Source: Hyphomonadaceae bacterium
GTDB taxonomy: Bacteria > Pseudomonadota > Alphaproteobacteria > Caulobacterales > Hyphomonadaceae
Assembly: GCA_022844345.1 (NCBI GenBank)
Contig: JALHLU010000001.1
Location: 62,001 to 126,000 of the forward strand
Reading direction: 5' to 3'
DNA: 64,000 nt
This document shows, piece after piece, positions 1 through 64,000 of the stretch. The position numbers were made by a program, and so were the translations under genes. The notes under the pieces were generated by a model. That model worked only from the letters and a program-made list of their open reading frames with translations, was not told where the DNA came from and made no database searches. The stretch's first letter is position 1. Each line of letters starts with the position of its first letter.

Positions 1-60
1 GGCAACGTCGTGCGCCTGCTGAAGGCGGCCGAGGACTACAAGGCGGGCCTGGGGAAGTAG
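1..60 (+). CDS. C-terminal end of a truncated gene, unrecognised
   Basis: An open frame runs in from the left edge and ends at TAG, giving 19 residues that finish KAGLGK. The codons have the high third-position GC of the neighbours, so this is probably the true end of a gene that starts outside the window. It is too short to assign a family. It converges on the TauE/SafE gene, with only 19 bases between the two stop codons. Confidence 0.6.
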   Translation, partial: GNVVRLLKAAEDYKAGLGK

Positions 61-79
61 TCGCCGGGGCCCACGGGCC

Positions 80-955
80 CTACCCCAATCCCGGTATCAG
101 ATCCTTCAGCATGAACGCGGCCGTGAACAGCAGATAGCCGCCAAACACCCGTTTCAGTTTCACCGGGTCAAGCTTGTGCGCCGCCGCCGCCCCCAGCGGC
201 GCGGTCCAGATGCTCATCGCCGTGATCGCTGCAAGCGCAATCACGTTCACAAAGCCGACCGAGCCCGCCGGCAAACCGCTCTGCCCGAAGCCGGCGATCA
301 TGCTTCCGATCGCGCCGGGGACCGCGATAATCGTGCCGAAGCCCGCTGCGGTCGCCACGGCGCGGTGCATGTTGACGCCGCTCATCGTCATGATCAGCAC
401 GGCCGGCGTGCCCCCGCCAATGCCAAGCAGTGAGGAGAATGCGCCAAGCCCCGACCCCAGGGCCGCCCGCGCGGGTCCTTTCGGCATGTTCTCTTCCGTC
501 TTCACCTTGCGGCCGAGTATCTGGAAGACGAACTGCAGCCCGAGCGGAATGAGAAAAATCCCAAACGCGATTTTCAGCTGGCTGCCGTCCATGAAGCTCG
601 TCAGCACGACGCCGGCGATCACGCCCGCCACCACCCAGGGCAGCCACCCCTTGAGAATGTTCCAGTCCACCGCCCCGCGCTTGGCGTGCGCCTGAACGGA
701 CCGCAGCGACGTGAAGAAGATCGTGGCGAGCGAAGTTCCGATGGCCACGTGCATGATGTGCTCGTCCCCGCCATCGTGCGGCAACACGGTCAGCACCGCG
801 GCCAGCGCCGGCACGACAACGAAGCCGCCGCCGATGCCGAACATGCCGGCAACGAAGCCGGCAAACAGGCCGGCCACCAGCATGGAGGCCACCAGCAACC
901 CGTATTGCTGGATCGCCACGCCGAACCAGTCTGCCTGAAAGGCTATCTCGCCCAT
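80..955 (-). CDS. TauE/SafE family sulfite/organosulfonate exporter-like permease
   Basis: Integral inner-membrane protein of 291 residues with about eight hydrophobic segments. The N-terminal half carries the glycine-rich FVAGMFGIGGGFVVVP segment and the second half repeats it as SSLLGIGGGTPAVLI. This internal duplication is the hallmark of the TauE/SafE (DUF81) family, which moves anions such as sulfite, sulfoacetate or related compounds. I chose the ATG at 955 because the 65 residues upstream in the ORF track are arginine-rich shadow sequence and the membrane part begins just after MGEIAFQADW. The gene stands alone, with no sulfur-metabolism neighbour to fix its substrate. Confidence 0.9.
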   Translation of the reverse strand: MGEIAFQADWFGVAIQQYGLLVASMLVAGLFAGFVAGMFGIGGGFVVVPALAAVLTVLPHDGGDEHIMHVAIGTSLATIFFTSLRSVQAHAKRGAVDWNILKGWLPWVVAGVIAGVVLTSFMDGSQLKIAFGIFLIPLGLQFVFQILGRKVKTEENMPKGPARAALGSGLGAFSSLLGIGGGTPAVLIMTMSGVNMHRAVATAAGFGTIIAVPGAIGSMIAGFGQSGLPAGSVGFVNVIALAAITAMSIWTAPLGAAAAHKLDPVKLKRVFGGYLLFTAAFMLKDLIPGLG

Positions 956-1171
956 GTCGTTAAGCGCCACTCGGGGTACGTCCAGCTGCGTCGGATCAGG
1001 AGGTCTATGAGACCGGCATGCGCACCGGCGAGAGAGGGAGCAAGGCCGGCGGCTCCCCACAGCCGCCGAACCCTCCCCGGCGCCGCGTATTGCAGCGCCA
1101 GCGCCCAGATGGCGCCCACACAGGGGAATGCGCGCCCCTGCGTGGGCCACCTTTCCGGGTTTGGGCGCCGC

Positions 1172-3898
1172 CTAGAAGGTCTGCTTGGCGCGGACGTAGT
1201 AGAACCCGCCCTGCCAGTCGACGATCGAGTCGGAACGATAGATGCGTCCGTTGGTCGTTTCCTGGAGATAGGGGTTGCCTTCGGCCGGATAGGTGTCGAG
1301 CACGTTGCGTGCGCCGATGGCGATCGCCAGGTCGTCCGTCACGTCCCAGCCGAACTCGATGTCGAACAGCACTTCAGCGGGCATCTCCTGCTTGGCGAGG
1401 CCTTGCGGATAGGCTGTCGGTGGCCGGTTGTTCAACGGATCGTCTGCATCGGTGCGGCAAGTGAAGCCATCCGTGCCGGTGCCGGTGAGGCAGTTCGACA
1501 CAGTGTAGTCACCCGTGTAGTTCGCCCGCGCCATGAATGTGAAGTCGCCAAGCCTGTGCGTGGCCGAGAACACGCCTCTAAGTTCGGGCGCGGCGTTCTC
1601 GAAGTCAAACACGTCTTCCTCGAAGAACAGGTTGGCGATGTTCACCTGCTCGATCGAGAACTTGTTGTAGTTGAGGCTGGTGGTGAACATCGTCGAGCCG
1701 AACTCGCCCCAGTCAGCATCATAAGTGACGACCAGATCGACGCCTTCGGTCTTCGAGTCGAACGCGTTCTGGAAGAAGTTCACGCCGCCGATGGTGTCAG
1801 CGCCGGGAACGCCCGCAGCCAGCAACGCCGTCCGGATCGCCGGGGTCACGTTGATGGTGGCGGTGGCGTAGAACTGATCCTCGAGGTCGATCTGGTAGAA
1901 GTCCAGCGTCACATCGAGCGGACCGAAGCTGCCGGTGGCGCCCAGCGAGTAGTTGGTGGACTTTTCAGGCTGCAGTTCTTCCGCGCCGAGGAATTGCGAC
2001 ACGGGGTTGGTTGCCGGGAAGAGACCCACGGCCACCGGCTCGCCCGCCGGAAAGCGCGTCGAGACGTTGATTGTGGACAGCTGGCCGGGCGTCGGCGCCC
2101 GGAAGCCGGTGCCAACCGAACCGCGGATGTTGATGTCCGGCGTCAGCGAATAGCGGCCCGACAGCTTGTAGTCGAACGTCTCACCGAAGTCGGAGTAATT
2201 TTCGAACCGCAGTGCGAGGTTGAGGAACAGCTCCTCGGTGACGTCGGACGCAAAATCGACATACGCCGCATAGCTGTCCCGGTTGAGCGAGCCCGAATAG
2301 GCCGGGTTGTTGCCCGGGAAGCCGTCAGAACCAACCGCGAGCTGCGTGTAGACCGGGTCAGACGCGGTCTGGCAGTTGAGGTTTGTCATGCCGACCGCGA
2401 GCCCCGCCGTCGTGGCAGTACGTGCGCCAACAGTCGTTTCGTTCGAGCAGAAGTTCCACGGGTCCTGCAGGGCGTAGGGCCCGGCGATCCACGAGGTTTC
2501 TTCACCTGGAACGATCTCATAGCCCTCGTCGCGGTATTCTGCGCCGAAACCGATATCGAGCGGATTGGCGAAGAAGGCGACCGGCACGGTGTAGACGAAG
2601 TCGGCGTTGAGCGCGAACTCGTCGGAGATCAGATCACCCGGATGGAATTCGGTTGGCGAGACGTTGCCAAGCGACGGGTTCACCGTGTTCCACAGCGTAT
2701 AGTAGATCGTGTCCTTCCCGTAGCGACCCGTGAAGTCATAGGAAAAATTCTCCGCGAAATCGCCCCTGATGCCGCCGGTGAACGAATAGTCCACGACATT
2801 GCCGCCGAAGCGGGGGGTGCGCCCAGCCGGGTAGTTGGTGAGGTACTGGAAGATCGAGCCGCTCTGCGTACGGATTCGCGACGTGTTGATGGAGGCGACA
2901 GGGCTGCGATAGTTGAAGTCGCCGTCCGACGTCGAGTTCGAGTAGTTGGCGAAGCCGTAAAGCTCCATCGTGTCGCTCAGCTTGTAGCCGGCGTTGACGA
3001 ACATCCGGAAGGCTTCGGATTCCGGCTGGCCCCAGATCTGGACGTTCGATGAATCGAAGTCCTCGCCCGATCCGAACAGGTAGGCGTATTGCGGGTTTGC
3101 GACGAGATATTCGGCGACGCTGAAGGAACCCTGCTGCCAGTTCACGCCATTGGTGTTGCCGCGCTGGATGTCCCACTGCATACCGCGATTGGTCGGCTGC
3201 GCGCTCGTGCCTTCGACGCTGATGTTGACGAAGCCGTTCTCGCCCAGCGCAAGGCCGAGGTTCGCGGCGATCAGCAAGTCCTCGCCGTCGTCTTCGTAAT
3301 AGGAGCCCGCCTGGAACTGGATTTCGCCGCCTTCAGGCGCATCCTTCAGGATGAAGTTCATGACGCCGGCAATGGCGTCCGATCCGTACTGGGCTGCCGC
3401 GCCGTCGCGCAGGACTTCGATCGCCTTGATCGCGGATGCCGGGATGGTTGCCACGTCAGGCCCCTGCGTGCCTGAGCCGCCGATGGAGACCAGCGCCGCG
3501 CGATGGCGCCGCTTCGAGTTCACCAGAACCAGCGTCTTGTCAGAGGCTAGGCCCCGCAGCGCGGCCGGCCGAATGAAGGTCGCGCCGTCTGAGATCGGCT
3601 GACGCGCGATCGTGTAGGACGGAACCAGCGTCTTGAGAATGTCGTTGGTGTCAGTGAACGAAATGTCCTCGATCGCCTCCGCCGTCAGCACATCCACGGG
3701 TACAGCTGAATCCGCAACGCTCCTGCCGGTCCGCGTGCCGGTGACGATGATGATGTCTTCCTTTCCGGGCGGCTGTTCAGCCGCATCCGCCGGTGGAAGC
3801 TCCGGCCCGCTCTGCGCTTGCGCTGCTCCGGCCCCTGTAAGCGCGGCTCCCGCCACCGCCACACACATCAGCCCGTGATAAAGAAGTCTGTTTCTCAT
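1172..3898 (-). CDS. TonB-dependent outer-membrane receptor
   Basis: Protein of 908 residues. It has a signal peptide ending near AQAQS at residue 28, then a TonB-box-like segment (DIIIVTGTRT), a plug domain containing LRDGAAAQYGSDAIAGV and a long beta-barrel ending in the aromatic C-terminus RAKQTF. The family imports siderophores, cobalamin, oligosaccharides or peptides across the outer membrane using TonB-ExbBD energy. The plug is of the type common in Caulobacterales and sphingomonads, where such receptors are numerous; the substrate cannot be read from sequence. I chose the start at MRNRLLYHG because it begins the signal peptide; the ORF-track extension is hydrophilic. It diverges from a secreted protein gene across a 626-base intergenic region. 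Confidence 0.93.
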   Translation of the reverse strand: MRNRLLYHGLMCVAVAGAALTGAGAAQAQSGPELPPADAAEQPPGKEDIIIVTGTRTGRSVADSAVPVDVLTAEAIEDISFTDTNDILKTLVPSYTIARQPISDGATFIRPAALRGLASDKTLVLVNSKRRHRAALVSIGGSGTQGPDVATIPASAIKAIEVLRDGAAAQYGSDAIAGVMNFILKDAPEGGEIQFQAGSYYEDDGEDLLIAANLGLALGENGFVNISVEGTSAQPTNRGMQWDIQRGNTNGVNWQQGSFSVAEYLVANPQYAYLFGSGEDFDSSNVQIWGQPESEAFRMFVNAGYKLSDTMELYGFANYSNSTSDGDFNYRSPVASINTSRIRTQSGSIFQYLTNYPAGRTPRFGGNVVDYSFTGGIRGDFAENFSYDFTGRYGKDTIYYTLWNTVNPSLGNVSPTEFHPGDLISDEFALNADFVYTVPVAFFANPLDIGFGAEYRDEGYEIVPGEETSWIAGPYALQDPWNFCSNETTVGARTATTAGLAVGMTNLNCQTASDPVYTQLAVGSDGFPGNNPAYSGSLNRDSYAAYVDFASDVTEELFLNLALRFENYSDFGETFDYKLSGRYSLTPDINIRGSVGTGFRAPTPGQLSTINVSTRFPAGEPVAVGLFPATNPVSQFLGAEELQPEKSTNYSLGATGSFGPLDVTLDFYQIDLEDQFYATATINVTPAIRTALLAAGVPGADTIGGVNFFQNAFDSKTEGVDLVVTYDADWGEFGSTMFTTSLNYNKFSIEQVNIANLFFEEDVFDFENAAPELRGVFSATHRLGDFTFMARANYTGDYTVSNCLTGTGTDGFTCRTDADDPLNNRPPTAYPQGLAKQEMPAEVLFDIEFGWDVTDDLAIAIGARNVLDTYPAEGNPYLQETTNGRIYRSDSIVDWQGGFYYVRAKQTF

Positions 3899-4524
3899 GA
3901 TGGTCCCCGTTTGTGTCCTGCTCTCCTCTGTTTCCGTCCCCGGACTTTTTTGACGCGCGTGTTCTTGTCGGTCTGATGAGGCCAATGCTGCGTGCACGGG
4001 TACAGCCGAACCCGACTTGCAGCGGGCAAAAACCTGACGATGTCTGAATGGAAGGCGCCCCGATTCCGGAGGCGCAACGGTAGTCAGGGCGGAGCTGCGA
4101 ATGCAGCCGCCCGATGCGAATTTTTCCTATCGCGTTTCAGCATTATGACAGCGCCGACGCACTGCGCTACGCGCACGTCACGTTTGCGTGCACATCAGTT
4201 CGTTTTGATGGTGTTGCTGATGAGCGCTTGGGCGCACATGCACAACGTAACGACAACCAGCCTGCGCCAACATCGCCGCCAGAGGGCATTTGCGCGTTTC
4301 CTGCGCGCTCTTGCTGAATGGTCGATCAGGATTCTTCGCCGCCGCCCGACGTTCGCGATACACTGTAGCAGCGATATGCACGTCTGCATGCGAAGCTGCC
4401 CAGCGAAGCATCAGGTTAGCAGCAGCAAGGCAGGCGCGAGATACGCCGAGAGAGGCCTAGCTTCGCACTTCACCTTGGCGCAGGCCCAGCGTAGCGTCTG
4501 AGCCACGACAGGGAGACGACCCGA
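3899..4524. other. Long divergent intergenic region without a convincing gene
   Basis: This 626-base stretch separates the TonB receptor (minus) from the secreted protein at 4525 (plus). ORFs in it are arginine/histidine-rich and I judge them spurious. It is less GC-rich than the genes and has recurring TGCGTGCAC- and GCGCAC-like words near 3990, 4190 and 4230, which could be half-sites for a regulator. It should hold promoters for both genes and a long 5' leader. I could not define a -35/-10 pair with confidence. Confidence 0.4.
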
Positions 4525-5505
4525 ATGATGCGTTTGCTTACCCGACGTGCGCTCATCGCGCTTGTTGCGGGCCTCGTGCTGGCTCCGGCCGCATTCGCAC
4601 AGGCTTACCAGCCGCCGCGCACGCCTGATGGCAAGCCGGATCTGCAGGGCATGTGGACGAATTCCAGCATCACCACGCTGGAGCGCACCAACCCCTCCCT
4701 GCCCCTCGTGCTGAATGACGAACAGCGGGCCTCGCTGGAAGGCCAGCGCCAGCAGCAGGAAGTTTCCGCCAACAGTCCCACCAATCCCGAAGTTGGCGCG
4801 CCCACGCCTGGCGGCGCAATTGGCGGCTACAACGCCTTCTGGCTGGATCGCGGCATGCGCGTTGGCGTGATCAACGGCGAGGCGCGCTCGTCCTGGATCA
4901 CTGACCCGCCGAATGGAAAGATGCCGGTCTCTGAACAAGGCAAGGCCCGCATCGCCGAGATCATGAAAACACGCAACGAGGATGGGCCAGAAGGCATGAA
5001 CCCCGCCGACCGATGCCTCATCGGCTCGCGCGGCTCGGGCGGGCCGCCCATGCTGAACAACATCTACAACAACACCTACCAGATCGTGCAGACCGCCGAC
5101 CATGTGATGATCGACGTTGAGATGATGCACGACGCCCGCATCATCCGCCTCGGCCAGACGCACAAGCCAGAGCCGGTGAAACAGTGGCTGGGCGACTCGA
5201 TCGGCCACTGGGATGGCGACACGCTGGTCATCGTCACGCGCAACTGGATCCGCTGGCACGGCGACTATGAGCCCATCTTCCTGTCGGAGCAGGCCACCGT
5301 CACCGAACGCTTCACCCGTACCGGCCCGGACGAACTCACCTACGCCTTCGAGGTCGATGATCCCGGCTTCTATACCCAGACGTGGAAGGGCGAGATGCTG
5401 TTCACCACCTCGCCCGGCGATGTCTTCGAGTTCGCCTGCCACGAAGGCAACCACGCCCTCGAAGGCATCCTGCGCGGCGCGCGCTATCTGGAACGAACGA
5501 AATAG
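4525..5505 (+). CDS. Secreted protein of unnamed family (paralogue 1 of 3)
   Basis: Protein of 326 residues with a clear signal peptide (MMRLLTRRALIALVAGLVLAPAAFAQ), so exported to the periplasm or beyond. After the signal comes PDGKPDLQGMWTNSS. The central and C-terminal blocks contain SSWITDPPNGKMP, NNTYQIVQTADHVMI, LGDSIGHWDGDTLVIVT and FACHEGNHALEGIL. The same blocks recur in the products at 26561-27607 and 56608-57786. I recognise this as a recurrent secreted family in alphaproteobacteria and acidobacteria but know no established function. Conserved His, Cys and Asp residues make a metal site conceivable. ATGATG at the start leaves two equivalent starts; GGGAGA upstream can serve as the ribosome site. 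Confidence 0.85.
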   Translation: MMRLLTRRALIALVAGLVLAPAAFAQAYQPPRTPDGKPDLQGMWTNSSITTLERTNPSLPLVLNDEQRASLEGQRQQQEVSANSPTNPEVGAPTPGGAIGGYNAFWLDRGMRVGVINGEARSSWITDPPNGKMPVSEQGKARIAEIMKTRNEDGPEGMNPADRCLIGSRGSGGPPMLNNIYNNTYQIVQTADHVMIDVEMMHDARIIRLGQTHKPEPVKQWLGDSIGHWDGDTLVIVTRNWIRWHGDYEPIFLSEQATVTERFTRTGPDELTYAFEVDDPGFYTQTWKGEMLFTTSPGDVFEFACHEGNHALEGILRGARYLERTK

Positions 5506-5543
5506 CCGGGACCGCCGCGTTCTCGCCCGGCAGCCGCCAGATC

Positions 5544-6950
5544 CTACTTCACGTAGGCCCGCACGACCGCATCAAGAAAATCGCGGCCTTCATACAGCGA
5601 CTGCACGCGCAGCTTCTCGTTGAGACCGTGCGCGTTGGTCTCACCGCTCTTGGAGAACATGCCGCTCAGGCCATAGGTCGGGATGCCGGCATTCATCAGG
5701 AAGCGGCCGTCAGTCGCCCCCGCGATCATCACGGGCGCAACCGGAACGCCGGGCCACATCTTCGCGGCCTGCGCCTTCACCGGTCCCATGATCTCGTCGG
5801 TCAGCGGCGGCGCGGACGATCCCTCACGGCGGCGTACGATGGCGACCTTCACGTTTGGATCGCCTATCGCCTGCTCCAGCGTCTCCTTCACCTGCTCGGG
5901 CGTCGTGCCCTGCATCACGCGGCAGGACAGCGTCGTCTTCGCGCGCTGCGGCAAGGCGTTGGGCGCATGTCCCGCTTCCAGTTGCGTCGCCACGCAGGTC
6001 GTGTGCAGCGACGCGTTGTAGGTCGGATCGGCCAACAGCACCGCGAGCCCCGCCGGGTCATCGGGGTTCTTCGCCACAGCCGACATCGCCTTGCCGATAT
6101 CGCCGCCCAGGATCGGCCCCGTGATGCGGAAGTATTCGCGCGTCACCGGCGTCACCTGCACCGGGAAAGACAGCGTCGACACTTTCTTCGTCGCCGCCAT
6201 CAGCTGGTAGATCGCATTGTCCGGTGTCGGCCGCGAGGAATGCCCGCCCGGATTTGTGGCCTCGAGTTCGAACACCTGGTGGATTTTCTCGCCCGCCTGG
6301 ATCTGCAGCACCAGAGCCTTGCCATCATCCGACAGCAACCCGCCGGCGCCCTCGTTGAGCGCAAAGGCGACATCGAACCATGCCTTGTGGTTCTTCAGGA
6401 TATAGTCGATGCCGTTGATGCGGTTGGAGGTCTCCTCCCCGCACGTCAGCGCCATCACAAGATCACGCGACGGCTTGAAGCCGGCTTCCTGCTTCAGGCG
6501 GATCATCATGTCGAGCCACACGGCCGCCTGACCCTTCATATCGGCAGTGCCCCGGCCATAGAAATAGCCGTTCTCCTCGAACAGCGTGAAGGGATCGCGC
6601 TCCCAGTCCGCGCGGCGCGCATCGACCACATCGATATGGCCCATCAGCAGCACGCCCTTTTTGGCAGGGTTTGCCGCACGAATCCTGGCGACGATGTTGC
6701 CGTCATCCGGCCGGTCCGGCGGAATGATCACCTCGTAGTCGCCGGCAGCAAAGCCGGCCGCCTTCAGCCGCGCTTCCGCCGCACGCACGACCTTGGTGCA
6801 GGAGCCCGTGGTGGGGGAGGAGTCGATCTCGACCATCTCCTCATAGATGGCGCGGAAAGCCGCCCGGCCTGAATCAGCGGGCTGCGCCAGCGCGATCAGG
6901 GGAATCGCCGTCGCGGCCAGTATCCCCACTGAGATCAAAGTCTTGCGCAT
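5544..6950 (-). CDS. Secreted M20 family zinc metallopeptidase
   Basis: Protein of 468 residues with a signal peptide ending near LIALAQP, so probably periplasmic. The M20 signature is complete. MGHIDVVD gives the first metal His (about residue 105) and the Asp that polarises it, GRGTADMKG the bridging Asp (about 137), and TCGEET the catalytic Glu and the next metal Glu (about 172-173). A late His appears in NAHGLNE. The dimerisation domain sits between (NPGGHSSRPTPDN). The family hydrolyses dipeptides or N-acyl amino acids; secreted members resemble PM20D1-like carboxypeptidases. It converges on the secreted gene at 4525, a plausible peptide-scavenging neighbourhood. Confidence 0.92.
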   Translation of the reverse strand: MRKTLISVGILAATAIPLIALAQPADSGRAAFRAIYEEMVEIDSSPTTGSCTKVVRAAEARLKAAGFAAGDYEVIIPPDRPDDGNIVARIRAANPAKKGVLLMGHIDVVDARRADWERDPFTLFEENGYFYGRGTADMKGQAAVWLDMMIRLKQEAGFKPSRDLVMALTCGEETSNRINGIDYILKNHKAWFDVAFALNEGAGGLLSDDGKALVLQIQAGEKIHQVFELEATNPGGHSSRPTPDNAIYQLMAATKKVSTLSFPVQVTPVTREYFRITGPILGGDIGKAMSAVAKNPDDPAGLAVLLADPTYNASLHTTCVATQLEAGHAPNALPQRAKTTLSCRVMQGTTPEQVKETLEQAIGDPNVKVAIVRRREGSSAPPLTDEIMGPVKAQAAKMWPGVPVAPVMIAGATDGRFLMNAGIPTYGLSGMFSKSGETNAHGLNEKLRVQSLYEGRDFLDAVVRAYVK

Positions 6951-7046
6951 GCGTGTCTCCAGGAGGCCGCAGATTCATCGTGCCGGGCCTTCGCCCTGTT
7001 TGGCCCAAACAGCCAGCCCGCACAATCTGGCCTCAGCCAGGAGCCG

Positions 7047-7493
7047 CTATTGGGGGACGCCAAACTGGGCGAGCCGGGCATTGTACCGCCCAACCGCCGC
7101 ATGCACCGAGCCCACAATCTCCGACATGCGCGCATCGGCGAGCTTTGGCGCCACGCGGATCCGGCCCGCACTATCCTCGTAGATGAGGCCTAGACTGATC
7201 AGATGCTTGACCTTGCGGCGAACAGTCTCGCGCGGAAGACCCAGGCGATCCGAGACGAGCAGCATCGTTATCGACCCGCGCACGTCGTCCGGTGGTACAT
7301 CGACACGGGCGAGTTGCGCGACTAGCTCGGGGTCATTCAGCAAAGGACGCATCGTAGCTTCGGCAACACACACATAGATGGCCAGACTTTCCAGATCGAT
7401 GTCTGCAAGATTCCCGAGAGCGTAGAGCATGTCGAGAAACAGCTCCGCAGATGCGTAGGCTTTCGGGCGCAGGTCGGGAGGAATCTCTGACAT
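7047..7493 (-). CDS. Winged-helix transcriptional regulator
   Basis: Protein of 148 residues. The C-terminal half is a winged helix: SDRLGLPRETVRRKVKHLISLGLIYEDSAGRIRVAP places the recognition helix at ETVRRKVKHL, followed by the wing strands. The N-terminal half is helical and lacks a recognisable ligand domain. I chose the ATG at 7493 (MSEIPPDLRP) because the 34 residues upstream in the ORF track look non-coding and cover a palindromic promoter region. The regulon is unknown; the closest palindrome lies about 80 bases upstream of its own start, which suggests autoregulation. Confidence 0.75.
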   Translation of the reverse strand: MSEIPPDLRPKAYASAELFLDMLYALGNLADIDLESLAIYVCVAEATMRPLLNDPELVAQLARVDVPPDDVRGSITMLLVSDRLGLPRETVRRKVKHLISLGLIYEDSAGRIRVAPKLADARMSEIVGSVHAAVGRYNARLAQFGVPQ

Positions 7494-7575
7494 GACACGT
7501 CTCGATAAACACGATGGCGCCGTGCTTGGAAGGCGCGCCACTGCAAATACTTGGGGGACTTGATCACACTCCGGA

Positions 7576-7594
7576 TACCCAAGATGGGTACCCA
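7576..7594. promoter_or_regulatory. Candidate operator: TACCCA/TGGGTA half-site array
   Basis: The sequence reads TACCCA-AGA-TGGGTACCCA. It holds three half-sites, and the last two form a perfect 10-base palindrome. It lies between the winged-helix regulator (start at 7493) and the divergent small gene at 7674, a typical place for an autoregulatory operator. The symmetry is visible; the binding is inferred. Confidence 0.45.
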
Positions 7595-7673
7595 AATCCG
7601 ATAGGCGCCTTCACCGGTTAGCGCTTGTTGAGAGTCGAGGTCTAGAACGGACACCAGATTCAGTGGTGTCGAG

Positions 7674-8003
7674 ATGAATGAGCAAGTCGAGCCGGACCAC
7701 GCGAAAGCCGCCGATGTCATTCTGAGCTTGCGTTGCAGGTCATGCGGCAAGCGTCATCGTGTGAAGCAGTATCCGGCAGCCTCGGACGGACGGGCGGCCG
7801 AGACCTTTCTCTTTACCTGTATCGGGTGCGAAAAGACCGAAATCCGCACGCGCAAGGAAATCGTCCCGCTGGACGCAGAAGGGCGCGTCCGCGAAGACCT
7901 CACGCCCAGCAGACCCCCGTCAGCATCCCCGGAGCCGACGGCAGCATCCGGCGCTGGCTTCCATCCAGCGCCGCAACGCCAATCTCCCCTCCCAGCGAGG
8001 TGA
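7674..8003 (+). CDS. Small protein with two CxxC motifs, uncertain
   Basis: A possible 109-residue protein. The first 80 residues look genuine: CRSCG and CIGCE, about 32 residues apart, could form a zinc ribbon, and the segment VILSLRCRSCGKRHRVKQY is plausible. The last 35 residues are proline/serine-rich and overlap the 3' end of the convergent propeller gene by about 100 bases, so the tail may be a read-through of antisense sequence. I see no known family. There is no neighbour to suggest a role beyond the divergent regulator. Confidence 0.45.
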   Translation: MNEQVEPDHAKAADVILSLRCRSCGKRHRVKQYPAASDGRAAETFLFTCIGCEKTEIRTRKEIVPLDAEGRVREDLTPSRPPSASPEPTAASGAGFHPAPQRQSPLPAR

Positions 8004-8889
8004 ACGCCATCCGGTTGCGCGGCGGATCAAGCGCAATGCCGATTGCCTCCCGCAAGCCGCGCAGCACCACCGTGCGATCCAGCCGCACAGCCGGGTCGAA
8101 TCCCGGCGCCGGGTCAAGTGGAGCGCGCGAGATCGTGTTGTCGCCGCGATCGGTCCAGTAGATCATGCGCGCGGCAAGATCGAGGTCGAGATCGATCGGC
8201 TCAGGCAAGCGCGAGAACAGCGTCAGCATGTCCTGCCGGTTCGTCACGCTGGAGCCACGCGGCATGGCCATCCCGATCCGGCGGATCATTCCCTGCGAGG
8301 CGTTGTCGCCGCCCTTCTGCGTCCAGTAGACATGGCCCCTCGCCGGATCCAGCGCGACGCCAACGCACCAGCGTGTTTCGTCGCCCTTGTCGACCACGGC
8401 GTTGCCGGTCAGCACCAGCGTCTCGATCCCGGACCCATCCAGGTTGCAGCGCTTGACCGCCATTCCCTCGCGATCGGCCCAGTAGAGCTTGCCCGCCGTC
8501 TCATCGATCTTCAGCTGTTTGGGTGTGAAGGCGCCGCCTGCCGGAACGATGGTCGTCAGACCTGACCCATCCTTCTCGCACCGCATGATCGTTCCGTCGC
8601 GCTCCGCTGGCCGGCCCATGTCGGTCCAGAAGATCTGTCCCGTCGCCGTATGCACCGCGATGCCGTCGTAGATCATGCCTTGCGGCCGCGACCCGTCGGC
8701 AGGCGACTGATCGAGCAACGTCGCCATCGCCCCCGTATCCGGGTCGGCCGTGTAGACGCGGGATTGGCCCAGATAATAGAGCCGGGGTGCGGGTCCCGCA
8801 GGGGCAAGCCCTGGCACGCTTGCACACGAGGCAAGCACCGCCGATCCGGCCAGTCCCACGAAAAGCTGCCTGCGGTCCACACCCGTCAT
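7900..8889 (-). CDS. Exported YWTD-type beta-propeller protein, probable lipoprotein
   Basis: Protein of 329 residues. The N-terminus (DRRQLFVGLAGSAVLASC) combines a twin-arginine-like motif with a lipobox LASC, so it is likely exported and lipid-anchored. The body repeats the low-density-lipoprotein-receptor class B pattern: IFWTDMGRP, LYWADREGM, VYWTQKGG and IYWTDRGDN. This predicts a six-bladed propeller of the YWTD/SMP-30-like kind. Such proteins are often binding scaffolds and sometimes lactonases; no catalytic residues are obvious here. I chose the ATG at 8889 over the TTG at 8895. Confidence 0.8.
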   Translation of the reverse strand: MTGVDRRQLFVGLAGSAVLASCASVPGLAPAGPAPRLYYLGQSRVYTADPDTGAMATLLDQSPADGSRPQGMIYDGIAVHTATGQIFWTDMGRPAERDGTIMRCEKDGSGLTTIVPAGGAFTPKQLKIDETAGKLYWADREGMAVKRCNLDGSGIETLVLTGNAVVDKGDETRWCVGVALDPARGHVYWTQKGGDNASQGMIRRIGMAMPRGSSVTNRQDMLTLFSRLPEPIDLDLDLAARMIYWTDRGDNTISRAPLDPAPGFDPAVRLDRTVVLRGLREAIGIALDPPRNRMAFTSLGGEIGVAALDGSQRRMLPSAPGMLTGVCWA

Positions 8890-9091
8890 GTTCAACCCTG
8901 GTCCCGATCACCTGCCAGGCAAGCCTACCCCACTCGCCGCGCGCCGCAAATCGGTCAGGATCAGCCTGCCGCGAACGCAACGCATGACGCGGGAAGACCC
9001 GCACATGGCAAACGTCCGGATACTGAAATTTTATCCACCCTTGCGCGCGCAAGCTTGACCCGGCGCGCAAGCGCCTGAAAACGTGCTCCCA

Positions 9092-10441
9092 ATGTCGCGC
9101 GAGATCGTCCGCCCATCTGGCGAAGTGATTGGCCGCCCAAAACGCGGCGGCCTCTACATGTGGGCCCTCGCCATCGTGGTCGGGGCGCTCGTTGCGTTGC
9201 TCGTCGCGCTCTTCGGCGTGCTGGTCACATACGCGCAGTTCCTGGCCTATGGCGCGGCGTCCGGCCGGCTCTCGTCCCGCCTGCTCGACCTGCCATGGTG
9301 GAGCCTTCTGATCGGCCCCATCGTCGGCGGCGCGATCATTTCAGTTCTGTTACGGGCCGGCATCTCAATCGGGTGGGGGCCTGCGCCGCGCCCCTTCGGC
9401 CTGCAGGACGTGCTCCAGCATCGCCGCTTGCGTGGGTCGATCCGATCGACGACCCTGTCGCTGCGTGACAGTTTTCTATCGGTTCTCGTGTCGATCGTCT
9501 CACTCGGCTGGGGCGGCAGCGCGGGACGCGAAGAACCCGCCGCGCACATGGGCGCCAGTCTCGCGGTGCTGCACGGCCGCCTTCTCGGACTGGACCTTGC
9601 CTCGCGCCGCATGCTGATCGCGATGGGCGTAGCCGCCGCCATATCCGCCTCGCTGCACGCGCCTATCGCAGGGGTACTACTCGCGAGCGAGCTGATCCTG
9701 CGCCGCGTGCGATTGACCGCGCTGGGCCCCGTTATCGTCGCCTCGGTCAGCGGCTGGCTGGCGGCGACCTGGCTGACGGGGTCGCGCCCGCTGATCGCAC
9801 TGCCGGATCCCGGCGAGATCACACACCTTGCCCACGCTGCTGCACTCACCGCGCTGCCCCTCCTCGTGTTGATCGGCTGGATCGCCGCGATGATCTGGGC
9901 GCGCGCACCCATCCTCGCTGGTGCAGCCGCCGGGCGCATCGGCCTGCCGCTTTGGTTGATGCCAGTGGTGGGCGGCGCGCTGCTGGGCGTCATCGCGCTT
10001 GGCTTCCCTCAGGTGCTGGGCGTGGGGTTTGAACCGCTCGCCGCCGCCGTCGCCGGAAACTACGGCGCCGAGCTGATGCCCGTCCTTCTGGTCGCCAAGA
10101 TCGCCGCGGCTGGCGTCACCATGTCGTTCCGCTGGGGCGGCGGGCCGATCGCACCAGCGCTCTTCATCGGCGCGATGGCGGGCTCGACGCTTGCGGTCGT
10201 GGCCGGCCTGCTGTTCGGCATTCCGGCGCCACAGGCCTATCTCGGCGTCCTCGGCATGGCCGTATGTGTGGCCGTCCTGCTCGATGCGCCATTCGCCGCC
10301 GCCGTCCTAGCCTTCGAGCTTTCCGGCTCGCCCGAAATCGGCGGAGCAAGCCTCCTCGCCTGTTACCTCGCGTGCATGGCGGTGCGCCGCGTTGCACCGA
10401 TGCCGTCAGAGGAAACCGGACAAACCCTCCGCTGGCGCTGA
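9092..10441 (+). CDS. ClC family chloride channel/antiporter-like protein
   Basis: Integral membrane protein of 449 residues with roughly ten or more hydrophobic segments. The ClC filter motifs are present but altered. The GKEGP motif is GREEPAAHMG (about residues 145-154), which keeps the gating Glu but has Glu for the second Gly. The GxFxP motif is GGGPIAPALFIGA. The GSGIP motif is not clear; the region reads GWGPAPRPFGLQDVL. The helix APIAGVLLASELIL aligns with the E. coli segment that ends in a Glu pair, and the position of the proton glutamate (E203) appears to be Leu. That could mean channel rather than H+/Cl- exchange, which is inference. The ATG at 9092 is preferred over the GTG at 9083. 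Confidence 0.88.
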   Translation: MSREIVRPSGEVIGRPKRGGLYMWALAIVVGALVALLVALFGVLVTYAQFLAYGAASGRLSSRLLDLPWWSLLIGPIVGGAIISVLLRAGISIGWGPAPRPFGLQDVLQHRRLRGSIRSTTLSLRDSFLSVLVSIVSLGWGGSAGREEPAAHMGASLAVLHGRLLGLDLASRRMLIAMGVAAAISASLHAPIAGVLLASELILRRVRLTALGPVIVASVSGWLAATWLTGSRPLIALPDPGEITHLAHAAALTALPLLVLIGWIAAMIWARAPILAGAAAGRIGLPLWLMPVVGGALLGVIALGFPQVLGVGFEPLAAAVAGNYGAELMPVLLVAKIAAAGVTMSFRWGGGPIAPALFIGAMAGSTLAVVAGLLFGIPAPQAYLGVLGMAVCVAVLLDAPFAAAVLAFELSGSPEIGGASLLACYLACMAVRRVAPMPSEETGQTLRWR

Positions 10442-10511
10442 CTTGCCGAACCGGCCGCGGCGCTGCATCGTCCGCGCCGCGATCTTCGCATGACGGCCAG
10501 AGGGCGGGACA

Positions 10512-12824
10512 GTGACAGGCAACGGCGCTTCGGCTCCCATTTCCCCGCCGCAGGAAGACATCACCGCCTCGCCGCTGCATCCGGGCGGGCTCGGCTGGGT
10601 GCTTGGCGTGTTCATCGTCCTGTTCGTCGCCTTCTTTCTGCGCGCCTCGCCGCTCGCTCTCGACCCTCCGCGCGAGACCAATGCGCCCGACCAGTTCAAC
10701 GTCACGCGCGCGATCGACCGGCTGGGCAAGGTGCTCGACGGCACGCCGCATCCCGTCGATTCCACCGCCCTCGACGAAACCCGCACGCGTCTCCTGCGCG
10801 AGATCAGCGCGCTCGGCTATACGCCGGAAATCCGGGTCCACAACATCTGCCAGCCGTTGAGCCAGGGCGGCATTCGCTGCGCCTACGTGCAGAACGTCTT
10901 CTTCCGCGCTGGCCCCAGCGATGGCCCCGCGCTCGTCCTCGCCGCGCACTATGACAGTGTGGACGCCAGCCCCGGTTTTGGCGACGATGGCATCGGCCTC
11001 GCCGTCTGGCTCGAAGTCGCACACCTGCTGAAGGCGGCCCCGCCGCAGAAACCGGTCGTGTTCCTGTTCACCGACGGCGAGGAAACCGGCCTGCTCGGCG
11101 CCCAGGCCTTCGTCGACAACCGTGACGCCTATGGCTTCGATGTCGGCCGCATCATCAATCTCGAGGCGCGCGGCGTGCGCGGCCCGGCGATGATGTTCGA
11201 GACCGGCCATCCCAATGCTGCTCTCGTCACCGACTGGTCGAAGAGCGGCGCGCGTCCCTTCTCCAACTCCATGATGACAGCGGTCTACGAACTTCTGCCC
11301 AACTCCACGGACCTCACAGTCTTGCTTGGTGCGGGCCTCAACGGCGTCAACATCGCCATCTCCGATGGTCTCGATTTCTATCACACAACCCGCGACAATC
11401 TCGCCATGCTCGATCGCGCCAGCGTCCAGCACATGGGCGACCAGGCGCTCGGCGCCACTCGGGCCTACCTGGCGGCGGACTGGAGCGCCGACGCCTCGGC
11501 TGGAGAAATCGTCTACTCCGACATTGCCTCGCGCCTGTTTGTCTCGCTGCCACAGGTGTTCGCGCTTGTGCTGCTCGGTCTCTGCTTCGGCGTCTCCGCC
11601 ATGTTACTCATCCGCCCCTCCCGCGACAGCGGCTGGCGCAAGCTCGACTGGCGCGTGATTGCCCTGCCGCCTGCGCTGCTCATCGGCGCAGGCCTTACCG
11701 CCTTCGCCCTGCAGCAAGCGATCGGCCTCGTGCGGCCCGAGCCCGCATTCTGGACTGCCAGCCCCCAGGCGCTGAACATGGCGATCTTCGCCGCGACGCT
11801 TCTGGTCAGCGCGGCTCTGATGGTCTTCCTCGCACCTCGATCAGAACCGGGGTCGCTTTTCGCCGCTGGCTGGTTCTGGTTTCTTGTCCTTGGCATGGGT
11901 CTCAGCTTCGTCTTGCCCGGCTTTGCGATGATCTTCCTTATCCCCGGCGTCGTGTTCGTGATGGCGGGCGCCGCCGCCTGGCTCTTCCCGCGCTATCAAC
12001 TCGTGGCCTACGGCGTCGCCAGCGCCTTCCTCGCGCTGATCTTCTTTCCGCTGATCCACCTGCTCGATGTCACCATGGGTCTTGGCATGGCAGCGATGTT
12101 CGGCGTCGTCGAGGCGATGGTGCTCGCCCCCATGCTTGCCCTGGTTGGCTCACTGGCGGCGCATCGCAAGCCAATCCTCCTGGCGCTTGGCGGCGTGCTC
12201 GGCGGGGCCGTGATCGTCACTGTGATCGTACCCGCCTACAGCGTCGATCGTCCGCTCGCTCTCAACTTCACCGCGCACTACGACATCGACGAGAAATCAG
12301 CCGCCCTGTTCGCCGGCGCCCGCGCTGGCGCGCTTCCCACCGCAATCCGCGACCAGTTTGCCGTCGGGGCGTTGAAGTCCCCGCCCGGAGCGGCGCCCAA
12401 CCTGCCGTCTCGCGAACTCGCGTTCGGAGACAGGATGCCCGCATCCGCGACCATACTCCGCGACAGCACCAGCGCTGAAGGCCAGCGCACGCTGGGCGTC
12501 CAGCTTTCCGGGCCCGGCGCTCGCAGTCTTCGCCTGCGGCTTCCCGCGTCGGCGCGCCCGCTAAGCATTGCCTATGACGGCCGCGCCTATGCAACGCGGG
12601 CAACTGCCAGCGGCGAGTATGTGATCGACATCACAGGCGCATCGGCTGACCGCGCGGTGATCGAGATCACGCTCGGCTCAAGCGAGAAGGCCGAATGGCT
12701 CGTACAGGGCATCTGGCCCGGCCTGCCCCCTGATGCAGAACCAACGGCAAGCGTGCGTCCGGACACGACCGTGCGCATCCAGATGGGCGACGTCACTATC
12801 ACGACGAAGAAGCAGGTGTTCTAG
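10512..12824 (+). CDS. Membrane-anchored M28 family aminopeptidase
   Basis: Protein of 770 residues starting at GTG just after GGGCGGGACA. One membrane segment (LGWVLGVFIVLFVAFFL) precedes an M28 zinc-peptidase domain. Metal and catalytic residues are visible in LAAHYDSV (His), FGDDGIG (Asp), TDGEETG (Glu pair), INLEARG and DFYHTTRDN (late His). After residue 340 come about eight membrane segments and then a soluble C-terminal domain. This order matches the vacuolar/ER-type M28 proteases and their bacterial homologues. The peptidase domain presumably faces the periplasm. It starts 70 bases after the ClC gene, so the two may be co-transcribed. Confidence 0.88.
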   Translation: MTGNGASAPISPPQEDITASPLHPGGLGWVLGVFIVLFVAFFLRASPLALDPPRETNAPDQFNVTRAIDRLGKVLDGTPHPVDSTALDETRTRLLREISALGYTPEIRVHNICQPLSQGGIRCAYVQNVFFRAGPSDGPALVLAAHYDSVDASPGFGDDGIGLAVWLEVAHLLKAAPPQKPVVFLFTDGEETGLLGAQAFVDNRDAYGFDVGRIINLEARGVRGPAMMFETGHPNAALVTDWSKSGARPFSNSMMTAVYELLPNSTDLTVLLGAGLNGVNIAISDGLDFYHTTRDNLAMLDRASVQHMGDQALGATRAYLAADWSADASAGEIVYSDIASRLFVSLPQVFALVLLGLCFGVSAMLLIRPSRDSGWRKLDWRVIALPPALLIGAGLTAFALQQAIGLVRPEPAFWTASPQALNMAIFAATLLVSAALMVFLAPRSEPGSLFAAGWFWFLVLGMGLSFVLPGFAMIFLIPGVVFVMAGAAAWLFPRYQLVAYGVASAFLALIFFPLIHLLDVTMGLGMAAMFGVVEAMVLAPMLALVGSLAAHRKPILLALGGVLGGAVIVTVIVPAYSVDRPLALNFTAHYDIDEKSAALFAGARAGALPTAIRDQFAVGALKSPPGAAPNLPSRELAFGDRMPASATILRDSTSAEGQRTLGVQLSGPGARSLRLRLPASARPLSIAYDGRAYATRATASGEYVIDITGASADRAVIEITLGSSEKAEWLVQGIWPGLPPDAEPTASVRPDTTVRIQMGDVTITTKKQVF

Positions 12825-12825
12825 C

Positions 12826-13230
12826 TCAGACCCGCCCCATCACACGCGTAACATGCAGCGTGTCGGCGTACTGCTGGAACTGCGTGACCTTGCCGTCCTT
12901 GACGCGCCATACGTGAACGGCTTGCGGATTCATCGCCTTGCCCGTCGCCTTGCACGTTCCGCCATAGCGGCCCAGCATCACCACCGTATCGCCTGCATCG
13001 AGGATTTCCTCGGGCAGAACGCCAAACCCGTCGAAGTCCCCCAGGATACGTCCGAACACGCCCTCAAGCACGGCCTGCGGGCCGCTATAGGGATTGCGGT
13101 CGGCATAGGGAAAGTTCTCCGCTTCGTTCCACACAATGTCCGGCGCCATGGCGCCAAGCACAGCCGGAACGTCCCCCCGCCCGAAAGCCTCGTAGATACC
13201 CTTGATGAGGGCCACGTTTTCCTTCGACAT
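12826..13230 (-). CDS. SnoaL-like/NTF2-fold protein
   Basis: Protein of 134 residues with the pattern of the SnoaL-like NTF2 superfamily: IKGIYEAFGRGDVPAVLGAMAPDIVW at the start, a central VFGRILGDFDGF and a terminal VWRVKDGKVTQFQQYAD. These cone-shaped domains serve as small hydrolases, isomerases or ligand-binding modules, and the exact role cannot be read from sequence. The start is the ATG at 13230 (MSKENVAL); the longer ORF begins with TTG. It converges on the M28 peptidase with a single base between stops. Confidence 0.8.
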   Translation of the reverse strand: MSKENVALIKGIYEAFGRGDVPAVLGAMAPDIVWNEAENFPYADRNPYSGPQAVLEGVFGRILGDFDGFGVLPEEILDAGDTVVMLGRYGGTCKATGKAMNPQAVHVWRVKDGKVTQFQQYADTLHVTRVMGRV

Positions 13231-13390
13231 TGCGTTTCGTCCTCCCTGAAGCCGCAACGACTAACACGTTCCGGCCTCAGGCTGATAGCGTCCCTAACCA
13301 CTCGCTAACCATTGCCGCGCGACACGTGATACACGCGACGTCTGAGACCGGCTTCGCGCCAGACTGATCCGAAAAGCTGCGAGAAAGAAC

Positions 13391-15739
13391 ATGTCCGCCA
13401 AAGACCCCCTGATCGTCGCCGAAATCGCACGTGTGATCGCGAAGGAGCTCGGGGTCGGGGAAGGACAGGTCGCAGCAACGATCCAGCTGATCGAGGAAGG
13501 CGCCTCCATCCCCTTCATCGCGCGCTACCGCAAGGAGCGCACCGGCGGCCTCGACGACACGCAGCTGCGCACGCTGGCCGAACGCTTCGAATATCTCACC
13601 ATCCTGAACGATCGCCGCGAAGTCGTCCTCCGCTCGATCCGCGAGCAGGGCAAGCTGACGCCGGAGCTGGAAAAGCAGATCCGCGCCGCGCAGACCAAAG
13701 TCGAACTCGAAGACCTCTATGCGCCCTATCGCCCCAAGCGCCGCACCAAGGCCTCCATCGCCCGCGAAGCCGGCCTCGAGCCGCTGGCCGAACGCCTCCT
13801 TGCAAATCCGGGCCTCGACCCTGTCGCCGAGGCGCTCGCATACATCGCGTCAGACAAGGGCGTCGAGAATGCAGACGCAGCGCTCGAAGGCGCGCGCAGC
13901 ATCCTGATCGAGCGCATGGCCGAAACGCCCGCCGTCGTCGGCCAGATCCGCGAGAAGGTGTGGAGCGGCGGCCAGCTTGGCTCGGCCATCGTCAAGGGCA
14001 AGGAAGCCGAAGGCGCGAAATTCGCCGACTATTTCGAATTCTCCGAGAACATCTCCAACATGCCGTCCCACCGCGCACTCGCCATGCTGCGCGGCCAGAA
14101 GGAAGGCGTCCTCAAGATCGACCTCGACCTGCCCCACGACGAGAAACAGCGCCATCCGGCCGTCAACACCATCATGGCGGCCTTCAATATCCAGGACCGC
14201 AATCGCCCGGCCGACAAGTGGCTCGCCGAAACCGCGCGCCAGGCCTGGAAGCAGCGCCTCGCCCCGTCCTCGCATTCCGATCTCGTTGAACGCTTGAAAG
14301 AGCGCTCGGACGCCGAAGCCATCCGCGTCTTCTCCCGCAACATGAAAGACCTGCTGCTCGCCGCGCCCGCAGGCCCCAAAGTCGTCATGGGCGTCGATCC
14401 AGGCATCCGCACAGGCTGCAAGGTTGCCGTCGTGGACGGTACCGGCAAGGTGCTCGAGACTGCCACCATCTATCCGCACGAGCCGCGCAAGGACTGGAAC
14501 GGTTCGCTCGCGACGCTTGCCGTCCTCGCCAAGAAACACGGCGTCCAGCTTGTCTCCGTCGGCAACGGCACAGCCAGCCGCGAAACCGACAAGCTGGTCG
14601 CCGAACTTTCCGCCAAGATGCCTGACCTCAACCTGACGCGCGTCACTGTTTCCGAAGCCGGCGCGTCGGTCTATTCGGCCTCCGAACTCGCCGCGAAGGA
14701 ATTCCCCGATCTCGACGTCAGCCTGCGCGGCGCCGTCTCCATCGCGCGCCGCCTGCAGGACCCGCTGGCCGAACTCGTGAAGATCGACCCCAAGGCCATC
14801 GGCGTCGGCCAGTACCAGCACGACGTTGACCAGAACGCCCTCGCCCGCTCGCTCGATGGCGTGGTGGAAGATTGCGTCAACGCCGTCGGCGTCGATGTGA
14901 ACACCGCCTCGGCCGCCCTGCTCGCGCGCGTCTCCGGCCTGAACAGCGCGGTCGCCGCCAACATCGTCAGCTATCGCGACGAACACGGCCGCTTCGAGGC
15001 GCGGACTCAGCTCAAGAAAGTCCCGCGCATGGGACCGAAAGCGTTCGAACAGGCCGCCGGCTTCCTGCGCATCATGGACGGCAAGCACCCGCTCGACGCC
15101 TCCGCCGTCCACCCGGAAGCCTATCCGGTGGCCGAACGCATCGCCGAGAAATCCGGCCGCCCGCTGAAATCGCTGATCGGCGACAAGGCCTTCCTCGCCA
15201 TGCTGAAGCCCGAAGCCTTCGCCAACGAACAGTTCGGCGTGCCCACCGTCACCGACATTCTCGCCGAGCTGATCAAACCGGGCCGTGACCCGCGCCCGGA
15301 GTTCAAGACCGCAACCTTCGCCGACGGCGTCGAGAAACTGTCCGACCTGAGAGTCGGCATGAAACTCGAAGGCACGGTCACCAACGTCACCGCCTTCGGC
15401 GCCTTTGTCGATATCGGCGTCCACCAGGACGGCCTCGTCCACATCTCGGAACTCGCCGACAGCTTCGTGAAAGACCCCAGCGACGTCGTGAAGGCCGGTC
15501 AGATGGTCACCGTCCGCGTCAAGGAAGTCGACATCGACCGCAAGCGCATCGCCCTGTCGATGAAACGCGAAGTCCCCGGAACACAAGGCGCCCACGGCGC
15601 GCCGCCGTCTTCCTCGCAAGGCAAGCCAGCCCAGGGCAAGCAGGCCAAGCCCGGCCCGCAGAACTACTCGGCGGGCCCGGCCAAATCAGATGAGTCGAGC
15701 AACCCGTTCGCCGCGCTGAAGAACCTCAAGCTGAACTAG
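13391..15739 (+). CDS. tex: Tex family S1 RNA-binding transcription accessory protein
   Basis: Protein of 782 residues, the normal Tex length. Domains in order: helical Tex N-terminal region (EGASIPFIARYRKERTGGLDD is characteristic), a YqgF/RNase H-like domain (VVMGVDPGIRTGCKVAVVDG), helix-hairpin-helix motifs (ASAALLARVSGLNSAVAANI) and a C-terminal S1 domain (GTVTNVTAFGAFVDIGVHQD). A short Gln/Lys/Pro-rich tail follows. Tex binds nucleic acid and acts with RNA polymerase in transcription and stress responses. The long ORF on the opposite strand here is a composition artefact. Confidence 0.96.
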   Translation: MSAKDPLIVAEIARVIAKELGVGEGQVAATIQLIEEGASIPFIARYRKERTGGLDDTQLRTLAERFEYLTILNDRREVVLRSIREQGKLTPELEKQIRAAQTKVELEDLYAPYRPKRRTKASIAREAGLEPLAERLLANPGLDPVAEALAYIASDKGVENADAALEGARSILIERMAETPAVVGQIREKVWSGGQLGSAIVKGKEAEGAKFADYFEFSENISNMPSHRALAMLRGQKEGVLKIDLDLPHDEKQRHPAVNTIMAAFNIQDRNRPADKWLAETARQAWKQRLAPSSHSDLVERLKERSDAEAIRVFSRNMKDLLLAAPAGPKVVMGVDPGIRTGCKVAVVDGTGKVLETATIYPHEPRKDWNGSLATLAVLAKKHGVQLVSVGNGTASRETDKLVAELSAKMPDLNLTRVTVSEAGASVYSASELAAKEFPDLDVSLRGAVSIARRLQDPLAELVKIDPKAIGVGQYQHDVDQNALARSLDGVVEDCVNAVGVDVNTASAALLARVSGLNSAVAANIVSYRDEHGRFEARTQLKKVPRMGPKAFEQAAGFLRIMDGKHPLDASAVHPEAYPVAERIAEKSGRPLKSLIGDKAFLAMLKPEAFANEQFGVPTVTDILAELIKPGRDPRPEFKTATFADGVEKLSDLRVGMKLEGTVTNVTAFGAFVDIGVHQDGLVHISELADSFVKDPSDVVKAGQMVTVRVKEVDIDRKRIALSMKREVPGTQGAHGAPPSSSQGKPAQGKQAKPGPQNYSAGPAKSDESSNPFAALKNLKLN

Positions 15740-15813
15740 CCCGGCAACCGTCGATTCCTTGACGTCCGCGCGTCCATTGGCAATCCTTCTCGTGCTTGCG
15801 AGGAAAATGCTGG

Positions 15814-16725
15814 ATGGGTTGGCGGATACGAACTTGCCTTGCGACAGCGCTCATTGCGCTCGCCGCGCCGGCTCACGCACAGGAACCCGGCCTGCCCATA
15901 TGGGTCGTGAAGGACGCGGACTCCACGATCTATATCACCGGCACCATCCACCGCCTTCGCGAGGGCATGGACTGGCGCAGCGCGAAGCTGGACGCGGCGC
16001 TGGATGAATCCGGCGAACTCTGGCTCGAGCTGGCCGAAATCGCCGCGCCGGGCGGATTGATGGAAGCCGTGCATCCGGTGCTTGAACGCTTTGCCGCCCA
16101 TGACGGCACGCCGCTGTCGCAAATGCTGACCGGGGACGAGAATGCGGCCCTGCACGCGGCTCTCGTAAAGGTCGGCGCGCCCCAACGCGTGTTCGACAAT
16201 CTCGACCGGATGGAGCCTTGGTACGCAACCTATGCGCTGGGTCTCTCGCAACTCATGGGCGGATCGTACGACGAGAAAAACGGCATCGACGATGCACTTG
16301 CCCGCCTTGCCATCGAGAAGGGCATCCCGGTTCGCGGCATGGAAAGCATCGAGGACCAGATCGCGCTGATGACCGGCGGAAGTATTTCCGATCAGCTGGA
16401 AGAATTGCGGATCGTGCTGAAGGCCCCGCCGGGCCTCGGCCAGGCGATGGAGCGCGTCAGCGACCTTGCCTATGGCAGCTGGATAAAGGGCGAGATCCAC
16501 ATGGTCGAGGCGTTGGTCGCGATGATGGGCATCAGCGCGGGCGCCACCGGCGGCAGCACGGACGCATTGCTTTACGATCGCAACGCGAACTGGGCCGATG
16601 TGGTCGAGGAACTCCTCGACGGCTCCGGCGTCTCCTTCATCGGCGTCGGCGCCGCCCACCTCGTCGGGCAAGACAGCCTGCAGGTCCTGCTCGAACAGCG
16701 CGGCGTAAAGTCGAAGCGGTACTAG
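15814..16725 (+). CDS. Secreted TraB/GumN family protein
   Basis: Protein of 303 residues with a signal peptide (MGWRIRTCLATALIALAAPAHAQ). The first conserved block, YITGTIHRLREGMDWRS, and the last, VSFIGVGAAHLVGQDSLQVLL, are the GTxH and GxxH motifs of the TraB/PrgY/GumN fold. Members have been proposed to be metal-dependent proteases that act on peptides, with the two histidines and nearby acidic residues as ligands. GAGGA about ten bases upstream supports the ATG at 15814 over the TTG at 15796. Confidence 0.88.
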   Translation: MGWRIRTCLATALIALAAPAHAQEPGLPIWVVKDADSTIYITGTIHRLREGMDWRSAKLDAALDESGELWLELAEIAAPGGLMEAVHPVLERFAAHDGTPLSQMLTGDENAALHAALVKVGAPQRVFDNLDRMEPWYATYALGLSQLMGGSYDEKNGIDDALARLAIEKGIPVRGMESIEDQIALMTGGSISDQLEELRIVLKAPPGLGQAMERVSDLAYGSWIKGEIHMVEALVAMMGISAGATGGSTDALLYDRNANWADVVEELLDGSGVSFIGVGAAHLVGQDSLQVLLEQRGVKSKRY

Positions 16726-16747
16726 AGTCAGCCCTGCAAGGCGTGCT

Positions 16748-17056
16748 TCAGTGCCGCTGGATGAAACCGTCCACCTTGCGCCAGGCTGGCACATCCATCG
16801 GCTCGCCATGCGCCACGCGCACCGAGTGGATCACCGCCTCGATCTCGCGCCGCCAGAAGTCGAGAAACTGGTTGAGCCGCGGAAACTTCGGCGCCTCGTC
16901 CAGCGTCTGCCACATGAAGGTCTGCAGCAACTTCGGATGATCCGGCATGTAGTAGAGCACTTCGGCCGTCAGCAATCGCGCGCCCTTCAACCTGCGCTCG
17001 AATTCGCTTCGATCATCGTGCTGCACGATCAGCTTGCCACACAGCTTGTCGCTCAT
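16748..17056 (-). CDS. usg: Usg family protein
   Basis: Small protein of 102 residues matching the usg family first noted near trpF in Caulobacter: LLTAEVLYYMPDHPKLLQTF, then PRLNQFLDFWRREIEAVIHSV. The family is typical of alphaproteobacteria and its function is not established. No trp gene is nearby, so it is separated from its classical context. The ATG at 17056 fits the usual start; the longer ORF needs a GTG. It converges on the TraB/GumN gene. Confidence 0.8.
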   Translation of the reverse strand: MSDKLCGKLIVQHDDRSEFERRLKGARLLTAEVLYYMPDHPKLLQTFMWQTLDEAPKFPRLNQFLDFWRREIEAVIHSVRVAHGEPMDVPAWRKVDGFIQRH

Positions 17057-17192
17057 GACCCAATCAGACTCCTCTGCAACCACAGTTCGAAGCCTGCGGC
17101 CTGGAATGTGAACGTCAATGAAACGCACGCAGCCCGTGTGCAGATTGGCATTCCGCCATCCCGACTGCTGCCAGACCGGTCAGACGTGATGA

Positions 17193-17522
17193 TCACGCCG
17201 GCAGGCTGGCCTTGATGCGCTCCGCCTGTGCGATCCACACGCGAGCTGCGGTCTTGCGTCCGGCCTTCGCCTGCATCTCGGCAAGACTGCGCGCCGCCTC
17301 ATAGGCCACGGCATGCTCGCCCGTGCGCAGCGACGCCGCCATGCGCAGCCGCAGCCTGGCCTGCACGACGCCCGCCGGAACCGCAGCCGGCGCCGCCGCC
17401 GTCACGGCCGCCTTCGCCGCTGGCTTCTCCTTCGCCGCCTGCTTCTCAGCGACGACCGGCTTCGCCGGCGCCTCCGCCTTTGCCTTCTTCTTTCCACCGA
17501 ACAGAAAAGAGAACAGCCCCAT
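17193..17522 (-). CDS. Alanine/lysine-rich hypothetical protein
   Basis: Protein of 109 residues. The N-terminus MGLFSFLFGGKKKAK is a short hydrophobic stretch followed by lysines. A low-complexity Ala/Lys/Pro linker spans about residues 15-50, and the C-terminal helical domain (LRMAASLRTGEHAVAYEAARSLAEMQAKAGRKTAARVW) resembles one helical-repeat unit. The ATG at 17522 is preferred because the upstream extension is not coding-like. I know no family; a scaffold or membrane-associated role is possible but unsupported. Confidence 0.6.
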   Translation of the reverse strand: MGLFSFLFGGKKKAKAEAPAKPVVAEKQAAKEKPAAKAAVTAAAPAAVPAGVVQARLRLRMAASLRTGEHAVAYEAARSLAEMQAKAGRKTAARVWIAQAERIKASLPA

Positions 17523-17744
17523 CGTCAGTCCCGTCCTTGAGCCCTGGCCCATCTTTGAGCGCTCGCGAAACTACCAACGACCGTCGCTTGTGCACCCCCA
17601 GCGCATTAAACATGCAGTGGAAAACTCCCCGGCGCCCGGTTTCTGGCCGTGCGGCGCCTACTTGCCGGTCATCCGGCGTCTTGACCCAGATCACGCCTGC
17701 GGCAGGCTGTTCGTGCCGGTGTAAAGGCTTGGAGAGGATCCGTC

Positions 17745-18095
17745 ATGATTGCAGGTCTGCGCCGGTCCACGGTTTGCCTTACGCTACTCGCTCTTGGCCT
17801 CTCGGCCTGCGCGACGCCCGAACCTGCGCCGTCCGCAGACCCGGGAGTTGCGCGTGGCCAGACCCTCGCGCGCCAGTATTGCGCCGCCTGTCACGCCATC
17901 AGCACGGCAGATCGCAGCCGCATCTCAGACGCCATTCCCTTCCGCGACCTGTCGCAGCTCTACCCTGTCGCCGATCTCGCCGAGTCGCTGGTCGAGGGCC
18001 TGATGACCGGCCATCCCGACATGCCGGAATTCCGCTTCTCGACCCAGGCGGCGAACGACCTGATCAGCTTCATGGAAAGCATCCAGGCGAACTGA
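17745..18095 (+). CDS. Small c-type cytochrome lipoprotein
   Basis: Protein of 116 residues. The signal ends in a lipobox, LGLSAC at about residue 22, so the mature protein should be lipid-anchored. CAACH is the haem c attachment site and the Met of HPDMPEF is the likely axial ligand, giving a class I monohaem cytochrome. It probably carries electrons in the periplasm, partner unknown. GGAGAGG upstream provides the ribosome site. Its stop codon abuts that of the convergent esterase with no spacer. Confidence 0.88.
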   Translation: MIAGLRRSTVCLTLLALGLSACATPEPAPSADPGVARGQTLARQYCAACHAISTADRSRISDAIPFRDLSQLYPVADLAESLVEGLMTGHPDMPEFRFSTQAANDLISFMESIQAN

Positions 18096-18797
18096 TCACT
18101 TGCCCAGCTGCTCCACGATGAAATCCTGCGCGCGGGTCAGCCCGGCCGCAGCCGGCCAGTGTGCGGCGCCCGGAAACGTCTCAAGCTTCGAGTCATAGCC
18201 AGCCAGTTTCAGCGCATCCTGGAATTGCGCGATTCGCCCGGGCGACACGGTGGGGTCTCCGTCATTGTAGACGATCAGCACATTCGCCGCAGCGCCCTCT
18301 TCCGCCTTGCAGTCGCCATTGGCGACGATCCCCGCCAGCGACACCACCGCCTTCACATCCGGCGAGACGCATGATCCGCCATCGAAAGCCACCCCGCCGC
18401 CCTGGCTGAACCCCACCACCACAATCTGGTCATGGGGAACACCCAGCCCCTCTGACACCTTTCGCACCGTGTCGGTCGCAAGCTGCTTCGCCTTCGCGCG
18501 TGTATTCTCAGTGTCCTCCCCGCGCAGCACATACCACGACCGGCCGCCGCCAGCTTCCAGCGGACCATCGTTGAAGATGAAGGCCGCATCCGGAAGCCGC
18601 TTCGCCAGCGTGTCCGCCAGCGGCTTCATCGCCGCCCCGCGCTGCGTATAGCCGTGGAACAGGATCACCGCCTGCTTCGGCGCCTTGCCCGAGCGCGGGT
18701 CCATCCCCGCCATGCCGATGTCGGCCACCGTCTGCGCCTGGGCCGCGCCGGCACCGAGCCCGGCGGCAATCCCCGCAATCGCAAGAAGCCTCAGCAT
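18096..18797 (-). CDS. Secreted alpha/beta hydrolase, carboxylesterase/phospholipase family
   Basis: Protein of 233 residues with a signal peptide (MLRLLAIAGIAAGLGAGAAQAQ). The fold markers are VILFHGYTQRG (oxyanion side), the nucleophile elbow GFSQGGG, an acid in YNDGDPTVS and the histidine in FPGAAHWPA. This order is that of the carboxylesterase type 2 (YpfH/acyl-protein thioesterase-like) family. Substrate unknown. The ORF track extends 235 residues further upstream in an arginine-rich shadow; the signal peptide fixes the start at 18797. Confidence 0.88.
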   Translation of the reverse strand: MLRLLAIAGIAAGLGAGAAQAQTVADIGMAGMDPRSGKAPKQAVILFHGYTQRGAAMKPLADTLAKRLPDAAFIFNDGPLEAGGGRSWYVLRGEDTENTRAKAKQLATDTVRKVSEGLGVPHDQIVVVGFSQGGGVAFDGGSCVSPDVKAVVSLAGIVANGDCKAEEGAAANVLIVYNDGDPTVSPGRIAQFQDALKLAGYDSKLETFPGAAHWPAAAGLTRAQDFIVEQLGK

Positions 18798-19016
18798 GCC
18801 GCACTCCCGCCAGCTCTGATCCCACCCAGCTCGAACCTCCCGCCGCCCCTGCCGTAGCGCAACCCTCCTGCTCATCAAGCCGAGGTGATCGCCCCGCCTT
18901 GATGCGGCGCGCCCCTGCTTGATCCTGCTCAAGGCGCAGCGCGAATGCGCTGTAAGCCTTCGCGCGAGACGCCCCGGCAAGCAGGGCGCCCGGAAAGTAC
19001 ACCGAGGGGAAACATC

Positions 19017-19790
19017 ATGGGGGACGCCAACGGGAGCGACGCCAACGGCCTTCCGGCCGTGAACACAATCAGCCTCACCGCGCCTTTCGGCTGGCTCGCC
19101 GGCGCCTGGCGAGACCTGTGGCAGGCGCCCGTGGTCTTTCTCGCCTATGGCCTCGTCGTGGCGTTTCTCGGCGCCGCCATCGCGCTTGGGCTGGCATTCA
19201 CCGGGCTTGCCTTCTGGGCGGTCGCGCTGGCCGCAGGCTTCATCTTCATCGCGCCGATGATGGCCATGGGCATCTATGAAGGCGGCCGCATGCTGGAGGC
19301 GAGCAAGCGCCCCACGCTCGTGCGCGTCGCCTTCGTGCGCGCGGCCTTCCGGCGCGACGTGGCGTTCCTTGGCCTCGCCCTGCTGATCATCTTCGGCATC
19401 TGGCTGGAGCTGGCGCTGATCACGGCCGGCCTCGCCGCCAGCCGCATCTACCCAACGCTCGACGCCTTCATCCAGTTTGCGACCACGACGCCCGCTGGCC
19501 ACACCATGCTGATCTGGGGCACGGCCATTGGCGGCATCCTCGCCTGGCTCACCTTCTCGCTGGTGGTGGTCTCCGCGCCCATGCTGCTCGACAGCCGCCG
19601 CGACATCTTCACGGCCACCGTCACCAGTGTCCGCTGCGTCGCGAAGAACACCCTGCCCATGCTGATCTGGGCCGCGATCATCGCCACCCTGATCCTCGCC
19701 TCCCTCGCCACCGGCTTCTTCGCCCTGATCGTGGTGATCCCCTGGCTGGGCCTCGCCTCATGGCGCGCCTATCGGGCGCTGGTGGTGTAG
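19017..19790 (+). CDS. DUF2189 integral membrane protein
   Basis: Protein of 257 residues with about six membrane segments, preceded by a short soluble N-terminus. The pattern fits the DUF2189 family: a GWLAGAWRDL entry, IAPMMAMGIYEGGRMLEASKRP between the second and third segments, and VSAPMLLDSRRDIFTAT later. No function is established for it; members are often predicted to be cytochrome-oxidase-linked or general membrane proteins. GAGGGG six to eight bases before the ATG at 19017 fixes the start. Confidence 0.82.
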   Translation: MGDANGSDANGLPAVNTISLTAPFGWLAGAWRDLWQAPVVFLAYGLVVAFLGAAIALGLAFTGLAFWAVALAAGFIFIAPMMAMGIYEGGRMLEASKRPTLVRVAFVRAAFRRDVAFLGLALLIIFGIWLELALITAGLAASRIYPTLDAFIQFATTTPAGHTMLIWGTAIGGILAWLTFSLVVVSAPMLLDSRRDIFTATVTSVRCVAKNTLPMLIWAAIIATLILASLATGFFALIVVIPWLGLASWRAYRALVV

Positions 19791-19817
19791 GGGCTGGGTC
19801 CGCGACGTTGGGAATGG

Positions 19818-20747
19818 CTAACCCTTGAAGACCTTCTCTCGGTGATACTGCAAGTAGGAGGCGTGGGGCCGTACGTCTCTCCGTTCCGGCAGCATCAGCT
19901 TGCGATCCGGTCGAATTAGGCGCTTCGCGTCATCAGGCAGGAACTTGTCTGCAACGAGAATCGAATAGTCGTCCGCGATCGAAATCAGTCCCCGGTCGAA
20001 CATCCAGTGCGCCGTACCTGACAAGGCAACGCCGTTTCGAACAGAGTCCGACCCGCCGCCATCGACAGAACGGATGTGCGCGGCCTGAACCTCGGGTCTC
20101 CCCCCGCCGTTAATGATCTTAAGACCAGTGACGGCGCACGTCTTATTGTAAGCTGTTACAACTCCCTGAGCGAATGCTCGGTCCCTGAACGGTCGAGTCA
20201 CCAAGCGCTCGACAAGGGGGCGCTCAAACTCAGTTCCTTCTTCCTCCAGCGCGGGGAGTACTCGTGTTGCTATCGTCCCTGGCGCCGCCGGGGCGATCGC
20301 AACACGATCCTTTAGCGTCGCCACAAAACCAGCACGGAGAATTAGCTCGTATTCTTCGTCGGGTATTGTCCGCACTGCGCGTCCAAACGCGCCTTTGTTC
20401 GTCGAACCATCATTCTTTTGCAGGAGAGACTCGTAATAGTGGTCGCCGTCCTTGAAAGGCACAGGATGATCAAAATCGAGATAGGTTTGCGGGTCCACAT
20501 AAGCGTAGAAGTGGTCCGCAAGCCCAGGGTCAGGCATAATGCGCGTGAGCTGCGCTGTTGCGAAGTAGGCCTGACGTCCGCCCGAGCTGGACAAGTCTGT
20601 CGAAGATCTGCGCGGCTCATAGTAGACGATCCAGTCTCCCAAGGCTTCTTCGGCCTGCCGAAGGTACGTCCGCGGGAAATGGTAGTGCGCGCTCGGTATG
20701 TCATCGTAACCGGGGTCGGCCTTTGATGTGAAAACAGCCTTCGCCAC
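19818..20747 (-). CDS. HNH_2 family endonuclease
   Basis: Protein of 309 residues. The C-terminal third is an HNH_2-type nuclease domain: CAVTGLKI, EVQAAHIRSVDGGGSDSVRN and GVALSGTAHWMFDRGLISI hold the His, Asn and His of the beta-beta-alpha-metal site. The N-terminal 180 residues are a separate domain that could recognise DNA or a partner (HFPRTYLRQAEEALGDWIVYYEPRR). I chose the GTG at 20747, one base after the stop of the small upstream gene (TAGCGTG), which indicates translational coupling. Base composition is less GC-rich than in the flanks. HNH_2 proteins of this layout are frequent in restriction/defence-like or mobile contexts, so acquisition is plausible. Confidence 0.82.
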   Translation of the reverse strand: MAKAVFTSKADPGYDDIPSAHYHFPRTYLRQAEEALGDWIVYYEPRRSSTDLSSSGGRQAYFATAQLTRIMPDPGLADHFYAYVDPQTYLDFDHPVPFKDGDHYYESLLQKNDGSTNKGAFGRAVRTIPDEEYELILRAGFVATLKDRVAIAPAAPGTIATRVLPALEEEGTEFERPLVERLVTRPFRDRAFAQGVVTAYNKTCAVTGLKIINGGGRPEVQAAHIRSVDGGGSDSVRNGVALSGTAHWMFDRGLISIADDYSILVADKFLPDDAKRLIRPDRKLMLPERRDVRPHASYLQYHREKVFKG

Positions 20748-20748
20748 G

Positions 20749-20943
20749 CTAACCCCAGCCCCACTCGTTGCGCGGAGTAAGGTCGTGCTTCTCACCCTGC
20801 CACGTCACGAATTCGAGCGGCGACATGCCTTCACGCCACCATCGCATAAGCTCGGCCTTGCTCAGGCCCGCATCTCTGGTGTTGATGCTGAACTCGGTCC
20901 GCATCCGCCTATTCACATCCGCTAGCCATCTGGCGAAGGTCAT
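20749..20943 (-). CDS. Small protein coupled to the HNH nuclease
   Basis: Protein of 64 residues: MTFARWLADVNRRMRTEF, then INTRDAGLSKAELMRWWREGMSPLEFVTWQGEKHDL. It is rich in Trp and basic residues. Short proteins with a similar SPLEFV-W-EK-DL ending occur in alphaproteobacteria, but I know no function. Its TAG stop lies one base before the GTG of the nuclease, so the two are an operon. It could be a regulator, an inhibitor or a DNA-targeting subunit of the nuclease; that is inference. Confidence 0.65.
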   Translation of the reverse strand: MTFARWLADVNRRMRTEFSINTRDAGLSKAELMRWWREGMSPLEFVTWQGEKHDLTPRNEWGWG

Positions 20944-21082
20944 TGGTCCCCGAGCTCCCCACCGAAGCGCCAGCCAAAGTAGCTTACATTCTGCACGGCG
21001 GCCGCACCAGAACAAACCGTAAATCAACGCGCTACAGCGGCGCCCTTGCGCAAAGGGAAAACCCCAGCCAGATCAGCGCTCA

Positions 21083-23758
21083 ATGAGCGATTCCCGCGAC
21101 CCTTCAGACATTCCGTTCCCCGACGATGAGCGCGAGCCCGGTTCGGACGACGACACCCCCTTGCCCGATGGTCTGAACTTCCATCGCCTGCCGCCTGCGG
21201 ACGAAGACCTGCCGGAAGACACGCGCGAGGATATCCCCGCCGATCTTACCGATGATCGCGTCTTCGATGATCGCCCGATCTCCCAGCGCGCCTCCGCGCG
21301 TCAGGCGCCTCCGGGCGACGGCGGCGTCAACGCCGCCTGGCTCGACGGCCTCAACCCGCAGCAGCGCGAGGCGGTGCTCTCCACCGAGGGCCCGCTGCTC
21401 GTCCTCGCCGGCGCCGGCACGGGCAAGACGCGCGTGCTCACCACCCGCGTCGCGCACATCCTGGCGCAGCGCAGGGCGTGGCCATCCCAGATGCTGGTGG
21501 TCACCTTCACCAACAAGGCCGCGCGCGAAATGCGCGAGCGCACGCTCGCCCTGATCGGCCCCGAGGGCGAGGGCCTGCGCTGGTTCGGCACATTCCACTC
21601 CGTCTCCGCCCAGATCCTCCGCCGCCATGCCGAGCTGGCGAAGCTGAAATCCGGCTTCACTGTTCTGGATACGGACGACCAGCTGCGCCTGATCAAGCAG
21701 ATCCTCGAAGCTGAAGGCATCGACCAGAAGCGCTGGACGCCGCGCTATCTCGCTTCGCTCATCGACGGCTGGAAGAACCGCGCCATCTGGCCCGAGAAAC
21801 TGCCGCCCGAAGAGGGCCGCCAGTTCGCCGAAGGCAAGGGCGTGAAACTCTACCAGCTCTACCAGAACCGCCTCGCGACACTGAACGCCGTCGATTTCGG
21901 CGACCTGCTGCTCCACACCATCCGCATCTTCACCGAACACCCCGAAGTGCTGGCCGAGTACCACGCGAAATTCAAATACATCCTGGTCGACGAATACCAG
22001 GACACCAACGTCGCGCAGTATCTCTGGCTGCGACTCCTCGCGCAGGGCAGCAACAACATCTGCTGCGTGGGCGATGACGACCAGTCGATCTATGGCTGGC
22101 GCGGCGCCGAGGTCGACAACATCCTGCGCTTCGAGAAGGACTTTCCCGGCGCCAAGGTGATCCGCCTCGAACAGAACTACCGCTCCACCGCCCACATCCT
22201 CGCCGCCGCCTCCCACGTCATCGCGCAGAACACCTCCCGCCTCGGCAAGACGCTGCGCACCGACGCGGGCGAAGGCGATCTCGTGAAGGTGCGCGGCGTC
22301 TGGGATGGCGAGCAGGAAGCCCGCCTCATCTGCGACGACATCACATCGTGGAAGCAGTCAAACCGCCGCTATGCCGAATGCGCCGTGCTCGTGCGCGCCT
22401 CATGGCAGATGCGCGCCTTCGAGGAACGCTTCATCGTCACCGGCACGCCCTATCGCGTCATCGGCGGCCCGCGCTTCTTCGAGCGCCAGGAAATCCGCGA
22501 CGCCCTCGCTTATCTCCGCCTCATCCGCTCGGAGGCCGACGACCTCGCCTTCGAGCGCGTCTGCAACACGCCCAAGCGCGGCATCGGCGACACCACCATC
22601 CAGAAAGCCTACGTCGCCGCCCGCGAGCTCAACACCTATCTCACGCGCGCCACCGACATGATGATCCGGGGCGATGAAATCCGCGGCCCCGCCAAAACCG
22701 GCCTGCGCCGCTTCCTCATCGACATGGAACGCTGGCGCACCCAGGCCGGCGACACCGAACACCCGCGCCTCCTCGAGATCATCCTTGAGGAGTCCGGCTA
22801 CACGGACATGCTGCAGGCCGACAAATCCCCGCAGGCCCAGTCCCGCCTCGACAACCTGAAGGAACTCGTGCGCGCGATGGGCCAGTTCGGCACGCTCAAC
22901 GAATTCCTCGAACACGTCGAACTCGTGATGGACAACGCCGAAGGCTCGAACAGCCACGACCAGGTGCAGATCCTCACGCTCCACTCCGCCAAGGGCCTCG
23001 AATGGCCGATGGTCTTCCTGCCCGGCTGGGAGGAGGAAGTGTTCCCCTCCCGCCGCAGCCTCGACGAACAGGGCGCCAAGGGCCTCGAGGAAGAACGGCG
23101 TCTTGCGTATGTGGGCATCACGCGCGCCCGCGAGCGCGCCTACATCTCCTTCGCCGCCAACCGCCAGATCTACGGGCGTTGGACTTCAGTGCTTCCAAGC
23201 CGCTTCGTCGACGAACTCCCCGCCCAACACGTCGACGCCGTCAGCGAGACCGGCTACGTCGCCCCCAGCGGCGGCTTCTACGGCTCAGAGGTAAAGTCCC
23301 AATGGGACCGCCCGTCCTCCACCGCCGCACGCGAAGACTCCGCCGTCTTCGACAACACCAGCGCCGGCCGCGCGTCTCCACTGTCCCCCCTGAAAGGGGG
23401 GACGGCAGGGGGGTCAGGCTCCGGGGGCGGTTTCAGAGGCGGCTACGACAGCCCCGGCTGGCGCCGCGCCCAGGAAGCCTCCGCCACACGCGGCGCCACC
23501 CGCCCGCCCGACATCGAAGGCCGCGCCTTCCGCTCAGGCGACAGCGACGGCCGCCCGCTCCAGCGCGGCAAGACCCCCGGCGACATGCTCGCCTCCTCCG
23601 ACCCCGCAGCCAGCAGCGGCCTCCAACCCGGCCAACGCATCTTCCACGAAAAATTCGGCTACGGCCGCGTCACCGAAATCGACGGCGCGAAGCTCACGGT
23701 CGCGTTCGACAAGGCGGGCGTGAAGAAGGTGGTCGAGAGCTTCGTGAAGCGGGTTTGA
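21083..23758 (+). CDS. uvrD: UvrD/PcrA/Rep-type superfamily 1 DNA helicase
   Basis: Protein of 891 residues. An acidic 88-residue extension precedes the core, which begins LNPQQREAVLSTEGPLLVLAGAGTGKT (Walker A near residues 109-116). Further motifs are VVTFTNKAAREM (Ia), VDEYQDTN (II, Walker B), CVGDDDQSIYGWRGA (III), RLEQNYRS (IV), LHSAKGLEWPMVFLPG (V) and EERRLAYVGITRAR (VI). It unwinds DNA 3'-5' in repair and replication restart. The C-terminal linker is disordered and contains a repeat-derived peptide near LSPLKGGTAGG, then a Tudor-like end (GQRIFHEKFGYGRVTEIDGAKLTVAF) used by PcrA/UvrD to bind RNA polymerase. Confidence 0.96.
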   Translation: MSDSRDPSDIPFPDDEREPGSDDDTPLPDGLNFHRLPPADEDLPEDTREDIPADLTDDRVFDDRPISQRASARQAPPGDGGVNAAWLDGLNPQQREAVLSTEGPLLVLAGAGTGKTRVLTTRVAHILAQRRAWPSQMLVVTFTNKAAREMRERTLALIGPEGEGLRWFGTFHSVSAQILRRHAELAKLKSGFTVLDTDDQLRLIKQILEAEGIDQKRWTPRYLASLIDGWKNRAIWPEKLPPEEGRQFAEGKGVKLYQLYQNRLATLNAVDFGDLLLHTIRIFTEHPEVLAEYHAKFKYILVDEYQDTNVAQYLWLRLLAQGSNNICCVGDDDQSIYGWRGAEVDNILRFEKDFPGAKVIRLEQNYRSTAHILAAASHVIAQNTSRLGKTLRTDAGEGDLVKVRGVWDGEQEARLICDDITSWKQSNRRYAECAVLVRASWQMRAFEERFIVTGTPYRVIGGPRFFERQEIRDALAYLRLIRSEADDLAFERVCNTPKRGIGDTTIQKAYVAARELNTYLTRATDMMIRGDEIRGPAKTGLRRFLIDMERWRTQAGDTEHPRLLEIILEESGYTDMLQADKSPQAQSRLDNLKELVRAMGQFGTLNEFLEHVELVMDNAEGSNSHDQVQILTLHSAKGLEWPMVFLPGWEEEVFPSRRSLDEQGAKGLEEERRLAYVGITRARERAYISFAANRQIYGRWTSVLPSRFVDELPAQHVDAVSETGYVAPSGGFYGSEVKSQWDRPSSTAAREDSAVFDNTSAGRASPLSPLKGGTAGGSGSGGGFRGGYDSPGWRRAQEASATRGATRPPDIEGRAFRSGDSDGRPLQRGKTPGDMLASSDPAASSGLQPGQRIFHEKFGYGRVTEIDGAKLTVAFDKAGVKKVVESFVKRV
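23381..23415. repeat. REP-like palindrome inside the uvrD reading frame
   Basis: The stretch around CCCCCCTGAAAGGGGGG forms a near-perfect hairpin and is followed by GACGGCAGGGGGGTC. It lies in the disordered linker of UvrD and is translated as LSPLKGGTAGGS without breaking the frame. The layout (gaccccc..cctg..cc, then a C-tract/G-tract stem) parallels each arm of the intergenic element at 42260-42378, so I read it as a member of the same repeat family that inserted into coding sequence. Confidence 0.65.
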
Positions 23759-23760
23759 AA

Positions 23761-24804
23761 ATGTCCAACCGCGTCGTCGCCGATGCCCGCCGACATCACT
23801 ACGTCCCAAGGTTGCTTCTTCGCCGGTTTGGCAAGGCTCGACGATCCGGCAAGCACCAGATCCATGTCTTTGACAAACTTACAGATAGGCAATTCCTCAC
23901 GGCGATCGAAAACATCGCAGTCGAAACGGACTTCAACGCGATCGACAACGGTCAGACACGTTTGTCGCTCGAAGCTGGCATGGCACAAATCGAAGGGGAC
24001 GCAGCCGCTCGCTTGGGGACAATAATCGCAGCAAGAAGCCTCACAGCGGCATCAGCTCAGGACCGAGCGATTCTGTGCGTTTTCGTAGCGCTACAATTCC
24101 TGCGTGGTCCCGATTTGCGAGCACGCTTTGCTGACATGGCCGAGCACCTGAGAGAACGCGTAGCTCGCATGGGTGGCAAAGTTCCATCCGACCTTGACGG
24201 CCCTCTGGAAGGAAACAATCTCAAAGCCCTTGCCTTCCATATGATCCAGGACTCGCTGGGCGATTTTGCCAAGCTACTTGGCGCAAAGGCCATGGGCCTG
24301 TTCGTGGCAACAGGCGAACAGCGTTTCATCATTGGCGACACCCCGGTCGTCCTGAAGAACGACCGAAACCATGGGCCGTACGGAAACATTGGGCTTGCTG
24401 TCCCAGGAATCCAAATCTACCTGCCGGTCTCACCCGAACTTGCGCTTGGGTTCTGGTGCCCCACGCTTCTCGCAGAGTTTGTGAACGGTCTTGAGGAAGG
24501 ACGACGGACAGAAAGAGCGGCTTCCGGATTCGCGCTTCTCAGTTCGCCGCCCCAAAGAGCGGAAGCACAAACTCAACTGGATAAGTTGCGAAAGAGCATC
24601 ACAGACTTGGAACAGATACAGTCAGGTTTTCTGACTGGCTCGCTGATGCCAGCATCAGACGACAATGTCATCCATTTGAATAGTCTGCAGGTTATGTATG
24701 CAGAGCCATGGGTTTTTTCCGCGAGCGCGAACTTCGAGCTGCCAAAGCGCATGATCAACGACAATCCGAAGCACAGAGCGGGGCTTAGGATGAAGGTCAA
24801 CTAG
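23761..24804 (+). CDS. DUF4238 family protein
   Basis: Protein of 347 residues starting two bases after the uvrD stop. The N-terminal RRHHYVPRLLLRRFGK and the following IHVFDKLTDRQF are the signature of DUF4238, whose members have an unknown role and often occur as single accessory genes. The middle (DRAILCVFVALQFLRGPDLRARF) is helical. Codon use is visibly less GC-biased than in uvrD, suggesting later acquisition. The ORF track merges it with a long upstream shadow frame; the ATG at 23761 begins the conserved part. Confidence 0.8.
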   Translation: MSNRVVADARRHHYVPRLLLRRFGKARRSGKHQIHVFDKLTDRQFLTAIENIAVETDFNAIDNGQTRLSLEAGMAQIEGDAAARLGTIIAARSLTAASAQDRAILCVFVALQFLRGPDLRARFADMAEHLRERVARMGGKVPSDLDGPLEGNNLKALAFHMIQDSLGDFAKLLGAKAMGLFVATGEQRFIIGDTPVVLKNDRNHGPYGNIGLAVPGIQIYLPVSPELALGFWCPTLLAEFVNGLEEGRRTERAASGFALLSSPPQRAEAQTQLDKLRKSITDLEQIQSGFLTGSLMPASDDNVIHLNSLQVMYAEPWVFSASANFELPKRMINDNPKHRAGLRMKVN

Positions 24805-24855
24805 TTCTCCACCGATCACGCATAAAATGCTCCATACCTCTTGCCCTATATACCA

Positions 24856-24875
24856 CAATGTCATATATGACAGTG
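24856..24875. promoter_or_regulatory. Palindromic operator of the toxin-antitoxin operon
   Basis: TGTCATATATGACA (24859-24872) is a perfect 14-base palindrome, extended by two further matching pairs beyond one mismatch. It lies immediately upstream of the toxin ATG in an AT-rich island containing CCTATATACC, a possible -10. The position suits autorepression by the downstream HTH antitoxin. Confidence 0.65.
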
Positions 24876-24876
24876 T

Positions 24877-25230
24877 ATGAGGCCGCTGCACGAGATCATC
24901 GAGACGCCGGCCTATCTTGCCGCCGCCGAGCGCGCTGGCATGACGGAGGAGGATCGCGCGGCTGTCGTCGATTTCATCGCCGCCAATCCGCAGGCGGGTG
25001 ACCTCATCAAGGGCTCCGGCGGCGTCCGCAAGGTGCGCATCGCGAAGCCCGGCGGCGGCAAGAGCGGAGGCTGGCGCGTGCTGACCGCGTGGATATCTGA
25101 CACGGTCGCCGTCCTGCTGGTGACGGTCTACGGCAAGAACCAGCGCGGCAACGTCTCGAAGGCGGAAGTCAACGAGATGGCGAAACTGATGAAGGAACTG
25201 AAGGCGCAAGCCCGAGGGAGAGACGAATGA
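24877..25230 (+). CDS. RelE/HigB-type toxin
   Basis: Protein of 117 residues of the RelE superfamily, in the branch once called DUF1044. Visible features are LHEIIETPAYLAAAERAGMTEEDR, the basic strand GGVRKVRIAKPGGGKSGGWRVL and LLVTVYGKNQRGNVSKAEVNEMAKLMKEL. The lysine/arginine-rich strands and C-terminal helix match ribosome-dependent mRNA interferases. Toxin precedes antitoxin, the HigBA order, and its stop overlaps the antitoxin ATG (ATGA). The start lies directly behind a palindromic operator. Confidence 0.85.
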   Translation: MRPLHEIIETPAYLAAAERAGMTEEDRAAVVDFIAANPQAGDLIKGSGGVRKVRIAKPGGGKSGGWRVLTAWISDTVAVLLVTVYGKNQRGNVSKAEVNEMAKLMKELKAQARGRDE

Positions 25231-25565
25231 CCACCAAGGCAAAACCCCGCAAGCGCGCGCCCGCGAAGCGCGCCAAAGTCCCCACCGTCGGCCAGAGCGC
25301 CATCGCCGGTCTGCGTGAAGGCCTCGCCCACATGCGCGGCGAGAGCGTGCCCGGGCTTGTCGTGCGCAAGCCGGTTGATGTCGCCGCCGTGCGCAAGGCC
25401 ACCGGCCTGTCGCAGGACAGGTTCGCCGCCGAGTTCGGCCTCGCCGTCGCCGCCGTGCGCGCATGGGAACAGAAGCTCCGCACGCCCGACCTCGCGGCGC
25501 AGACCCTGCTGCGCGTGATCGAATCCAACCCCGACGCCGTCAGGCGCGCGGTGCGCACGGCCTGA
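25227..25565 (+). CDS. XRE-type HTH antitoxin (HigA-like)
   Basis: Protein of 112 residues. A basic N-terminal tail (PRKRAPAKRAK) is followed by a linker and a C-terminal lambda-repressor-type HTH: VAAVRKATGLSQDRFAAEFGLAVAAVRAWEQKLRTPDL. It should neutralise the upstream RelE-like toxin and repress the operon at the palindrome before the toxin. The gene overlaps the toxin by four bases. Antitoxins with the HTH at the C-terminus are usual in this HigBA subgroup. Confidence 0.87.
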   Translation: MTTKAKPRKRAPAKRAKVPTVGQSAIAGLREGLAHMRGESVPGLVVRKPVDVAAVRKATGLSQDRFAAEFGLAVAAVRAWEQKLRTPDLAAQTLLRVIESNPDAVRRAVRTA

Positions 25566-25568
25566 GCT

Positions 25569-25823
25569 TCACCGCTTCTCACACGTCGGCGTGCCCGTGA
25601 GGTCGCGCATGCAGCCGTAGCGGCCTCTCGGCGTCACCGCCGTCCAGTGGGTGTTCAGCATGAAGCCGTGCAGGCCCTCGATGCGGATGTCGCCGGGGGC
25701 GGAGCCTTCGAGGGCGGTGATCGCCTCGTGCGACAGCGCCTCGTATTCTTCAGGATCGTCGAGCGGAATGCTGGCGCAGCCCGTAAGGAAAGCGGCCGCA
25801 AATGTCGCGATGATGATGCGCAT
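25569..25823 (-). CDS. Small lipoprotein
   Basis: Protein of 84 residues. The signal MRIIIATFAAAFLTGC ends in a lipobox, so the mature part, about 69 residues starting CASIPLDDPEEY, should be lipid-anchored. It has two further cysteines (YGCMRDLTGTPTCEK) that could form a disulfide. No family recognised. It converges on the antitoxin with a three-base gap. The ATG at 25823 fits the signal peptide; the longer ORF is a shadow. Confidence 0.7.
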   Translation of the reverse strand: MRIIIATFAAAFLTGCASIPLDDPEEYEALSHEAITALEGSAPGDIRIEGLHGFMLNTHWTAVTPRGRYGCMRDLTGTPTCEKR

Positions 25824-25978
25824 GTCGTCCTCCCCACCCCCAGCCATCGCGCCAATCAAGTCCAAACAAAGGCGCGGGGCCGGAATAAGAACATTGCTGG
25901 AACCCCGATAAGGGTGCACGGCTGGTAGCCGTCCCGTTGCTGCGGACTTCCGCCTGCGCCGAGAGGCGTGGAGCCAAA

Positions 25979-26143
25979 ATGACCAAACCCGCAACAGCCG
26001 CCCAGCGCGCCGCCGAATCCAATCGCGAACGCCAGATGCTCGAGAACCACCGCGACGGCCGCAAGACGCCGCCGCCCCGTGATCCGGAAGCCGCCAAGAA
26101 GGCCTACGACGATCGCCACAACACGCCGACCCACAGGCGCTAG
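25979..26143 (+). CDS. Very small hydrophilic protein
   Basis: Protein of 54 residues, MTKPATAAQRAAESNRERQMLENH, then RDGRKTPPPRDPEAAKKAYDDRHN. It is charged, lacks hydrophobic residues and is probably disordered. It is followed 47 bases later by another disordered small protein. No known family. Its codon bias fits a real gene. The ATG at 25979 is chosen over an upstream extension. Confidence 0.5.
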   Translation: MTKPATAAQRAAESNRERQMLENHRDGRKTPPPRDPEAAKKAYDDRHNTPTHRR

Positions 26144-26190
26144 CGCGCTTCCTGCCCCGCCCCATCCCCATCACACGCAGGAACAGCCAC

Positions 26191-26439
26191 ATGGCCATCT
26201 ACAAGAAGACCTTCTCCTCCAACGCTCCCGCCGACGGAAAGCCTGCCGGCCGCTCCAGCCCGGGGAAGACGCCCGCCGTCTCCAAGGCGCCGGTCACATC
26301 GTCTGACAACAAGCGCGCCTTCGACGCCCGCCCCAAGCCGTCCGACGACAACCGCCGCGAGGAACGCGTGCGCCCCACCCAGCATGTCGATCCCGCCCCG
26401 CGCGACCCCTTCGACAAGGCCGATCCCACCGAGGACTAG
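26191..26439 (+). CDS. Small disordered hydrophilic protein
   Basis: Protein of 82 residues: a short N-terminal MAIYKKTFSSNA, then Lys/Ser/Pro- and Asp/Arg-rich sequence (KRAFDARPKPSDDNRREERV) to the end. No secondary structure or hydrophobic core is expected. AGGAACAGCCAC upstream offers a ribosome site. Together with the products at 25979, 28258 and 28616 it forms a group of tiny polar proteins in this 3-kb stretch, a composition often seen in desiccation- or stress-associated proteins. Confidence 0.55.
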   Translation: MAIYKKTFSSNAPADGKPAGRSSPGKTPAVSKAPVTSSDNKRAFDARPKPSDDNRREERVRPTQHVDPAPRDPFDKADPTED

Positions 26440-26560
26440 CGGAACCTTCCAGGCCCCTCACCAAAGCGTGCCCCGCGGCGCGCTTGGCAGCGGCCTGCCG
26501 CCAAGGCAATCTCCCCGGCAGCGGCCTTTCAAGAGCCGCACCGTCCGGGGAGATTCGTCC

Positions 26561-27607
26561 ATGCCGCGCAGCTTCGCTCTCGCGCTCGCCGCCCTTTTTC
26601 TGGCCCTGCCCGCCGCAGCGCAGACAACGCCCGCGCCGGTAAAAACCGCCGCCGAGTTCACCGGCGACTACCAGCCCCCCCGCCTCTCCGATGGCCGGCC
26701 AGACCTGCACGGCTTCTGGTCGAACGCCTCCGTCTCGCGGCTGGAGCGACCGCAGGGCTATCCCCTCGTCCTCTCGGAGGAACAGGCCGCCGAACTCGAA
26801 GGCCGCGCGCTCTTCAATGTGCGCCTCAAGACGGAGAAGGACTTCGTCGATCCCAACGCGCCGCCGCCCGAAAAAGGCAAGGCCCTCCCCGGCGTCGGCA
26901 ATTACGATGTGGCGTGGACCGATCCCGGTTCGATCGTCGCCACCATCAAGGGCGAGAAGCGCTCGTCCTACATAACCTTCCCGTCCGACGGCAAAATCCC
27001 GGCGATGACCGAGCAGGGCCGCGCCATGCGCGCCGCCGCCACGCGCCGCCCCGGCACCGGCTATGACAATCCCGAAGAACGCGGCAGCTCCGAGCGCTGC
27101 ATCATCATCGGCACCAACGGCCCGCCCTTCGGCAACTATCTCTACAACAACAACTTCCAGATCGTGCAGACGGGCGATCATGTGATGATCATGTCCGAGA
27201 TGATCCACGACGTCCGCATCGCGCGCATCGGCGGCAAGCACCGCGAGACCGGCGTGCAGGCCTGGATGGGCGATTCCATCGCGCACTGGGATGGCGACAC
27301 GCTGGTGGTCGAAACGCGCCACATCGATCCGCGCTCGGGCGGCGCCTTCATCTCGAACGCGGGCAGGATCACCGAGCGCTTCACCCGCATCTCCGGCGAC
27401 CAGGTCCTCTACGAGTTTGAAGTGGATGACCCCACGGTCTACACCGCCGCCTGGGGCGGGCAGATGCCGCTCACCCGCCTCGAGGACCAGCTCTACGAGT
27501 TCGCCTGCCACGAGGGGAATTACGGCCTCGTCAACATCCTCCAGGGCGGCCGCAGCAACGACCGCCAGGGCCTCGCCCACACCGGCGGACAGGATCGCGG
27601 CGAATAA
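26561..27607 (+). CDS. Secreted protein of unnamed family (paralogue 2 of 3)
   Basis: Protein of 348 residues with signal peptide MPRSFALALAALFLALPAAAQ. It shares the family blocks with the genes at 4525 and 56608: SDGRPDLHGFWSNAS after the signal, RSSYITFPSDGKIP, NNNFQIVQTGDHVMI, MGDSIAHWDGDTLVVET and FACHEGNYGLVNIL. Two aspartates and the Cys-His pair are kept in all three copies. Function unknown; probably periplasmic. GGGGAG upstream supports the ATG at 26561. It converges on the cupin gene with no gap between stops. Confidence 0.85.
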   Translation: MPRSFALALAALFLALPAAAQTTPAPVKTAAEFTGDYQPPRLSDGRPDLHGFWSNASVSRLERPQGYPLVLSEEQAAELEGRALFNVRLKTEKDFVDPNAPPPEKGKALPGVGNYDVAWTDPGSIVATIKGEKRSSYITFPSDGKIPAMTEQGRAMRAAATRRPGTGYDNPEERGSSERCIIIGTNGPPFGNYLYNNNFQIVQTGDHVMIMSEMIHDVRIARIGGKHRETGVQAWMGDSIAHWDGDTLVVETRHIDPRSGGAFISNAGRITERFTRISGDQVLYEFEVDDPTVYTAAWGGQMPLTRLEDQLYEFACHEGNYGLVNILQGGRSNDRQGLAHTGGQDRGE

Positions 27608-28162
27608 TCAGCGGCGCAGCTTCGCGTTTTCCGCTTCGAACATCGCACGCACAACCTCGCCGTTGGAGGGCTCCTCGGCCAGCGTCTCGGCGTTCCACAG
27701 GCTGCGCTCCGTGTCGAAGAAGTCGCCGCCGTAGATGTGCAGCCCGGCCGTGAACCGCCCCAGCGGATTCGTCACCGAGTGGATCGCATCCTCCGCCATC
27801 TCGCACACATCGCCCGCGAACATCGCCCTCGCCCCGCCCGCCACCAGCCCGCGCGGTGAATGCGCGCTCTGCTTCCAGAACATGTTGTCCTCGCGCCCGG
27901 TATAGATGCCAATCATCGCCCACATCAGATGGTTGTGTGGCGACAGCGTCATGTTCGGCGCCCACTTGGCGGCAAAGATCGTCAGGCGCGGCGAGCGCAG
28001 CAACACGTCGAGCCCCGCCTCCGCCGGCTCCCCCATGCCCTTCAGCACAGCGGCATGATCCGACACAGCGCGCGTCAGATGCTCCATGATCGCCGCGCGC
28101 GGGTCCGCCTCATCAAGTGAGGCGACGCAGTCTGCCACAAATCGCTCGCGGTCGAAGGTCAT
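27608..28162 (-). CDS. Cupin-fold cysteine dioxygenase-like protein
   Basis: Protein of 184 residues. The central block LSPHNHLMWAMIGIYTGREDNMFW has the two histidines and Glu of the metal-binding first cupin motif, and DAIHSVTNPLGRFTAGLHIYGGDFF supplies the later His of the second motif. This is the pattern of the small cysteine dioxygenase-like/3-mercaptopropionate dioxygenase-like group, iron-dependent enzymes that oxidise thiols. Substrate not determinable. The ATG at 28162 (MTFDRERFVADCV) is preferred over an upstream GTG. Its start region overlaps a candidate promoter for the divergent small gene at 28258. Confidence 0.8.
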   Translation of the reverse strand: MTFDRERFVADCVASLDEADPRAAIMEHLTRAVSDHAAVLKGMGEPAEAGLDVLLRSPRLTIFAAKWAPNMTLSPHNHLMWAMIGIYTGREDNMFWKQSAHSPRGLVAGGARAMFAGDVCEMAEDAIHSVTNPLGRFTAGLHIYGGDFFDTERSLWNAETLAEEPSNGEVVRAMFEAENAKLRR

Positions 28163-28193
28163 GCGACAGCAGTATTGCGGTGCATCGATCGAG

Positions 28194-28218
28194 GCAACCT
28201 CGCGTCCGCGCGCGCGTT
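28194..28218 (+). promoter_or_regulatory. EcfG-like promoter upstream of the 28258 gene
   Basis: GCAAC at 28194-28198 and CGTT at 28215-28218 are separated by exactly 16 bases, one mismatch from the alphaproteobacterial general-stress consensus GGAAC-N16-CGTT. It ends 40 bases before the ATG of the small protein at 28258. The spacing and the second, perfect copy further on support it. Confidence 0.5.
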
Positions 28219-28257
28219 GTTCGCTCGACACACCACATCAGAAAAGGAGCGCACATC

Positions 28258-28482
28258 ATGCCGCGCCATGAATCCGTAGACTTCGAAACCAGCCACCCGA
28301 TCCACGATTCCGTCTTCGGCGATGATCGCCACGGTCTGCCGGCAGACGGAGGCATGAGACCGACGCGCCGCACGCACACCATGCCCGGCACATCCGCACA
28401 ATCGGAAGGCTTCCAGCCGATGCGCGATGTCGGCGACACCGATCAGATCGATCGCCAGCCGGACGGATCGTTGAAGCGCTGA
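28258..28482 (+). CDS. Small polar protein, likely stress-regulated
   Basis: Protein of 74 residues, rich in Asp, His, Arg, Pro and Gly, starting MPRHESVDFETSHPIHDSVF and ending QPDGSLKR. No hydrophobic core, probably disordered. AAAAGGAGC gives a strong ribosome site nine bases before the ATG, so it is a real gene despite its size. A GCAAC-N16-CGTT element lies upstream. No family recognised; a general-stress (EcfG) regulon member is the likeliest reading. Confidence 0.65.
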   Translation: MPRHESVDFETSHPIHDSVFGDDRHGLPADGGMRPTRRTHTMPGTSAQSEGFQPMRDVGDTDQIDRQPDGSLKR

Positions 28483-28522
28483 GCACCGAAGTTCCCATCA
28501 AATTGACCTGGGTTAGACATGT

Positions 28523-28547
28523 GGAACGGCGCTGACCCGGACACGTT
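28523..28547 (+). promoter_or_regulatory. Consensus EcfG (general stress) promoter
   Basis: GGAAC at 28523-28527 and CGTT at 28544-28547 with a 16-base spacer match the EcfG-type sigma-factor consensus perfectly. The element is intergenic and precedes the small gene at 28616 by 68 bases. I infer control by the PhyR-NepR-EcfG pathway, which is specific to alphaproteobacteria. Confidence 0.75.
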
Positions 28548-28615
28548 CTTTCAATGCGCGATGGGGGGAAGTTCAATGTTTCGCGCAGAAGCAAGTCTGG
28601 AAAAAGGAACGCCTC

Positions 28616-28837
28616 ATGACCAACACTCCCCGCGATCACAACACAAACCCGGACAACAAGATGAGCCCGGACAATCGCCCCGATCAGGCCAACGTCAACG
28701 ACCCGAACGGCGAACGCGACAATGACGGCCAGCGCCGTCAGCAGCAGGGCGAGCAGAACAAGCCCGGCCAACAGGGCGGCCAACCGGAGAAGCGCCCGGA
28801 CGACAAGCGCGACGATCGCAAACCCCAGCAGCGCTAG
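28616..28837 (+). CDS. Small disordered Asn/Asp/Gln/Pro-rich protein under EcfG-like control
   Basis: Protein of 73 residues made almost entirely of N, D, Q, P, G, K and R (MTNTPRDHNTNPDNKMSPDN; later QQQGEQNKPGQQGGQ). No hydrophobic residues beyond the start, so it is fully disordered and hydrophilin-like. AAAAAGGAAC is a strong ribosome site. It follows a perfect GGAAC-N16-CGTT promoter and is followed by a terminator hairpin, so it is a monocistronic stress gene. No known family; a protective, desiccation- or osmotic-stress role is inference from composition and control. Confidence 0.72.
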   Translation: MTNTPRDHNTNPDNKMSPDNRPDQANVNDPNGERDNDGQRRQQQGEQNKPGQQGGQPEKRPDDKRDDRKPQQR

Positions 28838-28896
28838 GCTGCTCTGACCCCTCCGACGGAACCTCCGGCCCTTCGGGGTTGCGGTTTCATGGGATG

Positions 28897-28925
28897 CCCG
28901 GCTCCGCAAGGAGCCGGGCCTTTCC
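28897..28925 (+). terminator. Rho-independent-like terminator before prmA
   Basis: CCCGGCTCC-GCAA-GGAGCCGGG is a perfect nine-base stem with a tetraloop, followed by CCTTTCC. It lies 60 bases after the stop of the small stress gene and 86 before prmA. The T-run is short. Confidence 0.65.
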
Positions 28926-29010
28926 ATATCCAGATCCCAGCGCTTGCGGCCAAGACTTGCCCACCCTGCGGGCAGGCCTATAAGGCCCGCTTCGTCTGGG
29001 ACCCACCTCC

Positions 29011-29871
29011 ATGTATCGCGTGCACTGCCTCCTCCCCCGCGCCGACGCCGAGCGCCTGTCTGATGTGCTTGCGGAGATGGACCCCTCGCCGGCATCCGCC
29101 GTCTCGGTCGAGGAAGCCTCGCGCATTGCCTGGAGCCTCGACGCCTTCTGCACAAATGAGCAGCTCGCAGCCGAAGCCGCCGCCCTCATCGAACGCGAGG
29201 CGCCCGGCATTCCCGTCTCGACCCAGAAGCTGGAAGACAAGGACTGGGTCGCCGTCTCGCTTGCGGGCCTGCCTGCCGTGTTGGCTGGTCCGTTCATCGT
29301 GGCCGGCTGGCACGAACTCGCCCATCTGGAAGGCGGCCGCATCCCGATCTGGATCGAGGCCGGCCCCGCCTTCGGCACCGGCCATCACGGCACCACCAAG
29401 GGCTGCCTCCAGGCGCTGGCGCTGGAGCTGGACCGGCGCCGTCCGCGCCGCGTGCTCGATATTGGTACCGGCTCAGGGGTGCTGGCCCTTGCCGCCCTCA
29501 AGCGCGGCGTTCCTTTCGCCCTCGGGACAGACATGGACGCGGATTCGATCCGCATCGCGCACGAGAACCGGAAGAACAACAAGGCCGGCCGGCGCCTCAA
29601 ACTGCTCACCGCGCGCGGCTCTGGCCATGCCGCCATCCGCGCAGGCGCGCCCTATGACCTCGTGTTGGCCAACATCCTGGCCAAGCCCCTGGTCGGCCTC
29701 GCCCCCGAAATCGCCCGGCTCGTCGCCCCGGGGGGGCGGGTAATTCTCTCCGGCCTGCTGACGCATCAGGAGCCGCAGGTGAAAGCCGCCTATGCCGGTC
29801 AGGGCTTTACCTTGAAACACCGCCGCCGCCTCAACGGCTGGTCTACACTGGTCTACGCGCGAGCCGGTTAG
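29011..29871 (+). CDS. prmA: Ribosomal protein L11 methyltransferase
   Basis: Protein of 286 residues. An N-terminal substrate-recognition domain (MYRVHCLLPRADAERLSDVL) precedes a class I SAM-binding domain with motif I DIGTGSGVLALAALKRG. FGTGHHGTTKGCL and DLVLANILAKPLVGLAPEI (the NPP-like NIL motif) are characteristic of PrmA. It methylates ribosomal protein L11. It appears to have its own transcription unit after the terminator at 28897. Confidence 0.94.
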   Translation: MYRVHCLLPRADAERLSDVLAEMDPSPASAVSVEEASRIAWSLDAFCTNEQLAAEAAALIEREAPGIPVSTQKLEDKDWVAVSLAGLPAVLAGPFIVAGWHELAHLEGGRIPIWIEAGPAFGTGHHGTTKGCLQALALELDRRRPRRVLDIGTGSGVLALAALKRGVPFALGTDMDADSIRIAHENRKNNKAGRRLKLLTARGSGHAAIRAGAPYDLVLANILAKPLVGLAPEIARLVAPGGRVILSGLLTHQEPQVKAAYAGQGFTLKHRRRLNGWSTLVYARAG

Positions 29872-29995
29872 CGCTGTTTCTGGGGCGGACCAGGCAAAAC
29901 TCCAGCCGGTTCGCTTCAAATATGGGCGCGTCTATTTCGAGGAGCGCGATCCATATCCTGTTGCGGGCGCGGGACCGGCAAACTATCCAACGCAT

Positions 29996-31204
29996 ATGGA
30001 AGACGCCTCCGGTCTCATCGCGCGCCAGTATGAGTCGTGGGCCTATCCGCCGCCGTTTCCCGACATCAAGGCCAGGCTCGATACGGGCTATGTGCAGATG
30101 GGCGACCCTGCCCTCTACAGCGCGGCGTTGTGGCCTGAGGGACGGCCACGAGACCGCCTTCGCATCTTGGTCGCCGGCTGTGGCACCGTGCAGGCCGCCG
30201 TGCTTGCCTACACCAACCCTCATTGCGAAGTGACCGGAGTCGATCTTTCCGAGGCGAGCCTGGCGCATGAACGTTTCCTGCAGGATCGTCACGGCCTCTC
30301 CAACCTGCGCCTCTATTGCGGCGACCTGCGCGACGTTGCGAAGATCGGCAGGGACTTCGACTTCATCATCTCAACCGGCGTACTGCACCACATGACCAAT
30401 CCCGGTGCAGGGCTGCGTGCGTTGAGCGAGACGCTCGCGCCGAATGGCGTGTTCGTTGGCATGGTCTACGCAGCAACGCGACGCACCGGCGTCTACATGA
30501 TCCAGGACGCACTCAGGCGCATGGGCGTGGCGGCGGATGCGGCGGGCGTTGCATTCACGCGTGAGGTTCTGGCAAGCCTGCCGCAGGGCCATTTCGTCCA
30601 TCGCTATCTCGAGGTTGCCGGCGAACTGCAGCACGATGCGGCGCTGGTCGACACGTTCCTCAACCCGCAGGATCGCGCCTACACCGTTCCGCAGGTCTTC
30701 GATTTCATCGAGAGCAATGGCCTTGCCTTCCAGCACTGGGTCGAGCCGTCATGGTATTATCCCGAGGGCGCGCTTGCGCCGGGATCGGCGCTGGCCGAAC
30801 GGCTCCTGCAGCTGCCGCTGCGCGACCAGTGGGCGGCAGTGGAAATGCTGACCGCAAGCATCGCCACGCATGTCTTCATGGCGCGGCCAGCTGCGCTCGA
30901 TCCTTCGATCTACCTGCTCGATTTCAACAGCGACGAGGCTATGGGCTACGCGCCTCTGTGCGCACCGGGCATCCAGCGGACAGGCCCGTCGCATTACCAG
31001 CGCGGATCAATACAGATGCAGCTCGGCCCGGCCGAGCAGGCGCTGTTCGAGAACGCCAACGGCCGGCGCACGCTTGCAGATTTGCTCTCCCACCCACAGC
31101 TCGCGCGGCTGCGCGACCGCGACGCGTTTGGCCGTGCCGTGACGGCCCATCTCTGGAAACTGGGACACCTGATGGTCTCAAAGGCGCCAAAGCACAGGAG
31201 TTGA
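29996..31204 (+). CDS. Class I SAM-dependent methyltransferase with C-terminal helical domain
   Basis: Protein of 402 residues. The methyltransferase domain begins near residue 55: ILVAGCGTVQAAVLAYTNP (motif I), VTGVDLSEASLAHERF (acidic loop), FIISTGVLHHMTNPGAGLRAL (motif IV region). An extra C-terminal part of about 200 residues includes FNSDEAMGYAPLCAPGIQR and ends with a winged-helix-like ANGRRTLADLLSHPQLARL segment. The N-terminal IARQYESWAYPPPFPD motif recurs in a group of bacterial methyltransferases. Substrate unknown. It stands between prmA and pepP, separate from both. Confidence 0.78.
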   Translation: MEDASGLIARQYESWAYPPPFPDIKARLDTGYVQMGDPALYSAALWPEGRPRDRLRILVAGCGTVQAAVLAYTNPHCEVTGVDLSEASLAHERFLQDRHGLSNLRLYCGDLRDVAKIGRDFDFIISTGVLHHMTNPGAGLRALSETLAPNGVFVGMVYAATRRTGVYMIQDALRRMGVAADAAGVAFTREVLASLPQGHFVHRYLEVAGELQHDAALVDTFLNPQDRAYTVPQVFDFIESNGLAFQHWVEPSWYYPEGALAPGSALAERLLQLPLRDQWAAVEMLTASIATHVFMARPAALDPSIYLLDFNSDEAMGYAPLCAPGIQRTGPSHYQRGSIQMQLGPAEQALFENANGRRTLADLLSHPQLARLRDRDAFGRAVTAHLWKLGHLMVSKAPKHRS

Positions 31205-31275
31205 GGCTTTCCCTGGACATGACAGACGCCGCGGACAGGTCTAGAACTGCGCCACTCCCCATTTGAGGCGCAGAC

Positions 31276-33087
31276 ATGAGACAGACATACGAAGTCATCG
31301 GCGGCCCTGATGTTGGCCGGGCGTCCCTCCCGCTCCTGCGCGCCGCGCTCAAGGAAGCCGGGCTCGACGGCCTCTACATCCCGCATGACGACGAGTATCA
31401 GAACGAATACCTGCCCGCCTGCTATGAGCGCCTCGCCTGGGCGACTGGCTTCACAGGCTCAGCCGGCGCGGCCTTCGTGTTCCAGAAAACCGCCATCGTC
31501 TTCGTCGACGGCCGCTATACGCTTCAGGTGAAGCAACAGCTCGCCCCCAAACTGTTCGAGGTGGGCGACCTCATCGATCCCGGCCCGTTCGGCTGGCTCG
31601 CGAAGCAGACGCTCGCCGGCCAGAAGATCGGCTACGACCCACGCCTCCTCTCGCCCGATGCGCTCGACAAGCTGGTCGAGGCCGCAGCCAAGGCAGGCGC
31701 CACCCTTGTCGTCACGGACCCCAACCCGCTCGACACCGCCTGGACAGATCGCCCGTCCGAGCCGACGCAGGCCGTTGTCCCGCACGATGTCGCCTTCGCG
31801 GGCGAAAGCTCTTCATCGAAGCGCGCGCGCCTCGGCCGGGCGCTGGCCGAACAGAAGCTCGACGCTGCTGTCATCACCTCGCCAGCCTCGATCGCCTGGC
31901 TGTTCAACATCCGTGGCGGCGACGTCTCGCGTACGCCGCTGCCGCTGGGCCGCGCCTTCCTGTTCTCCGACGGACAGGCCGAACTCTTCCTCCACCCCGC
32001 CAAGATCGGACCGGAGCTCGGCCAGCATCTCGGCAATGAAGTCACCCTCCGCCCGCAGAACGAGTTGGAGCGCCGCCTCGCCAAGCTGGAAGGCAAGCGC
32101 GTCAGTCTCGATCCGTCCGCCGCTTCGTCCTGGTTCTTCAACACGCTGGGCAAGGCCGGCGCGCAGGTCGTGCGCGGAGCCGATCCCGTCATGCTGCCAC
32201 GCGCCAGAAAGAACGCCGTCGAAATCGAAGGCGCCCGCAAGGCCCATCGCCGCGATGGCGCAGCCCTCGCCCGCTTCATGCGCTGGTACGAAGCCAACGG
32301 CCAGACCGGCGAGGTCACCGAGATCGACTGCGCCATGAAGGTCGAGGAATTCCGCGAGAAGACGGGCGAGCTGAAGGACCTCTCCTTCAACTCGATCTCC
32401 AGCGCCGGCCCCAACGCCGCGATCAACCACTACCGCCCGGATACGCAGACCAATCGCCGGCTGGAACGCGGCTCGCTCTTCCTGCTCGATTCCGGCGGCC
32501 AGTATCTCGACGGCACCACCGACGTCACCCGCACGCTCGCCATCGGCGAGGCGAGCGAGGAGATGAAGGAGCGCAACACGCGCGTCCTCAAGGGCCACAT
32601 CGCCCTCTCCCGCGTGCGCTTCCCGAAAGGCACAACAGGCTCCGCCCTCGACATCCTGGCGCGTCTCGCCCTGTGGGAAGCCGGCATCGACTATGACCAC
32701 GGCACCGGCCATGGCGTCGGCTCCTATCTCGGCGTGCACGAGGGTCCCCACCGCATCGCCAAGGCGCCGAACACCGTGCCGCTCGAGCCGGGCATGATCC
32801 TTTCGAACGAGCCCGGCTACTACAAGGCCGGCGCCTGGGGCATCCGCATCGAGAACCTCCAGGTCGTCACCGAGCCCAAGCCGATCCCCGGCGGCGAACG
32901 CGACATGCTGGGCTTCGAGACGCTGACGCTGGCCCCGCTCGACAAACGCCTGATCCTGCCCGGCCTCCTGACCGAGCAGGAATGGGTCTGGATCGACCGT
33001 TACCACGCACGCGTGCTGGCCGAGGTCGGCCCGCTGCTCGACGAAGATGACCGCGCCTGGCTGGCCGAGGCGTGCAAGCCGCTCTGA
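31276..33087 (+). CDS. pepP: Xaa-Pro aminopeptidase (M24B)
   Basis: Protein of 603 residues with two creatinase-like N-terminal domains, then the M24 pita-bread domain. Metal ligands can be read in order: LLDSGGQYLDGTTDVTRT (two Asp), HGTGHGVGSYLGVHEGPHRI (His), LSNEPGYYKAGAWGIRIENL (Glu) and a final Glu. The length and double N-terminal domain match the eukaryotic-type XPNPEP1 branch found in many alphaproteobacteria. It removes the residue before proline, probably in the cytosol (no signal). Two genes follow closely, likely in one operon. Confidence 0.92.
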   Translation: MRQTYEVIGGPDVGRASLPLLRAALKEAGLDGLYIPHDDEYQNEYLPACYERLAWATGFTGSAGAAFVFQKTAIVFVDGRYTLQVKQQLAPKLFEVGDLIDPGPFGWLAKQTLAGQKIGYDPRLLSPDALDKLVEAAAKAGATLVVTDPNPLDTAWTDRPSEPTQAVVPHDVAFAGESSSSKRARLGRALAEQKLDAAVITSPASIAWLFNIRGGDVSRTPLPLGRAFLFSDGQAELFLHPAKIGPELGQHLGNEVTLRPQNELERRLAKLEGKRVSLDPSAASSWFFNTLGKAGAQVVRGADPVMLPRARKNAVEIEGARKAHRRDGAALARFMRWYEANGQTGEVTEIDCAMKVEEFREKTGELKDLSFNSISSAGPNAAINHYRPDTQTNRRLERGSLFLLDSGGQYLDGTTDVTRTLAIGEASEEMKERNTRVLKGHIALSRVRFPKGTTGSALDILARLALWEAGIDYDHGTGHGVGSYLGVHEGPHRIAKAPNTVPLEPGMILSNEPGYYKAGAWGIRIENLQVVTEPKPIPGGERDMLGFETLTLAPLDKRLILPGLLTEQEWVWIDRYHARVLAEVGPLLDEDDRAWLAEACKPL

Positions 33088-33099
33088 ATGGAACTGTAG

Positions 33100-33576
33100 A
33101 TGAAGAAACGCGATCCCCTCGCCGCGCTGGCCGTCATGCTCGCCACGCTGACGTCCGCCTGCGCCTCGATGAGCTATGAGGCAGGCGACAGCGCGTTCAC
33201 CTCCTGCCCCGCCTACAAGCCAGCCTACGACGTCACCGATGAGTTCATGACCACCTTCAACTCGAAGGACGCCGAAGCCTGGGGCAAGACCTTCCACTTC
33301 CCGTCCGTCCGCATCGCGTCCGGCAATGTCCGGGTCATCAACGGGCCGCAGGATCTCGAAGCAAGCTTCCCCGCGCTCGCCGCCCAGGGCTGGGACCGGT
33401 CAGGCTGGGCGATGCGCAAGGTCGTCCAGTGCGACGCCACGAAGGCGCACATGCTCACCACCTTCGTCCGCTACCGCGCCGACGGCTCGGAGATGTCGCG
33501 CTTCAACTCGCTCTACATCGTCGAACAGAAGCAGGGACGCTGGGCGCTCACCGCCCGTTCAAGCTTCGCGCCGTAA
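33100..33576 (+). CDS. Small lipoprotein with NTF2/SnoaL-like domain
   Basis: Protein of 158 residues starting 12 bases after pepP. MLATLTSACAS is a lipobox-type signal. The mature domain (YDVTDEFMTTFNSKDAEAWGKTFHFPSVRI) and the closing LYIVEQKQGRWALTARSSF resemble the NTF2-like/DUF4440 fold, which often occurs as secreted ligand-binding or enzymatic domains. Two cysteines in the mature part may pair. No function assignable. It ends immediately before the next start. Confidence 0.72.
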   Translation: MKKRDPLAALAVMLATLTSACASMSYEAGDSAFTSCPAYKPAYDVTDEFMTTFNSKDAEAWGKTFHFPSVRIASGNVRVINGPQDLEASFPALAAQGWDRSGWAMRKVVQCDATKAHMLTTFVRYRADGSEMSRFNSLYIVEQKQGRWALTARSSFAP

Positions 33577-34371
33577 GTGGCCTCCATCTTCTCTTCCCCC
33601 GGCGGGCTCAAGTTCGGCGAGGACCCCGAACTCTATGATTTTGCACGGCCGCCTTACCCCGAGGCCCTGTTCGCCTGGCTGCGCGCGACCTGCGCCCTCG
33701 GTCCGGACAGCGACTGTTTCGAGATCGGCGCCGGCACCGGCCACGCCACCCTGCCCATCCTCGCCACACCGGTGCGCTACCTCCTCGCCATCGAGCCAGA
33801 CAGCCGCCTCGCAGACCGCCTTCGCAGCAAGACCAGCGACCCCCGCCTGCACATCGAGATCGCGCCATTCGAGCGCGCGCATCTTCCGCTCGGCCTGTTC
33901 GACTTCGGGTTCGCCGCCATGTCGATGCACTGGCTGCGCCGCGGCCGCGCGCTTGCGCGCATTCGCGACGCGCTGAAGCCCGGCGGACATTTCGCGATGT
34001 GGTGGAATGTCTATCACAACTCGGCCGAGCCCGACGCCTTCGGCCGCGCGACTGAAGACCTGTTCCGCGGCATCGAACAGGACCCCAACGCCACAAGCGG
34101 CGTCGGCGCCTTCGGGCTGGATGTCGCCGCACGCACGGGCGAACTGCGCAATGCCGGCTTCAACAACATCGAACACCGCGTGTTCGACCAGCAGATCACC
34201 TTCACGCCGGAAAAACTCTCCGCCCTCTACGCCACCTTCTCCCGCGTCCGCATGGCGCCGGAAGAAACACGCACGCGATTGCTCAGCGAGGCGGAGCGTG
34301 TGGTGCGGGAGGAGTTTGGTGGTGAGGTGACGCGCACGGTCACGTGCAGCGCGTATGTGGGGCGGCGGTGA
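33577..34371 (+). CDS. Class I SAM-dependent methyltransferase
   Basis: Protein of 264 residues beginning at a GTG that directly follows the previous stop codon, so translation is probably coupled. Motif I is CFEIGAGTGHATLPIL, the SAM acidic loop LLAIEPDSRLADRL, and the post-motif region FDFGFAAMSMHWLRRGRALARI. DPELYDFARPPYPEALFAWL at the N-terminus is typical of methyltransferase type 11-like enzymes. Substrate unknown. It closes the pepP operon. Confidence 0.82.
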   Translation: MASIFSSPGGLKFGEDPELYDFARPPYPEALFAWLRATCALGPDSDCFEIGAGTGHATLPILATPVRYLLAIEPDSRLADRLRSKTSDPRLHIEIAPFERAHLPLGLFDFGFAAMSMHWLRRGRALARIRDALKPGGHFAMWWNVYHNSAEPDAFGRATEDLFRGIEQDPNATSGVGAFGLDVAARTGELRNAGFNNIEHRVFDQQITFTPEKLSALYATFSRVRMAPEETRTRLLSEAERVVREEFGGEVTRTVTCSAYVGRR

Positions 34372-34396
34372 GCAGGCCAACTCTCTGAACGCCCGC

Positions 34397-34425
34397 TTGA
34401 CGAGCAAGATGCGATGTTATATATC
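34397..34425 (+). promoter_or_regulatory. Sigma-70-like promoter of the ribbon-helix-helix gene
   Basis: TTGACG at 34397-34402 and TATATC at 34420-34425 with a 17-base spacer form a near-consensus housekeeping promoter, 22 bases before the ATG at 34448. It sits within an AT-rich pocket, unusual for this window. Confidence 0.55.
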
Positions 34426-34447
34426 TTCTTACCTAAGGGGATCTTCC

Positions 34448-34945
34448 ATGCCGCCGTTTCTTCTTAACATGCCTGACCAATTGAAAGTTCGTGTAAATGA
34501 ACTTGCAAAACAAGACGAGGTTTCCACAACCCAATGGATTCTGCTTGCTCTTGCGGAAAAGGTCGGTGAACGCCGGTCGAGTCGTGCTCGGGCAGATGGG
34601 GTTCACAGCAAAAAAAAGGGCTCGACCACCACCGTGAAAGGTAACGAGTTCTCTTTCGAGAAGAACAGCAAAGGCGGACTCTGGGTCGAATCTTCGACGG
34701 GGTCTCGCTGGGACGTTCCTGCAGGCCAGTTCGCGTTCGCCAAAGCCATTATTGAAGAACACGGGCGGTTGGAGATGGGTGGCTCCCGCGATCAACCCAA
34801 AAAAGGATCGCTAGGCGCAAAATTGCTGAGCCAGTTCAAGGTGAACAATGCGTCGTACATTGTGCCGATTCTGCGCGACGAAAAGTTCTGCTCTGTCGAA
34901 CTTGCGAGCGATGGACGTACATTTTGGGTAACTAAGAATCCCTAA
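34448..34945 (+). CDS. Hypothetical protein with N-terminal ribbon-helix-helix-like domain
   Basis: Protein of 165 residues. The first 45 residues ([41 protein letters not shown]) match the strand plus two helices of Arc/MetJ-type ribbon-helix-helix regulators. The remainder ([17 protein letters not shown], then [26 protein letters not shown]) is beta-rich and unrecognised. Base composition is lower in GC than the neighbours and it carries its own sigma-70-like promoter, so it may be acquired. The last bases overlap the lepA stop in a convergent arrangement. Confidence 0.7.
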
Positions 34946-36750
34946 TCCTCATCCATCTTCAACGCCGCGACGAACGCCTCCTGCGGGATCTCCACCTTCC
35001 CGAACTGGCGCATGCGCTTCTTGCCCTCTTTCTGCTTGTCGAGGAGCTTGCGTTTGCGGCTGGCGTCGCCGCCATAGCATTTGGCCGTCACGTCCTTGCG
35101 CAGCGCGGAGATCGTCTCGCGCGCGATCACCTTGCCGCCGATCGCCGCCTGGATCGGGATCTTGAACATCTGACGCGGGATCAGGTCCTTCAGCTTCTCG
35201 CACATGGCGCGGCCGCGCTGTTCGGCGCGCGCGCGGTGCGTCAGCATGGAGAGCGCGTCGACCGGCTCGTCATTGACCAGCACCTGCAGCTTCACGAGGT
35301 CCCCCTCGCGGCGGCCGATCTGGTTGTAGTCGAACGAGGCATAGCCCTTCGAGATCGACTTGAGGCGGTCGTAGAAATCGAACACCACCTCGTTGAGCGG
35401 CAGCTCATAGCGGATCATCGCCCGCGCGCCGACATAGCTCATTTCCTTCTGGATGCCGCGCCGGTCCTGGCACAGCTTCAGAATGCCGCCGAGATATTCG
35501 TCGGGGGTGAAAATGGTGGCCTCGATCCACGGCTCATGGATGTCCACGATCGCCATCACATCCGGCATGTCGGCCGGATTGTGAAGGTCGATCGTCGAAC
35601 CGTCCCGCATGTGCAGTTCGTAAACCACCGACGGCGCCGTCGCGATCAGGTCGAGGTCGAACTCGCGGCTCAGGCGCTCCTGGATGATTTCGAGGTGCAG
35701 CAGACCCAGAAAGCCACAGCGGAAGCCGAAGCCAAGCGCCGCCGATGTCTCCATCTCATAGGTGAAGCTCGCGTCGTTGAGGCGCAGCTTGCCCATCGCA
35801 GCGCGCAGGTCCTCGAACTTCGCGGCGTCGACCGGGAAGAGGCCGCAGAACACGACGGGCTGCACTTCGCGGAAACCGGGCAGCGCCTCGAGCGCGGGCT
35901 TGCGCTCATCGGTGATGGTGTCGCCGACCGAGCAATCCGCCACAGTCTTGATCGAGGCGGTGAAGAAGCCGACTTCGCCCGGGCTCAGCTCATCGACATC
36001 GATCAGCTTGCCGGGCCGGAACACACCGACCCGGTCCAGCACGAAGTGCGCGCCGGTCTTCATCATCTGGATCGCCTGGCGCTTCTTGAGCGAGCCATCC
36101 ACGACCCGCACAATGACGACGACGCCGAGATAGGCGTCGTAATACGCGTCGACCAGCAGCGCCTTCAGCGGCGCACTGACGTCGCCCGTCTTCGGCGGCG
36201 GCAGGCGGGTGACGATGGCTTCGAGCACAGTGTCGACACCAAGACCGGTCTTGGCGGAAATCTCCAGCGCGTCGGAAGCGTCAATGCCGATCACGTCCTC
36301 GATCTGCTGCTTCACGCGCGGCACGTCGGCGGCCGGCAGGTCCACCTTGTTCAGAACGGGCACGATCTCGTGGTTTGCGTCGATGGCCTTGTAGACGTTG
36401 GCCAGCGTCTGGGCCTCCACGCCCTGCGAGCTGTCGACCACCAGCAGCGAGCCTTCGCAGGCCGCAAGGCAGCGCGAGACCTCATAGGCAAAGTCGACGT
36501 GGCCGGGCGTGTCCATCAGGTTGAGGACATAGGTTTGGCCATCCTGCGCCGTGTAGTCGAGGCGCACGGTCTGGGCCTTGATGGTGATGCCGCGCTCCTT
36601 CTCGATATCCATCGTATCGAGGACCTGTTCGGTCATTTCGCGCGCGGTGAGACCGCCCGTCATCTGGATGATGCGGTCCGCCAGCGTCGACTTGCCGTGG
36701 TCGATGTGGGCGATGATGGAGAAGTTTCTGATCTTGTCGCGGGGAGTCAT
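34942..36750 (-). CDS. lepA: Elongation factor 4 (LepA), ribosome-associated GTPase
   Basis: Protein of 602 residues, the standard length. GTPase motifs: [13 protein letters not shown] (G1), DTPGHVDF (G3) and [10 protein letters not shown] (G4). The C-terminal LepA-specific domain ends [20 protein letters not shown], which is diagnostic. EF4 back-translocates stalled ribosomes and helps initiation or ribosome assembly under stress. The start [20 protein letters not shown] is clear. No lepB or rnc follows; the usual lep neighbours are absent. Confidence 0.97.
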
Positions 36751-36896
36751 TTTTTGTTCCTTGGGAGCGGCGTCTAGCAGAAGGGTCGCGGGGGGCCAAG
36801 CAGGGCCTCTCGCGCAAGGTGCAGGACGCCGGATTCCCCTATTTTCCCGGACATTTCCGCCCGGGATTCTGGCACGTCAGTTGCCCGGTCCGGTGG

Positions 36897-37865
36897 ATGA
36901 CCCCACCTGACCGCCCCACCCCGGGCCGCCTTTCGCGTGCAGCACGAACCCCGGCCTGGCTGATCGCCGGGCTCGCATTGGGCGCGCTGGCAATTCTCGG
37001 ACTGGCCATCCTGCTCGGGATAGGTCGGCCAACCGCCGATGACGACCGGGCTATCGCCGCCCGCGAACACCCCTCCCAGCATACCCCGGAGGCCCTCGCC
37101 GCCATGCCCGCGCCGGGCCCGGTGGCCGACGCAGAGGCCGAGGCCGCGTCAGCCGCAGCCGCGTCAGCCGCCGCGCTGCCACAGATGGGCGAGGCCTTCA
37201 TCGACCGGTTCGACCGCGCGGACATCACCAACCGCTGGTTCATCTCCGATGGCTGGTCAAACGGCCCGTGGATGGTCAATGACTGGCGCGCCAGCGAGGT
37301 CGAACTCACGCCCGCCGGCCTCACCCTGCACCTGCGCAAGAACCCGGAAGGGTCCGAGTGGGCCTATGGCGCCGGCGAGATCCGCACGCACGACTTCTTC
37401 CGCTACGGCTATTTCGAAGCGCGCATGCGCGTGCCACGCGGCAGCGGTGTGATCACCGGCCTGTTCACCTATGCCGACCGCACAGACAAGCTGCGCCCCA
37501 ACGAGATCGATATCGAGATTCTCGGCCGCGATACCGGGGCGGCGGAACTGACGCTGCACGAGAACGGGAAGGCCACCTGGCACAAGCATCGTCTGTCGTT
37601 CGATTCAGCCGGCGGCTTCCACACCTATGGCTTCGACTGGCAGCCCGGCTATGTCCGCTGGTATGTGGACGGCAAGCTTGTCCACGCCGAAACCGGCGGC
37701 GCCGCCCAGCGACTGGTCCGGCCACAGCAATTGCTCGTCAGCCTGTGGGGCAGCAAGAAGCTCGGCGCCTGGGCGGGAGAGCTGAACCCCTCCGAAGGAC
37801 CCTGGCGGCTCGACCTTGCCTGCATCGCCTATGCGCCGTCCTACTCCGGCCCGCTGTGCGACTGA
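36897..37865 (+). CDS. Membrane-anchored glycoside hydrolase family 16 protein
   Basis: Protein of 322 residues. An N-terminal membrane anchor (LIAGLALGALAILGLAILLGI) precedes an Ala-rich linker and a GH16 beta-jelly roll. NEIDIEILG contains the catalytic ExDxE signature, with FFRYGYFEARMRVPRG before and FHTYGFDWQPGYVRWYVDGKLV after, all typical of the family. GH16 enzymes cut or transfer beta-1,3/1,4-glucans, agars or related polymers; some act on cell envelopes. The ATG at 36897 is chosen because the GTG extension is not coding-like. Confidence 0.88.
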   Translation: MTPPDRPTPGRLSRAARTPAWLIAGLALGALAILGLAILLGIGRPTADDDRAIAAREHPSQHTPEALAAMPAPGPVADAEAEAASAAAASAAALPQMGEAFIDRFDRADITNRWFISDGWSNGPWMVNDWRASEVELTPAGLTLHLRKNPEGSEWAYGAGEIRTHDFFRYGYFEARMRVPRGSGVITGLFTYADRTDKLRPNEIDIEILGRDTGAAELTLHENGKATWHKHRLSFDSAGGFHTYGFDWQPGYVRWYVDGKLVHAETGGAAQRLVRPQQLLVSLWGSKKLGAWAGELNPSEGPWRLDLACIAYAPSYSGPLCD

Positions 37866-37985
37866 ACCCGTAGGACGATCCCTGGTTGTAGGTCGTGACC
37901 GGATCGACGCCCTCGGCGAAGGCGGCGTAGGATGTGCCGCTCGTGGTTCCGCTCTGCCAGTGAAATCGAGAGCGGCATTCCGCAG
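37866..37985 (-). pseudogene. Possible antisense coding remnant
   Basis: On the minus strand one frame reads SGTTSGTSYAAFAEGVDPV followed by TTYNQGSSYGFSR with strongly GC-ending codons. That looks like real protein sequence, but a stop lies a few codons upstream and the downstream part runs into the GH16 gene. I read it as a decayed fragment of a lost gene. The family is not recognisable. Intergenic chance is the alternative. Confidence 0.25.
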
Positions 37986-38136
37986 GGGATTGGGGTCTTT
38001 AGCGCTTTGTATCTGACACCTTGTTGATCGCGGGCGGCTTCAGGCGCGTTGCCGGGATCGCGACTTTCCGGTATCAATTTGTCCATCAGCGACGATCCCG
38101 GAGATGGATCGCGCGACCACGCTGGAAGGACATCAC

Positions 38137-40125
38137 ATGAAAGCCAGAACCCTTGGGCTTGCGCTGGCCTCGGCCGCCGCAGTCGCCATGATCGCGACGG
38201 GTGTTGTCGCCAACGGCCAGGTGGCCGGCGCGAACGTCGCGGCGACGCAGGTAAAGGCGCCGGAGCGGGCCGACAATTTCCGGCTCGTCGACCAGAACTC
38301 GCGCGCGCACCTTCTGGCCTATTACAAATACGCCCCCGCAATCGTGATCGTCAGCCACGTGACCGCCTCGGCGCAGATGAATGACGCGGCGCTGGCCCTC
38401 CGCAACCTGCAGGCCTCCTTCAAGACCTCCGGCGCGGAACTCCTCTTCATCAACTCCACCCCCGGCGTGAAGCGCGAAGACATCTCCGCCGACATGAAGG
38501 CGCTCGGCCTCGACGCCCCCGTGATGATGGACGACACGCAGCTGGTCGGCGAAAGCCTCGGCATCAGCCGCGTCGCGCAGGCGCTGGTGATCGACCCCAA
38601 GACCTGGAAGATCGTCTATTCCGGCCCCATCGCGGGCCACCTCTCCGGCAAGACCGGCGGCAACACGACCGCCTACGTCGCCGACGCCGTCGCCGCGCTG
38701 GTCAAGGGCGAACCGGTGAAGATCGCCACGGCCGAACTCGCAACACCCGTCATCGCCTTCCCGAACCGCGAAGCGAAAGCCACGCACGCCAGGATCTCCT
38801 ATGAGACCGACGTCTCCCCGATCCTCGCGAAGAACTGCGTGGCCTGCCACTCCGAAGGCGGCATCGGCCCCTTCGCGATGGACAGCTACGAGAAGGTCAA
38901 GCAGTGGTCCGGCATGATCCGCGAGTCGATCCGCACGGATCGCATGCCGCCCTTCCACGCCGACCCGCATGTGGGTTCGTTCACCGGCGACATGAACCTG
39001 ACGGCGAAAGACACGCAGACCCTGATCCACTGGATCGAGGCCGGCGCGCCCCGCGGCGCGGGCTCAGACCCGCTGAAGATCAACGCCAAGCCCGCCCCTG
39101 AATGGGAGCTTGGAACGCCTGACTACATCATCGAACTCCCGGCCTACGCCGTTCCCGCCTCGGGCGTGGTCGACTACCAGAATCCGGTCGTCCTCAACCA
39201 GCTGCCCGAAGGCCGCTGGCTGCGCGCCTCCACGGTGAAGCCGTCGGACCGCCAGGCCGTGCACCACCTGCTCTCCAACGGCGTGGGCGGCTATGCCGTC
39301 GGCGCCGAGACCTCGAAATATCCCGACGGCACCGGCACCTGGGTCGCCCCGGGCCAGAAGTTCCAGTTCCAGATGCACTACACGCCCTATGGCAAGGAAA
39401 CGGTCGAGAAGACCCGCGTTGGTCTTTACTTCTATCCGGAAGGCTCACCGCCCGAGATCATGCGCCGTTCCGCCGTCGTGCTGAACGCGGGCATCGAAAT
39501 CCCGCCCAACACGCCGCGTCACGAGGAGGTCGCCTACATCACCTTCCCCGAGAAGGCGACGCTGTACTCAGTGTTCCCGCACGCCCACTATCGCGGCGAG
39601 AGCATGGCGATCTCCCTGCTCAAGCCGGGCGCGGCGAGCGAGGAGCTGATCCTCTCTATCCCGAAATACGACTTCAACTGGCAGCGCGGCTATGACTTCA
39701 AGCAGCCGATCAGCATCGCGCCGGGCACCAAGCTGATCACACGCTACGTCTACGACAACTCCAAACACAATCCAGCCAACCCTGACCCGACGATCAAGGT
39801 CACCTGGGGCGAACAGTCGTGGGAAGAAATGCAGTACACCGCGCTCGGCTTCCGCTGGGACGATGAAACGGTCGCCAACCGCAAGAACGACTACCAGACC
39901 CGCCTCGAGGAGTCGCGCACCATCGGCATGATGGACACGAACGTCGACGGCAAGGTCGCCAAGGAAGAAGTTCGCGGCCGCATGTCCCAGATGCTCCTCT
40001 CCAACTGGGACCGCGTCGATCTCGACAAGGACGGCTTCATCAGCGCCAGCGAGATGGGTCCGATCAACCAGCAGATGAACGGCCGCATCCGCGCCGCGCA
40101 GGAACAGCAGAGCGTCGGCCAGTAG
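38137..40125 (+). CDS. Secreted redoxin-like/cytochrome c/copper monooxygenase/EF-hand fusion
   Basis: Protein of 662 residues with a signal peptide (MKARTLGLALASAAAVAMIA). Residues about 40-190 resemble a thioredoxin/AhpC-type redoxin without an active-site CxxC. NCVACHSEGGIGPF near 233-246 is a haem c site. Residues about 330-570 look like a copper type II ascorbate-dependent monooxygenase pair of domains: the His pair in RQAVHHLLSNG, His in FQMHYTPYG and the HxH of FPHAHYRGESM are candidate copper ligands. Two C-terminal EF-hands (DTNVDGKVAKEE, DLDKDGFISASE) end the protein. Such fusions occur in aquatic bacteria; the substrate is unknown. GGAAGGA supports the ATG at 38137 over that at 38104. 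Confidence 0.82.
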   Translation: MKARTLGLALASAAAVAMIATGVVANGQVAGANVAATQVKAPERADNFRLVDQNSRAHLLAYYKYAPAIVIVSHVTASAQMNDAALALRNLQASFKTSGAELLFINSTPGVKREDISADMKALGLDAPVMMDDTQLVGESLGISRVAQALVIDPKTWKIVYSGPIAGHLSGKTGGNTTAYVADAVAALVKGEPVKIATAELATPVIAFPNREAKATHARISYETDVSPILAKNCVACHSEGGIGPFAMDSYEKVKQWSGMIRESIRTDRMPPFHADPHVGSFTGDMNLTAKDTQTLIHWIEAGAPRGAGSDPLKINAKPAPEWELGTPDYIIELPAYAVPASGVVDYQNPVVLNQLPEGRWLRASTVKPSDRQAVHHLLSNGVGGYAVGAETSKYPDGTGTWVAPGQKFQFQMHYTPYGKETVEKTRVGLYFYPEGSPPEIMRRSAVVLNAGIEIPPNTPRHEEVAYITFPEKATLYSVFPHAHYRGESMAISLLKPGAASEELILSIPKYDFNWQRGYDFKQPISIAPGTKLITRYVYDNSKHNPANPDPTIKVTWGEQSWEEMQYTALGFRWDDETVANRKNDYQTRLEESRTIGMMDTNVDGKVAKEEVRGRMSQMLLSNWDRVDLDKDGFISASEMGPINQQMNGRIRAAQEQQSVGQ

Positions 40126-40150
40126 ACGCTCTTGCTCCGGCAAAATGAAA

Positions 40151-40184
40151 CAGGCGGACCCGCAAGGTCCGCCTGTTTTCGTTT
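40151..40184 (+). terminator. Rho-independent terminator of the copper monooxygenase gene
   Basis: CAGGCGGACC-CGCAA-GGTCCGCCTG is a perfect ten-base stem with a five-base loop, followed by TTTTCGTTTG. It starts 26 bases after the stop codon, making this the clearest intrinsic terminator in the window. Confidence 0.88.
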
Positions 40185-40208
40185 GTATTCCCGACCAGTG
40201 AGCCTGGC

Positions 40209-40346
40209 CCCTCGTGGTTCGACGGGCGCATGGCTGCGCCATGCTGCTCACCATGAGGGTCCTTCGATAGCAGTTGTACCCTGAGCCCTCATGGTGAGCA
40301 GTAACGACATGCCACGCATGGCGTTACGTCCGTCGAACCACGAGGG
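40209..40346. repeat. Paired REP-like inverted repeat element
   Basis: Two copies of one unit lie head to head. CCCTCGTGGTTCGACGG (40209-40225) pairs perfectly with 40330-40346, and CTGCTCACCATGAGGG (40244-40259) with 40286-40301. Each half also contains its own small stem (GGCGCA..TGCGCC on the left, GTAACG..CGTTAC on the right), and each unit folds on itself because CCTCGTGGT and ACCATGAGG are near-complementary. The result is a cloverleaf- or cruciform-capable element between convergent genes, of a type known to be scattered in alphaproteobacterial genomes. Confidence 0.85.
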
Positions 40347-40355
40347 CGGCCGCGC

Positions 40356-41378
40356 TCAGACCGGCTTCAGCCTGTGATGAACGACGCCCCACTCATTGCC
40401 GCCGGCATGGCCGAACAGCCCGGCCGTGGCGAGGAAGAACAGCCGCCAGCGGTTCTCCCACAGGCGCGCGTCCGCGCCGTAGACTTGTCCAAGGATCGCG
40501 CGGATCGCCTCGCGATTGGCGTCGAAATTCTTCAGCCAGTCGAGCGCCGTGCGCTCGTAGTTCTTGCCGTTCCACCACCAGTCCTGCTCCACCGCGAACA
40601 GGTCCGGGAAGTTCGCGATCAGGTCCCGGCTCGGCATCACGCCGCCCGCGAAGAAGTGGTGCGCCACCCAGTCGGCAGGATCGTTGACGTCGAAGCGATA
40701 CGGCGCAGTGCGATGCGCGAACACATGCATGAACATGCGGCCATCAGGCTTGATCCACCGGCGGCAACGTTCCAGCAGCGCCCGCCAGTTCGACATGTGC
40801 TCGAACATTTCCACCGACACGATACGATCGAACGTCTCGTCCGTGTCGAAGACGTTCATGTCCGCCGTCACGATGCGCAGGTTGGTGATGCCCTGCCGCG
40901 CGGCGCTGGCCTCGATATGGGCGCGCTGGCTGGCTGAATTCGACACCGCCGTGATCGTCGCGCCGGGGTAGCGCGCCGCCATGAACAGCGACATAGACCC
41001 CCAGCCGCAACCAAGCTCAAGGATATGCTGGCCATCGGCGAGCGCAGCATTTGTGCAGGTCGCCGTCAGCGCCCGCACCTCTGCCGCCTCCAGAGTGTCG
41101 CCCGCCTCATAGAGACAGCTCGAATACTTGAAGCGAGGCCCAAGGCACAACGCGAAGAACTCCGCCGGCACTTCGTAATGCTGCGCGTTGGCGTCCGCCG
41201 TATGCGTCGCGATCGGATGATTGCGCATCTCCTCCGCAAAGCGCGCGGACGCATCAGCCGGCGTGTGTCTCAACTGCCGGCGTACATTGCCGACCAGGAA
41301 CGACACCGCACCCTTGCGCACGATGTCCGGCAGGGGCGCGCCCTCGAACGCGATGATCGCACGTGACACCAGGCTCAT
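40356..41378 (-). CDS. Cyclopropane-fatty-acyl-phospholipid synthase family methyltransferase
   Basis: Protein of 340 residues. THTADANAQHYEVPAEFFAL and FKYSSCLYEAGDTLEAAEV are typical entry motifs of CFA synthases, and ILELGCGWGSMSLFMAARYP is motif I for SAM. VSVEMFEHMSNW keeps the active-site Glu region, and WWWNGKNYERTALDWLKNFD is near the C-terminus. It should methylate or cyclopropanate unsaturated acyl chains, or act on a related lipid. It overlaps the upstream DUF1295 gene by four bases, a pairing seen in other proteobacteria and consistent with a joint lipid-modifying role. Confidence 0.88.
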   Translation of the reverse strand: MSLVSRAIIAFEGAPLPDIVRKGAVSFLVGNVRRQLRHTPADASARFAEEMRNHPIATHTADANAQHYEVPAEFFALCLGPRFKYSSCLYEAGDTLEAAEVRALTATCTNAALADGQHILELGCGWGSMSLFMAARYPGATITAVSNSASQRAHIEASAARQGITNLRIVTADMNVFDTDETFDRIVSVEMFEHMSNWRALLERCRRWIKPDGRMFMHVFAHRTAPYRFDVNDPADWVAHHFFAGGVMPSRDLIANFPDLFAVEQDWWWNGKNYERTALDWLKNFDANREAIRAILGQVYGADARLWENRWRLFFLATAGLFGHAGGNEWGVVHHRLKPV

Positions 41379-42178
41379 GCCGATACTTTCTTCGGGGGCC
41401 GCGGAAAGAATGCGCTGACCCGGCGCTGATATGCGCGAAATCTGTCACCGCGGCTGGCGAGCATCGCCTTCTCCAGCGCCGGCACGCCGGTGCCAAAGCG
41501 CAGCAGCAGGAACATCATCACCGGCGCAACCAGCGTCGCCCAGCTCCATGCCACGGACGGATCTAGCGCGATCACCGGATAGGCAAGCCAGGTGACCCAT
41601 TCGAAGAAATAATTGGGATGGCGCGACCAGCCCCACATTCCCTTGTCCATGATGTCGCCATGCTGCGCTGTCTTGCGGAACCGGCGCATCTGTTCGTCGG
41701 CCATGCCCTCACCAACGATCCCCGCCGCAAGCATCGCGGCTCCCAACAAATCCCGCAGGCCAAGTTCGGCTCCCACGCCGCCATGGCTCGCTGCGAAAAC
41801 CGAAAGGCTCAACAGCGCCGCGGCCGGCGCCTGCACGATGCAAAGCAGATACATGTTGCGCTGGAACGCCCCGCCCCATTCGGTGCGCAGGCCTGCATAG
41901 CGCCTGTCCTCGTGCCTGTCCTTGGCGACGCGGTGCGCGATGTAGCCGCCCAGCCGCACCGACCAAACCGCCGCCAGCGCCGCGACCAGGTATTGCCGCG
42001 CCACGCTTTCCGCCGGTCCCGGCCAAAGCGCGGCCGTGACACACGCCGCCCCGGCCCCGAATGTCCAGAACACGTCGACCCAGCCGCCATTGCGGGTTCC
42101 CAACTGGACAAGCCAGGCCGCAGACATGACCAGCGCCATGCCTGCGAATACGGTAAGAATGGCGTCGAATGGGTTCAC
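41375..42178 (-). CDS. DUF1295 (steroid 5-alpha-reductase-like) membrane protein
   Basis: Protein of 267 residues with about six membrane segments. MWGWSRHPNYFFEWVTW is the hallmark of DUF1295 and the related isoprenylcysteine methyltransferase/steroid 5-alpha-reductase fold; RNGGWVDVFWTFGAGAA also fits the family. It starts at GTG 42178 (MNPFDAILTVFAG); the longer ORF covers the promoter. The ATGA overlap with the cyclopropane synthase-like gene shows an operon. Together they may modify membrane fatty acids, the reductase-like partner supplying or using an electron pair; this is inference. Confidence 0.85.
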   Translation of the reverse strand: MNPFDAILTVFAGMALVMSAAWLVQLGTRNGGWVDVFWTFGAGAACVTAALWPGPAESVARQYLVAALAAVWSVRLGGYIAHRVAKDRHEDRRYAGLRTEWGGAFQRNMYLLCIVQAPAAALLSLSVFAASHGGVGAELGLRDLLGAAMLAAGIVGEGMADEQMRRFRKTAQHGDIMDKGMWGWSRHPNYFFEWVTWLAYPVIALDPSVAWSWATLVAPVMMFLLLRFGTGVPALEKAMLASRGDRFRAYQRRVSAFFPRPPKKVSA

Positions 42179-42259
42179 GGTTGACTGTACGCGCCCTTGA
42201 TGCTGACGGATCAGGCAGAAGGATTGCGGACTGCCGTCACAGACCGGTATGCCGAACCA

Positions 42260-42378
42260 GACCCCCACCTGTCCGCCCCCTAAACGGGGCGGGACCTTGT
42301 TTCACGAACTTACCTCGCATTTGAGGGCGGTGGCGCATCAGGGTTCCGCCCCGTTTAGGGGGCGGACAGGTGGGGGTC
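42260..42378. repeat. Perfect 33-base inverted repeat (paired REP element)
   Basis: The arms at 42260-42292 and 42346-42378 are exact reverse complements over 33 bases, separated by a 53-base spacer. Each arm contains its own hairpin, CCGCCCC-CTAAAC-GGGGCGG. This is the architecture of two REP sequences facing each other (a REPIN/BIME unit). It lies in the promoter region between the divergent DUF1295 gene and the ABC transporter. A related single unit occurs inside uvrD. Confidence 0.88.
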
Positions 42379-42443
42379 TCTATCACCGTGTTCCGCCGTT
42401 TGCGATTGCCCCCGCTGGCGGGTCAGAACAGGACGAGGACAGC

Positions 42444-43214
42444 ATGTCCATCAGCTCAACGCCAACGGGCCTGAAGGTCACCGGCCTCGCCAAGAGTTTC
42501 GGCGGCAAGCGCGCCGTGGACGGCATCGACTTCGAGGTCCGGAGCGGCGAACTCTACGCCCTGCTCGGCCCCAATGGCGCGGGTAAAACCACGACCCTGC
42601 GCATGATCGCGGGTCTGCTCAACGCCGACGCCGGCCATGTCGAAGTGTTCGGCGTCGATGCCCGCCGCGATCCGCTGGGCGCCAAGCGGATGATCGCCTG
42701 GCTGCCCGACGAGCCCCTGCTCTATGACAAGCTGACCGCGTGGGAATATCTCGAGTTCGTCGCCGGCCTGTGGGACGTCGATCCCGCTGAGTCGCGCCGG
42801 CGCGCCGAGGATCTCCTGCGCCTTCTCGGCCTGTGGGAGAACCGCAATGACCGCTGCGAGACTTTCTCGCGCGGCATGAAGCAGAAGGCCGTGCTCGCCG
42901 GCGCTCTCATCCACGAGCCAAAGCTGCTGATGCTGGACGAGCCGTTGACCGGCCTTGATGCAGCGGCCAGCCGCCTGGTGAAAGATCTGATCCGCGAACG
43001 TGTCGCCGCCGGCGCAGCCGTGATCCTGACCACGCACATCCTAGAGGTTGCCGAGCGCATGGCCGACCGCATCGGCATCATCAAGGATGGCAAGCTGCTC
43101 ACCGAAGGCAGCCTCGGCGACCTCCAGGGCTTTGCTGGCGCGCAGGGCCAGTCGCTGGAAGACGTCTTCCTGTCGCTCACCGCCCGCACCGCCCCGGATG
43201 CCACGCCCGCATGA
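42444..43214 (+). CDS. ABC transporter ATP-binding protein
   Basis: Protein of 256 residues. Walker A is LLGPNGAGKTTTLRMIAGLL, the signature FSRGMKQKAVLAGAL (a variant of LSGGQ common in exporters of this class), Walker B LLMLDEPLTGLDAAA, and the switch His is in ILTTHILE. It drives the permease encoded by the next gene, whose ATG overlaps its stop (ATGA). The pair belongs to the ABC-2-like export group with one ATPase and one large membrane protein. The ATG at 42444 follows GGACGAGGAC. Confidence 0.93.
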   Translation: MSISSTPTGLKVTGLAKSFGGKRAVDGIDFEVRSGELYALLGPNGAGKTTTLRMIAGLLNADAGHVEVFGVDARRDPLGAKRMIAWLPDEPLLYDKLTAWEYLEFVAGLWDVDPAESRRRAEDLLRLLGLWENRNDRCETFSRGMKQKAVLAGALIHEPKLLMLDEPLTGLDAAASRLVKDLIRERVAAGAAVILTTHILEVAERMADRIGIIKDGKLLTEGSLGDLQGFAGAQGQSLEDVFLSLTARTAPDATPA

Positions 43215-44791
43215 GCAAGCCCGGCAGCATACCCTGGCTGATGTCCCACGAACTGCGCCTGTTCTGGCGCAGGGGAAAGACGCGGCCGAAGAGCGGGCTG
43301 ATCATCCTCGGCCTGCTCATGTCGCTCTGGCTGCTGTTCTCGTTCTTCCTGCTCCAGCGGGTCGGACCGATGATCCCGGCGCCGCCTTTCGTGAACAACC
43401 AATGGGATGGCCTCGTCCTCGCCGCCGTGGGTATCGCCATCGCCTTTATCGGCTCGGTCATGCTGTCGAGTTCCACTCTGGCGGCGGTTGACGTCATCTA
43501 CACGCGCAACGATCTCGACCTGATCCTGTCTTCGCCCCTGTCGCCCTGGCGCGTCCTGGCCGTACGCGCCGCCGCCATCGCCATCGGCGCCCTGCCGCTC
43601 TATGCGGGCTTGCTGGGCCCGCCCCTCCTGTGGCTGGCGATCTTCTCCTCGCCCCTGTGGCTCACCTCCATCATCTTCCTCGTCACGCTGGCGTTTGCCG
43701 CCACTGCGTTGGCCCTGCTGGTCGTCACAGCCCTCTTTCGCCTGATCGGCCCCAGGAACACACGCATCCTCGCGCAGATATTCAGCGCTCTGGCGGGCGC
43801 CGGGGTGTTCCTGGCCTTCCAGTATTTCAACATCGCCAGCGGCCGCTCGCGCGAGGAGGAGCAGGCTGCGATGGCCGCCTTCATCGCTAACCTGGAACTT
43901 GATCCGGGCGCCTGGTGGCTGCTGCCCTCGCGCGCCTTCACCGGCGATATCGTGTCGATCCTGATCTGGCTGGCGCTGGTCGCGTGCCTCTTCCCGTTCG
44001 CGGTCTTTCTCTTCAGCCGCCGCTTCGTGGGCGACGCAGCCGCCGCATCCGGCATGGGCCAGCGCAAGCGCGTCGCCGACGCGCGCATCATCAGCCTGCG
44101 CGGCGGCGTCATGGCGTCTGTCATCCGCAAGGAATTCCGCCTGCTGCGCCGCGACCCGCTGCTCCTCTCGCAGATCGGCATGCAGCTCCTGTATCTCCTG
44201 CCGCTGGGCTTCATCCTGATGCGGCCGGGCGGCGCGCTCACCATCACGGAAGAAACCTTCGTGCCCGTCCTCACCCTGCTGGCCTCAACCATCGCCTCCA
44301 GCCTGGTGTGGATCACCGTCTCGGCCGAAGACGCGCCGGACCTCATCTCCTCCGCGCCCGTCGCTCCCGCGATGATCGACCGCGCCAAGCTGGTCGCTGC
44401 GATCCTGCCGGTGCTGGTGCTGATGGCGATCCCCCTCGCCGCCCTGCTCTGGCGAGATCTCGCCGCAGGCCTCTGGGCCCTGGCTGGCGTTTGCCTCGCC
44501 GCAACCGCCTCGGCCCTGATCGGCCTCTGGCGCCGCATGCCCGGCTCCCGCCGCGAATTCGCAAGGCGGCGCGCCAAGGGCTCGGTGATCGCAGGGCTTG
44601 GCCAGGCCTTCGTCGCCTTCGGCATCTCCGCCGCAGCCGCCCTAGGCGCCTACGGCCTGCCGCTCATAGCGCTAATCCCCGCCCTGATCGCCGCCGCCGT
44701 CCTCGGCGTCCTCTACAAACCCAACGAAAACGGGCCCCCGAAGGAGCCCGTAGTAGTACGAAGTAGCAGTAGTAATAGTCCTAGACCTTGA
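43211..44791 (+). CDS. ABC-2-like transporter permease
   Basis: Protein of 526 residues with about twelve hydrophobic segments in two halves, joined by a soluble loop (MASVIRKEFRLLRRDPLLLSQ) that often contacts the ATPase in such permeases. It starts within the stop of the ATPase gene. Substrate unknown. The last 17 residues (PPKEPVVVRSSSSNSPRP) come from a hairpin plus a TAGTAG-type triplet repeat and overlap the 3' end of the convergent dehydrogenase gene by 11 bases; this tail is unlikely to be functional. Confidence 0.88.
   Translation: MSKPGSIPWLMSHELRLFWRRGKTRPKSGLIILGLLMSLWLLFSFFLLQRVGPMIPAPPFVNNQWDGLVLAAVGIAIAFIGSVMLSSSTLAAVDVIYTRNDLDLILSSPLSPWRVLAVRAAAIAIGALPLYAGLLGPPLLWLAIFSSPLWLTSIIFLVTLAFAATALALLVVTALFRLIGPRNTRILAQIFSALAGAGVFLAFQYFNIASGRSREEEQAAMAAFIANLELDPGAWWLLPSRAFTGDIVSILIWLALVACLFPFAVFLFSRRFVGDAAAASGMGQRKRVADARIISLRGGVMASVIRKEFRLLRRDPLLLSQIGMQLLYLLPLGFILMRPGGALTITEETFVPVLTLLASTIASSLVWITVSAEDAPDLISSAPVAPAMIDRAKLVAAILPVLVLMAIPLAALLWRDLAAGLWALAGVCLAATASALIGLWRRMPGSRREFARRRAKGSVIAGLGQAFVAFGISAAAALGAYGLPLIALIPALIAAAVLGVLYKPNENGPPKEPVVVRSSSSNSPRP
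44724..44751 (-). terminator. Terminator of the 3-hydroxyacyl-CoA dehydrogenase gene
   Basis: On the minus strand ACGGGCTCC-TTCG-GGGGCCCGT forms a nine-pair stem with one mismatch, followed by TTTCGTTGG. It sits 30 bases after the dehydrogenase stop, inside the coding 3' end of the convergent permease. Confidence 0.6.
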
Positions 44792-46103
44792 TCGCCTGCG
44801 CCGGCAAATCCGCAAACTTGCGCCCATCCTTCGCCATCGCGCGCAGCAGATCCGAGACCTTGATCTCATCCACATTCTTGGCCACGCGCTCGGTAACCTC
44901 CAACACGCGCTGCAGACCCACCTTGTCGCCCAGATACATCGGGCCGCCCTTGTCCTGCGGGAAGCCATAGCCATTGAGCCAGGTGACATCGATGTCGCCC
45001 GCGCGCTGGGCCATGCCCTCCTCAAGGATCGCCGCGCCCTCATTGATCATCGGGAAGATGCACTCCTCGAGGATCTCGTCGTGCGAAACCTTGCGAGCCG
45101 GCACGCCCGAAGCCGCCGCGAACTCCTTCACGATGGCCTCCACTTCCGGCGAAGGCGTGGCGTTGCGGGCCGCGTCATAGTCGTAATACCCCGCGCCCGA
45201 CTTCTGGCCACGGCGCGGCGTGCGCTCGCAGATCATGTCGCGCAACGGGTTCGCCGTGGCCGCGCCGGGCTTCCAGCCGATATCGAGACCGGCAAGATCC
45301 GACATCTGGTACGGGCCCATCTTGAAGCCGAACTTGTTGAACGCCGCATCGATATCCCACGGCATCGCACCAGCCTTCAGCAGGAAGCCAGCCGCCTGAC
45401 CGCGCCGGGCCAGCATGCGGTTGCCGATGAAGCCCGGGCACACGCCGGCAAGCGCCGCGACCTTGCCGATCTTCTTCGCCAGATCCATCGAGGTGGCGAC
45501 CACAGCATCAGAGGTGTGCTTCGCGCGCACGATCTCGAGCAGTTTCATCACGTTGGCCGGCGAGAAGAAGTGCAGGCCGATCACGTCCTGTGGGCGCTTG
45601 GTGACCGAGGCAATCTCGTTGATGTCGAGGTAGGATGTGTTGGAGGCGAGGATGCAGCCGGGCTTTGCGATCTTGTCGAGGTCGGCGAAGATTTCCTTCT
45701 TGATCGCCATGTCCTCGAAGATGGCTTCGATGATCAGGTCGCAATCGGCAAGGTCCGACCGATTCAGCGTGCCGTTCAGCAGGCCCATGCGGATGCCCAC
45801 TTCCTCCTGAGGGAAGCGGCCCTTGTCGGCCGAGGTCTGGTAGTTCTTCCGGATGACCCCAAGACCGCGATCGAGCGCCTCCTGCTTCACTTCCACGATG
45901 GTGACGGCGATGCCGACATTGGCGAAGTTCATCGAGATGCCGCCGCCCATCGTGCCGGCGCCCAGCACGCCCACCTTCTTGATCGGCTTGATCTCTGTCC
46001 CGGCCGCGAGGCCCTGGACGTTCCACGACGCCTTGGTTGCCGCGGCGATGTAGGCGGAGATCTCTTCGGCGGTTCCTGCGGGGGCGGTCAGGCTGGCTGT
46101 CAT
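44781..46103 (-). CDS. 3-hydroxyacyl-CoA dehydrogenase, without hydratase domain
   Basis: Protein of 440 residues. The N-terminal Rossmann motif is KVGVLGAGTMGGGISMNFANVG; the catalytic block GLHFFSPANVMKLLEIV holds the active His; GVCPGFIGNRMLARRGQAAGFLL opens the dimerisation domain, and a second C-terminal domain (VSHDEILEECIFPMINEGAAIL) follows. This is the dehydrogenase half of FadB/MFE-type proteins; the crotonase half is absent, so another gene must supply the hydratase. It oxidises 3-hydroxyacyl-CoA with NAD. The start is ATG 46103, and it diverges from a TetR regulator. Confidence 0.92.
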   Translation of the reverse strand: MTASLTAPAGTAEEISAYIAAATKASWNVQGLAAGTEIKPIKKVGVLGAGTMGGGISMNFANVGIAVTIVEVKQEALDRGLGVIRKNYQTSADKGRFPQEEVGIRMGLLNGTLNRSDLADCDLIIEAIFEDMAIKKEIFADLDKIAKPGCILASNTSYLDINEIASVTKRPQDVIGLHFFSPANVMKLLEIVRAKHTSDAVVATSMDLAKKIGKVAALAGVCPGFIGNRMLARRGQAAGFLLKAGAMPWDIDAAFNKFGFKMGPYQMSDLAGLDIGWKPGAATANPLRDMICERTPRRGQKSGAGYYDYDAARNATPSPEVEAIVKEFAAASGVPARKVSHDEILEECIFPMINEGAAILEEGMAQRAGDIDVTWLNGYGFPQDKGGPMYLGDKVGLQRVLEVTERVAKNVDEIKVSDLLRAMAKDGRKFADLPAQAIKV

Positions 46104-46275
46104 GGGCGGTCCTCGACTGGGGTGGCGCGGGCAATCCCGCGTCCGGTTTCCTGAAAAAGCGCGTGTTTCCGTGCCGCGAAGGCGGCCATCCGTCAACTCG
46201 CAGGGCAAAATCGCCAGAGCCTGACCCGACGAAGCTGCGACACTCGGTCAGGTGAGCTGCCCTAGCGTAACATAC

Positions 46276-46294
46276 TTGCTTGTTCACAAGCCAA
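46276..46294. promoter_or_regulatory. Candidate TetR operator
   Basis: TTGCTTGTTCACAAGCCAA holds the inverted repeat CTTGT-TC-ACAAG and a further imperfect pair outside it. It lies directly before the TetR ATG and 170 bases from the dehydrogenase start, fitting autoregulation and perhaps control of both genes. Confidence 0.5.
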
Positions 46295-46295
46295 T

Positions 46296-46964
46296 ATGTT
46301 GGATGGCTACATGGCTGGCCGCAAACCACTTGGACGTGACGAGATGATTCTCGTCGAGGAGACGCACCGCCAGACCCAGGCGGAACGGCGAGAAACCGCC
46401 GAGCGCGCGATTCTCGAGGCGGCCGTCTCAATCGTTGCCGAACGCGGCGTCGATGAACTGACGCTCAATGCGGCGGGCGAAGCTGCCGGCTATTCACGCG
46501 CCCTGCCGACGCACTATTTCGGGACCAAGGGCGCGCTGCTCCAGGCCTTGGCCGACCATATCGTGGCAACCTACAATGAACGCGTTCGTTCTGCCCCGCT
46601 GGGGGAACACCCTGTCGAACGGCTCTGCGATCTCGTCGCATTCAGCATCGACGACGCGATCCGCGATCCGACGAGTGTTCGCGCCTATCAGAGCATCATT
46701 GCGGCCGGGCTCAATCACCCCGAGCTGCGCCTTGTTGTGGATCGCATGACCCGGCAGTCCATCGACGATCTGGCGGCTGTTGTCCGTGAGGGACGGGACA
46801 ACGGCCAAATCCGGGCAGACGCCCGCCCCGATGCGGAAGCGTCTGTCATCCTGGCATCTTTGCGTGGAGTCCTGTTTCAGTGGCTGATCATTCCCGATCA
46901 CGTGGAGCTGTTGCGCGTGCGCGACAGCCTGGTAGCGAGCATACGCAGGTCGCTGGCGGCCTGA
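46296..46964 (+). CDS. TetR family transcriptional regulator
   Basis: Protein of 222 residues. The N-terminal HTH is recognisable: ETAERAILEAAVSIVAERGV, then ELTLNAAGEAAGYSRALPTHYFGTKGALLQAL. The C-terminal half is the helical ligand domain (LASLRGVLFQWLIIPDHVELLRVRDSL). It is divergent from the 3-hydroxyacyl-CoA dehydrogenase and overlaps a degenerate acyl-CoA synthetase, so an acyl-CoA or fatty acid effector is plausible. ATG 46296 or 46311 could start it. Confidence 0.88.
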   Translation: MLDGYMAGRKPLGRDEMILVEETHRQTQAERRETAERAILEAAVSIVAERGVDELTLNAAGEAAGYSRALPTHYFGTKGALLQALADHIVATYNERVRSAPLGEHPVERLCDLVAFSIDDAIRDPTSVRAYQSIIAAGLNHPELRLVVDRMTRQSIDDLAAVVREGRDNGQIRADARPDAEASVILASLRGVLFQWLIIPDHVELLRVRDSLVASIRRSLAA

Positions 46965-48187
46965 GCGAGCCTGCCGCCCGCAGCCTCGAATACTGGGCCG
47001 CCGTTCGCGGCGGTGCGCTTGCCCTGTTCGAGGGCGAGGTGTCGCTCACCTATCGCACATGGAACGAGTACGCCGACATGCTGGCCGATGCGCTCGCTGG
47101 ACGCGGGCTTGGCCGCGACGACATCATCGCCGTGCGTTGCCGCAACCGTATCGAATGGGCGGTGATCGCCCTCGCCTGCGCCAAGATCGACGCACGGCTC
47201 CTGACACTCGACGCTGACCTGACGCCACCTGCCGTCCGTGACCGGCTTATCGCAGGCCGCGCGTCCGCACTCATTGTCGGCGATGTAGCCCCCATCCGTC
47301 TGGTCGAGGCGCTGGAGGGCCTGCCATTACGGCTCAAGGCCAGCATGGATGGCGCTGCAGGGGGCTTCTACAGCTTCTGGGACCTGTTTCCGCCCGTGGC
47401 TCCGCCACGCTTCGGCGCCGCGCAACCTGTCGTGATGGGGTGGACCGCGCGCGCGGAAAACCGTACCGCACCGCTTGGCTTGCCAAGGCGCCGCGCAGCG
47501 CCTGCCTCCCTATCGCGTCCGCCCGTCCCCGAGATCGGCGTCTCACTTATTACGCTCCCGTTGCATCGCATGTGTGCTCCGGTACAGTTCTGGACCGCAC
47601 TGATCGCTGGTCGCGCTATCGCTCTCATGCGCGAGTTCTCTCCGGCGGCAGCGCTCGACGTCATCGAGCGTCGGCGGGTCACCCACTGGACAGCCCTGCC
47701 GGAAACATTCGCGGGGCTGCAAGGTTTCGGCATGGATGCCGAACGCCGCTATGCCATGCGCTCCATCCGTGAACTCGTACTGGGGGGAGCGGCCGCGCCG
47801 GACTCGCTCCGCCACTGGTTGGCGGACACCTTCCCCACCATCCTTTGCGAGGCCTATGGCTCGCCCGAGACCGGCCTTATCGCCTGGATGGCGCCGCAGC
47901 AACGCGCAGGCCGCCCCGACAGCTGTGGGCGGGCGCTGCGCGGGGTCAGCGTCGAGGTGCGCGACCTTGATGGGTGCAGGCTGCCGAAAGGCTCGACCGG
48001 ACAGATCTGGGCGCGAACGCAGCGCTCAATCGAATGCGAACTGCCCGGCTCAGGCGATCCCGGCCGGCGCGATGCTGACGGTTTTGTCGCCACGGGAGAT
48101 GCCGGCCGCATCGATGAGGATGGTTATATCTACCTCAGCGGTCGCGCAAATATGCTTGGGGAGTTGGACCTGCGCCGCGCAGGTTAG
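46880..48187 (+). CDS. AMP-binding acyl-CoA synthetase-like protein, degenerate
   Basis: An ORF of 435 residues related to acyl-CoA synthetases: SLTYRTWNEYADMLADALAG, then MGWTARAENRTAPL, SPAAALDVIERRRVTHWTAL, CEAYGSPETG and GDAGRIDEDGYIYLSGR are recognisable positions. The phosphate-binding loop, normally SGTTGRPK, reads ARAENRTA here, and the C-terminal domain with the catalytic lysine is missing because the frame ends soon after the GR motif (about 100 residues short). The start is unclear and overlaps the TetR gene if GTG 46880 is used. It is probably inactive or specialised. Confidence 0.6.
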   Translation: MADHSRSRGAVARARQPGSEHTQVAGGLSEPAARSLEYWAAVRGGALALFEGEVSLTYRTWNEYADMLADALAGRGLGRDDIIAVRCRNRIEWAVIALACAKIDARLLTLDADLTPPAVRDRLIAGRASALIVGDVAPIRLVEALEGLPLRLKASMDGAAGGFYSFWDLFPPVAPPRFGAAQPVVMGWTARAENRTAPLGLPRRRAAPASLSRPPVPEIGVSLITLPLHRMCAPVQFWTALIAGRAIALMREFSPAAALDVIERRRVTHWTALPETFAGLQGFGMDAERRYAMRSIRELVLGGAAAPDSLRHWLADTFPTILCEAYGSPETGLIAWMAPQQRAGRPDSCGRALRGVSVEVRDLDGCRLPKGSTGQIWARTQRSIECELPGSGDPGRRDADGFVATGDAGRIDEDGYIYLSGRANMLGELDLRRAG

Positions 48188-48262
48188 GGTGGCTTTCGCA
48201 GCGCGTTGGCGCGCGGCACAACCTTGCTGTAGCCTCCCATAAAGACTCACGGGGAGGACAAC

Positions 48263-48793
48263 ATGAAGAAACTTGCGGCTCTGCTGCCGGCTTCGGCCTG
48301 CGCTCTGGCGCTGGCAGCCTGCGGCAACCCGACGAACGCACCTGCTGCTCCGGCCACCGCACCCGTCGCAACTGCCGAGAACGCTGTGCAGAAAGACCCG
48401 CTCCTTTCCGCTGTCGGCATAGGCGTCACTGATCTCGAGCAATCGACTGACTTCTACGTCAACGTCATGGGGATGGAGAAGGTTCGCACCTACGAACTCA
48501 GCTACATGAACGAAGTCCTGCTGCGTTACCCCGATGGCGAGAGCTACATTGTGCTGATGCACTGGATCGACGGCTCGAACCCCAATTACAAGAACCTGCC
48601 GATCAAGATTGTCACGCGCGTGAATGATCCAATTGCGCTCGCGGCAAAGATCAAGGCCGCCGGCTTCGAGGTCACGCGCGAACCCCAGCCGTCCAACCAG
48701 GTCGGCGGCGCGGTGGTCGGGTTTGCGAAGGATCCAGATGGCTACGTGCTCGAACTGCTGCCGCTTCGCCAGCCGGCGCCAGCCGCCAACTGA
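48263..48793 (+). CDS. Lipoprotein with VOC (glyoxalase/bleomycin-resistance) fold
   Basis: Protein of 176 residues with a lipobox signal (MKKLAALLPASACALALAAC) and an Ala/Pro linker. The domain then has the VOC beta-alpha-beta-beta-beta pattern: LSAVGIGVTDLEQSTDFYVNVMGMEKV and later VVGFAKDPDGYVLELLPL. The Glu of ELLPL is the family's usual metal ligand position, with a possible partner Glu in ELSYMNEVLL. An exported VOC protein is unusual, as most are cytosolic. GGAGGACAAC gives a strong ribosome site. It heads an operon with CMD and SDR genes. Confidence 0.83.
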   Translation: MKKLAALLPASACALALAACGNPTNAPAAPATAPVATAENAVQKDPLLSAVGIGVTDLEQSTDFYVNVMGMEKVRTYELSYMNEVLLRYPDGESYIVLMHWIDGSNPNYKNLPIKIVTRVNDPIALAAKIKAAGFEVTREPQPSNQVGGAVVGFAKDPDGYVLELLPLRQPAPAAN

Positions 48794-48841
48794 CAACGGG
48801 CGCCGCCAGGCGGCATTGCCTTTCTCGACGGAGTTGACCGC

Positions 48842-49411
48842 ATGAGACTTTCCGCACCCCGCATCACACCGCTTGAGGATGCCGAGTTCACGCCCGAACA
48901 AATCGAGCGCCTCTCCAAATCGCGCGGCAAGGACGGCGCGATCCTGAATATTTTCCGTACGCTGGTTCGCGCGCCGGACGCCTTCCGGGCCTTCTCGTGG
49001 TGGGGCGGATACATCATGTCGCGCAACTCCCTGTCCCCGCGCGAGCGCGAGATCGCAATCCTGCGCGTCGGCTGGCTGTGCAAGTCAGGATATGAGTGGA
49101 CCCAGCACCATCGCATCGGCCTGCAGTCAGGGCTCAATGCTGACGAGATCGAGCGTATCAAAACCGGCGCGGGCGCGGACGGCTGGACTGCTGCCGAAAA
49201 ATCGCTGCTGATGGCGTGTGACGATCTCAACCGCGACCACTTCGTCTCCAGCCCGGTGTGGTCCGAACTGGGCAAACACTATTCGGAACGGCAGTGCATG
49301 GACCTGGTGTTCACCGTGGCCCAGTACACCCAGGTGTCGATGATCCTGAATTCCTTCGGCATCCAGGTCGAAGACGGCCAGACCGTCGATCCAGACCTCA
49401 AGGCGCCCTGA
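48842..49411 (+). CDS. Carboxymuconolactone decarboxylase family protein
   Basis: Protein of 189 residues of the CMD/AhpD fold: ILNIFRTLVRAPDAFRAFSWW, then SLSPREREIAILRVGWLCKSGYEWTQHHRIGLQSGL is the characteristic helical core. The AhpD-like CxxC is not present; only one Cys (LCKSGYEW) and the His pair remain, so a peroxidase role is unlikely and a decarboxylase or lactone-related role more so. It sits between the VOC lipoprotein and an SDR in an apparent catabolic operon. Confidence 0.88.
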   Translation: MRLSAPRITPLEDAEFTPEQIERLSKSRGKDGAILNIFRTLVRAPDAFRAFSWWGGYIMSRNSLSPREREIAILRVGWLCKSGYEWTQHHRIGLQSGLNADEIERIKTGAGADGWTAAEKSLLMACDDLNRDHFVSSPVWSELGKHYSERQCMDLVFTVAQYTQVSMILNSFGIQVEDGQTVDPDLKAP

Positions 49412-49428
49412 ATTACCGGAAGACCGAC

Positions 49429-50226
49429 ATGACCGGAAGACTGGACGGCAAGACAGCAATCATCGTCGGCGCAGGTCAGACGCCCGGCGAGACGGTCGGC
49501 AATGGCCGGGCGATGGCAGTCCTGTTCGCACGGGAAGGCGCGCATGTGATGTGCGTCGACCGCCACATCGCCAGCGCCGAGGAGACCGTGAGACTGATCG
49601 CGGAGGAAGGCGGCCAGGCATTCGCTTTCGAGGCCGACGTAACGAACACGCTGTCCTGCGCCACGATCGCCCGCGAGGCGGTCGTGCGCCTCAAGCGTAT
49701 CGACATCCTGGTCAACAATGTCGGAACCGGACGTGGCGACGCCCCGCCCCACGCCATCGAGGAAGAAGCTTGGGACCGCATCATGAACATCAACCTGAAG
49801 TCGATGGCGATGACGATCCGCCACGTCCTTCCCGTGATGCGCCAGCAGAAGTCCGGCGCGATCCTCAACATCTCGTCGCTGGCCGCCATCGCCGGCCATC
49901 ACATGGTCACCTACGAAGTCTCGAAAATGGCGGTGAACCGCCTGACCACCGTGGTGGCCTCAGGTAACGCCAAGCACGGTGTGCGCTGCAACGTCATAAT
50001 GCCGGGCCTGATGGACACGCCAATGGCGATGACAGGGATAGCAGCCGCAACAGGCAAGTCTCCTGATGCGTTGCGGGCTGAACGCAGCGCCCGCGTTCCG
50101 ATGGGTCACATGGGAACGGCCTGGGACACGGCCTTTGCGGCGCTGTTCCTGTGTTCGGACGAGGCCCGGTTCATCACTGGCGCGGTGCTTCCGGTTGACG
50201 GTGGGACATCCATCGCTATCGGATAA
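49429..50226 (+). CDS. Short-chain dehydrogenase/reductase
   Basis: Protein of 265 residues starting 17 bases after the CMD gene. The nucleotide-binding loop is IIVGAGQTPGETVGNGRAMA, somewhat longer than the usual TGxxxGxG. VNNVGTG is the NNAG block, ILNISSLAAIAG gives the catalytic Ser and YEVSKMAV the Tyr-Lys pair. ITGAVLPVDGG ends the fold. It should use NAD(P) to oxidise a hydroxyl or reduce a ketone. With CMD and VOC neighbours, degradation of an oxygenated organic acid or aromatic product is plausible. Confidence 0.9.
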   Translation: MTGRLDGKTAIIVGAGQTPGETVGNGRAMAVLFAREGAHVMCVDRHIASAEETVRLIAEEGGQAFAFEADVTNTLSCATIAREAVVRLKRIDILVNNVGTGRGDAPPHAIEEEAWDRIMNINLKSMAMTIRHVLPVMRQQKSGAILNISSLAAIAGHHMVTYEVSKMAVNRLTTVVASGNAKHGVRCNVIMPGLMDTPMAMTGIAAATGKSPDALRAERSARVPMGHMGTAWDTAFAALFLCSDEARFITGAVLPVDGGTSIAIG

Positions 50227-50365
50227 GGTCTGGAAGCACAGGCCATTTTTGCCTTTGAATTAGGCGCTTAGCCAGTTTTGTGTGGCCAGCGGCCACAATG
50301 GTCAATGACCCGCTAACGAATTCGGTGCATGGTTCAGTCTGGTTGGGCCACGACCCTGCGCGCAA

Positions 50366-50713
50366 ATGTTCAAGAAGTCCGACAAGAAGGCCAGCGACCC
50401 TCTCGCCGACCGCATGCGCAAGATTGCAGCGGTTCCGGTCGAGGAAGCGACCTATTCGTCGGTCGTAACCGGGGAAAAGCGCGCCGAACGCAAGCCCACC
50501 TTCAAGACCGCGACGCTGACCATGATCAGCGGCGAACGCATCGACGTGGTGGTCAAGAACGTCAGCGCGACCGGCGCCCGAATTGAATTCCTCCGAGACG
50601 TCACTCTCACCGACCGCGTCATGCTGTCGGAACCCACAATGCGGATCCGCACCTGGGCCTATGTCATATGGCAGACGCGTGGCGCGGCCGGGCTGCAGTT
50701 TGTCGCAACCTAG
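50366..50713 (+). CDS. PilZ domain protein
   Basis: Protein of 115 residues. The c-di-GMP-binding pattern is present: an arginine-rich RAERKPTF stretch (RxxxR position) followed by VKNVSATGARIEF, the (D/N)xSxxG motif. The closing strand GAAGLQFVAT fits the barrel. Single-domain PilZ proteins relay c-di-GMP to motility or envelope targets. A hairpin (TGTGGCC-AGC-GGCCACA, 50281-50297) precedes it and may terminate the SDR operon. The start is ATG 50366. Confidence 0.85.
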   Translation: MFKKSDKKASDPLADRMRKIAAVPVEEATYSSVVTGEKRAERKPTFKTATLTMISGERIDVVVKNVSATGARIEFLRDVTLTDRVMLSEPTMRIRTWAYVIWQTRGAAGLQFVAT

Positions 50714-50771
50714 ATCACCGCGACCATGCGCCGGCTCGACCGAAGCGCCACGATCTGTGCAAAATGCCTGA

Positions 50772-51155
50772 ATGACGTCATCCGTTGACCTGCCCCGCCG
50801 CAATACTTGGCTCGCAGTCCGCCGTGGCCTGCGGCTCCGGTGTCCGTCGTGCGGCAAGGGCCGGGTGCTGTCAGGCTATCTCAAACAGGCGGAGAGCTGC
50901 TCGGCCTGCGGCGAGGCCACAGGGGCGATCAGGCCGGACGACGGCCCGGCCTGGGCGACGATCCTGCTGGTGGGGCATCTCGTGTCGCCGGCATTTTTCG
51001 TTTTTGCGACAGCTGATGCTGGCATGGCCCTCAAGGCCTTCTTCTTCATTGCGGCCGTCGTGATCGGCGCGACGCTGACGCTGCTGCCGCGCATGAAGGG
51101 GCTTTTCATCGCGCTGATCTGGGCCTCGCGCGCAGGCGAAACAGAACCGGGCTGA
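50772..51155 (+). CDS. DUF983 membrane protein
   Basis: Protein of 127 residues. An N-terminal zinc-ribbon-like block (RCPSCGKGRVLSGYLKQAESCSACGEATG) has four cysteines, and two membrane segments follow (ATILLVGHLVSPAFFVF, AFFFIAAVVIGATLTLL). This is the DUF983 pattern, widespread in alphaproteobacteria and sometimes linked to cytochrome oxidase operons, function unknown. It converges on the RND pump gene. Confidence 0.88.
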   Translation: MTSSVDLPRRNTWLAVRRGLRLRCPSCGKGRVLSGYLKQAESCSACGEATGAIRPDDGPAWATILLVGHLVSPAFFVFATADAGMALKAFFFIAAVVIGATLTLLPRMKGLFIALIWASRAGETEPG

Positions 51156-51183
51156 GTTTCCCCAGCCCGGTGCTTGTTCTTCG

Positions 51184-54100
51184 CTATTCCGCCGGCGGCG
51201 GCGGTTTCGGCTGGTGGCCTGCATTCTCGCCACGCCCTGCCAGCAGTTCGCGGTCGTCCGCAGTCGGCGTCGTCGCCAGCTTGGCTGCCCACGGATTGAT
51301 GAACCGTTCGAATTGGTCGACGAACGAGTAGACCACCGGCACGAGCACCAGCGACAGCACCGTTGATGAGATAAGGCCGCCGATGACCGCAATCGCCATC
51401 GGCTGACGGAAGCCGGCGCCTTCGCCAATCCCCAGCGCGGTGGGCAGCATACCAGCCGACATCGCAACCGTCGTCATGACGATCGGGCGCGCCCGCTCGC
51501 GGCAAGCCTCGAACAGCGCGTCATACGTGTTCTTGCCGCGTTGCTGCGCCTCGATCGCGAACTCGACCAGCAGGATCGCGTTCTTGGCGGCGATGCCAAG
51601 CAGCAGCACGCAGCCGATCATCACCGGCATCGAGATTTCCTTGCCCGTCAGCAACAGCGCCAGGAATGCGCCGGAGAAGGACAACGGAAGCGACGACAGG
51701 ATCACCATCGGCTTGAAGACAGATTTGAACAGCAGCACCATGACTGAGTAGATCAGGGCGACGCCCGCCATCAGCGCAATCACGATACCGCCGAACATCT
51801 GGGCTTCGGCCTGTTCGTTGCCAACCCTGGCGCGCGTGACGACAGCCGTACCGGCCGCTTCAGCCGCGAAGATGTCGCTCATGGTCTTGGTGCCATCGAC
51901 CGCCTCGGTCGCCTCGCCTGACGTGCGGCCAGGCGCAAAGTCCGCCTGAACCGACGCCATGCGTTTGCGGTAGAGCCGCTGGATCACGCCTGGGCCTGCT
52001 TCATATGACAGGTCGGCAACCGCGCCGAGTGTCGTCGAGCCGCCATTGAGGGTCGGAACACGAAGCTGCGAAAGCTGCTCCAGGTCGGTGCGGATCGAAT
52101 CCGGCAGCCGCACGCGGATCGAAAGTCTCCGCTCACCTTCCGAGAATTTCGGCGTGTTGGCCTCGATATCGCCCGCCGTCGCGATCCGTGCGACCTGCGC
52201 GATAGCGTCGGTCGAGACGTTGAGGCGCGCTGCCTCGCCTGCGCGCGGGCGAATGATCAGCTCGGGCCCAGGAGGTTCCGGCGACAGGCGCGGGTTCGCG
52301 ATGGCCTCAAGGTCCTTCATCTCGTTCAGGAGGGCCAACTGAGCCTTGTCTAGCGCCGCCGCATCGTCGCTGGTGAGCAGGACGTTGACGTCCGAACCAC
52401 CCGGACCGCCACCCGTCATCAGCGCGGTGACGCGGATGTCCGGGATCTGCTTGAGTTGGGGGCGGATGTATTGCTTCAGCTGTTCGGTCGACATCTTGTG
52501 ATGATCAACCATCACGACCGTCGCCGAGCCGGATGTCAGGCCCGATCCGCCGCCGCCGCCGCCGGCCGCGGCCGCCTGGCCGCCTGCACCGCCGGAGCCG
52601 ATGGAGATGAAGACGTCCTTCACATCAGGCTGCCGCATCAGCAGGTCGTTGAGCTCTGCCGACGAACGCTGCATCTGATCGCGCGTCGTGCCCGGCGGCG
52701 CTGAAATGTTGAACATGATGTAGCCAGGGTCTTCCGTCGGGATGAAGCCCTTGGGAAGCATCGCGACGAAGACGACTGTGGCGACGAACGAGAGGCCGCC
52801 GATCCCCGACGCCAGGATGCGGTGACGAAGCGCCCAGGCAAGCGTGACTTCGTAGAAGCCAGGCAGCTTGCGCACATCGACATGGTGCTTGGTTGGCTTC
52901 AGGAAGTAGGCTGCCATCAGCGGCGAAACCAGTCGCGCCACAAGCAGCGAGAAGACCACCGCCACGGCGACCGTGATGCCGAACTCGATGAAGAACTGCC
53001 CCGGCATCCCGCCCATGAACGACGTTGGCAGGAACACGACAACGATGGCCGCCGTGGTCGCCAGAACCGCAAGGCCGATCGCGTCTGCCCCCTCGATTGC
53101 CGCACGCAGGGGCGTGTATCCCGCCAGCGTTCGCTTCTGGATGTTCTCGATCTCGACAATCGCATCATCGACGAGAATCCCGATGACTAGCGTGAGAGCC
53201 AACAACGTCACGATGTTCAGCGAGAAACCCAGCATCCAGATGACGAAGAATGTCGGGATAAGCGACAGCGGCATGGCCAACGCGGCAATCACGGTCGCGC
53301 GCCAGTCGCGCAGGAACAGGAACACAACAAGCGCCGCCAGTATCATGCCCTCGATCAGCACGGCTTCCGTGGCATGGAAATTGGCCTTGGTGTCATCCGT
53401 CATCGAGAATATCTTGGTGATCTTCAGGCCGGGATTCTGGGCTTCAAGCCGCGCGATCGCCTCAAGCGAGCCGGTCTCGACATCGACTTCAGAAGCCGCG
53501 TCGACCTTGATGATGTTGAACCCGGCCACAGGCCGACCGTTCAGCAGCGAGAAGGATCGCACCTCGGCCGACCCATCGCCCACTTCAGCGACATCTGACA
53601 GGCGCACATAAGAGGAGCCGCCACGCAGCGGAATCGTGAGATTGCGCAGTTCATCGACAGTCAGCGTCTCGCCAAGCGTGCGGATTGTGGTTTCCGATCC
53701 GCCTACCGCCGCTCGGCCACCGCCATAGTTGCGATAATTGCGCTGCAGCGCATTGTTCACGTCGGCCGCGACCACGCCCAGCGCGTTCATGCGCACGGGG
53801 TCAAGTACGACGTTGATCTCGCGGTTGACCCCGCCGACGCGTGAAACCTGGCCGACACCGCGCACGCTCTGGAGCTCGCGCGCAATGCTGTCGTCGATGA
53901 ACCATGAGAGGTCGGTGGCCGACATGTCGGGGTGCGACACGGCAAACGTCATCAGAGCGCCGCCGGTGAAATCCAGGGCGCTGATGATGGGCGGCTGGAT
54001 CGATTGCGGCAGTTCGGTTCTTATCTGGTTGACGCGGGACTCAACGTCGTCCTTCGCCTTCTGCAGGTCGATGCCGATCTCGAACTGGATGATCGTCGTC

Positions 54101-54372
54101 GAAACGCCAAGCGTGACGGTGGACTGCATCACCTCGATGTTGGGCAGGCTCGCAATCGAATTCTCGACGATGCGCGTGACCTGGTTCTCGAGCTCTGTTG
54201 GGGCTGCCCCCTCCTGGATGACGGTGGCGACCACCATCGGGAAGGAGATGTTCGGAAACTGCTTCACGGGCAGGCGCGAGTAGGAATACACGCCGGCGAC
54301 AATCATGAGCGTGAAGGCGACCACAACCGGGATGGGGTTGCGGATCGCCCAGCTGGAAATTGGCAGGTTCAT
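51184..54372 (-). CDS. RND multidrug efflux transporter, inner-membrane subunit
   Basis: Protein of 1062 residues of the HAE1/AcrB-like family, with twelve membrane segments and two large periplasmic loops. MNLPISSWAIRNPIPVVVAF opens it and GILVDDAIVEIENIQK carries the paired Asp of the proton relay. GFIPTEDPGYIMFNISAPPG marks the start of the second loop, which contains a Gly/Ala run (about GGQAAAAGGGGGGSG) not typical of the family. It exports hydrophobic compounds with the adaptor encoded one base upstream. No TolC-like gene is in the operon, so an unlinked outer-membrane channel must serve it. Confidence 0.94.
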   Translation of the reverse strand: MNLPISSWAIRNPIPVVVAFTLMIVAGVYSYSRLPVKQFPNISFPMVVATVIQEGAAPTELENQVTRIVENSIASLPNIEVMQSTVTLGVSTTIIQFEIGIDLQKAKDDVESRVNQIRTELPQSIQPPIISALDFTGGALMTFAVSHPDMSATDLSWFIDDSIARELQSVRGVGQVSRVGGVNREINVVLDPVRMNALGVVAADVNNALQRNYRNYGGGRAAVGGSETTIRTLGETLTVDELRNLTIPLRGGSSYVRLSDVAEVGDGSAEVRSFSLLNGRPVAGFNIIKVDAASEVDVETGSLEAIARLEAQNPGLKITKIFSMTDDTKANFHATEAVLIEGMILAALVVFLFLRDWRATVIAALAMPLSLIPTFFVIWMLGFSLNIVTLLALTLVIGILVDDAIVEIENIQKRTLAGYTPLRAAIEGADAIGLAVLATTAAIVVVFLPTSFMGGMPGQFFIEFGITVAVAVVFSLLVARLVSPLMAAYFLKPTKHHVDVRKLPGFYEVTLAWALRHRILASGIGGLSFVATVVFVAMLPKGFIPTEDPGYIMFNISAPPGTTRDQMQRSSAELNDLLMRQPDVKDVFISIGSGGAGGQAAAAGGGGGGSGLTSGSATVVMVDHHKMSTEQLKQYIRPQLKQIPDIRVTALMTGGGPGGSDVNVLLTSDDAAALDKAQLALLNEMKDLEAIANPRLSPEPPGPELIIRPRAGEAARLNVSTDAIAQVARIATAGDIEANTPKFSEGERRLSIRVRLPDSIRTDLEQLSQLRVPTLNGGSTTLGAVADLSYEAGPGVIQRLYRKRMASVQADFAPGRTSGEATEAVDGTKTMSDIFAAEAAGTAVVTRARVGNEQAEAQMFGGIVIALMAGVALIYSVMVLLFKSVFKPMVILSSLPLSFSGAFLALLLTGKEISMPVMIGCVLLLGIAAKNAILLVEFAIEAQQRGKNTYDALFEACRERARPIVMTTVAMSAGMLPTALGIGEGAGFRQPMAIAVIGGLISSTVLSLVLVPVVYSFVDQFERFINPWAAKLATTPTADDRELLAGRGENAGHQPKPPPPAE

Positions 54373-54373
54373 A

Positions 54374-55528
54374 TTACTCGTCTCCAGCCGCGGCGGCCTG
54401 GCCTGGTACGTCCTCGGTTGGCTTGATCACGTCGCCGTCCAGCGTGAAGGCCGATCCCGTCGCCAGCACGCGCGAGCCCGCAGGCGGCCCATCGATCAGC
54501 TGCACAAAGTCGCCCGAGCGCTGGCCAAGCTTGACCGGTGTCTGACGAACGGTGTTGGCGTCATCCACAAGCATGACGGACGCGCCGCCGGCCTCGTAGC
54601 GGACCGCACTGGCGGGCACGGCCAGAACGCCCGGCGAGGAGGCGTTGAACCGGGCTTCGGCAAAGCTGCCGGGGCGGAGATCGACGTCATACGGCAGCTC
54701 GATGCGCGCACGGCCAAGATTGGTGTTCACGTCAACCCGGGGCGAGATGAAGCGGACCTTGCCCGTGATGTGCTCGCCCGTGCCGAGCATCACGTTCACA
54801 GTGTCGCCGATCTTCACATGGGCCAGCGCGGCATCCGGCATTTCGGCGTCGAGTTCGATCAGACCTTCGCGCGCAATTCGGAAGTACGGCGTCACGCCGA
54901 CGGACGAGATGTCACCGGGACGGAGGGTCCGCTGCAGGACGACGCCCGCCACCGGCGCGCGCAGCACCATGCGCGACTGGCGAATCTTCATCTCGTTCAC
55001 CGCAGCCTGGGATGCTCCGAGAGAGGCTTCGGCCGAAGCTGCTTCCATGCGGCGCTGTTCGAGCAGTTCCTTGGAGAAGGCGCCTTCCAGTTGCAGCGAT
55101 TCTGCGCGTTGCAGCTGGCTGACCTTGAATTCCACGTTCGCCTTCTGGGTCGCCAGCGTCGCTTCGGCTTGCGCGATCTGGGCCTGCAGCAGGGCATCGT
55201 CCAGCTTGGCCATCGCCTGACCCTGCTTAACCCAGTCACCCTCGTCCACATAGACGGCGGCCACGCGATAGCCCGGAAGCTCCGATCCGACAGCGGCTTC
55301 CTCGCGAACGACCAGGCGGCCAGCGGCCAGAACCTCGTCGGAAAGGTCCCGCAACTCCACATGGGTGATCCGCATCGCCTGGGCGCCGGACGTGTCGGTG
55401 GCGGCTTTGGTACCGTCAGCCGCCTCTTCGGCTGGCGCAGGCTTGCCGCCGCATGCGTGGAGCGTGAAGGCCATCATGCCGACGCCGGCGATGGCGGCTG
55501 CGGACGTGAACTTGTGGCGCATCGTCAT
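54374..55528 (-). CDS. RND efflux periplasmic adaptor (membrane fusion protein)
   Basis: Protein of 384 residues. The signal MMAFTLHACGG ends in a lipobox, so it is probably lipid-anchored. LPGYRVAAVYVDEGDWVKQGQ is the lipoyl half-motif, followed by a helical hairpin (LQAQIAQAEATLATQKANVEF), a second lipoyl half (RMVLRAPVAGVVLQR) and barrel domains. It bridges the RND pump and an outer-membrane channel. First gene of the operon; the divergent TetR gene at 55945 probably controls it. Confidence 0.93.
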   Translation of the reverse strand: MTMRHKFTSAAAIAGVGMMAFTLHACGGKPAPAEEAADGTKAATDTSGAQAMRITHVELRDLSDEVLAAGRLVVREEAAVGSELPGYRVAAVYVDEGDWVKQGQAMAKLDDALLQAQIAQAEATLATQKANVEFKVSQLQRAESLQLEGAFSKELLEQRRMEAASAEASLGASQAAVNEMKIRQSRMVLRAPVAGVVLQRTLRPGDISSVGVTPYFRIAREGLIELDAEMPDAALAHVKIGDTVNVMLGTGEHITGKVRFISPRVDVNTNLGRARIELPYDVDLRPGSFAEARFNASSPGVLAVPASAVRYEAGGASVMLVDDANTVRQTPVKLGQRSGDFVQLIDGPPAGSRVLATGSAFTLDGDVIKPTEDVPGQAAAAGDE

Positions 55529-55732
55529 GTTTTTTGTCCTTGCGCTTGGATCGGGGAGGTATGCGTTTCTTGTGGGTAGGCGTGATGCAAAACTTGAGGC
55601 GAGGCTTTGCTCAGTAAGCGCTCAACCGCCTCAGGGACGGATGACAACCGCAGAAAACGACGCGCGCCGACAGGAATTCTGTCCGCCCCTTCGCCCCGAG
55701 TACCTGCCCGACGAACAGCATGTGTGGCTGCG

Positions 55733-55756
55733 CGCCCCCCTGCGACAGGGGGGGCG
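55733..55756. repeat. C/G-tract hairpin, REP-like
   Basis: CGCCCCCCTG-CGA-CAGGGGGGGCG forms a ten-pair stem with a single bulged G and a three-base loop. It resembles the C-tract/G-tract stems of the elements at 23381 and 42260 but lacks the second unit. It is intergenic, 200 bases upstream of the adaptor start on its strand. Confidence 0.5.
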
Positions 55757-55895
55757 GCATTATTCTTTGGCGCAACAGCGCTCGCGTCCGCGCTTGCGGA
55801 CGTTGCGTCGTTGCCGGCCGGGGTCTCTAGGGGGAGGTCCATCGCGCCCAACTCGGAAACTCTGGCGTTTCCCTATCTCATTCTGTTATACACTG

Positions 55896-55930
55896 CAAAC
55901 GTGGTGTTCTTGTTAAGCTGATCACGTTTG
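55896..55930. promoter_or_regulatory. Candidate TetR operator of the RND efflux system
   Basis: CAAACGTG at 55896-55903 and CACGTTTG at 55923-55930 are perfect inverted arms separated by 19 bases, 15 bases before the TetR ATG and just downstream of TATACA. Location and symmetry point to autorepression; an effect on the divergent efflux operon is inferred. Confidence 0.55.
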
Positions 55931-55944
55931 GTAATTCCGGAGCC

Positions 55945-56553
55945 ATGATGCAGGTCCTTGAGGAAGCCGCCCCCCTGGACTCGCCCCGCGAGCGAATCCT
56001 GGCCGCCGCGCGGAAGATCTTCCTGGATGGCCCGCCGGAGCAGGCGACCATGGACGCGGTGGCCCACCAGGCCGGCATGTCCAAGAAGACGATTTACCGC
56101 GAATTCAAGAGCCAGGTTGAGCTTCTTACGGCTCTGCTCATCGAGAACGCAGCGGACATGGGGCCGGTGCTTCCGCCCGGCGCGAACGACGACATCGAGT
56201 TAGAGCTATATGGCGTGCTCGTCCGCATGGTTACGCATTTCACCTCCCCCCGCTCCATGGCTCTCGCCCGCTTGATCATTTCGGAAGTGAGACGTTATCC
56301 AGAGCTGATGAGCGCCACAAAACCGAAGGGCTTCCCCCGTGAACTCCTGGCCGATTGGCTCGCCGCCCCTGTCGTGCGGGCGAAATTCCAGATTGAGGAC
56401 CCCGATGACGCCGCCGCCATGCTGTTCGGGATGGTGATGCAGGATTCGGGTTTCAAGCTGCTGGTCCTCAACACAGCAACCCTGCCCCAGCACCTGATCG
56501 AGGCCCGCGCCCGCCGCGCCGTGCAGATATTCCTGCGCGGCGTCAGGAAATAG
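55945..56553 (+). CDS. TetR family regulator, probable repressor of the RND pump
   Basis: Protein of 202 residues. The HTH is SPRERILAAARKIFLDGPPEQATMDAVAHQAGMSKKTIYREFKSQ, cut here as DAVAHQAGMSKKTIYREF for the recognition part. The C-terminal ligand domain has the AefR/TetR_C-like segment MALARLIISEVRRYPEL and a closing AVQIFLRGVRK. Divergent placement next to an RND operon is the classical AcrR/TtgR arrangement. GGAG upstream supports ATG 55945 or 55948. Confidence 0.9.
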   Translation: MMQVLEEAAPLDSPRERILAAARKIFLDGPPEQATMDAVAHQAGMSKKTIYREFKSQVELLTALLIENAADMGPVLPPGANDDIELELYGVLVRMVTHFTSPRSMALARLIISEVRRYPELMSATKPKGFPRELLADWLAAPVVRAKFQIEDPDDAAAMLFGMVMQDSGFKLLVLNTATLPQHLIEARARRAVQIFLRGVRK

Positions 56554-56555
56554 AC

Positions 56556-56584
56556 GAGGGCCGGCCCACGGGTCACCGGCCCTC
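56556..56584. terminator. Hairpin between convergent genes
   Basis: GAGGGCCGG and CCGGCCCTC form a perfect nine-base stem with an eleven-base loop, three bases after the TetR stop and 24 before the stop of the convergent secreted gene. There is no T-run, so termination is probable but not certain. Confidence 0.45.
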
Positions 56585-56607
56585 TCAAGTCATCGACTGG
56601 GCCGCCA

Positions 56608-57786
56608 TCACTCGCCTTCTTCGTCCAGCGCCGTATCGAGCCCCTGGTTCATGCCGACGAGAATGCCGGGAAGCGCGTGGTTCCCCTCATGGCAGGCGTA
56701 TTCGTAGATTTCTTCGGTCGACTTGCGCATCGGCATCTGGCCCGTCCACGTCTGCGTGTAGCTGATCGGGTCGATCACCTCGAAGGTGTAGTCGATCTCG
56801 ACATCCGACGCGCGCCGGAAGCGCTCAATGACCTTGCCCTCTTTCGACAGCGGGATACGGCCGCGCGCCTGCAGCCGGTGCGGGTTGCGGGTTTCCACCA
56901 CCAGCGTGTCACCTTCCCACCAGCCGATAGAATCGCCAAACCATGGCTCGATATTGCCGGGCAGCCGCACCTCAACTTCGCCGGGCTTCTGGATGCGCAC
57001 GATGCGGACATCGTGATTCATCTCGATCTCGAGCATCACGTGGTCAGGCGTCTGCACGATGCGGATATGGTTGTTGTACATCGCATTGGTCAGCGGCGGC
57101 CCGCCCTGGTTCGCAAACGACACGAGGCAGCGGTCGCCCAGCGTGCGGATTTCTGGGCCGGTGTTCACAACTGACGTCGCCGCCGCCATGCGCGAGCCCG
57201 CCGCGCTGGTGCCAGCGCGGTTATAGGGGATCTGGCCGTTCGCGGGCGAAGTGATCCAGGACGAGCGCCACTCGCCGTTCACTTTGGCGAACTCCGAACC
57301 CGGATCGATCCAGAACGCGTTGTAGCCGGCGTCGGCGTTCTTGTCCGTGAACACGCCCGCGTTTGGGTCTGTGCGGCGCTGTGAATCGCGGAACGAAGCC
57401 GTATAGCCGGCGCGCGAAGTCGCCTCACGAATCTTCTCAGCCGGGATCACCAGCGTGTCGACGCCCACATTGGCGTTGCGGCCGGTACCGCGTGTGAGCG
57501 TGGTCAGCGACGCAGTGGACCACACGCCCTGCAAGTCGGGCTTCCCCTCCGCCGTGCGCGGCGTCTTGTAGTTCGGATCCCACGGCCCGAGATCGCGAAA
57601 ATACGGGATGGGGCTGACAAAAGCCTTGTCGCCGGCGATCGTCGTGGGCCCCTCGATTGGCGCTGCATTGTCGTCAGCGAAGCCCACACCGGAGCCAGCG
57701 CCCTGGCGCTGCGCGTACGCAGGCTGCATTGCCATAAGCACGGCGCCGATCGCTGCAACCGAAGCCGCCAGTATGGGTCGTTTCAT
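56608..57786 (-). CDS. Secreted protein of unnamed family (paralogue 3 of 3)
   Basis: Protein of 392 residues, the longest of the three, with signal peptide MKRPILAASVAAIGAVLMAMQPAYA. An extra 50-residue segment (GVGFADDNAAPIEGPTTIAG) follows before the shared start TAEGKPDLQGVWSTASL. Shared blocks are SSWITSPANGQIP, NNHIRIVQTPDHVMLEIEM, FGDSIGWWEGDTLVVETRN and YACHEGNHALPGIL. Function unknown; probably periplasmic. The C-terminus is acidic (ALDEEGE). Not near a TonB receptor, unlike paralogue 1. Confidence 0.85.
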   Translation of the reverse strand: MKRPILAASVAAIGAVLMAMQPAYAQRQGAGSGVGFADDNAAPIEGPTTIAGDKAFVSPIPYFRDLGPWDPNYKTPRTAEGKPDLQGVWSTASLTTLTRGTGRNANVGVDTLVIPAEKIREATSRAGYTASFRDSQRRTDPNAGVFTDKNADAGYNAFWIDPGSEFAKVNGEWRSSWITSPANGQIPYNRAGTSAAGSRMAAATSVVNTGPEIRTLGDRCLVSFANQGGPPLTNAMYNNHIRIVQTPDHVMLEIEMNHDVRIVRIQKPGEVEVRLPGNIEPWFGDSIGWWEGDTLVVETRNPHRLQARGRIPLSKEGKVIERFRRASDVEIDYTFEVIDPISYTQTWTGQMPMRKSTEEIYEYACHEGNHALPGILVGMNQGLDTALDEEGE

Positions 57787-57919
57787 GATCCTCGCTCCCT
57801 CTCTTGCGCCGCGGCTTTTGTGGCCATCCGCTGTTCGCGTGGCGGCAACCTACGGGCGGTCGCCGCCCGCTGTCGAGCGCGACGCGAACGTCAGCGCGGC
57901 CACTTCCGCGTGAACGCCG

Positions 57920-58297
57920 TCAGACCTGACTTAGCGGCGACAGCAGCATCCATACGCCCTCCCGCTCCGCCGGACGGCGCTCCACCAGCAGCCGGGCCAC
58001 CTGGCTGTCGTCGTGGAAGGCGGCGCCCGTCGCGCTGTCGAGCATCGCCTTGGCGAGATTGTCGAGGTCCATGTGCGGCGGGTCGCCGGTGAACTCCATC
58101 ACGATATGGGCCGACCAGTCGCCCCAGCGTGGCCGTACCGGAAACCGCAACCGGAAGAAGTCCTTGAGCAGCGGCTTGTAGTATTTGGCCTGAGTTGTGA
58201 GGCCCTCGACCTGCACTTCGAGCGTACCGTCCTTCTCAAGACGCGCCCGCACCTTGCCGTGCCGGGTCCACAGAGCCTCGCTGTCGGATGATGGCAT
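57920..58297 (-). CDS. RusA-like Holliday junction resolvase family protein
   Basis: Protein of 125 residues. HMDLDNLAKAMLDSATGAAFHDDSQVARLLVERR contains the RusA metal-binding aspartates (DxDN and DD) in the right order, and the N-terminal VQVEGLTTQAKYYKPLLKDFF forms the first strand-helix unit. RusA enzymes cut four-way DNA junctions and are usually of phage origin. No other phage gene is in view, so this may be a domesticated copy. The ATG at 58297 is preferred over an Arg-rich extension. Confidence 0.75.
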   Translation of the reverse strand: MPSSDSEALWTRHGKVRARLEKDGTLEVQVEGLTTQAKYYKPLLKDFFRLRFPVRPRWGDWSAHIVMEFTGDPPHMDLDNLAKAMLDSATGAAFHDDSQVARLLVERRPAEREGVWMLLSPLSQV

Positions 58298-58446
58298 GCC
58301 CGTCCCCGGCTTCCTGCTCAATGGACCGGTATAGCCGTCCGTGCGGGCGGCGCCACGCCCCGCCCCGCGCCAAGCGACACCGCTTGAACGCAAGGCGCGG
58401 CGGGTCTAGGTCCTGCCCACAATTCTGACCACTGGGAGCTGTACTG

Positions 58447-59841
58447 ATGGCCGCGAATAACCGCACCGAAACGGATACTTTTGGCCCGATCGAGGTCGCG
58501 GCTGACCGGTATTGGGGCGCGCAGGCGCAGCGTTCGCTCGGAAACTTCAAGATCGGCTGGGAAAAGCAGCCCGCCCCGATCGTCCGCGCCCTGGGCATCG
58601 TCAAGCGCGCCGCCGCCGAAGCGAATATGGAGCTGGAAAAGCTCGACCCCAAACTCGGCAAGACCATCGTCAAAGCGGCGCAGGAAGTCATCGACGGCAA
58701 GCTGAACGATCACTTCCCCCTCGTCGTCTGGCAGACAGGGTCAGGCACCCAGTCCAACATGAACGCCAACGAGGTGATCTCGAACCGCGCCATCGAGATG
58801 CTGGGCGGCGTGATGGGCTCGAAGAAGCCCGTCCACCCGAACGACCACGTCAATATGAGCCAGTCGTCGAACGACACCTTCCCGACCGCGATGCACATCG
58901 CCTGCGCCGAACAAATCTCGACCGACCTTCTCCCTGCCCTTGAGCATCTGCATGCCGCGCTGAAGGCCAAGTCGAAAGCCTGGGCCAAGATCATCAAGAT
59001 CGGCCGTACGCACACACAGGATGCAACGCCGCTCACCCTCGGCCAGGAATTCGGCGGTTACGCCAAGCAGATCGAGAACGGTATCGCGCGCATCAAGTCG
59101 ACCATGCCCTCGCTGATGGAACTGGCGCAGGGCGGCACCGCCGTCGGCACCGGCCTCAACGCGCCGAAAGGCTTCGACAAGCTGGTCGCCGCTAAGATCG
59201 CGGAGATCACCGGCCTCGCATTCAAGACGGCGCCGAACAAGTTCGAAGCGCTCGCCGCACACGATGCGATGGTGATGAGTCATGGCGCGATCACCACGGT
59301 CGCCGCGTCCTGCTTCAAGATCGCCAACGACATCCGCTTCCTCGGGTCGGGCCCGCGCGCGGGCCTCGGCGAACTGGCGCTACCCGAGAACGAACCCGGC
59401 TCATCAATCATGCCGGGCAAGGTGAATCCGACGCAGTGCGAAGCCCTCACGCAGGTCTGCGCCCATATCATGGGCAACAACGCCGCCATCGCGTTCGCTG
59501 GATCGCAAGGCCATTTCGAACTCAACGTCTTCAACCCGATGATGGCCTACAACTTCCTGCAGTCCGTCCGCCTGCTTGCTGACGCCGCGATCTCGTTCAC
59601 CGACAACTGCGTCGTCGGCATCGAGCCGCGCATCGACAATATCGCGAAGGGCGTCGAGAACTCGCTGATGCTGGTCACCGCCCTCAACGAACGCCTCGGC
59701 TACGACGCCTGCGCCAAGATCGCGAAGACCGCCCACAAGAACGGCACGACGCTGCGCGAGGAAGCCGTCGGCGGCGGCTATCTGACCGACGCCGAGTTCA
59801 CGAAATTGGTGCGCCCGGAGAAGATGATCGGGCCGAAATAG
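58447..59841 (+). CDS. fumC: Class II fumarate hydratase
   Basis: Protein of 464 residues, standard length. [49 protein letters not shown] and the signature [16 protein letters not shown] are all present, with the catalytic Ser in the last. It hydrates fumarate to malate in the TCA cycle, in the cytosol. Its last codons ([10 protein letters not shown]-like [10 protein letters not shown]) occur again in a decayed copy about 900 bases downstream. Confidence 0.97.
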
Positions 59842-59864
59842 CAATAACAATTTGGGGGTCCACT

Positions 59865-60614
59865 TTGGGCGTCGATCTCTACGCTGGCCCGCTCGCCAGG
59901 TACTATTCTGGCGAATGGGAAACGCAGGCGGCAGCTTGGGCGCGAGCAAATGGGGTCGCGTTCGAGACAGTCTATTCGAGCAGTCCACCCAACCGGCTCA
60001 GTCCAGATGAAAGCGCCGAAGCGGTTCAGGCGTTTCGAACCAGAGTCGCGCCGAAGCTGGGCGTATTGCCCCAATGGTCAAAAGCCTCTGATCCCTACGA
60101 AATCTATCAACTACGCGCGGAGGGATTTAGTAGTGTTGTGCTCGCCGCGGCCCTTCTCCATCGTCCGGAGCTGAAGCGGCCGACAAAGATACCCGTCGAT
60201 ATCCAAGAGCATCCGGCAGTCTCCGAAGCATCAACGCGGGGCTACTATATCGGCCCGATGGCAGCGTTCGAAGCGCAGGTCATCGTTCCGGGAGAAGAGC
60301 CGCGCATTTGCGGCGAAACGGACTGTCGAGGAGGCGACGTTGTCGTCGTCACCCTTTCGGTACTGCAAGATGCCGTCGAAGCCGTTCGGGTGTTCCTTGG
60401 ATTTTCCGCACAGCAGCTCGATGCAATCTTGGCAAAAGGCCCACCAGAGTCAGGACCCGAGATCGCAGTCCCAGCCAAGACCGGCTGGATCTTCTCGAAG
60501 CCCAAGTACGTTCAGGACGAATTTTTGGAATGGGCTGGCTGGGGGCTTGCTTGCTTTCGCGCATGCGCCCGCTTCGCACAAGATACCGGTGCTGCGATCA
60601 TCCGAGACGAATAG
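59865..60614 (+). CDS. Hypothetical protein inserted after fumC
   Basis: Protein of 249 residues starting at TTG 59865 (MGVDLYAGPLARYYSGEWET), 23 bases after fumC, with TGGGGG upstream. VDLYAGPLARYYSG is reminiscent of a conserved but uncharacterised bacterial family. The middle (VSEASTRGYYIGPMAAFEAQVIVPGEEPRI) and VVVTLSVLQDAVEAVRVFLGF are unremarkable. Codon use is less GC-biased than in fumC. A decayed copy of the fumC end lies directly after it, so it probably entered by insertion or recombination at fumC. No function assignable. Confidence 0.75.
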   Translation: MGVDLYAGPLARYYSGEWETQAAAWARANGVAFETVYSSSPPNRLSPDESAEAVQAFRTRVAPKLGVLPQWSKASDPYEIYQLRAEGFSSVVLAAALLHRPELKRPTKIPVDIQEHPAVSEASTRGYYIGPMAAFEAQVIVPGEEPRICGETDCRGGDVVVVTLSVLQDAVEAVRVFLGFSAQQLDAILAKGPPESGPEIAVPAKTGWIFSKPKYVQDEFLEWAGWGLACFRACARFAQDTGAAIIRDE

Positions 60615-60659
60615 AACCAATTCGAACGGCGGCTGACCCTGCTGCGTGATCGTCGCTGG

Positions 60660-60748
60660 CTGGGTGAAGAAACCGTCAGCAGCGGCTATCGACCGAAGCC
60701 GAGTGCACGACGCTGGCGCGCCCGGAGAAGATGATCGGACCGAAGTAA
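60660..60748 (+). pseudogene. Decayed duplicate of the fumC 3' end
   Basis: LGEETVSSGY followed, after a one-base frameshift, by [18 protein letters not shown] and a TAA stop mirrors the fumC terminus [10 protein letters not shown] and [18 protein letters not shown]. At the DNA level CGCCCGGAGAAGATGATCGG is identical in both places. It is the scar of a former or duplicated fumC end, now separated from fumC by the gene at 59865. Confidence 0.85.
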
Positions 60749-60802
60749 AGTCCGACAGCAGGGGACGTCGACGGCGGCCACATAATGTAGTATACGTTTT
60801 GT

Positions 60803-61267
60803 ATGAATCTTCGCGCTTGGCGGAAAACTGAGGGGCTGCAGGCGGAAGAGGCCGCGATACGATTTGGGGTAAGGCCGTCAACTTTGCTTGCCTACGAAAA
60901 GGGTGCTCGTCGCCCCCGATTGGAGGTTGCCAATAGAATTGAGGCAGCCACACGCGGCGAAGTCACCGCCGCCTCCCTGCTCGGCCTTTCCGAATCCACG
61001 CCCCGCAAGCGCGGCGTCCGCGAAGACGCGGCAGCTTTCGACGGAGCATCGCGCCTGACAATCGACGTGACGATCCCGCCTGAACGCGCCAAGGCGCTTC
61101 GGGACAGCGGCGCCGATATCAGCGCCATCGCCCGCGCTGGCGCCGAGAAAGCACTGAAGGAAGCCGAGGCCAAGGCATGGGCCGAAGCCAACCGCGAAGC
61201 CATCGAGGCCAGCAATGCCTGGATCGAGAAGCACGGGACATTCGCCGAACAGTTCGGGCTCATCTGA
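60803..61267 (+). CDS. XRE HTH-CcdA fusion antitoxin
   Basis: Protein of 154 residues. Residues 1-60 form an XRE-type HTH (MNLRAWRKTEGLQAEEAAIRF, then GVRPSTLLAYEKGARRPRLE). From about 84 to the end is a complete CcdA-like antitoxin: RLTIDVTIPPERAKALRDSG as the ribbon-helix-helix and AKAWAEANREAIEASNAWIEKHG as the toxin-binding tail. It overlaps the CcdB-like toxin gene by one base (TGATG). CcdA proteins normally have only the second part, about 70-80 residues, so this one carries two DNA-binding domains. The AT-rich TAGTATACG before the start may be promoter or operator. Confidence 0.82.
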   Translation: MNLRAWRKTEGLQAEEAAIRFGVRPSTLLAYEKGARRPRLEVANRIEAATRGEVTAASLLGLSESTPRKRGVREDAAAFDGASRLTIDVTIPPERAKALRDSGADISAIARAGAEKALKEAEAKAWAEANREAIEASNAWIEKHGTFAEQFGLI

Positions 61268-61572
61268 TGGCCCGACTCGATGTGCGGCGCCTGCGAGGAC
61301 CAAAGACGCGCGTCAGCCTCGTGCTGGAACTCCAGTCTGACTACATGCGGGACCTGCCGACAGTGTTGGTGGCGCCCCTGCTCGGGGTGAAGCAACTGAA
61401 GGCGTACGACGGCATCAACTCGCTTCTGAAGATCGGCGACGTTGAGTACGCAGTGCGATTGGAGCAGATGGCAGGCGTGCCTGCAGCCATGCTTGGAGAA
61501 CGCGTAGGTTCAGCTGCCCACCTCGAAGCAAGCGTTTCCAGCGCCATCAACCGCATGCTCTTCTACGTGTGA
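61267..61572 (+). CDS. CcdB-like toxin
   Basis: Protein of 101 residues, exactly the length of CcdB. VSLVLELQSDYMRDLPTVLVAPLL, then YDGINSLLKIGDVEYAVRLEQMAGVPAAMLGERVGS match the CcdB/MazF-like fold in order. CcdB poisons DNA gyrase; its C-terminus normally ends WGI and here reads MLFYV, so gyrase activity is not assured. The start overlaps the antitoxin stop. The ORF track gives a longer N-terminus, which is out of the family pattern. Confidence 0.82.
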   Translation: MARLDVRRLRGPKTRVSLVLELQSDYMRDLPTVLVAPLLGVKQLKAYDGINSLLKIGDVEYAVRLEQMAGVPAAMLGERVGSAAHLEASVSSAINRMLFYV

Positions 61573-61690
61573 TCGAGCCGAAGTAGTTTGAAATCGCCGT
61601 TACACTGAAAGCGCACTATCTTCCTCTTCGAACATCGCTGGCAGGCGCCCGGAAAGTGGAGCACGCCAGCACTAGTCAGGAGGAATGATC

Positions 61691-62053
61691 ATGCGTCTGA
61701 CACTCGCCACCGTCGTTGCGGCAACACTGTCGACCGCCGCCATCACCGGAACCGCCTTCGCCCACCACGGATGGGAAACCTACGATGCGGCGAAGCAGCA
61801 GAAGGTCACGGGAACCATCGCCGAGCTGAAATGGGAACAGCCCCACGCGGTCCTCTGGATCACGGTGAAAGGCGTGCGCCAGGAGGTCTGGCTTTCCCCT
61901 CTCCAGCGCATGGTTGATCGCGGCCTGCGCAAGGAGGACCTCACGGTGGGGAAGAGCGTGACGGTCGACGTCCAGCCCCACACCAAGAACGCCAATGAGT
62001 GGAAGGCCCACTCCATAATGCTCGATGGCCGAACCGTTGATTTGATGCGCTGA
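61691..62053 (+). CDS. DUF6152 secreted protein
   Basis: Protein of 120 residues with signal MRLTLATVVAATLSTAAITGTAFA; the mature part begins HHGWETYDAAKQQKVTGTI, the DUF6152 signature, and ends IMLDGRTVDLMR. AGGAGGA lies seven bases before ATG 61691 and only one or two before ATG 61685, so 61691 is the likely start. Function unknown. DUF6152 genes often occur near the unnamed secreted family seen three times here. A His-rich mature N-terminus suggests a metal or extracellular role. Confidence 0.82.
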   Translation: MRLTLATVVAATLSTAAITGTAFAHHGWETYDAAKQQKVTGTIAELKWEQPHAVLWITVKGVRQEVWLSPLQRMVDRGLRKEDLTVGKSVTVDVQPHTKNANEWKAHSIMLDGRTVDLMR

Positions 62054-62152
62054 CGGGAACGCCGGCTCACTCTGGACCGCCGGGCCCCGCCCGGCCCCGA
62101 CATTTCGTCCAACTGGTCGTGACACGGCATTGTCAGGCGGCTAACCACTGCC

Positions 62153-63916
62153 ATGCCCTACACCGCACCGGTATCACAGATCACCCACACCCTCGCCCGC
62201 ATTGCGCGGCTCGATGAGTTGGCCGCCACCGGCGCCTTCCCCAATTTCGACGCGGAGCTTGTCGCCCCCATCCTGGAAGAGGCGAACAAGCTGGCGCGGG
62301 ATGTGCTCGCCCCACTCAACCCCCTCGGCCACAAGACCGGCGCGAAACTGGCCGACACCGGCGTCATCGCGGCCCCGGGCCTCAAGGACGCCTACCGCCA
62401 GTTCATCGCGGGCGGCTGGATGGGCCTCGCCTTTCCCGAAGCGTGGGGCGGACAGGGCCTGCCCAAGCCGCTGGCGCTCGCCGTGTTCGAGATGATCCAC
62501 GGCGCCAACATGGCGTTCGGTCTCTGCCCGCTGCTCAGCTTCGGCGCCATCGAGGCGATCCTCGCGCACGGCACGGACGAGCAGAAGCGGATTTACCTGC
62601 CCAAACTGATCTCCGGAGAGTGGACGGGCGCCATGAACCTGACCGAGCCGCAAGCCGGCTCGGACGTCGGCGCGCTCATCACCAAGGCGGCCCCCAACGG
62701 CGATGGCTCATACGCTATCAGCGGCCAGAAAATCTACATCACGTGGGGCGACCACGACATGACGGACAACATCATCCAGCTGGTGCTCGCGCGCCTGCCG
62801 GATGCGCCGCCGGGATCGACGGGCATCTCGCTCTTCGTCGCGCCGAAGTTCTTCGTGAAACCCGACGGCTCGCTCGGCGAGCGCAACTCATTCCGTTGCA
62901 TCGGCCTCGAGCACAAGATGGGCATCCACGCCTCGCCCACCTGCGTGATGGAATACACCAACGCAAAGGGCTGGCTCGTCGGCGAAGAGAACAAGGGCCT
63001 CGCCGCCATGTTCACGATGATGAACTCGGCGCGCCTGAACGTGGGTCTGGAAGGCGTCGCCGTGGGCGAAGCCGCGCTGCAGGCCGGCGTCGCCTACGCG
63101 AAGGACCGCCGCCAAGGCTCCGTGCCTGGCGAAAAGGGCTCCGTCCCCATCATCCGCCATCCGGATGTGCAGCGCATGCTCCTCACCATGGCCGCCAACG
63201 TGCAGGCCGCCCGCGCCATCTGCTACGCCTGCGGCGCCGCCGCCGACATCGCCGAACACCACCAAGATGAAGCGACGCGCAAGGCCGCCAAGGCCCGCGA
63301 AGACCTGCTGACGCCGCTCGCCAAGGGCTGGTCCACCGACCGCGCAATCGACGTCACCAATCTTGGCGTGCAGATCCATGGCGGCATGGGCTTCATGGGC
63401 GAGACGGCTGCCGCGCAATACTATCTCGATGCCCGCATCACGCCGATCTACGAGGGCACCAACGGCATCCAGGCGATTGACCTCGCCGGCCGCAAACTCT
63501 CGATGGATGGCGGGGGCGCGATGCGTGCGATGATCGCCGAGGTTCACGACAGCGCGCGCGAACTCGCAGGCGTCAACGAGCCCGGCTTCCTCCATCTCTC
63601 GCAATCGCTCGACCAGGCCGCAGACGCGCTCGAATCCGCGACGGCCTACATGCTCGCCGAAATGAGCGCTAACCGCGACAAGGGCCTTGCCGCCGCCACC
63701 ACCTATCTCCGCCTTGCCGGCGATGTCGTGGGGGGCCACTTCCTCGCCCGCTCGGCGTATGAGGCGCGCGATGCGGCCGACAGCGCAGCGGCCTTCACCC
63801 TCGCCTCCTATTTCGCCGGCGACACGCTCGCGCGCGCACAAGGTACGGCCCGCGCGCTCAGCGAAGGCGCCGAGGCCGTGTTCGCCGCCGCGGGCAGCCT
63901 GTGGGCGGATGACTGA
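62153..63916 (+). CDS. Acyl-CoA dehydrogenase with C-terminal extension
   Basis: Protein of 587 residues. The N-terminal part has YRQFIAGGWMGLAFPEAWGGQGLP, AMNLTEPQAGSDVGALITKA (FAD/acyl binding) and YEGTNGIQAIDLAGRKL, which holds the catalytic Glu. VQIHGGMGFMGETAAAQYYLDARI is the usual C-terminal block, followed by an additional helical domain of about 130 residues. That long form is typical of the FadE/DmdC-type dehydrogenases. It introduces a 2,3-double bond in acyl-CoA using FAD and electron-transfer flavoprotein. The next gene starts 60 bases on. Confidence 0.93.
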   Translation: MPYTAPVSQITHTLARIARLDELAATGAFPNFDAELVAPILEEANKLARDVLAPLNPLGHKTGAKLADTGVIAAPGLKDAYRQFIAGGWMGLAFPEAWGGQGLPKPLALAVFEMIHGANMAFGLCPLLSFGAIEAILAHGTDEQKRIYLPKLISGEWTGAMNLTEPQAGSDVGALITKAAPNGDGSYAISGQKIYITWGDHDMTDNIIQLVLARLPDAPPGSTGISLFVAPKFFVKPDGSLGERNSFRCIGLEHKMGIHASPTCVMEYTNAKGWLVGEENKGLAAMFTMMNSARLNVGLEGVAVGEAALQAGVAYAKDRRQGSVPGEKGSVPIIRHPDVQRMLLTMAANVQAARAICYACGAAADIAEHHQDEATRKAAKAREDLLTPLAKGWSTDRAIDVTNLGVQIHGGMGFMGETAAAQYYLDARITPIYEGTNGIQAIDLAGRKLSMDGGGAMRAMIAEVHDSARELAGVNEPGFLHLSQSLDQAADALESATAYMLAEMSANRDKGLAAATTYLRLAGDVVGGHFLARSAYEARDAADSAAAFTLASYFAGDTLARAQGTARALSEGAEAVFAAAGSLWADD

Positions 63917-63976
63917 TCTCCGCTTGACGGATGCGCGCATGGCGACAAACCATGCTCGCCTGTCATGGGGACGTAA

Positions 63977-64000
63977 ATGAAGCGCCTGTTTCTTGCTGCG
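63977..64000 (+). CDS. Start of a truncated gene, probably a secreted protein
   Basis: ATG at 63977 follows GGGGACGTAA and opens MKRLFLAA, the beginning of a signal peptide or membrane segment. The gene continues beyond the window. It is the next gene after the acyl-CoA dehydrogenase in the same direction. Nothing more can be said. Confidence 0.55.

What the first reader, a model, noticed from the sequence alone, without database searches (positions are those of the whole stretch)
60803..61572. CcdA antitoxin fused to an XRE helix-turn-helix domain
The antitoxin has a full XRE HTH (residues 1-60) in front of a complete ribbon-helix-helix CcdA with its toxin-binding tail. Classical CcdA relies on the ribbon-helix-helix alone. 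Two DNA-binding domains could change operator recognition, cooperativity or cross-regulation of other loci. The toxin ends MLFYV instead of the gyrase-contacting WGI, so the target may also differ.
Basis: partly seen in the sequence, partly recalled or inferred. Interest (0 to 1): 0.66.

Follow-up and report, generated by a model that had tools for sequence, protein, structure and literature searches.

The report
Antitoxin with a swappable DNA-binding head
This bacterial gene pair makes a gyrase-poison-like toxin (CcdB fold) and its antidote, and in this bacterial family the DNA-binding end of the antidote, together with the DNA site it probably binds, appears to be swapped as one block at a fixed chromosomal spot, so the antidote's old DNA-binding part has apparently been retired.

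Summary
The fusion is real. The antitoxin (60803-61267) has an XRE helix-turn-helix (HTH) in front of a CcdA domain. It is followed, with 1 nt overlap, by a CcdB-fold toxin (61267-61572).

It is not a one-off. 23 of 105 genomes of the window's GTDB family, plus two Roseomonas-group genomes, carry HTH-CcdA fusions, all followed by CcdB. All 23 lie downstream of fumC, as do 8 of 9 unfused ccdA genes of the family.

The 'two DNA-binding domains' reading is not favoured. In fusions the ribbon that CcdA uses to touch DNA has lost its signature, the TGCGCA operator common to unfused loci is absent (0/25 versus 61/68), and the Shine-Dalgarno is gone. Instead there is a -35-like TTG exactly 35 nt before the ATG and often an inverted repeat, whose sequence tracks the HTH type and not the toxin.

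At one site, pairs of genomes have flanks, CcdA tail and CcdB 70-100% identical but an operator+HTH block only about 20-60% identical: a cassette swap.

The toxin's missing Gly100 (FYV) is confined to this genus. Toxicity, DNA binding and the reason for swapping are untested. I rate it a new variant of a known kind.

The parts
60803..60982 (+). XRE/Cro-type HTH domain of the antitoxin (residues 1-60; helices 3-10, 14-21, 25-33, 40-49, 56-59)
   Evidence: Pfam HTH_3 and HTH_31; AlphaFold2 model m274015c8e7e1 pLDDT about 90 over this part; Foldseek to SinR, YdaS, DdrO, CylR2, HigA HTHs, domain-level only, E above 0.03
61013..61039 (+). linker motif GVREDAAAF (residues 71-79), conserved as G[VLMF]xExxxxF in most fusions whatever the HTH type
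   Evidence: alignment A1 and motif list; E74 nearly invariant
61055..61267 (+). CcdA domain (residues 85-154 and stop): degenerate ribbon (T86/D88/T90 where F-plasmid CcdA has R4/T6/T8), helices, toxin-binding tail
   Evidence: Pfam CcdA E 1e-13; ribbon comparison of 25 fused and 67 unfused sequences
61267..61572 (+). CcdB-fold toxin, C-terminus FYV
   Evidence: Pfam CcdB; AlphaFold2 pLDDT 91; Foldseek best hits are all E. coli and V. fischeri CcdB, TM about 0.75-0.89
60784..60798 (+). putative XRE operator AATGTA-GTA-TACGTT, imperfect inverted repeat overlapping the -10-like TATACG
   Evidence: perfect repeat in L032 at the same place (shuffle p 0.003) but p 0.33 in the window alone; 12-nt core identical in L032, TGTAGTAT shared with L037 whose HTH is 48% identical; single exact copy in the genome
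60768..60796 (+). putative promoter of a leaderless mRNA: -35-like TCGACG (60768-60773), -10-like TATACG (60791-60796), start expected at the ATG
   Evidence: 22 of 25 fusions have TTG at -36 to -34 of the ATG (2.5% in background), none has a Shine-Dalgarno; the window's own -35 is one mismatch off TTG and the consensus promoter scan found nothing
58447..59841 (+). fumC (fumarate hydratase), the fixed upstream neighbour of these ccdAB loci
   Evidence: name from own knowledge of the sequence family

Best explanation
A chromosomal type II toxin-antitoxin module of the CcdAB kind in which a Cro/YdaS-like XRE HTH, joined through a linker with a conserved G[VLM]xExxxxF motif, has taken over operator binding from the CcdA ribbon. 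The HTH, as a dimer, would bind an inverted repeat lying over the -10 region of a leaderless promoter and repress xre-ccdA-ccdB. The CcdA part would keep dimerisation and the tail that wraps CcdB, and toxin binding would modulate repression as in other CcdAB modules. The module sits at a fixed site 3' of fumC, and the 5' block (operator + HTH) is exchanged as a unit by recombination while CcdA tail, CcdB and flanks stay. Shown: the fusion, pairing with CcdB, fixed site, block replacement, loss of ribbon signature, correlation of operator with HTH. Inferred: DNA binding by the HTH, no DNA binding by the ribbon, autoregulation, neutralisation, toxicity and target.
For: (1) Both domains above curated cut-offs, separately too; HTH codons under purifying selection. 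(2) Fusions in 23/105 family genomes and 2 Roseomonas-group genomes, all followed by CcdB. (3) Ribbon positions: N/S at -15 in 67/67 unfused and 2/25 fused; S/T at -13 in 64/67 and 4/25; K/R at -19 in 65/66 and 4/25; the N of the 'GLN' loop is D/E in 24/25 fused. (4) TGCGCA upstream in 61/68 unfused, 0/25 fused, 9% background. (5) Inverted repeats before the ATG: 13/25 fused with shuffle p<0.05. (6) Operator similarity follows HTH identity (partial r 0.71, Mantel p 0.0002), hardly CcdB identity (partial r 0.20, p 0.01). (7) L034/L039: fumC flank and CcdA-tail/CcdB DNA about 85-100% identical, block -40 to +280 only 30-65%; likewise L035/L074, L035/L041, L041/L074, L044/L078, L057/L075 at somewhat lower flank identity. 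(8) Identity of CcdB tracks CcdA tail (r 0.83) but not HTH (r 0.22). (9) No Shine-Dalgarno in 25/25 fused.
Against: No experiment. The window's own inverted repeat is not significant alone (p 0.33) and its -35 is degenerate; the window keeps R84 and T90 of the ribbon signature. F-plasmid CcdA is described as binding a 6-bp palindrome downstream of the -10 (PMC3920265), recalled from memory as GTATAC, and the window has GTATAC at 60790-60795. The toxin lacks Gly100. Most unfused controls come from other families (8 are from the same family and site).
Confidence: 0.72

Rival explanations
1. Both domains bind DNA: the XRE and the CcdA ribbon occupy adjacent or overlapping sites and act cooperatively.
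For: The window's ribbon keeps alternating hydrophobic residues plus R84 and T90; GTATAC lies in the operator and resembles the F-plasmid CcdA site as recalled; other antitoxin complexes with paired DNA-binding units exist (Xre-RES, PMC12204516).
Against: D88 stands where all 67 unfused CcdAs have N/S; the ribbon's face is T/E/A in L032 and T/T/P in L033 and it evolves fast (pN 0.34-0.36); about half the fusions have no ribbon-like strand at all. L033 has nearly the same CcdA part but another HTH, and lacks GTATAC. L037 lacks the ribbon yet shares TGTAGTAT.
Confidence: 0.13
2. The toxin of this genus is attenuated or no longer a gyrase poison, and the pair now works mainly as a regulator or as an antidote module. 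(Compatible with the best explanation of the antitoxin.)
For: Gly100 is present in 22/25 fusion-paired and 51/54 other CcdBs but is Y in the window and L032 and R in L033. The last three residues W99-G100-I101 are reported as responsible for E. coli CcdB toxicity, and a truncated Photorhabdus CcdB-like protein was not toxic (PMC7905540).
Against: CcdB is under purifying selection (dN/dS 0.13 versus L032), and the fold, including the C-terminal helix, is intact.
Confidence: 0.3
3. The fusion is an annotation or assembly artefact, or a later start makes an ordinary CcdA.
For: No Shine-Dalgarno before 60803; a TTG at codon 28 exists.
Against: Same architecture in 25 genomes at fixed spacing to the -35; HTH codons conserved; a leaderless start explains the missing Shine-Dalgarno.
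Confidence: 0.02

Closest known systems
F-plasmid and V. fischeri CcdAB (PF07362/PF01845)
   Same: Gene order, size, CcdA tail, CcdB fold (TM about 0.75-0.89)
   Different: DNA binding there is by the N-terminal ribbon-helix-helix; here an XRE HTH precedes it, the ribbon's DNA face is degenerate, the operator differs, and Gly100 of CcdB is missing in this genus
XRE-type antitoxins (HigA, HipB, Xre of Xre-RES)
   Same: XRE HTH controls the operon and is linked to a toxin-binding part
   Different: Unrelated toxin-binding parts; the toxin here is CcdB
HicB antitoxins fused to either RHH or Xre domains (Makarova et al. 2009, PMC2701414)
   Same: One toxin-binding module combined with alternative DNA-binding domains
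   Different: There HicB itself is probably not a DNA-binder; here one DNA-binding fold replaces another, and the operator moves with it at a fixed site
Three-component TA modules (PaaR-PaaA-ParE, omega-epsilon-zeta)
   Same: Regulation and neutralisation are split between different units
   Different: Here the two units are fused in one protein
Lambdoid phage immunity regions (own knowledge, not checked here)
   Same: Repressor DNA-binding part and operators exchanged as a cassette
   Different: Here at a fixed chromosomal toxin-antitoxin locus

Membership tests
CcdAB type II toxin-antitoxin modules | CcdA-family antitoxin above family cut-off, directly upstream of CcdB | tested here: met
   Pfam scores and 1-nt overlap
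CcdAB type II toxin-antitoxin modules | CcdB fold | tested here: met
   AlphaFold2 and Foldseek
CcdAB type II toxin-antitoxin modules | Operator bound by the ribbon-helix-helix of CcdA | tested here: inconclusive
   Ribbon signature and the TGCGCA operator of unfused loci absent, but no binding test possible
CcdAB type II toxin-antitoxin modules | Toxin is neutralised by the antitoxin | not testable with these tools
   needs expression experiments
CcdB gyrase poisons | C-terminal W99-G100-I101 needed for poisoning in E. coli CcdB | tested here: not met
   FYV in window and L032, SRT in L033; Gly100 kept in 73 of 79 CcdBs compared
XRE/Cro HTH regulators | Five-helix XRE HTH fold | tested here: met
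   Pfam HTH_3, model and Foldseek
XRE/Cro HTH regulators | Binds an inverted repeat at its own promoter | tested here: inconclusive
   Inverted repeats found and correlated with HTH type; window repeat alone not significant; binding untested

The most novel reading that the evidence does not exclude
At a fixed chromosomal site (3' of fumC) a ccdAB module behaves like a phage immunity region: operator plus DNA-binding domain form an exchangeable specificity cassette (16 HTH types in 25 loci, and possibly also the ribbon form), swapped by recombination while toxin and toxin-binding tail stay, under selection to escape regulation in trans by other alleles or by invading elements.
Probability: 0.3. 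Interest if true: 0.8.

Novelty: new variant of a known kind. Interest (0 to 1): 0.6.

Why it matters
That antitoxins mix DNA-binding and toxin-binding parts is textbook, but it is usually inferred from distant homologues. Here it can be read at nucleotide level at one chromosomal address: pairs with near-identical toxins and flanks carry unrelated DNA-binding domains, each with its own candidate operator, and the old ribbon decays. That gives a natural experiment on how repressor and operator co-evolve, whether a ribbon-helix-helix can be demoted to a dimerisation and toxin-binding role, and why a toxin-antitoxin locus would change its regulatory specificity. The papers searched described no XRE-CcdA fusion.

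Tried and rejected
Plasmid collection: no match to the antitoxin; CcdB matches only distant CcdBs, mostly F-type. Phages: one XRE regulator, no fusion. PADLOC: only generic HTH hits (capH, HTH_VI), not taken as evidence of defence. Regulon idea: operator core unique in the genome, rejected. Consensus promoter scan found nothing in the window. dS is saturated between most window/L032 segments, so ratios there are given as pN/pS only. The antitoxin model has low pTM (0.40) and is a monomer, so absence of a beta strand in it is not used as evidence against the ribbon. Photorhabdus XreR1/XreR2 with ccdAB-like genes (PMC7905540) are separate genes, not fusions.

Full report
1. Observation. The antitoxin ORF 60803-61267 and toxin ORF 61267-61572 are as described. 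Pfam places HTH_3 at residues 3-50 and CcdA at residues 86-150, both above curated cut-offs and also when the halves are scanned alone; the toxin matches CcdB. NCBIfam's CcdA and CcdB equivalog models match weakly, below cut-off. HTH codons are conserved in frame against L032 (pN 0.14, pS 0.84), so the XRE part is translated as far as sequence can show. The own genome has one CcdA.

2. How common. A search of 398 genomes of the order and all 105 held genomes of the window's GTDB family found full-length fusions in 23 family genomes; a separate scan of GTDB species genomes added two Roseomonas-group genomes. In a 399-genome sample of the phylum no full-length fusion appeared outside the family. 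All fusions are followed directly by a CcdB-like ORF. On a tree of CcdB plus CcdA tail the fusions need at least two changes.

3. Fixed site. In all 23 family fusions the antitoxin starts after the 3' end of fumC: about 40-110 nt after it in 20, and about 800-960 nt after it in three with an insertion (window, L081, L088). Eight of nine unfused ccdA genes of the family also lie within 3.5 kb of fumC. In several TA-less relatives the next gene's flank lies roughly 50-150 nt from fumC, i.e. an empty site, and other genomes have different cargo there.

4. Cassette replacement. DNA comparison at this site shows a block from about -40 to +280 of the antitoxin gene with about 20-65% identity between flanks of much higher identity: about 85-100% in L034/L039, and roughly 70-97% in L035/L074, L035/L041, L041/L074, L044/L078 and L057/L075; L038/L039, with the same HTH, shows no such block. 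Pairwise identity of CcdB follows that of the CcdA tail (r 0.83) but hardly that of the HTH (r 0.22). The 25 fusions hold 16 HTH types at 60% identity. In the window's genus, L033 has the same CcdA part (pN 0.17) but another HTH (pN 0.44) and another CcdB (pN 0.47).

5. The ribbon has decayed. Counting back from the loop between the CcdA helices, unfused CcdAs have N or S at -15 (67/67), S or T at -13 (64/67) and K or R at -19 (65/66); fusions have 2/25, 4/25 and 4/25. The loop's N is D or E in 24/25 fusions. These positions correspond to T6, T8 and K2 of F-plasmid CcdA in my alignment; that the ribbon face contacts DNA rests on the published ribbon-helix-helix mode (reviewed in PMC3920265) and on general knowledge. 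The window itself is T86/D88/T90 with R84 kept.

6. Operators and promoters. Unfused loci carry TGCGCA upstream (61/68, background 9%), fusions never do (0/25; Fisher p 1e-16, not corrected for relatedness). Fusions have no Shine-Dalgarno (0/25) against 46/68 unfused, a TTG at -36 to -34 of the ATG in 22/25 against 2.5% in background, and an inverted repeat before the ATG with shuffle p<0.05 in 13/25. This fits a leaderless promoter with the repeat over the -10. Operator similarity tracks HTH identity (partial r 0.71 given CcdB identity, Mantel p 0.0002), CcdB identity only weakly (partial r 0.20, p 0.01). For the window, the repeat AATGTA-GTA-TACGTT (60784-60798) is not significant alone (p 0.33); its support is the perfect version in L032, the shared TGTAGTAT in L037 and the position. 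The core is unique in the genome.

7. Toxin. The model (pLDDT 91) matches E. coli and V. fischeri CcdB best, MazF less well. Trp99 is not conserved even in V. fischeri CcdB (ends TGI), so its absence means little; Gly100 is conserved in 73 of 79 CcdBs compared and is lost in all three fusion loci of this genus. PMC7905540 states that the last three residues cause CcdB toxicity in E. coli. CcdB is nevertheless under purifying selection (dN/dS 0.13). Target and toxicity remain open.

8. What is known. The literature searches found modularity of antitoxins, HicB fused to RHH or Xre (PMC2701414), partner swapping (PMC10440598) and complexes with two DNA-binding units (PMC12204516), but no XRE-CcdA fusion and no operator+HTH cassette exchange at a toxin-antitoxin locus. 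Subscription papers are mostly not in that library, so absence there is weak evidence.

9. Caveats. Loci are related, so p values are indicative; most unfused controls come from other families, though eight are from the same family and site.

Noticed in passing
59751-59840 and 60659-60747: The 3' end of fumC is duplicated (81-86% identical): a roughly 850-900 bp insertion, which includes one copy of the fumC tail, separates fumC from the toxin-antitoxin locus in this genome.
   Followed up: partly
59865-60614 (+): 249-aa ORF inside that insertion, no Pfam or PADLOC match; a homologue by eye lies directly after fumC in another genome of the family (L138, 124-870) without ccdAB.
   Followed up: partly
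L129-L208, first 3 kb after fumC: The fumC 3' side is a general insertion site in this family: other genomes carry GNAT-like, methyltransferase-like, AAA-ATPase-like and uncharacterised small ORFs there (names from reading the sequences, not scanned).
   Followed up: partly
61013-61039 and alignment A1: Linker motif G[VLMF]xExxxxF between HTH and CcdA is kept across unrelated HTH types; function unknown. A stand-alone XRE protein in the same genome (L119, 129-605) has a similar stretch RRGAAEDAADF.
   Followed up: partly
L084-L091 versus L034-L088: Unfused ribbon-type CcdAs nest inside the fused clade on the CcdB/CcdA-tail tree, so the ribbon form may itself be one of the exchanged cassettes.
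   Followed up: no
61685-62053 (+): DUF6152 protein downstream of the toxin; in several TA-less relatives of the genus its gene follows fumC directly.
   Followed up: partly
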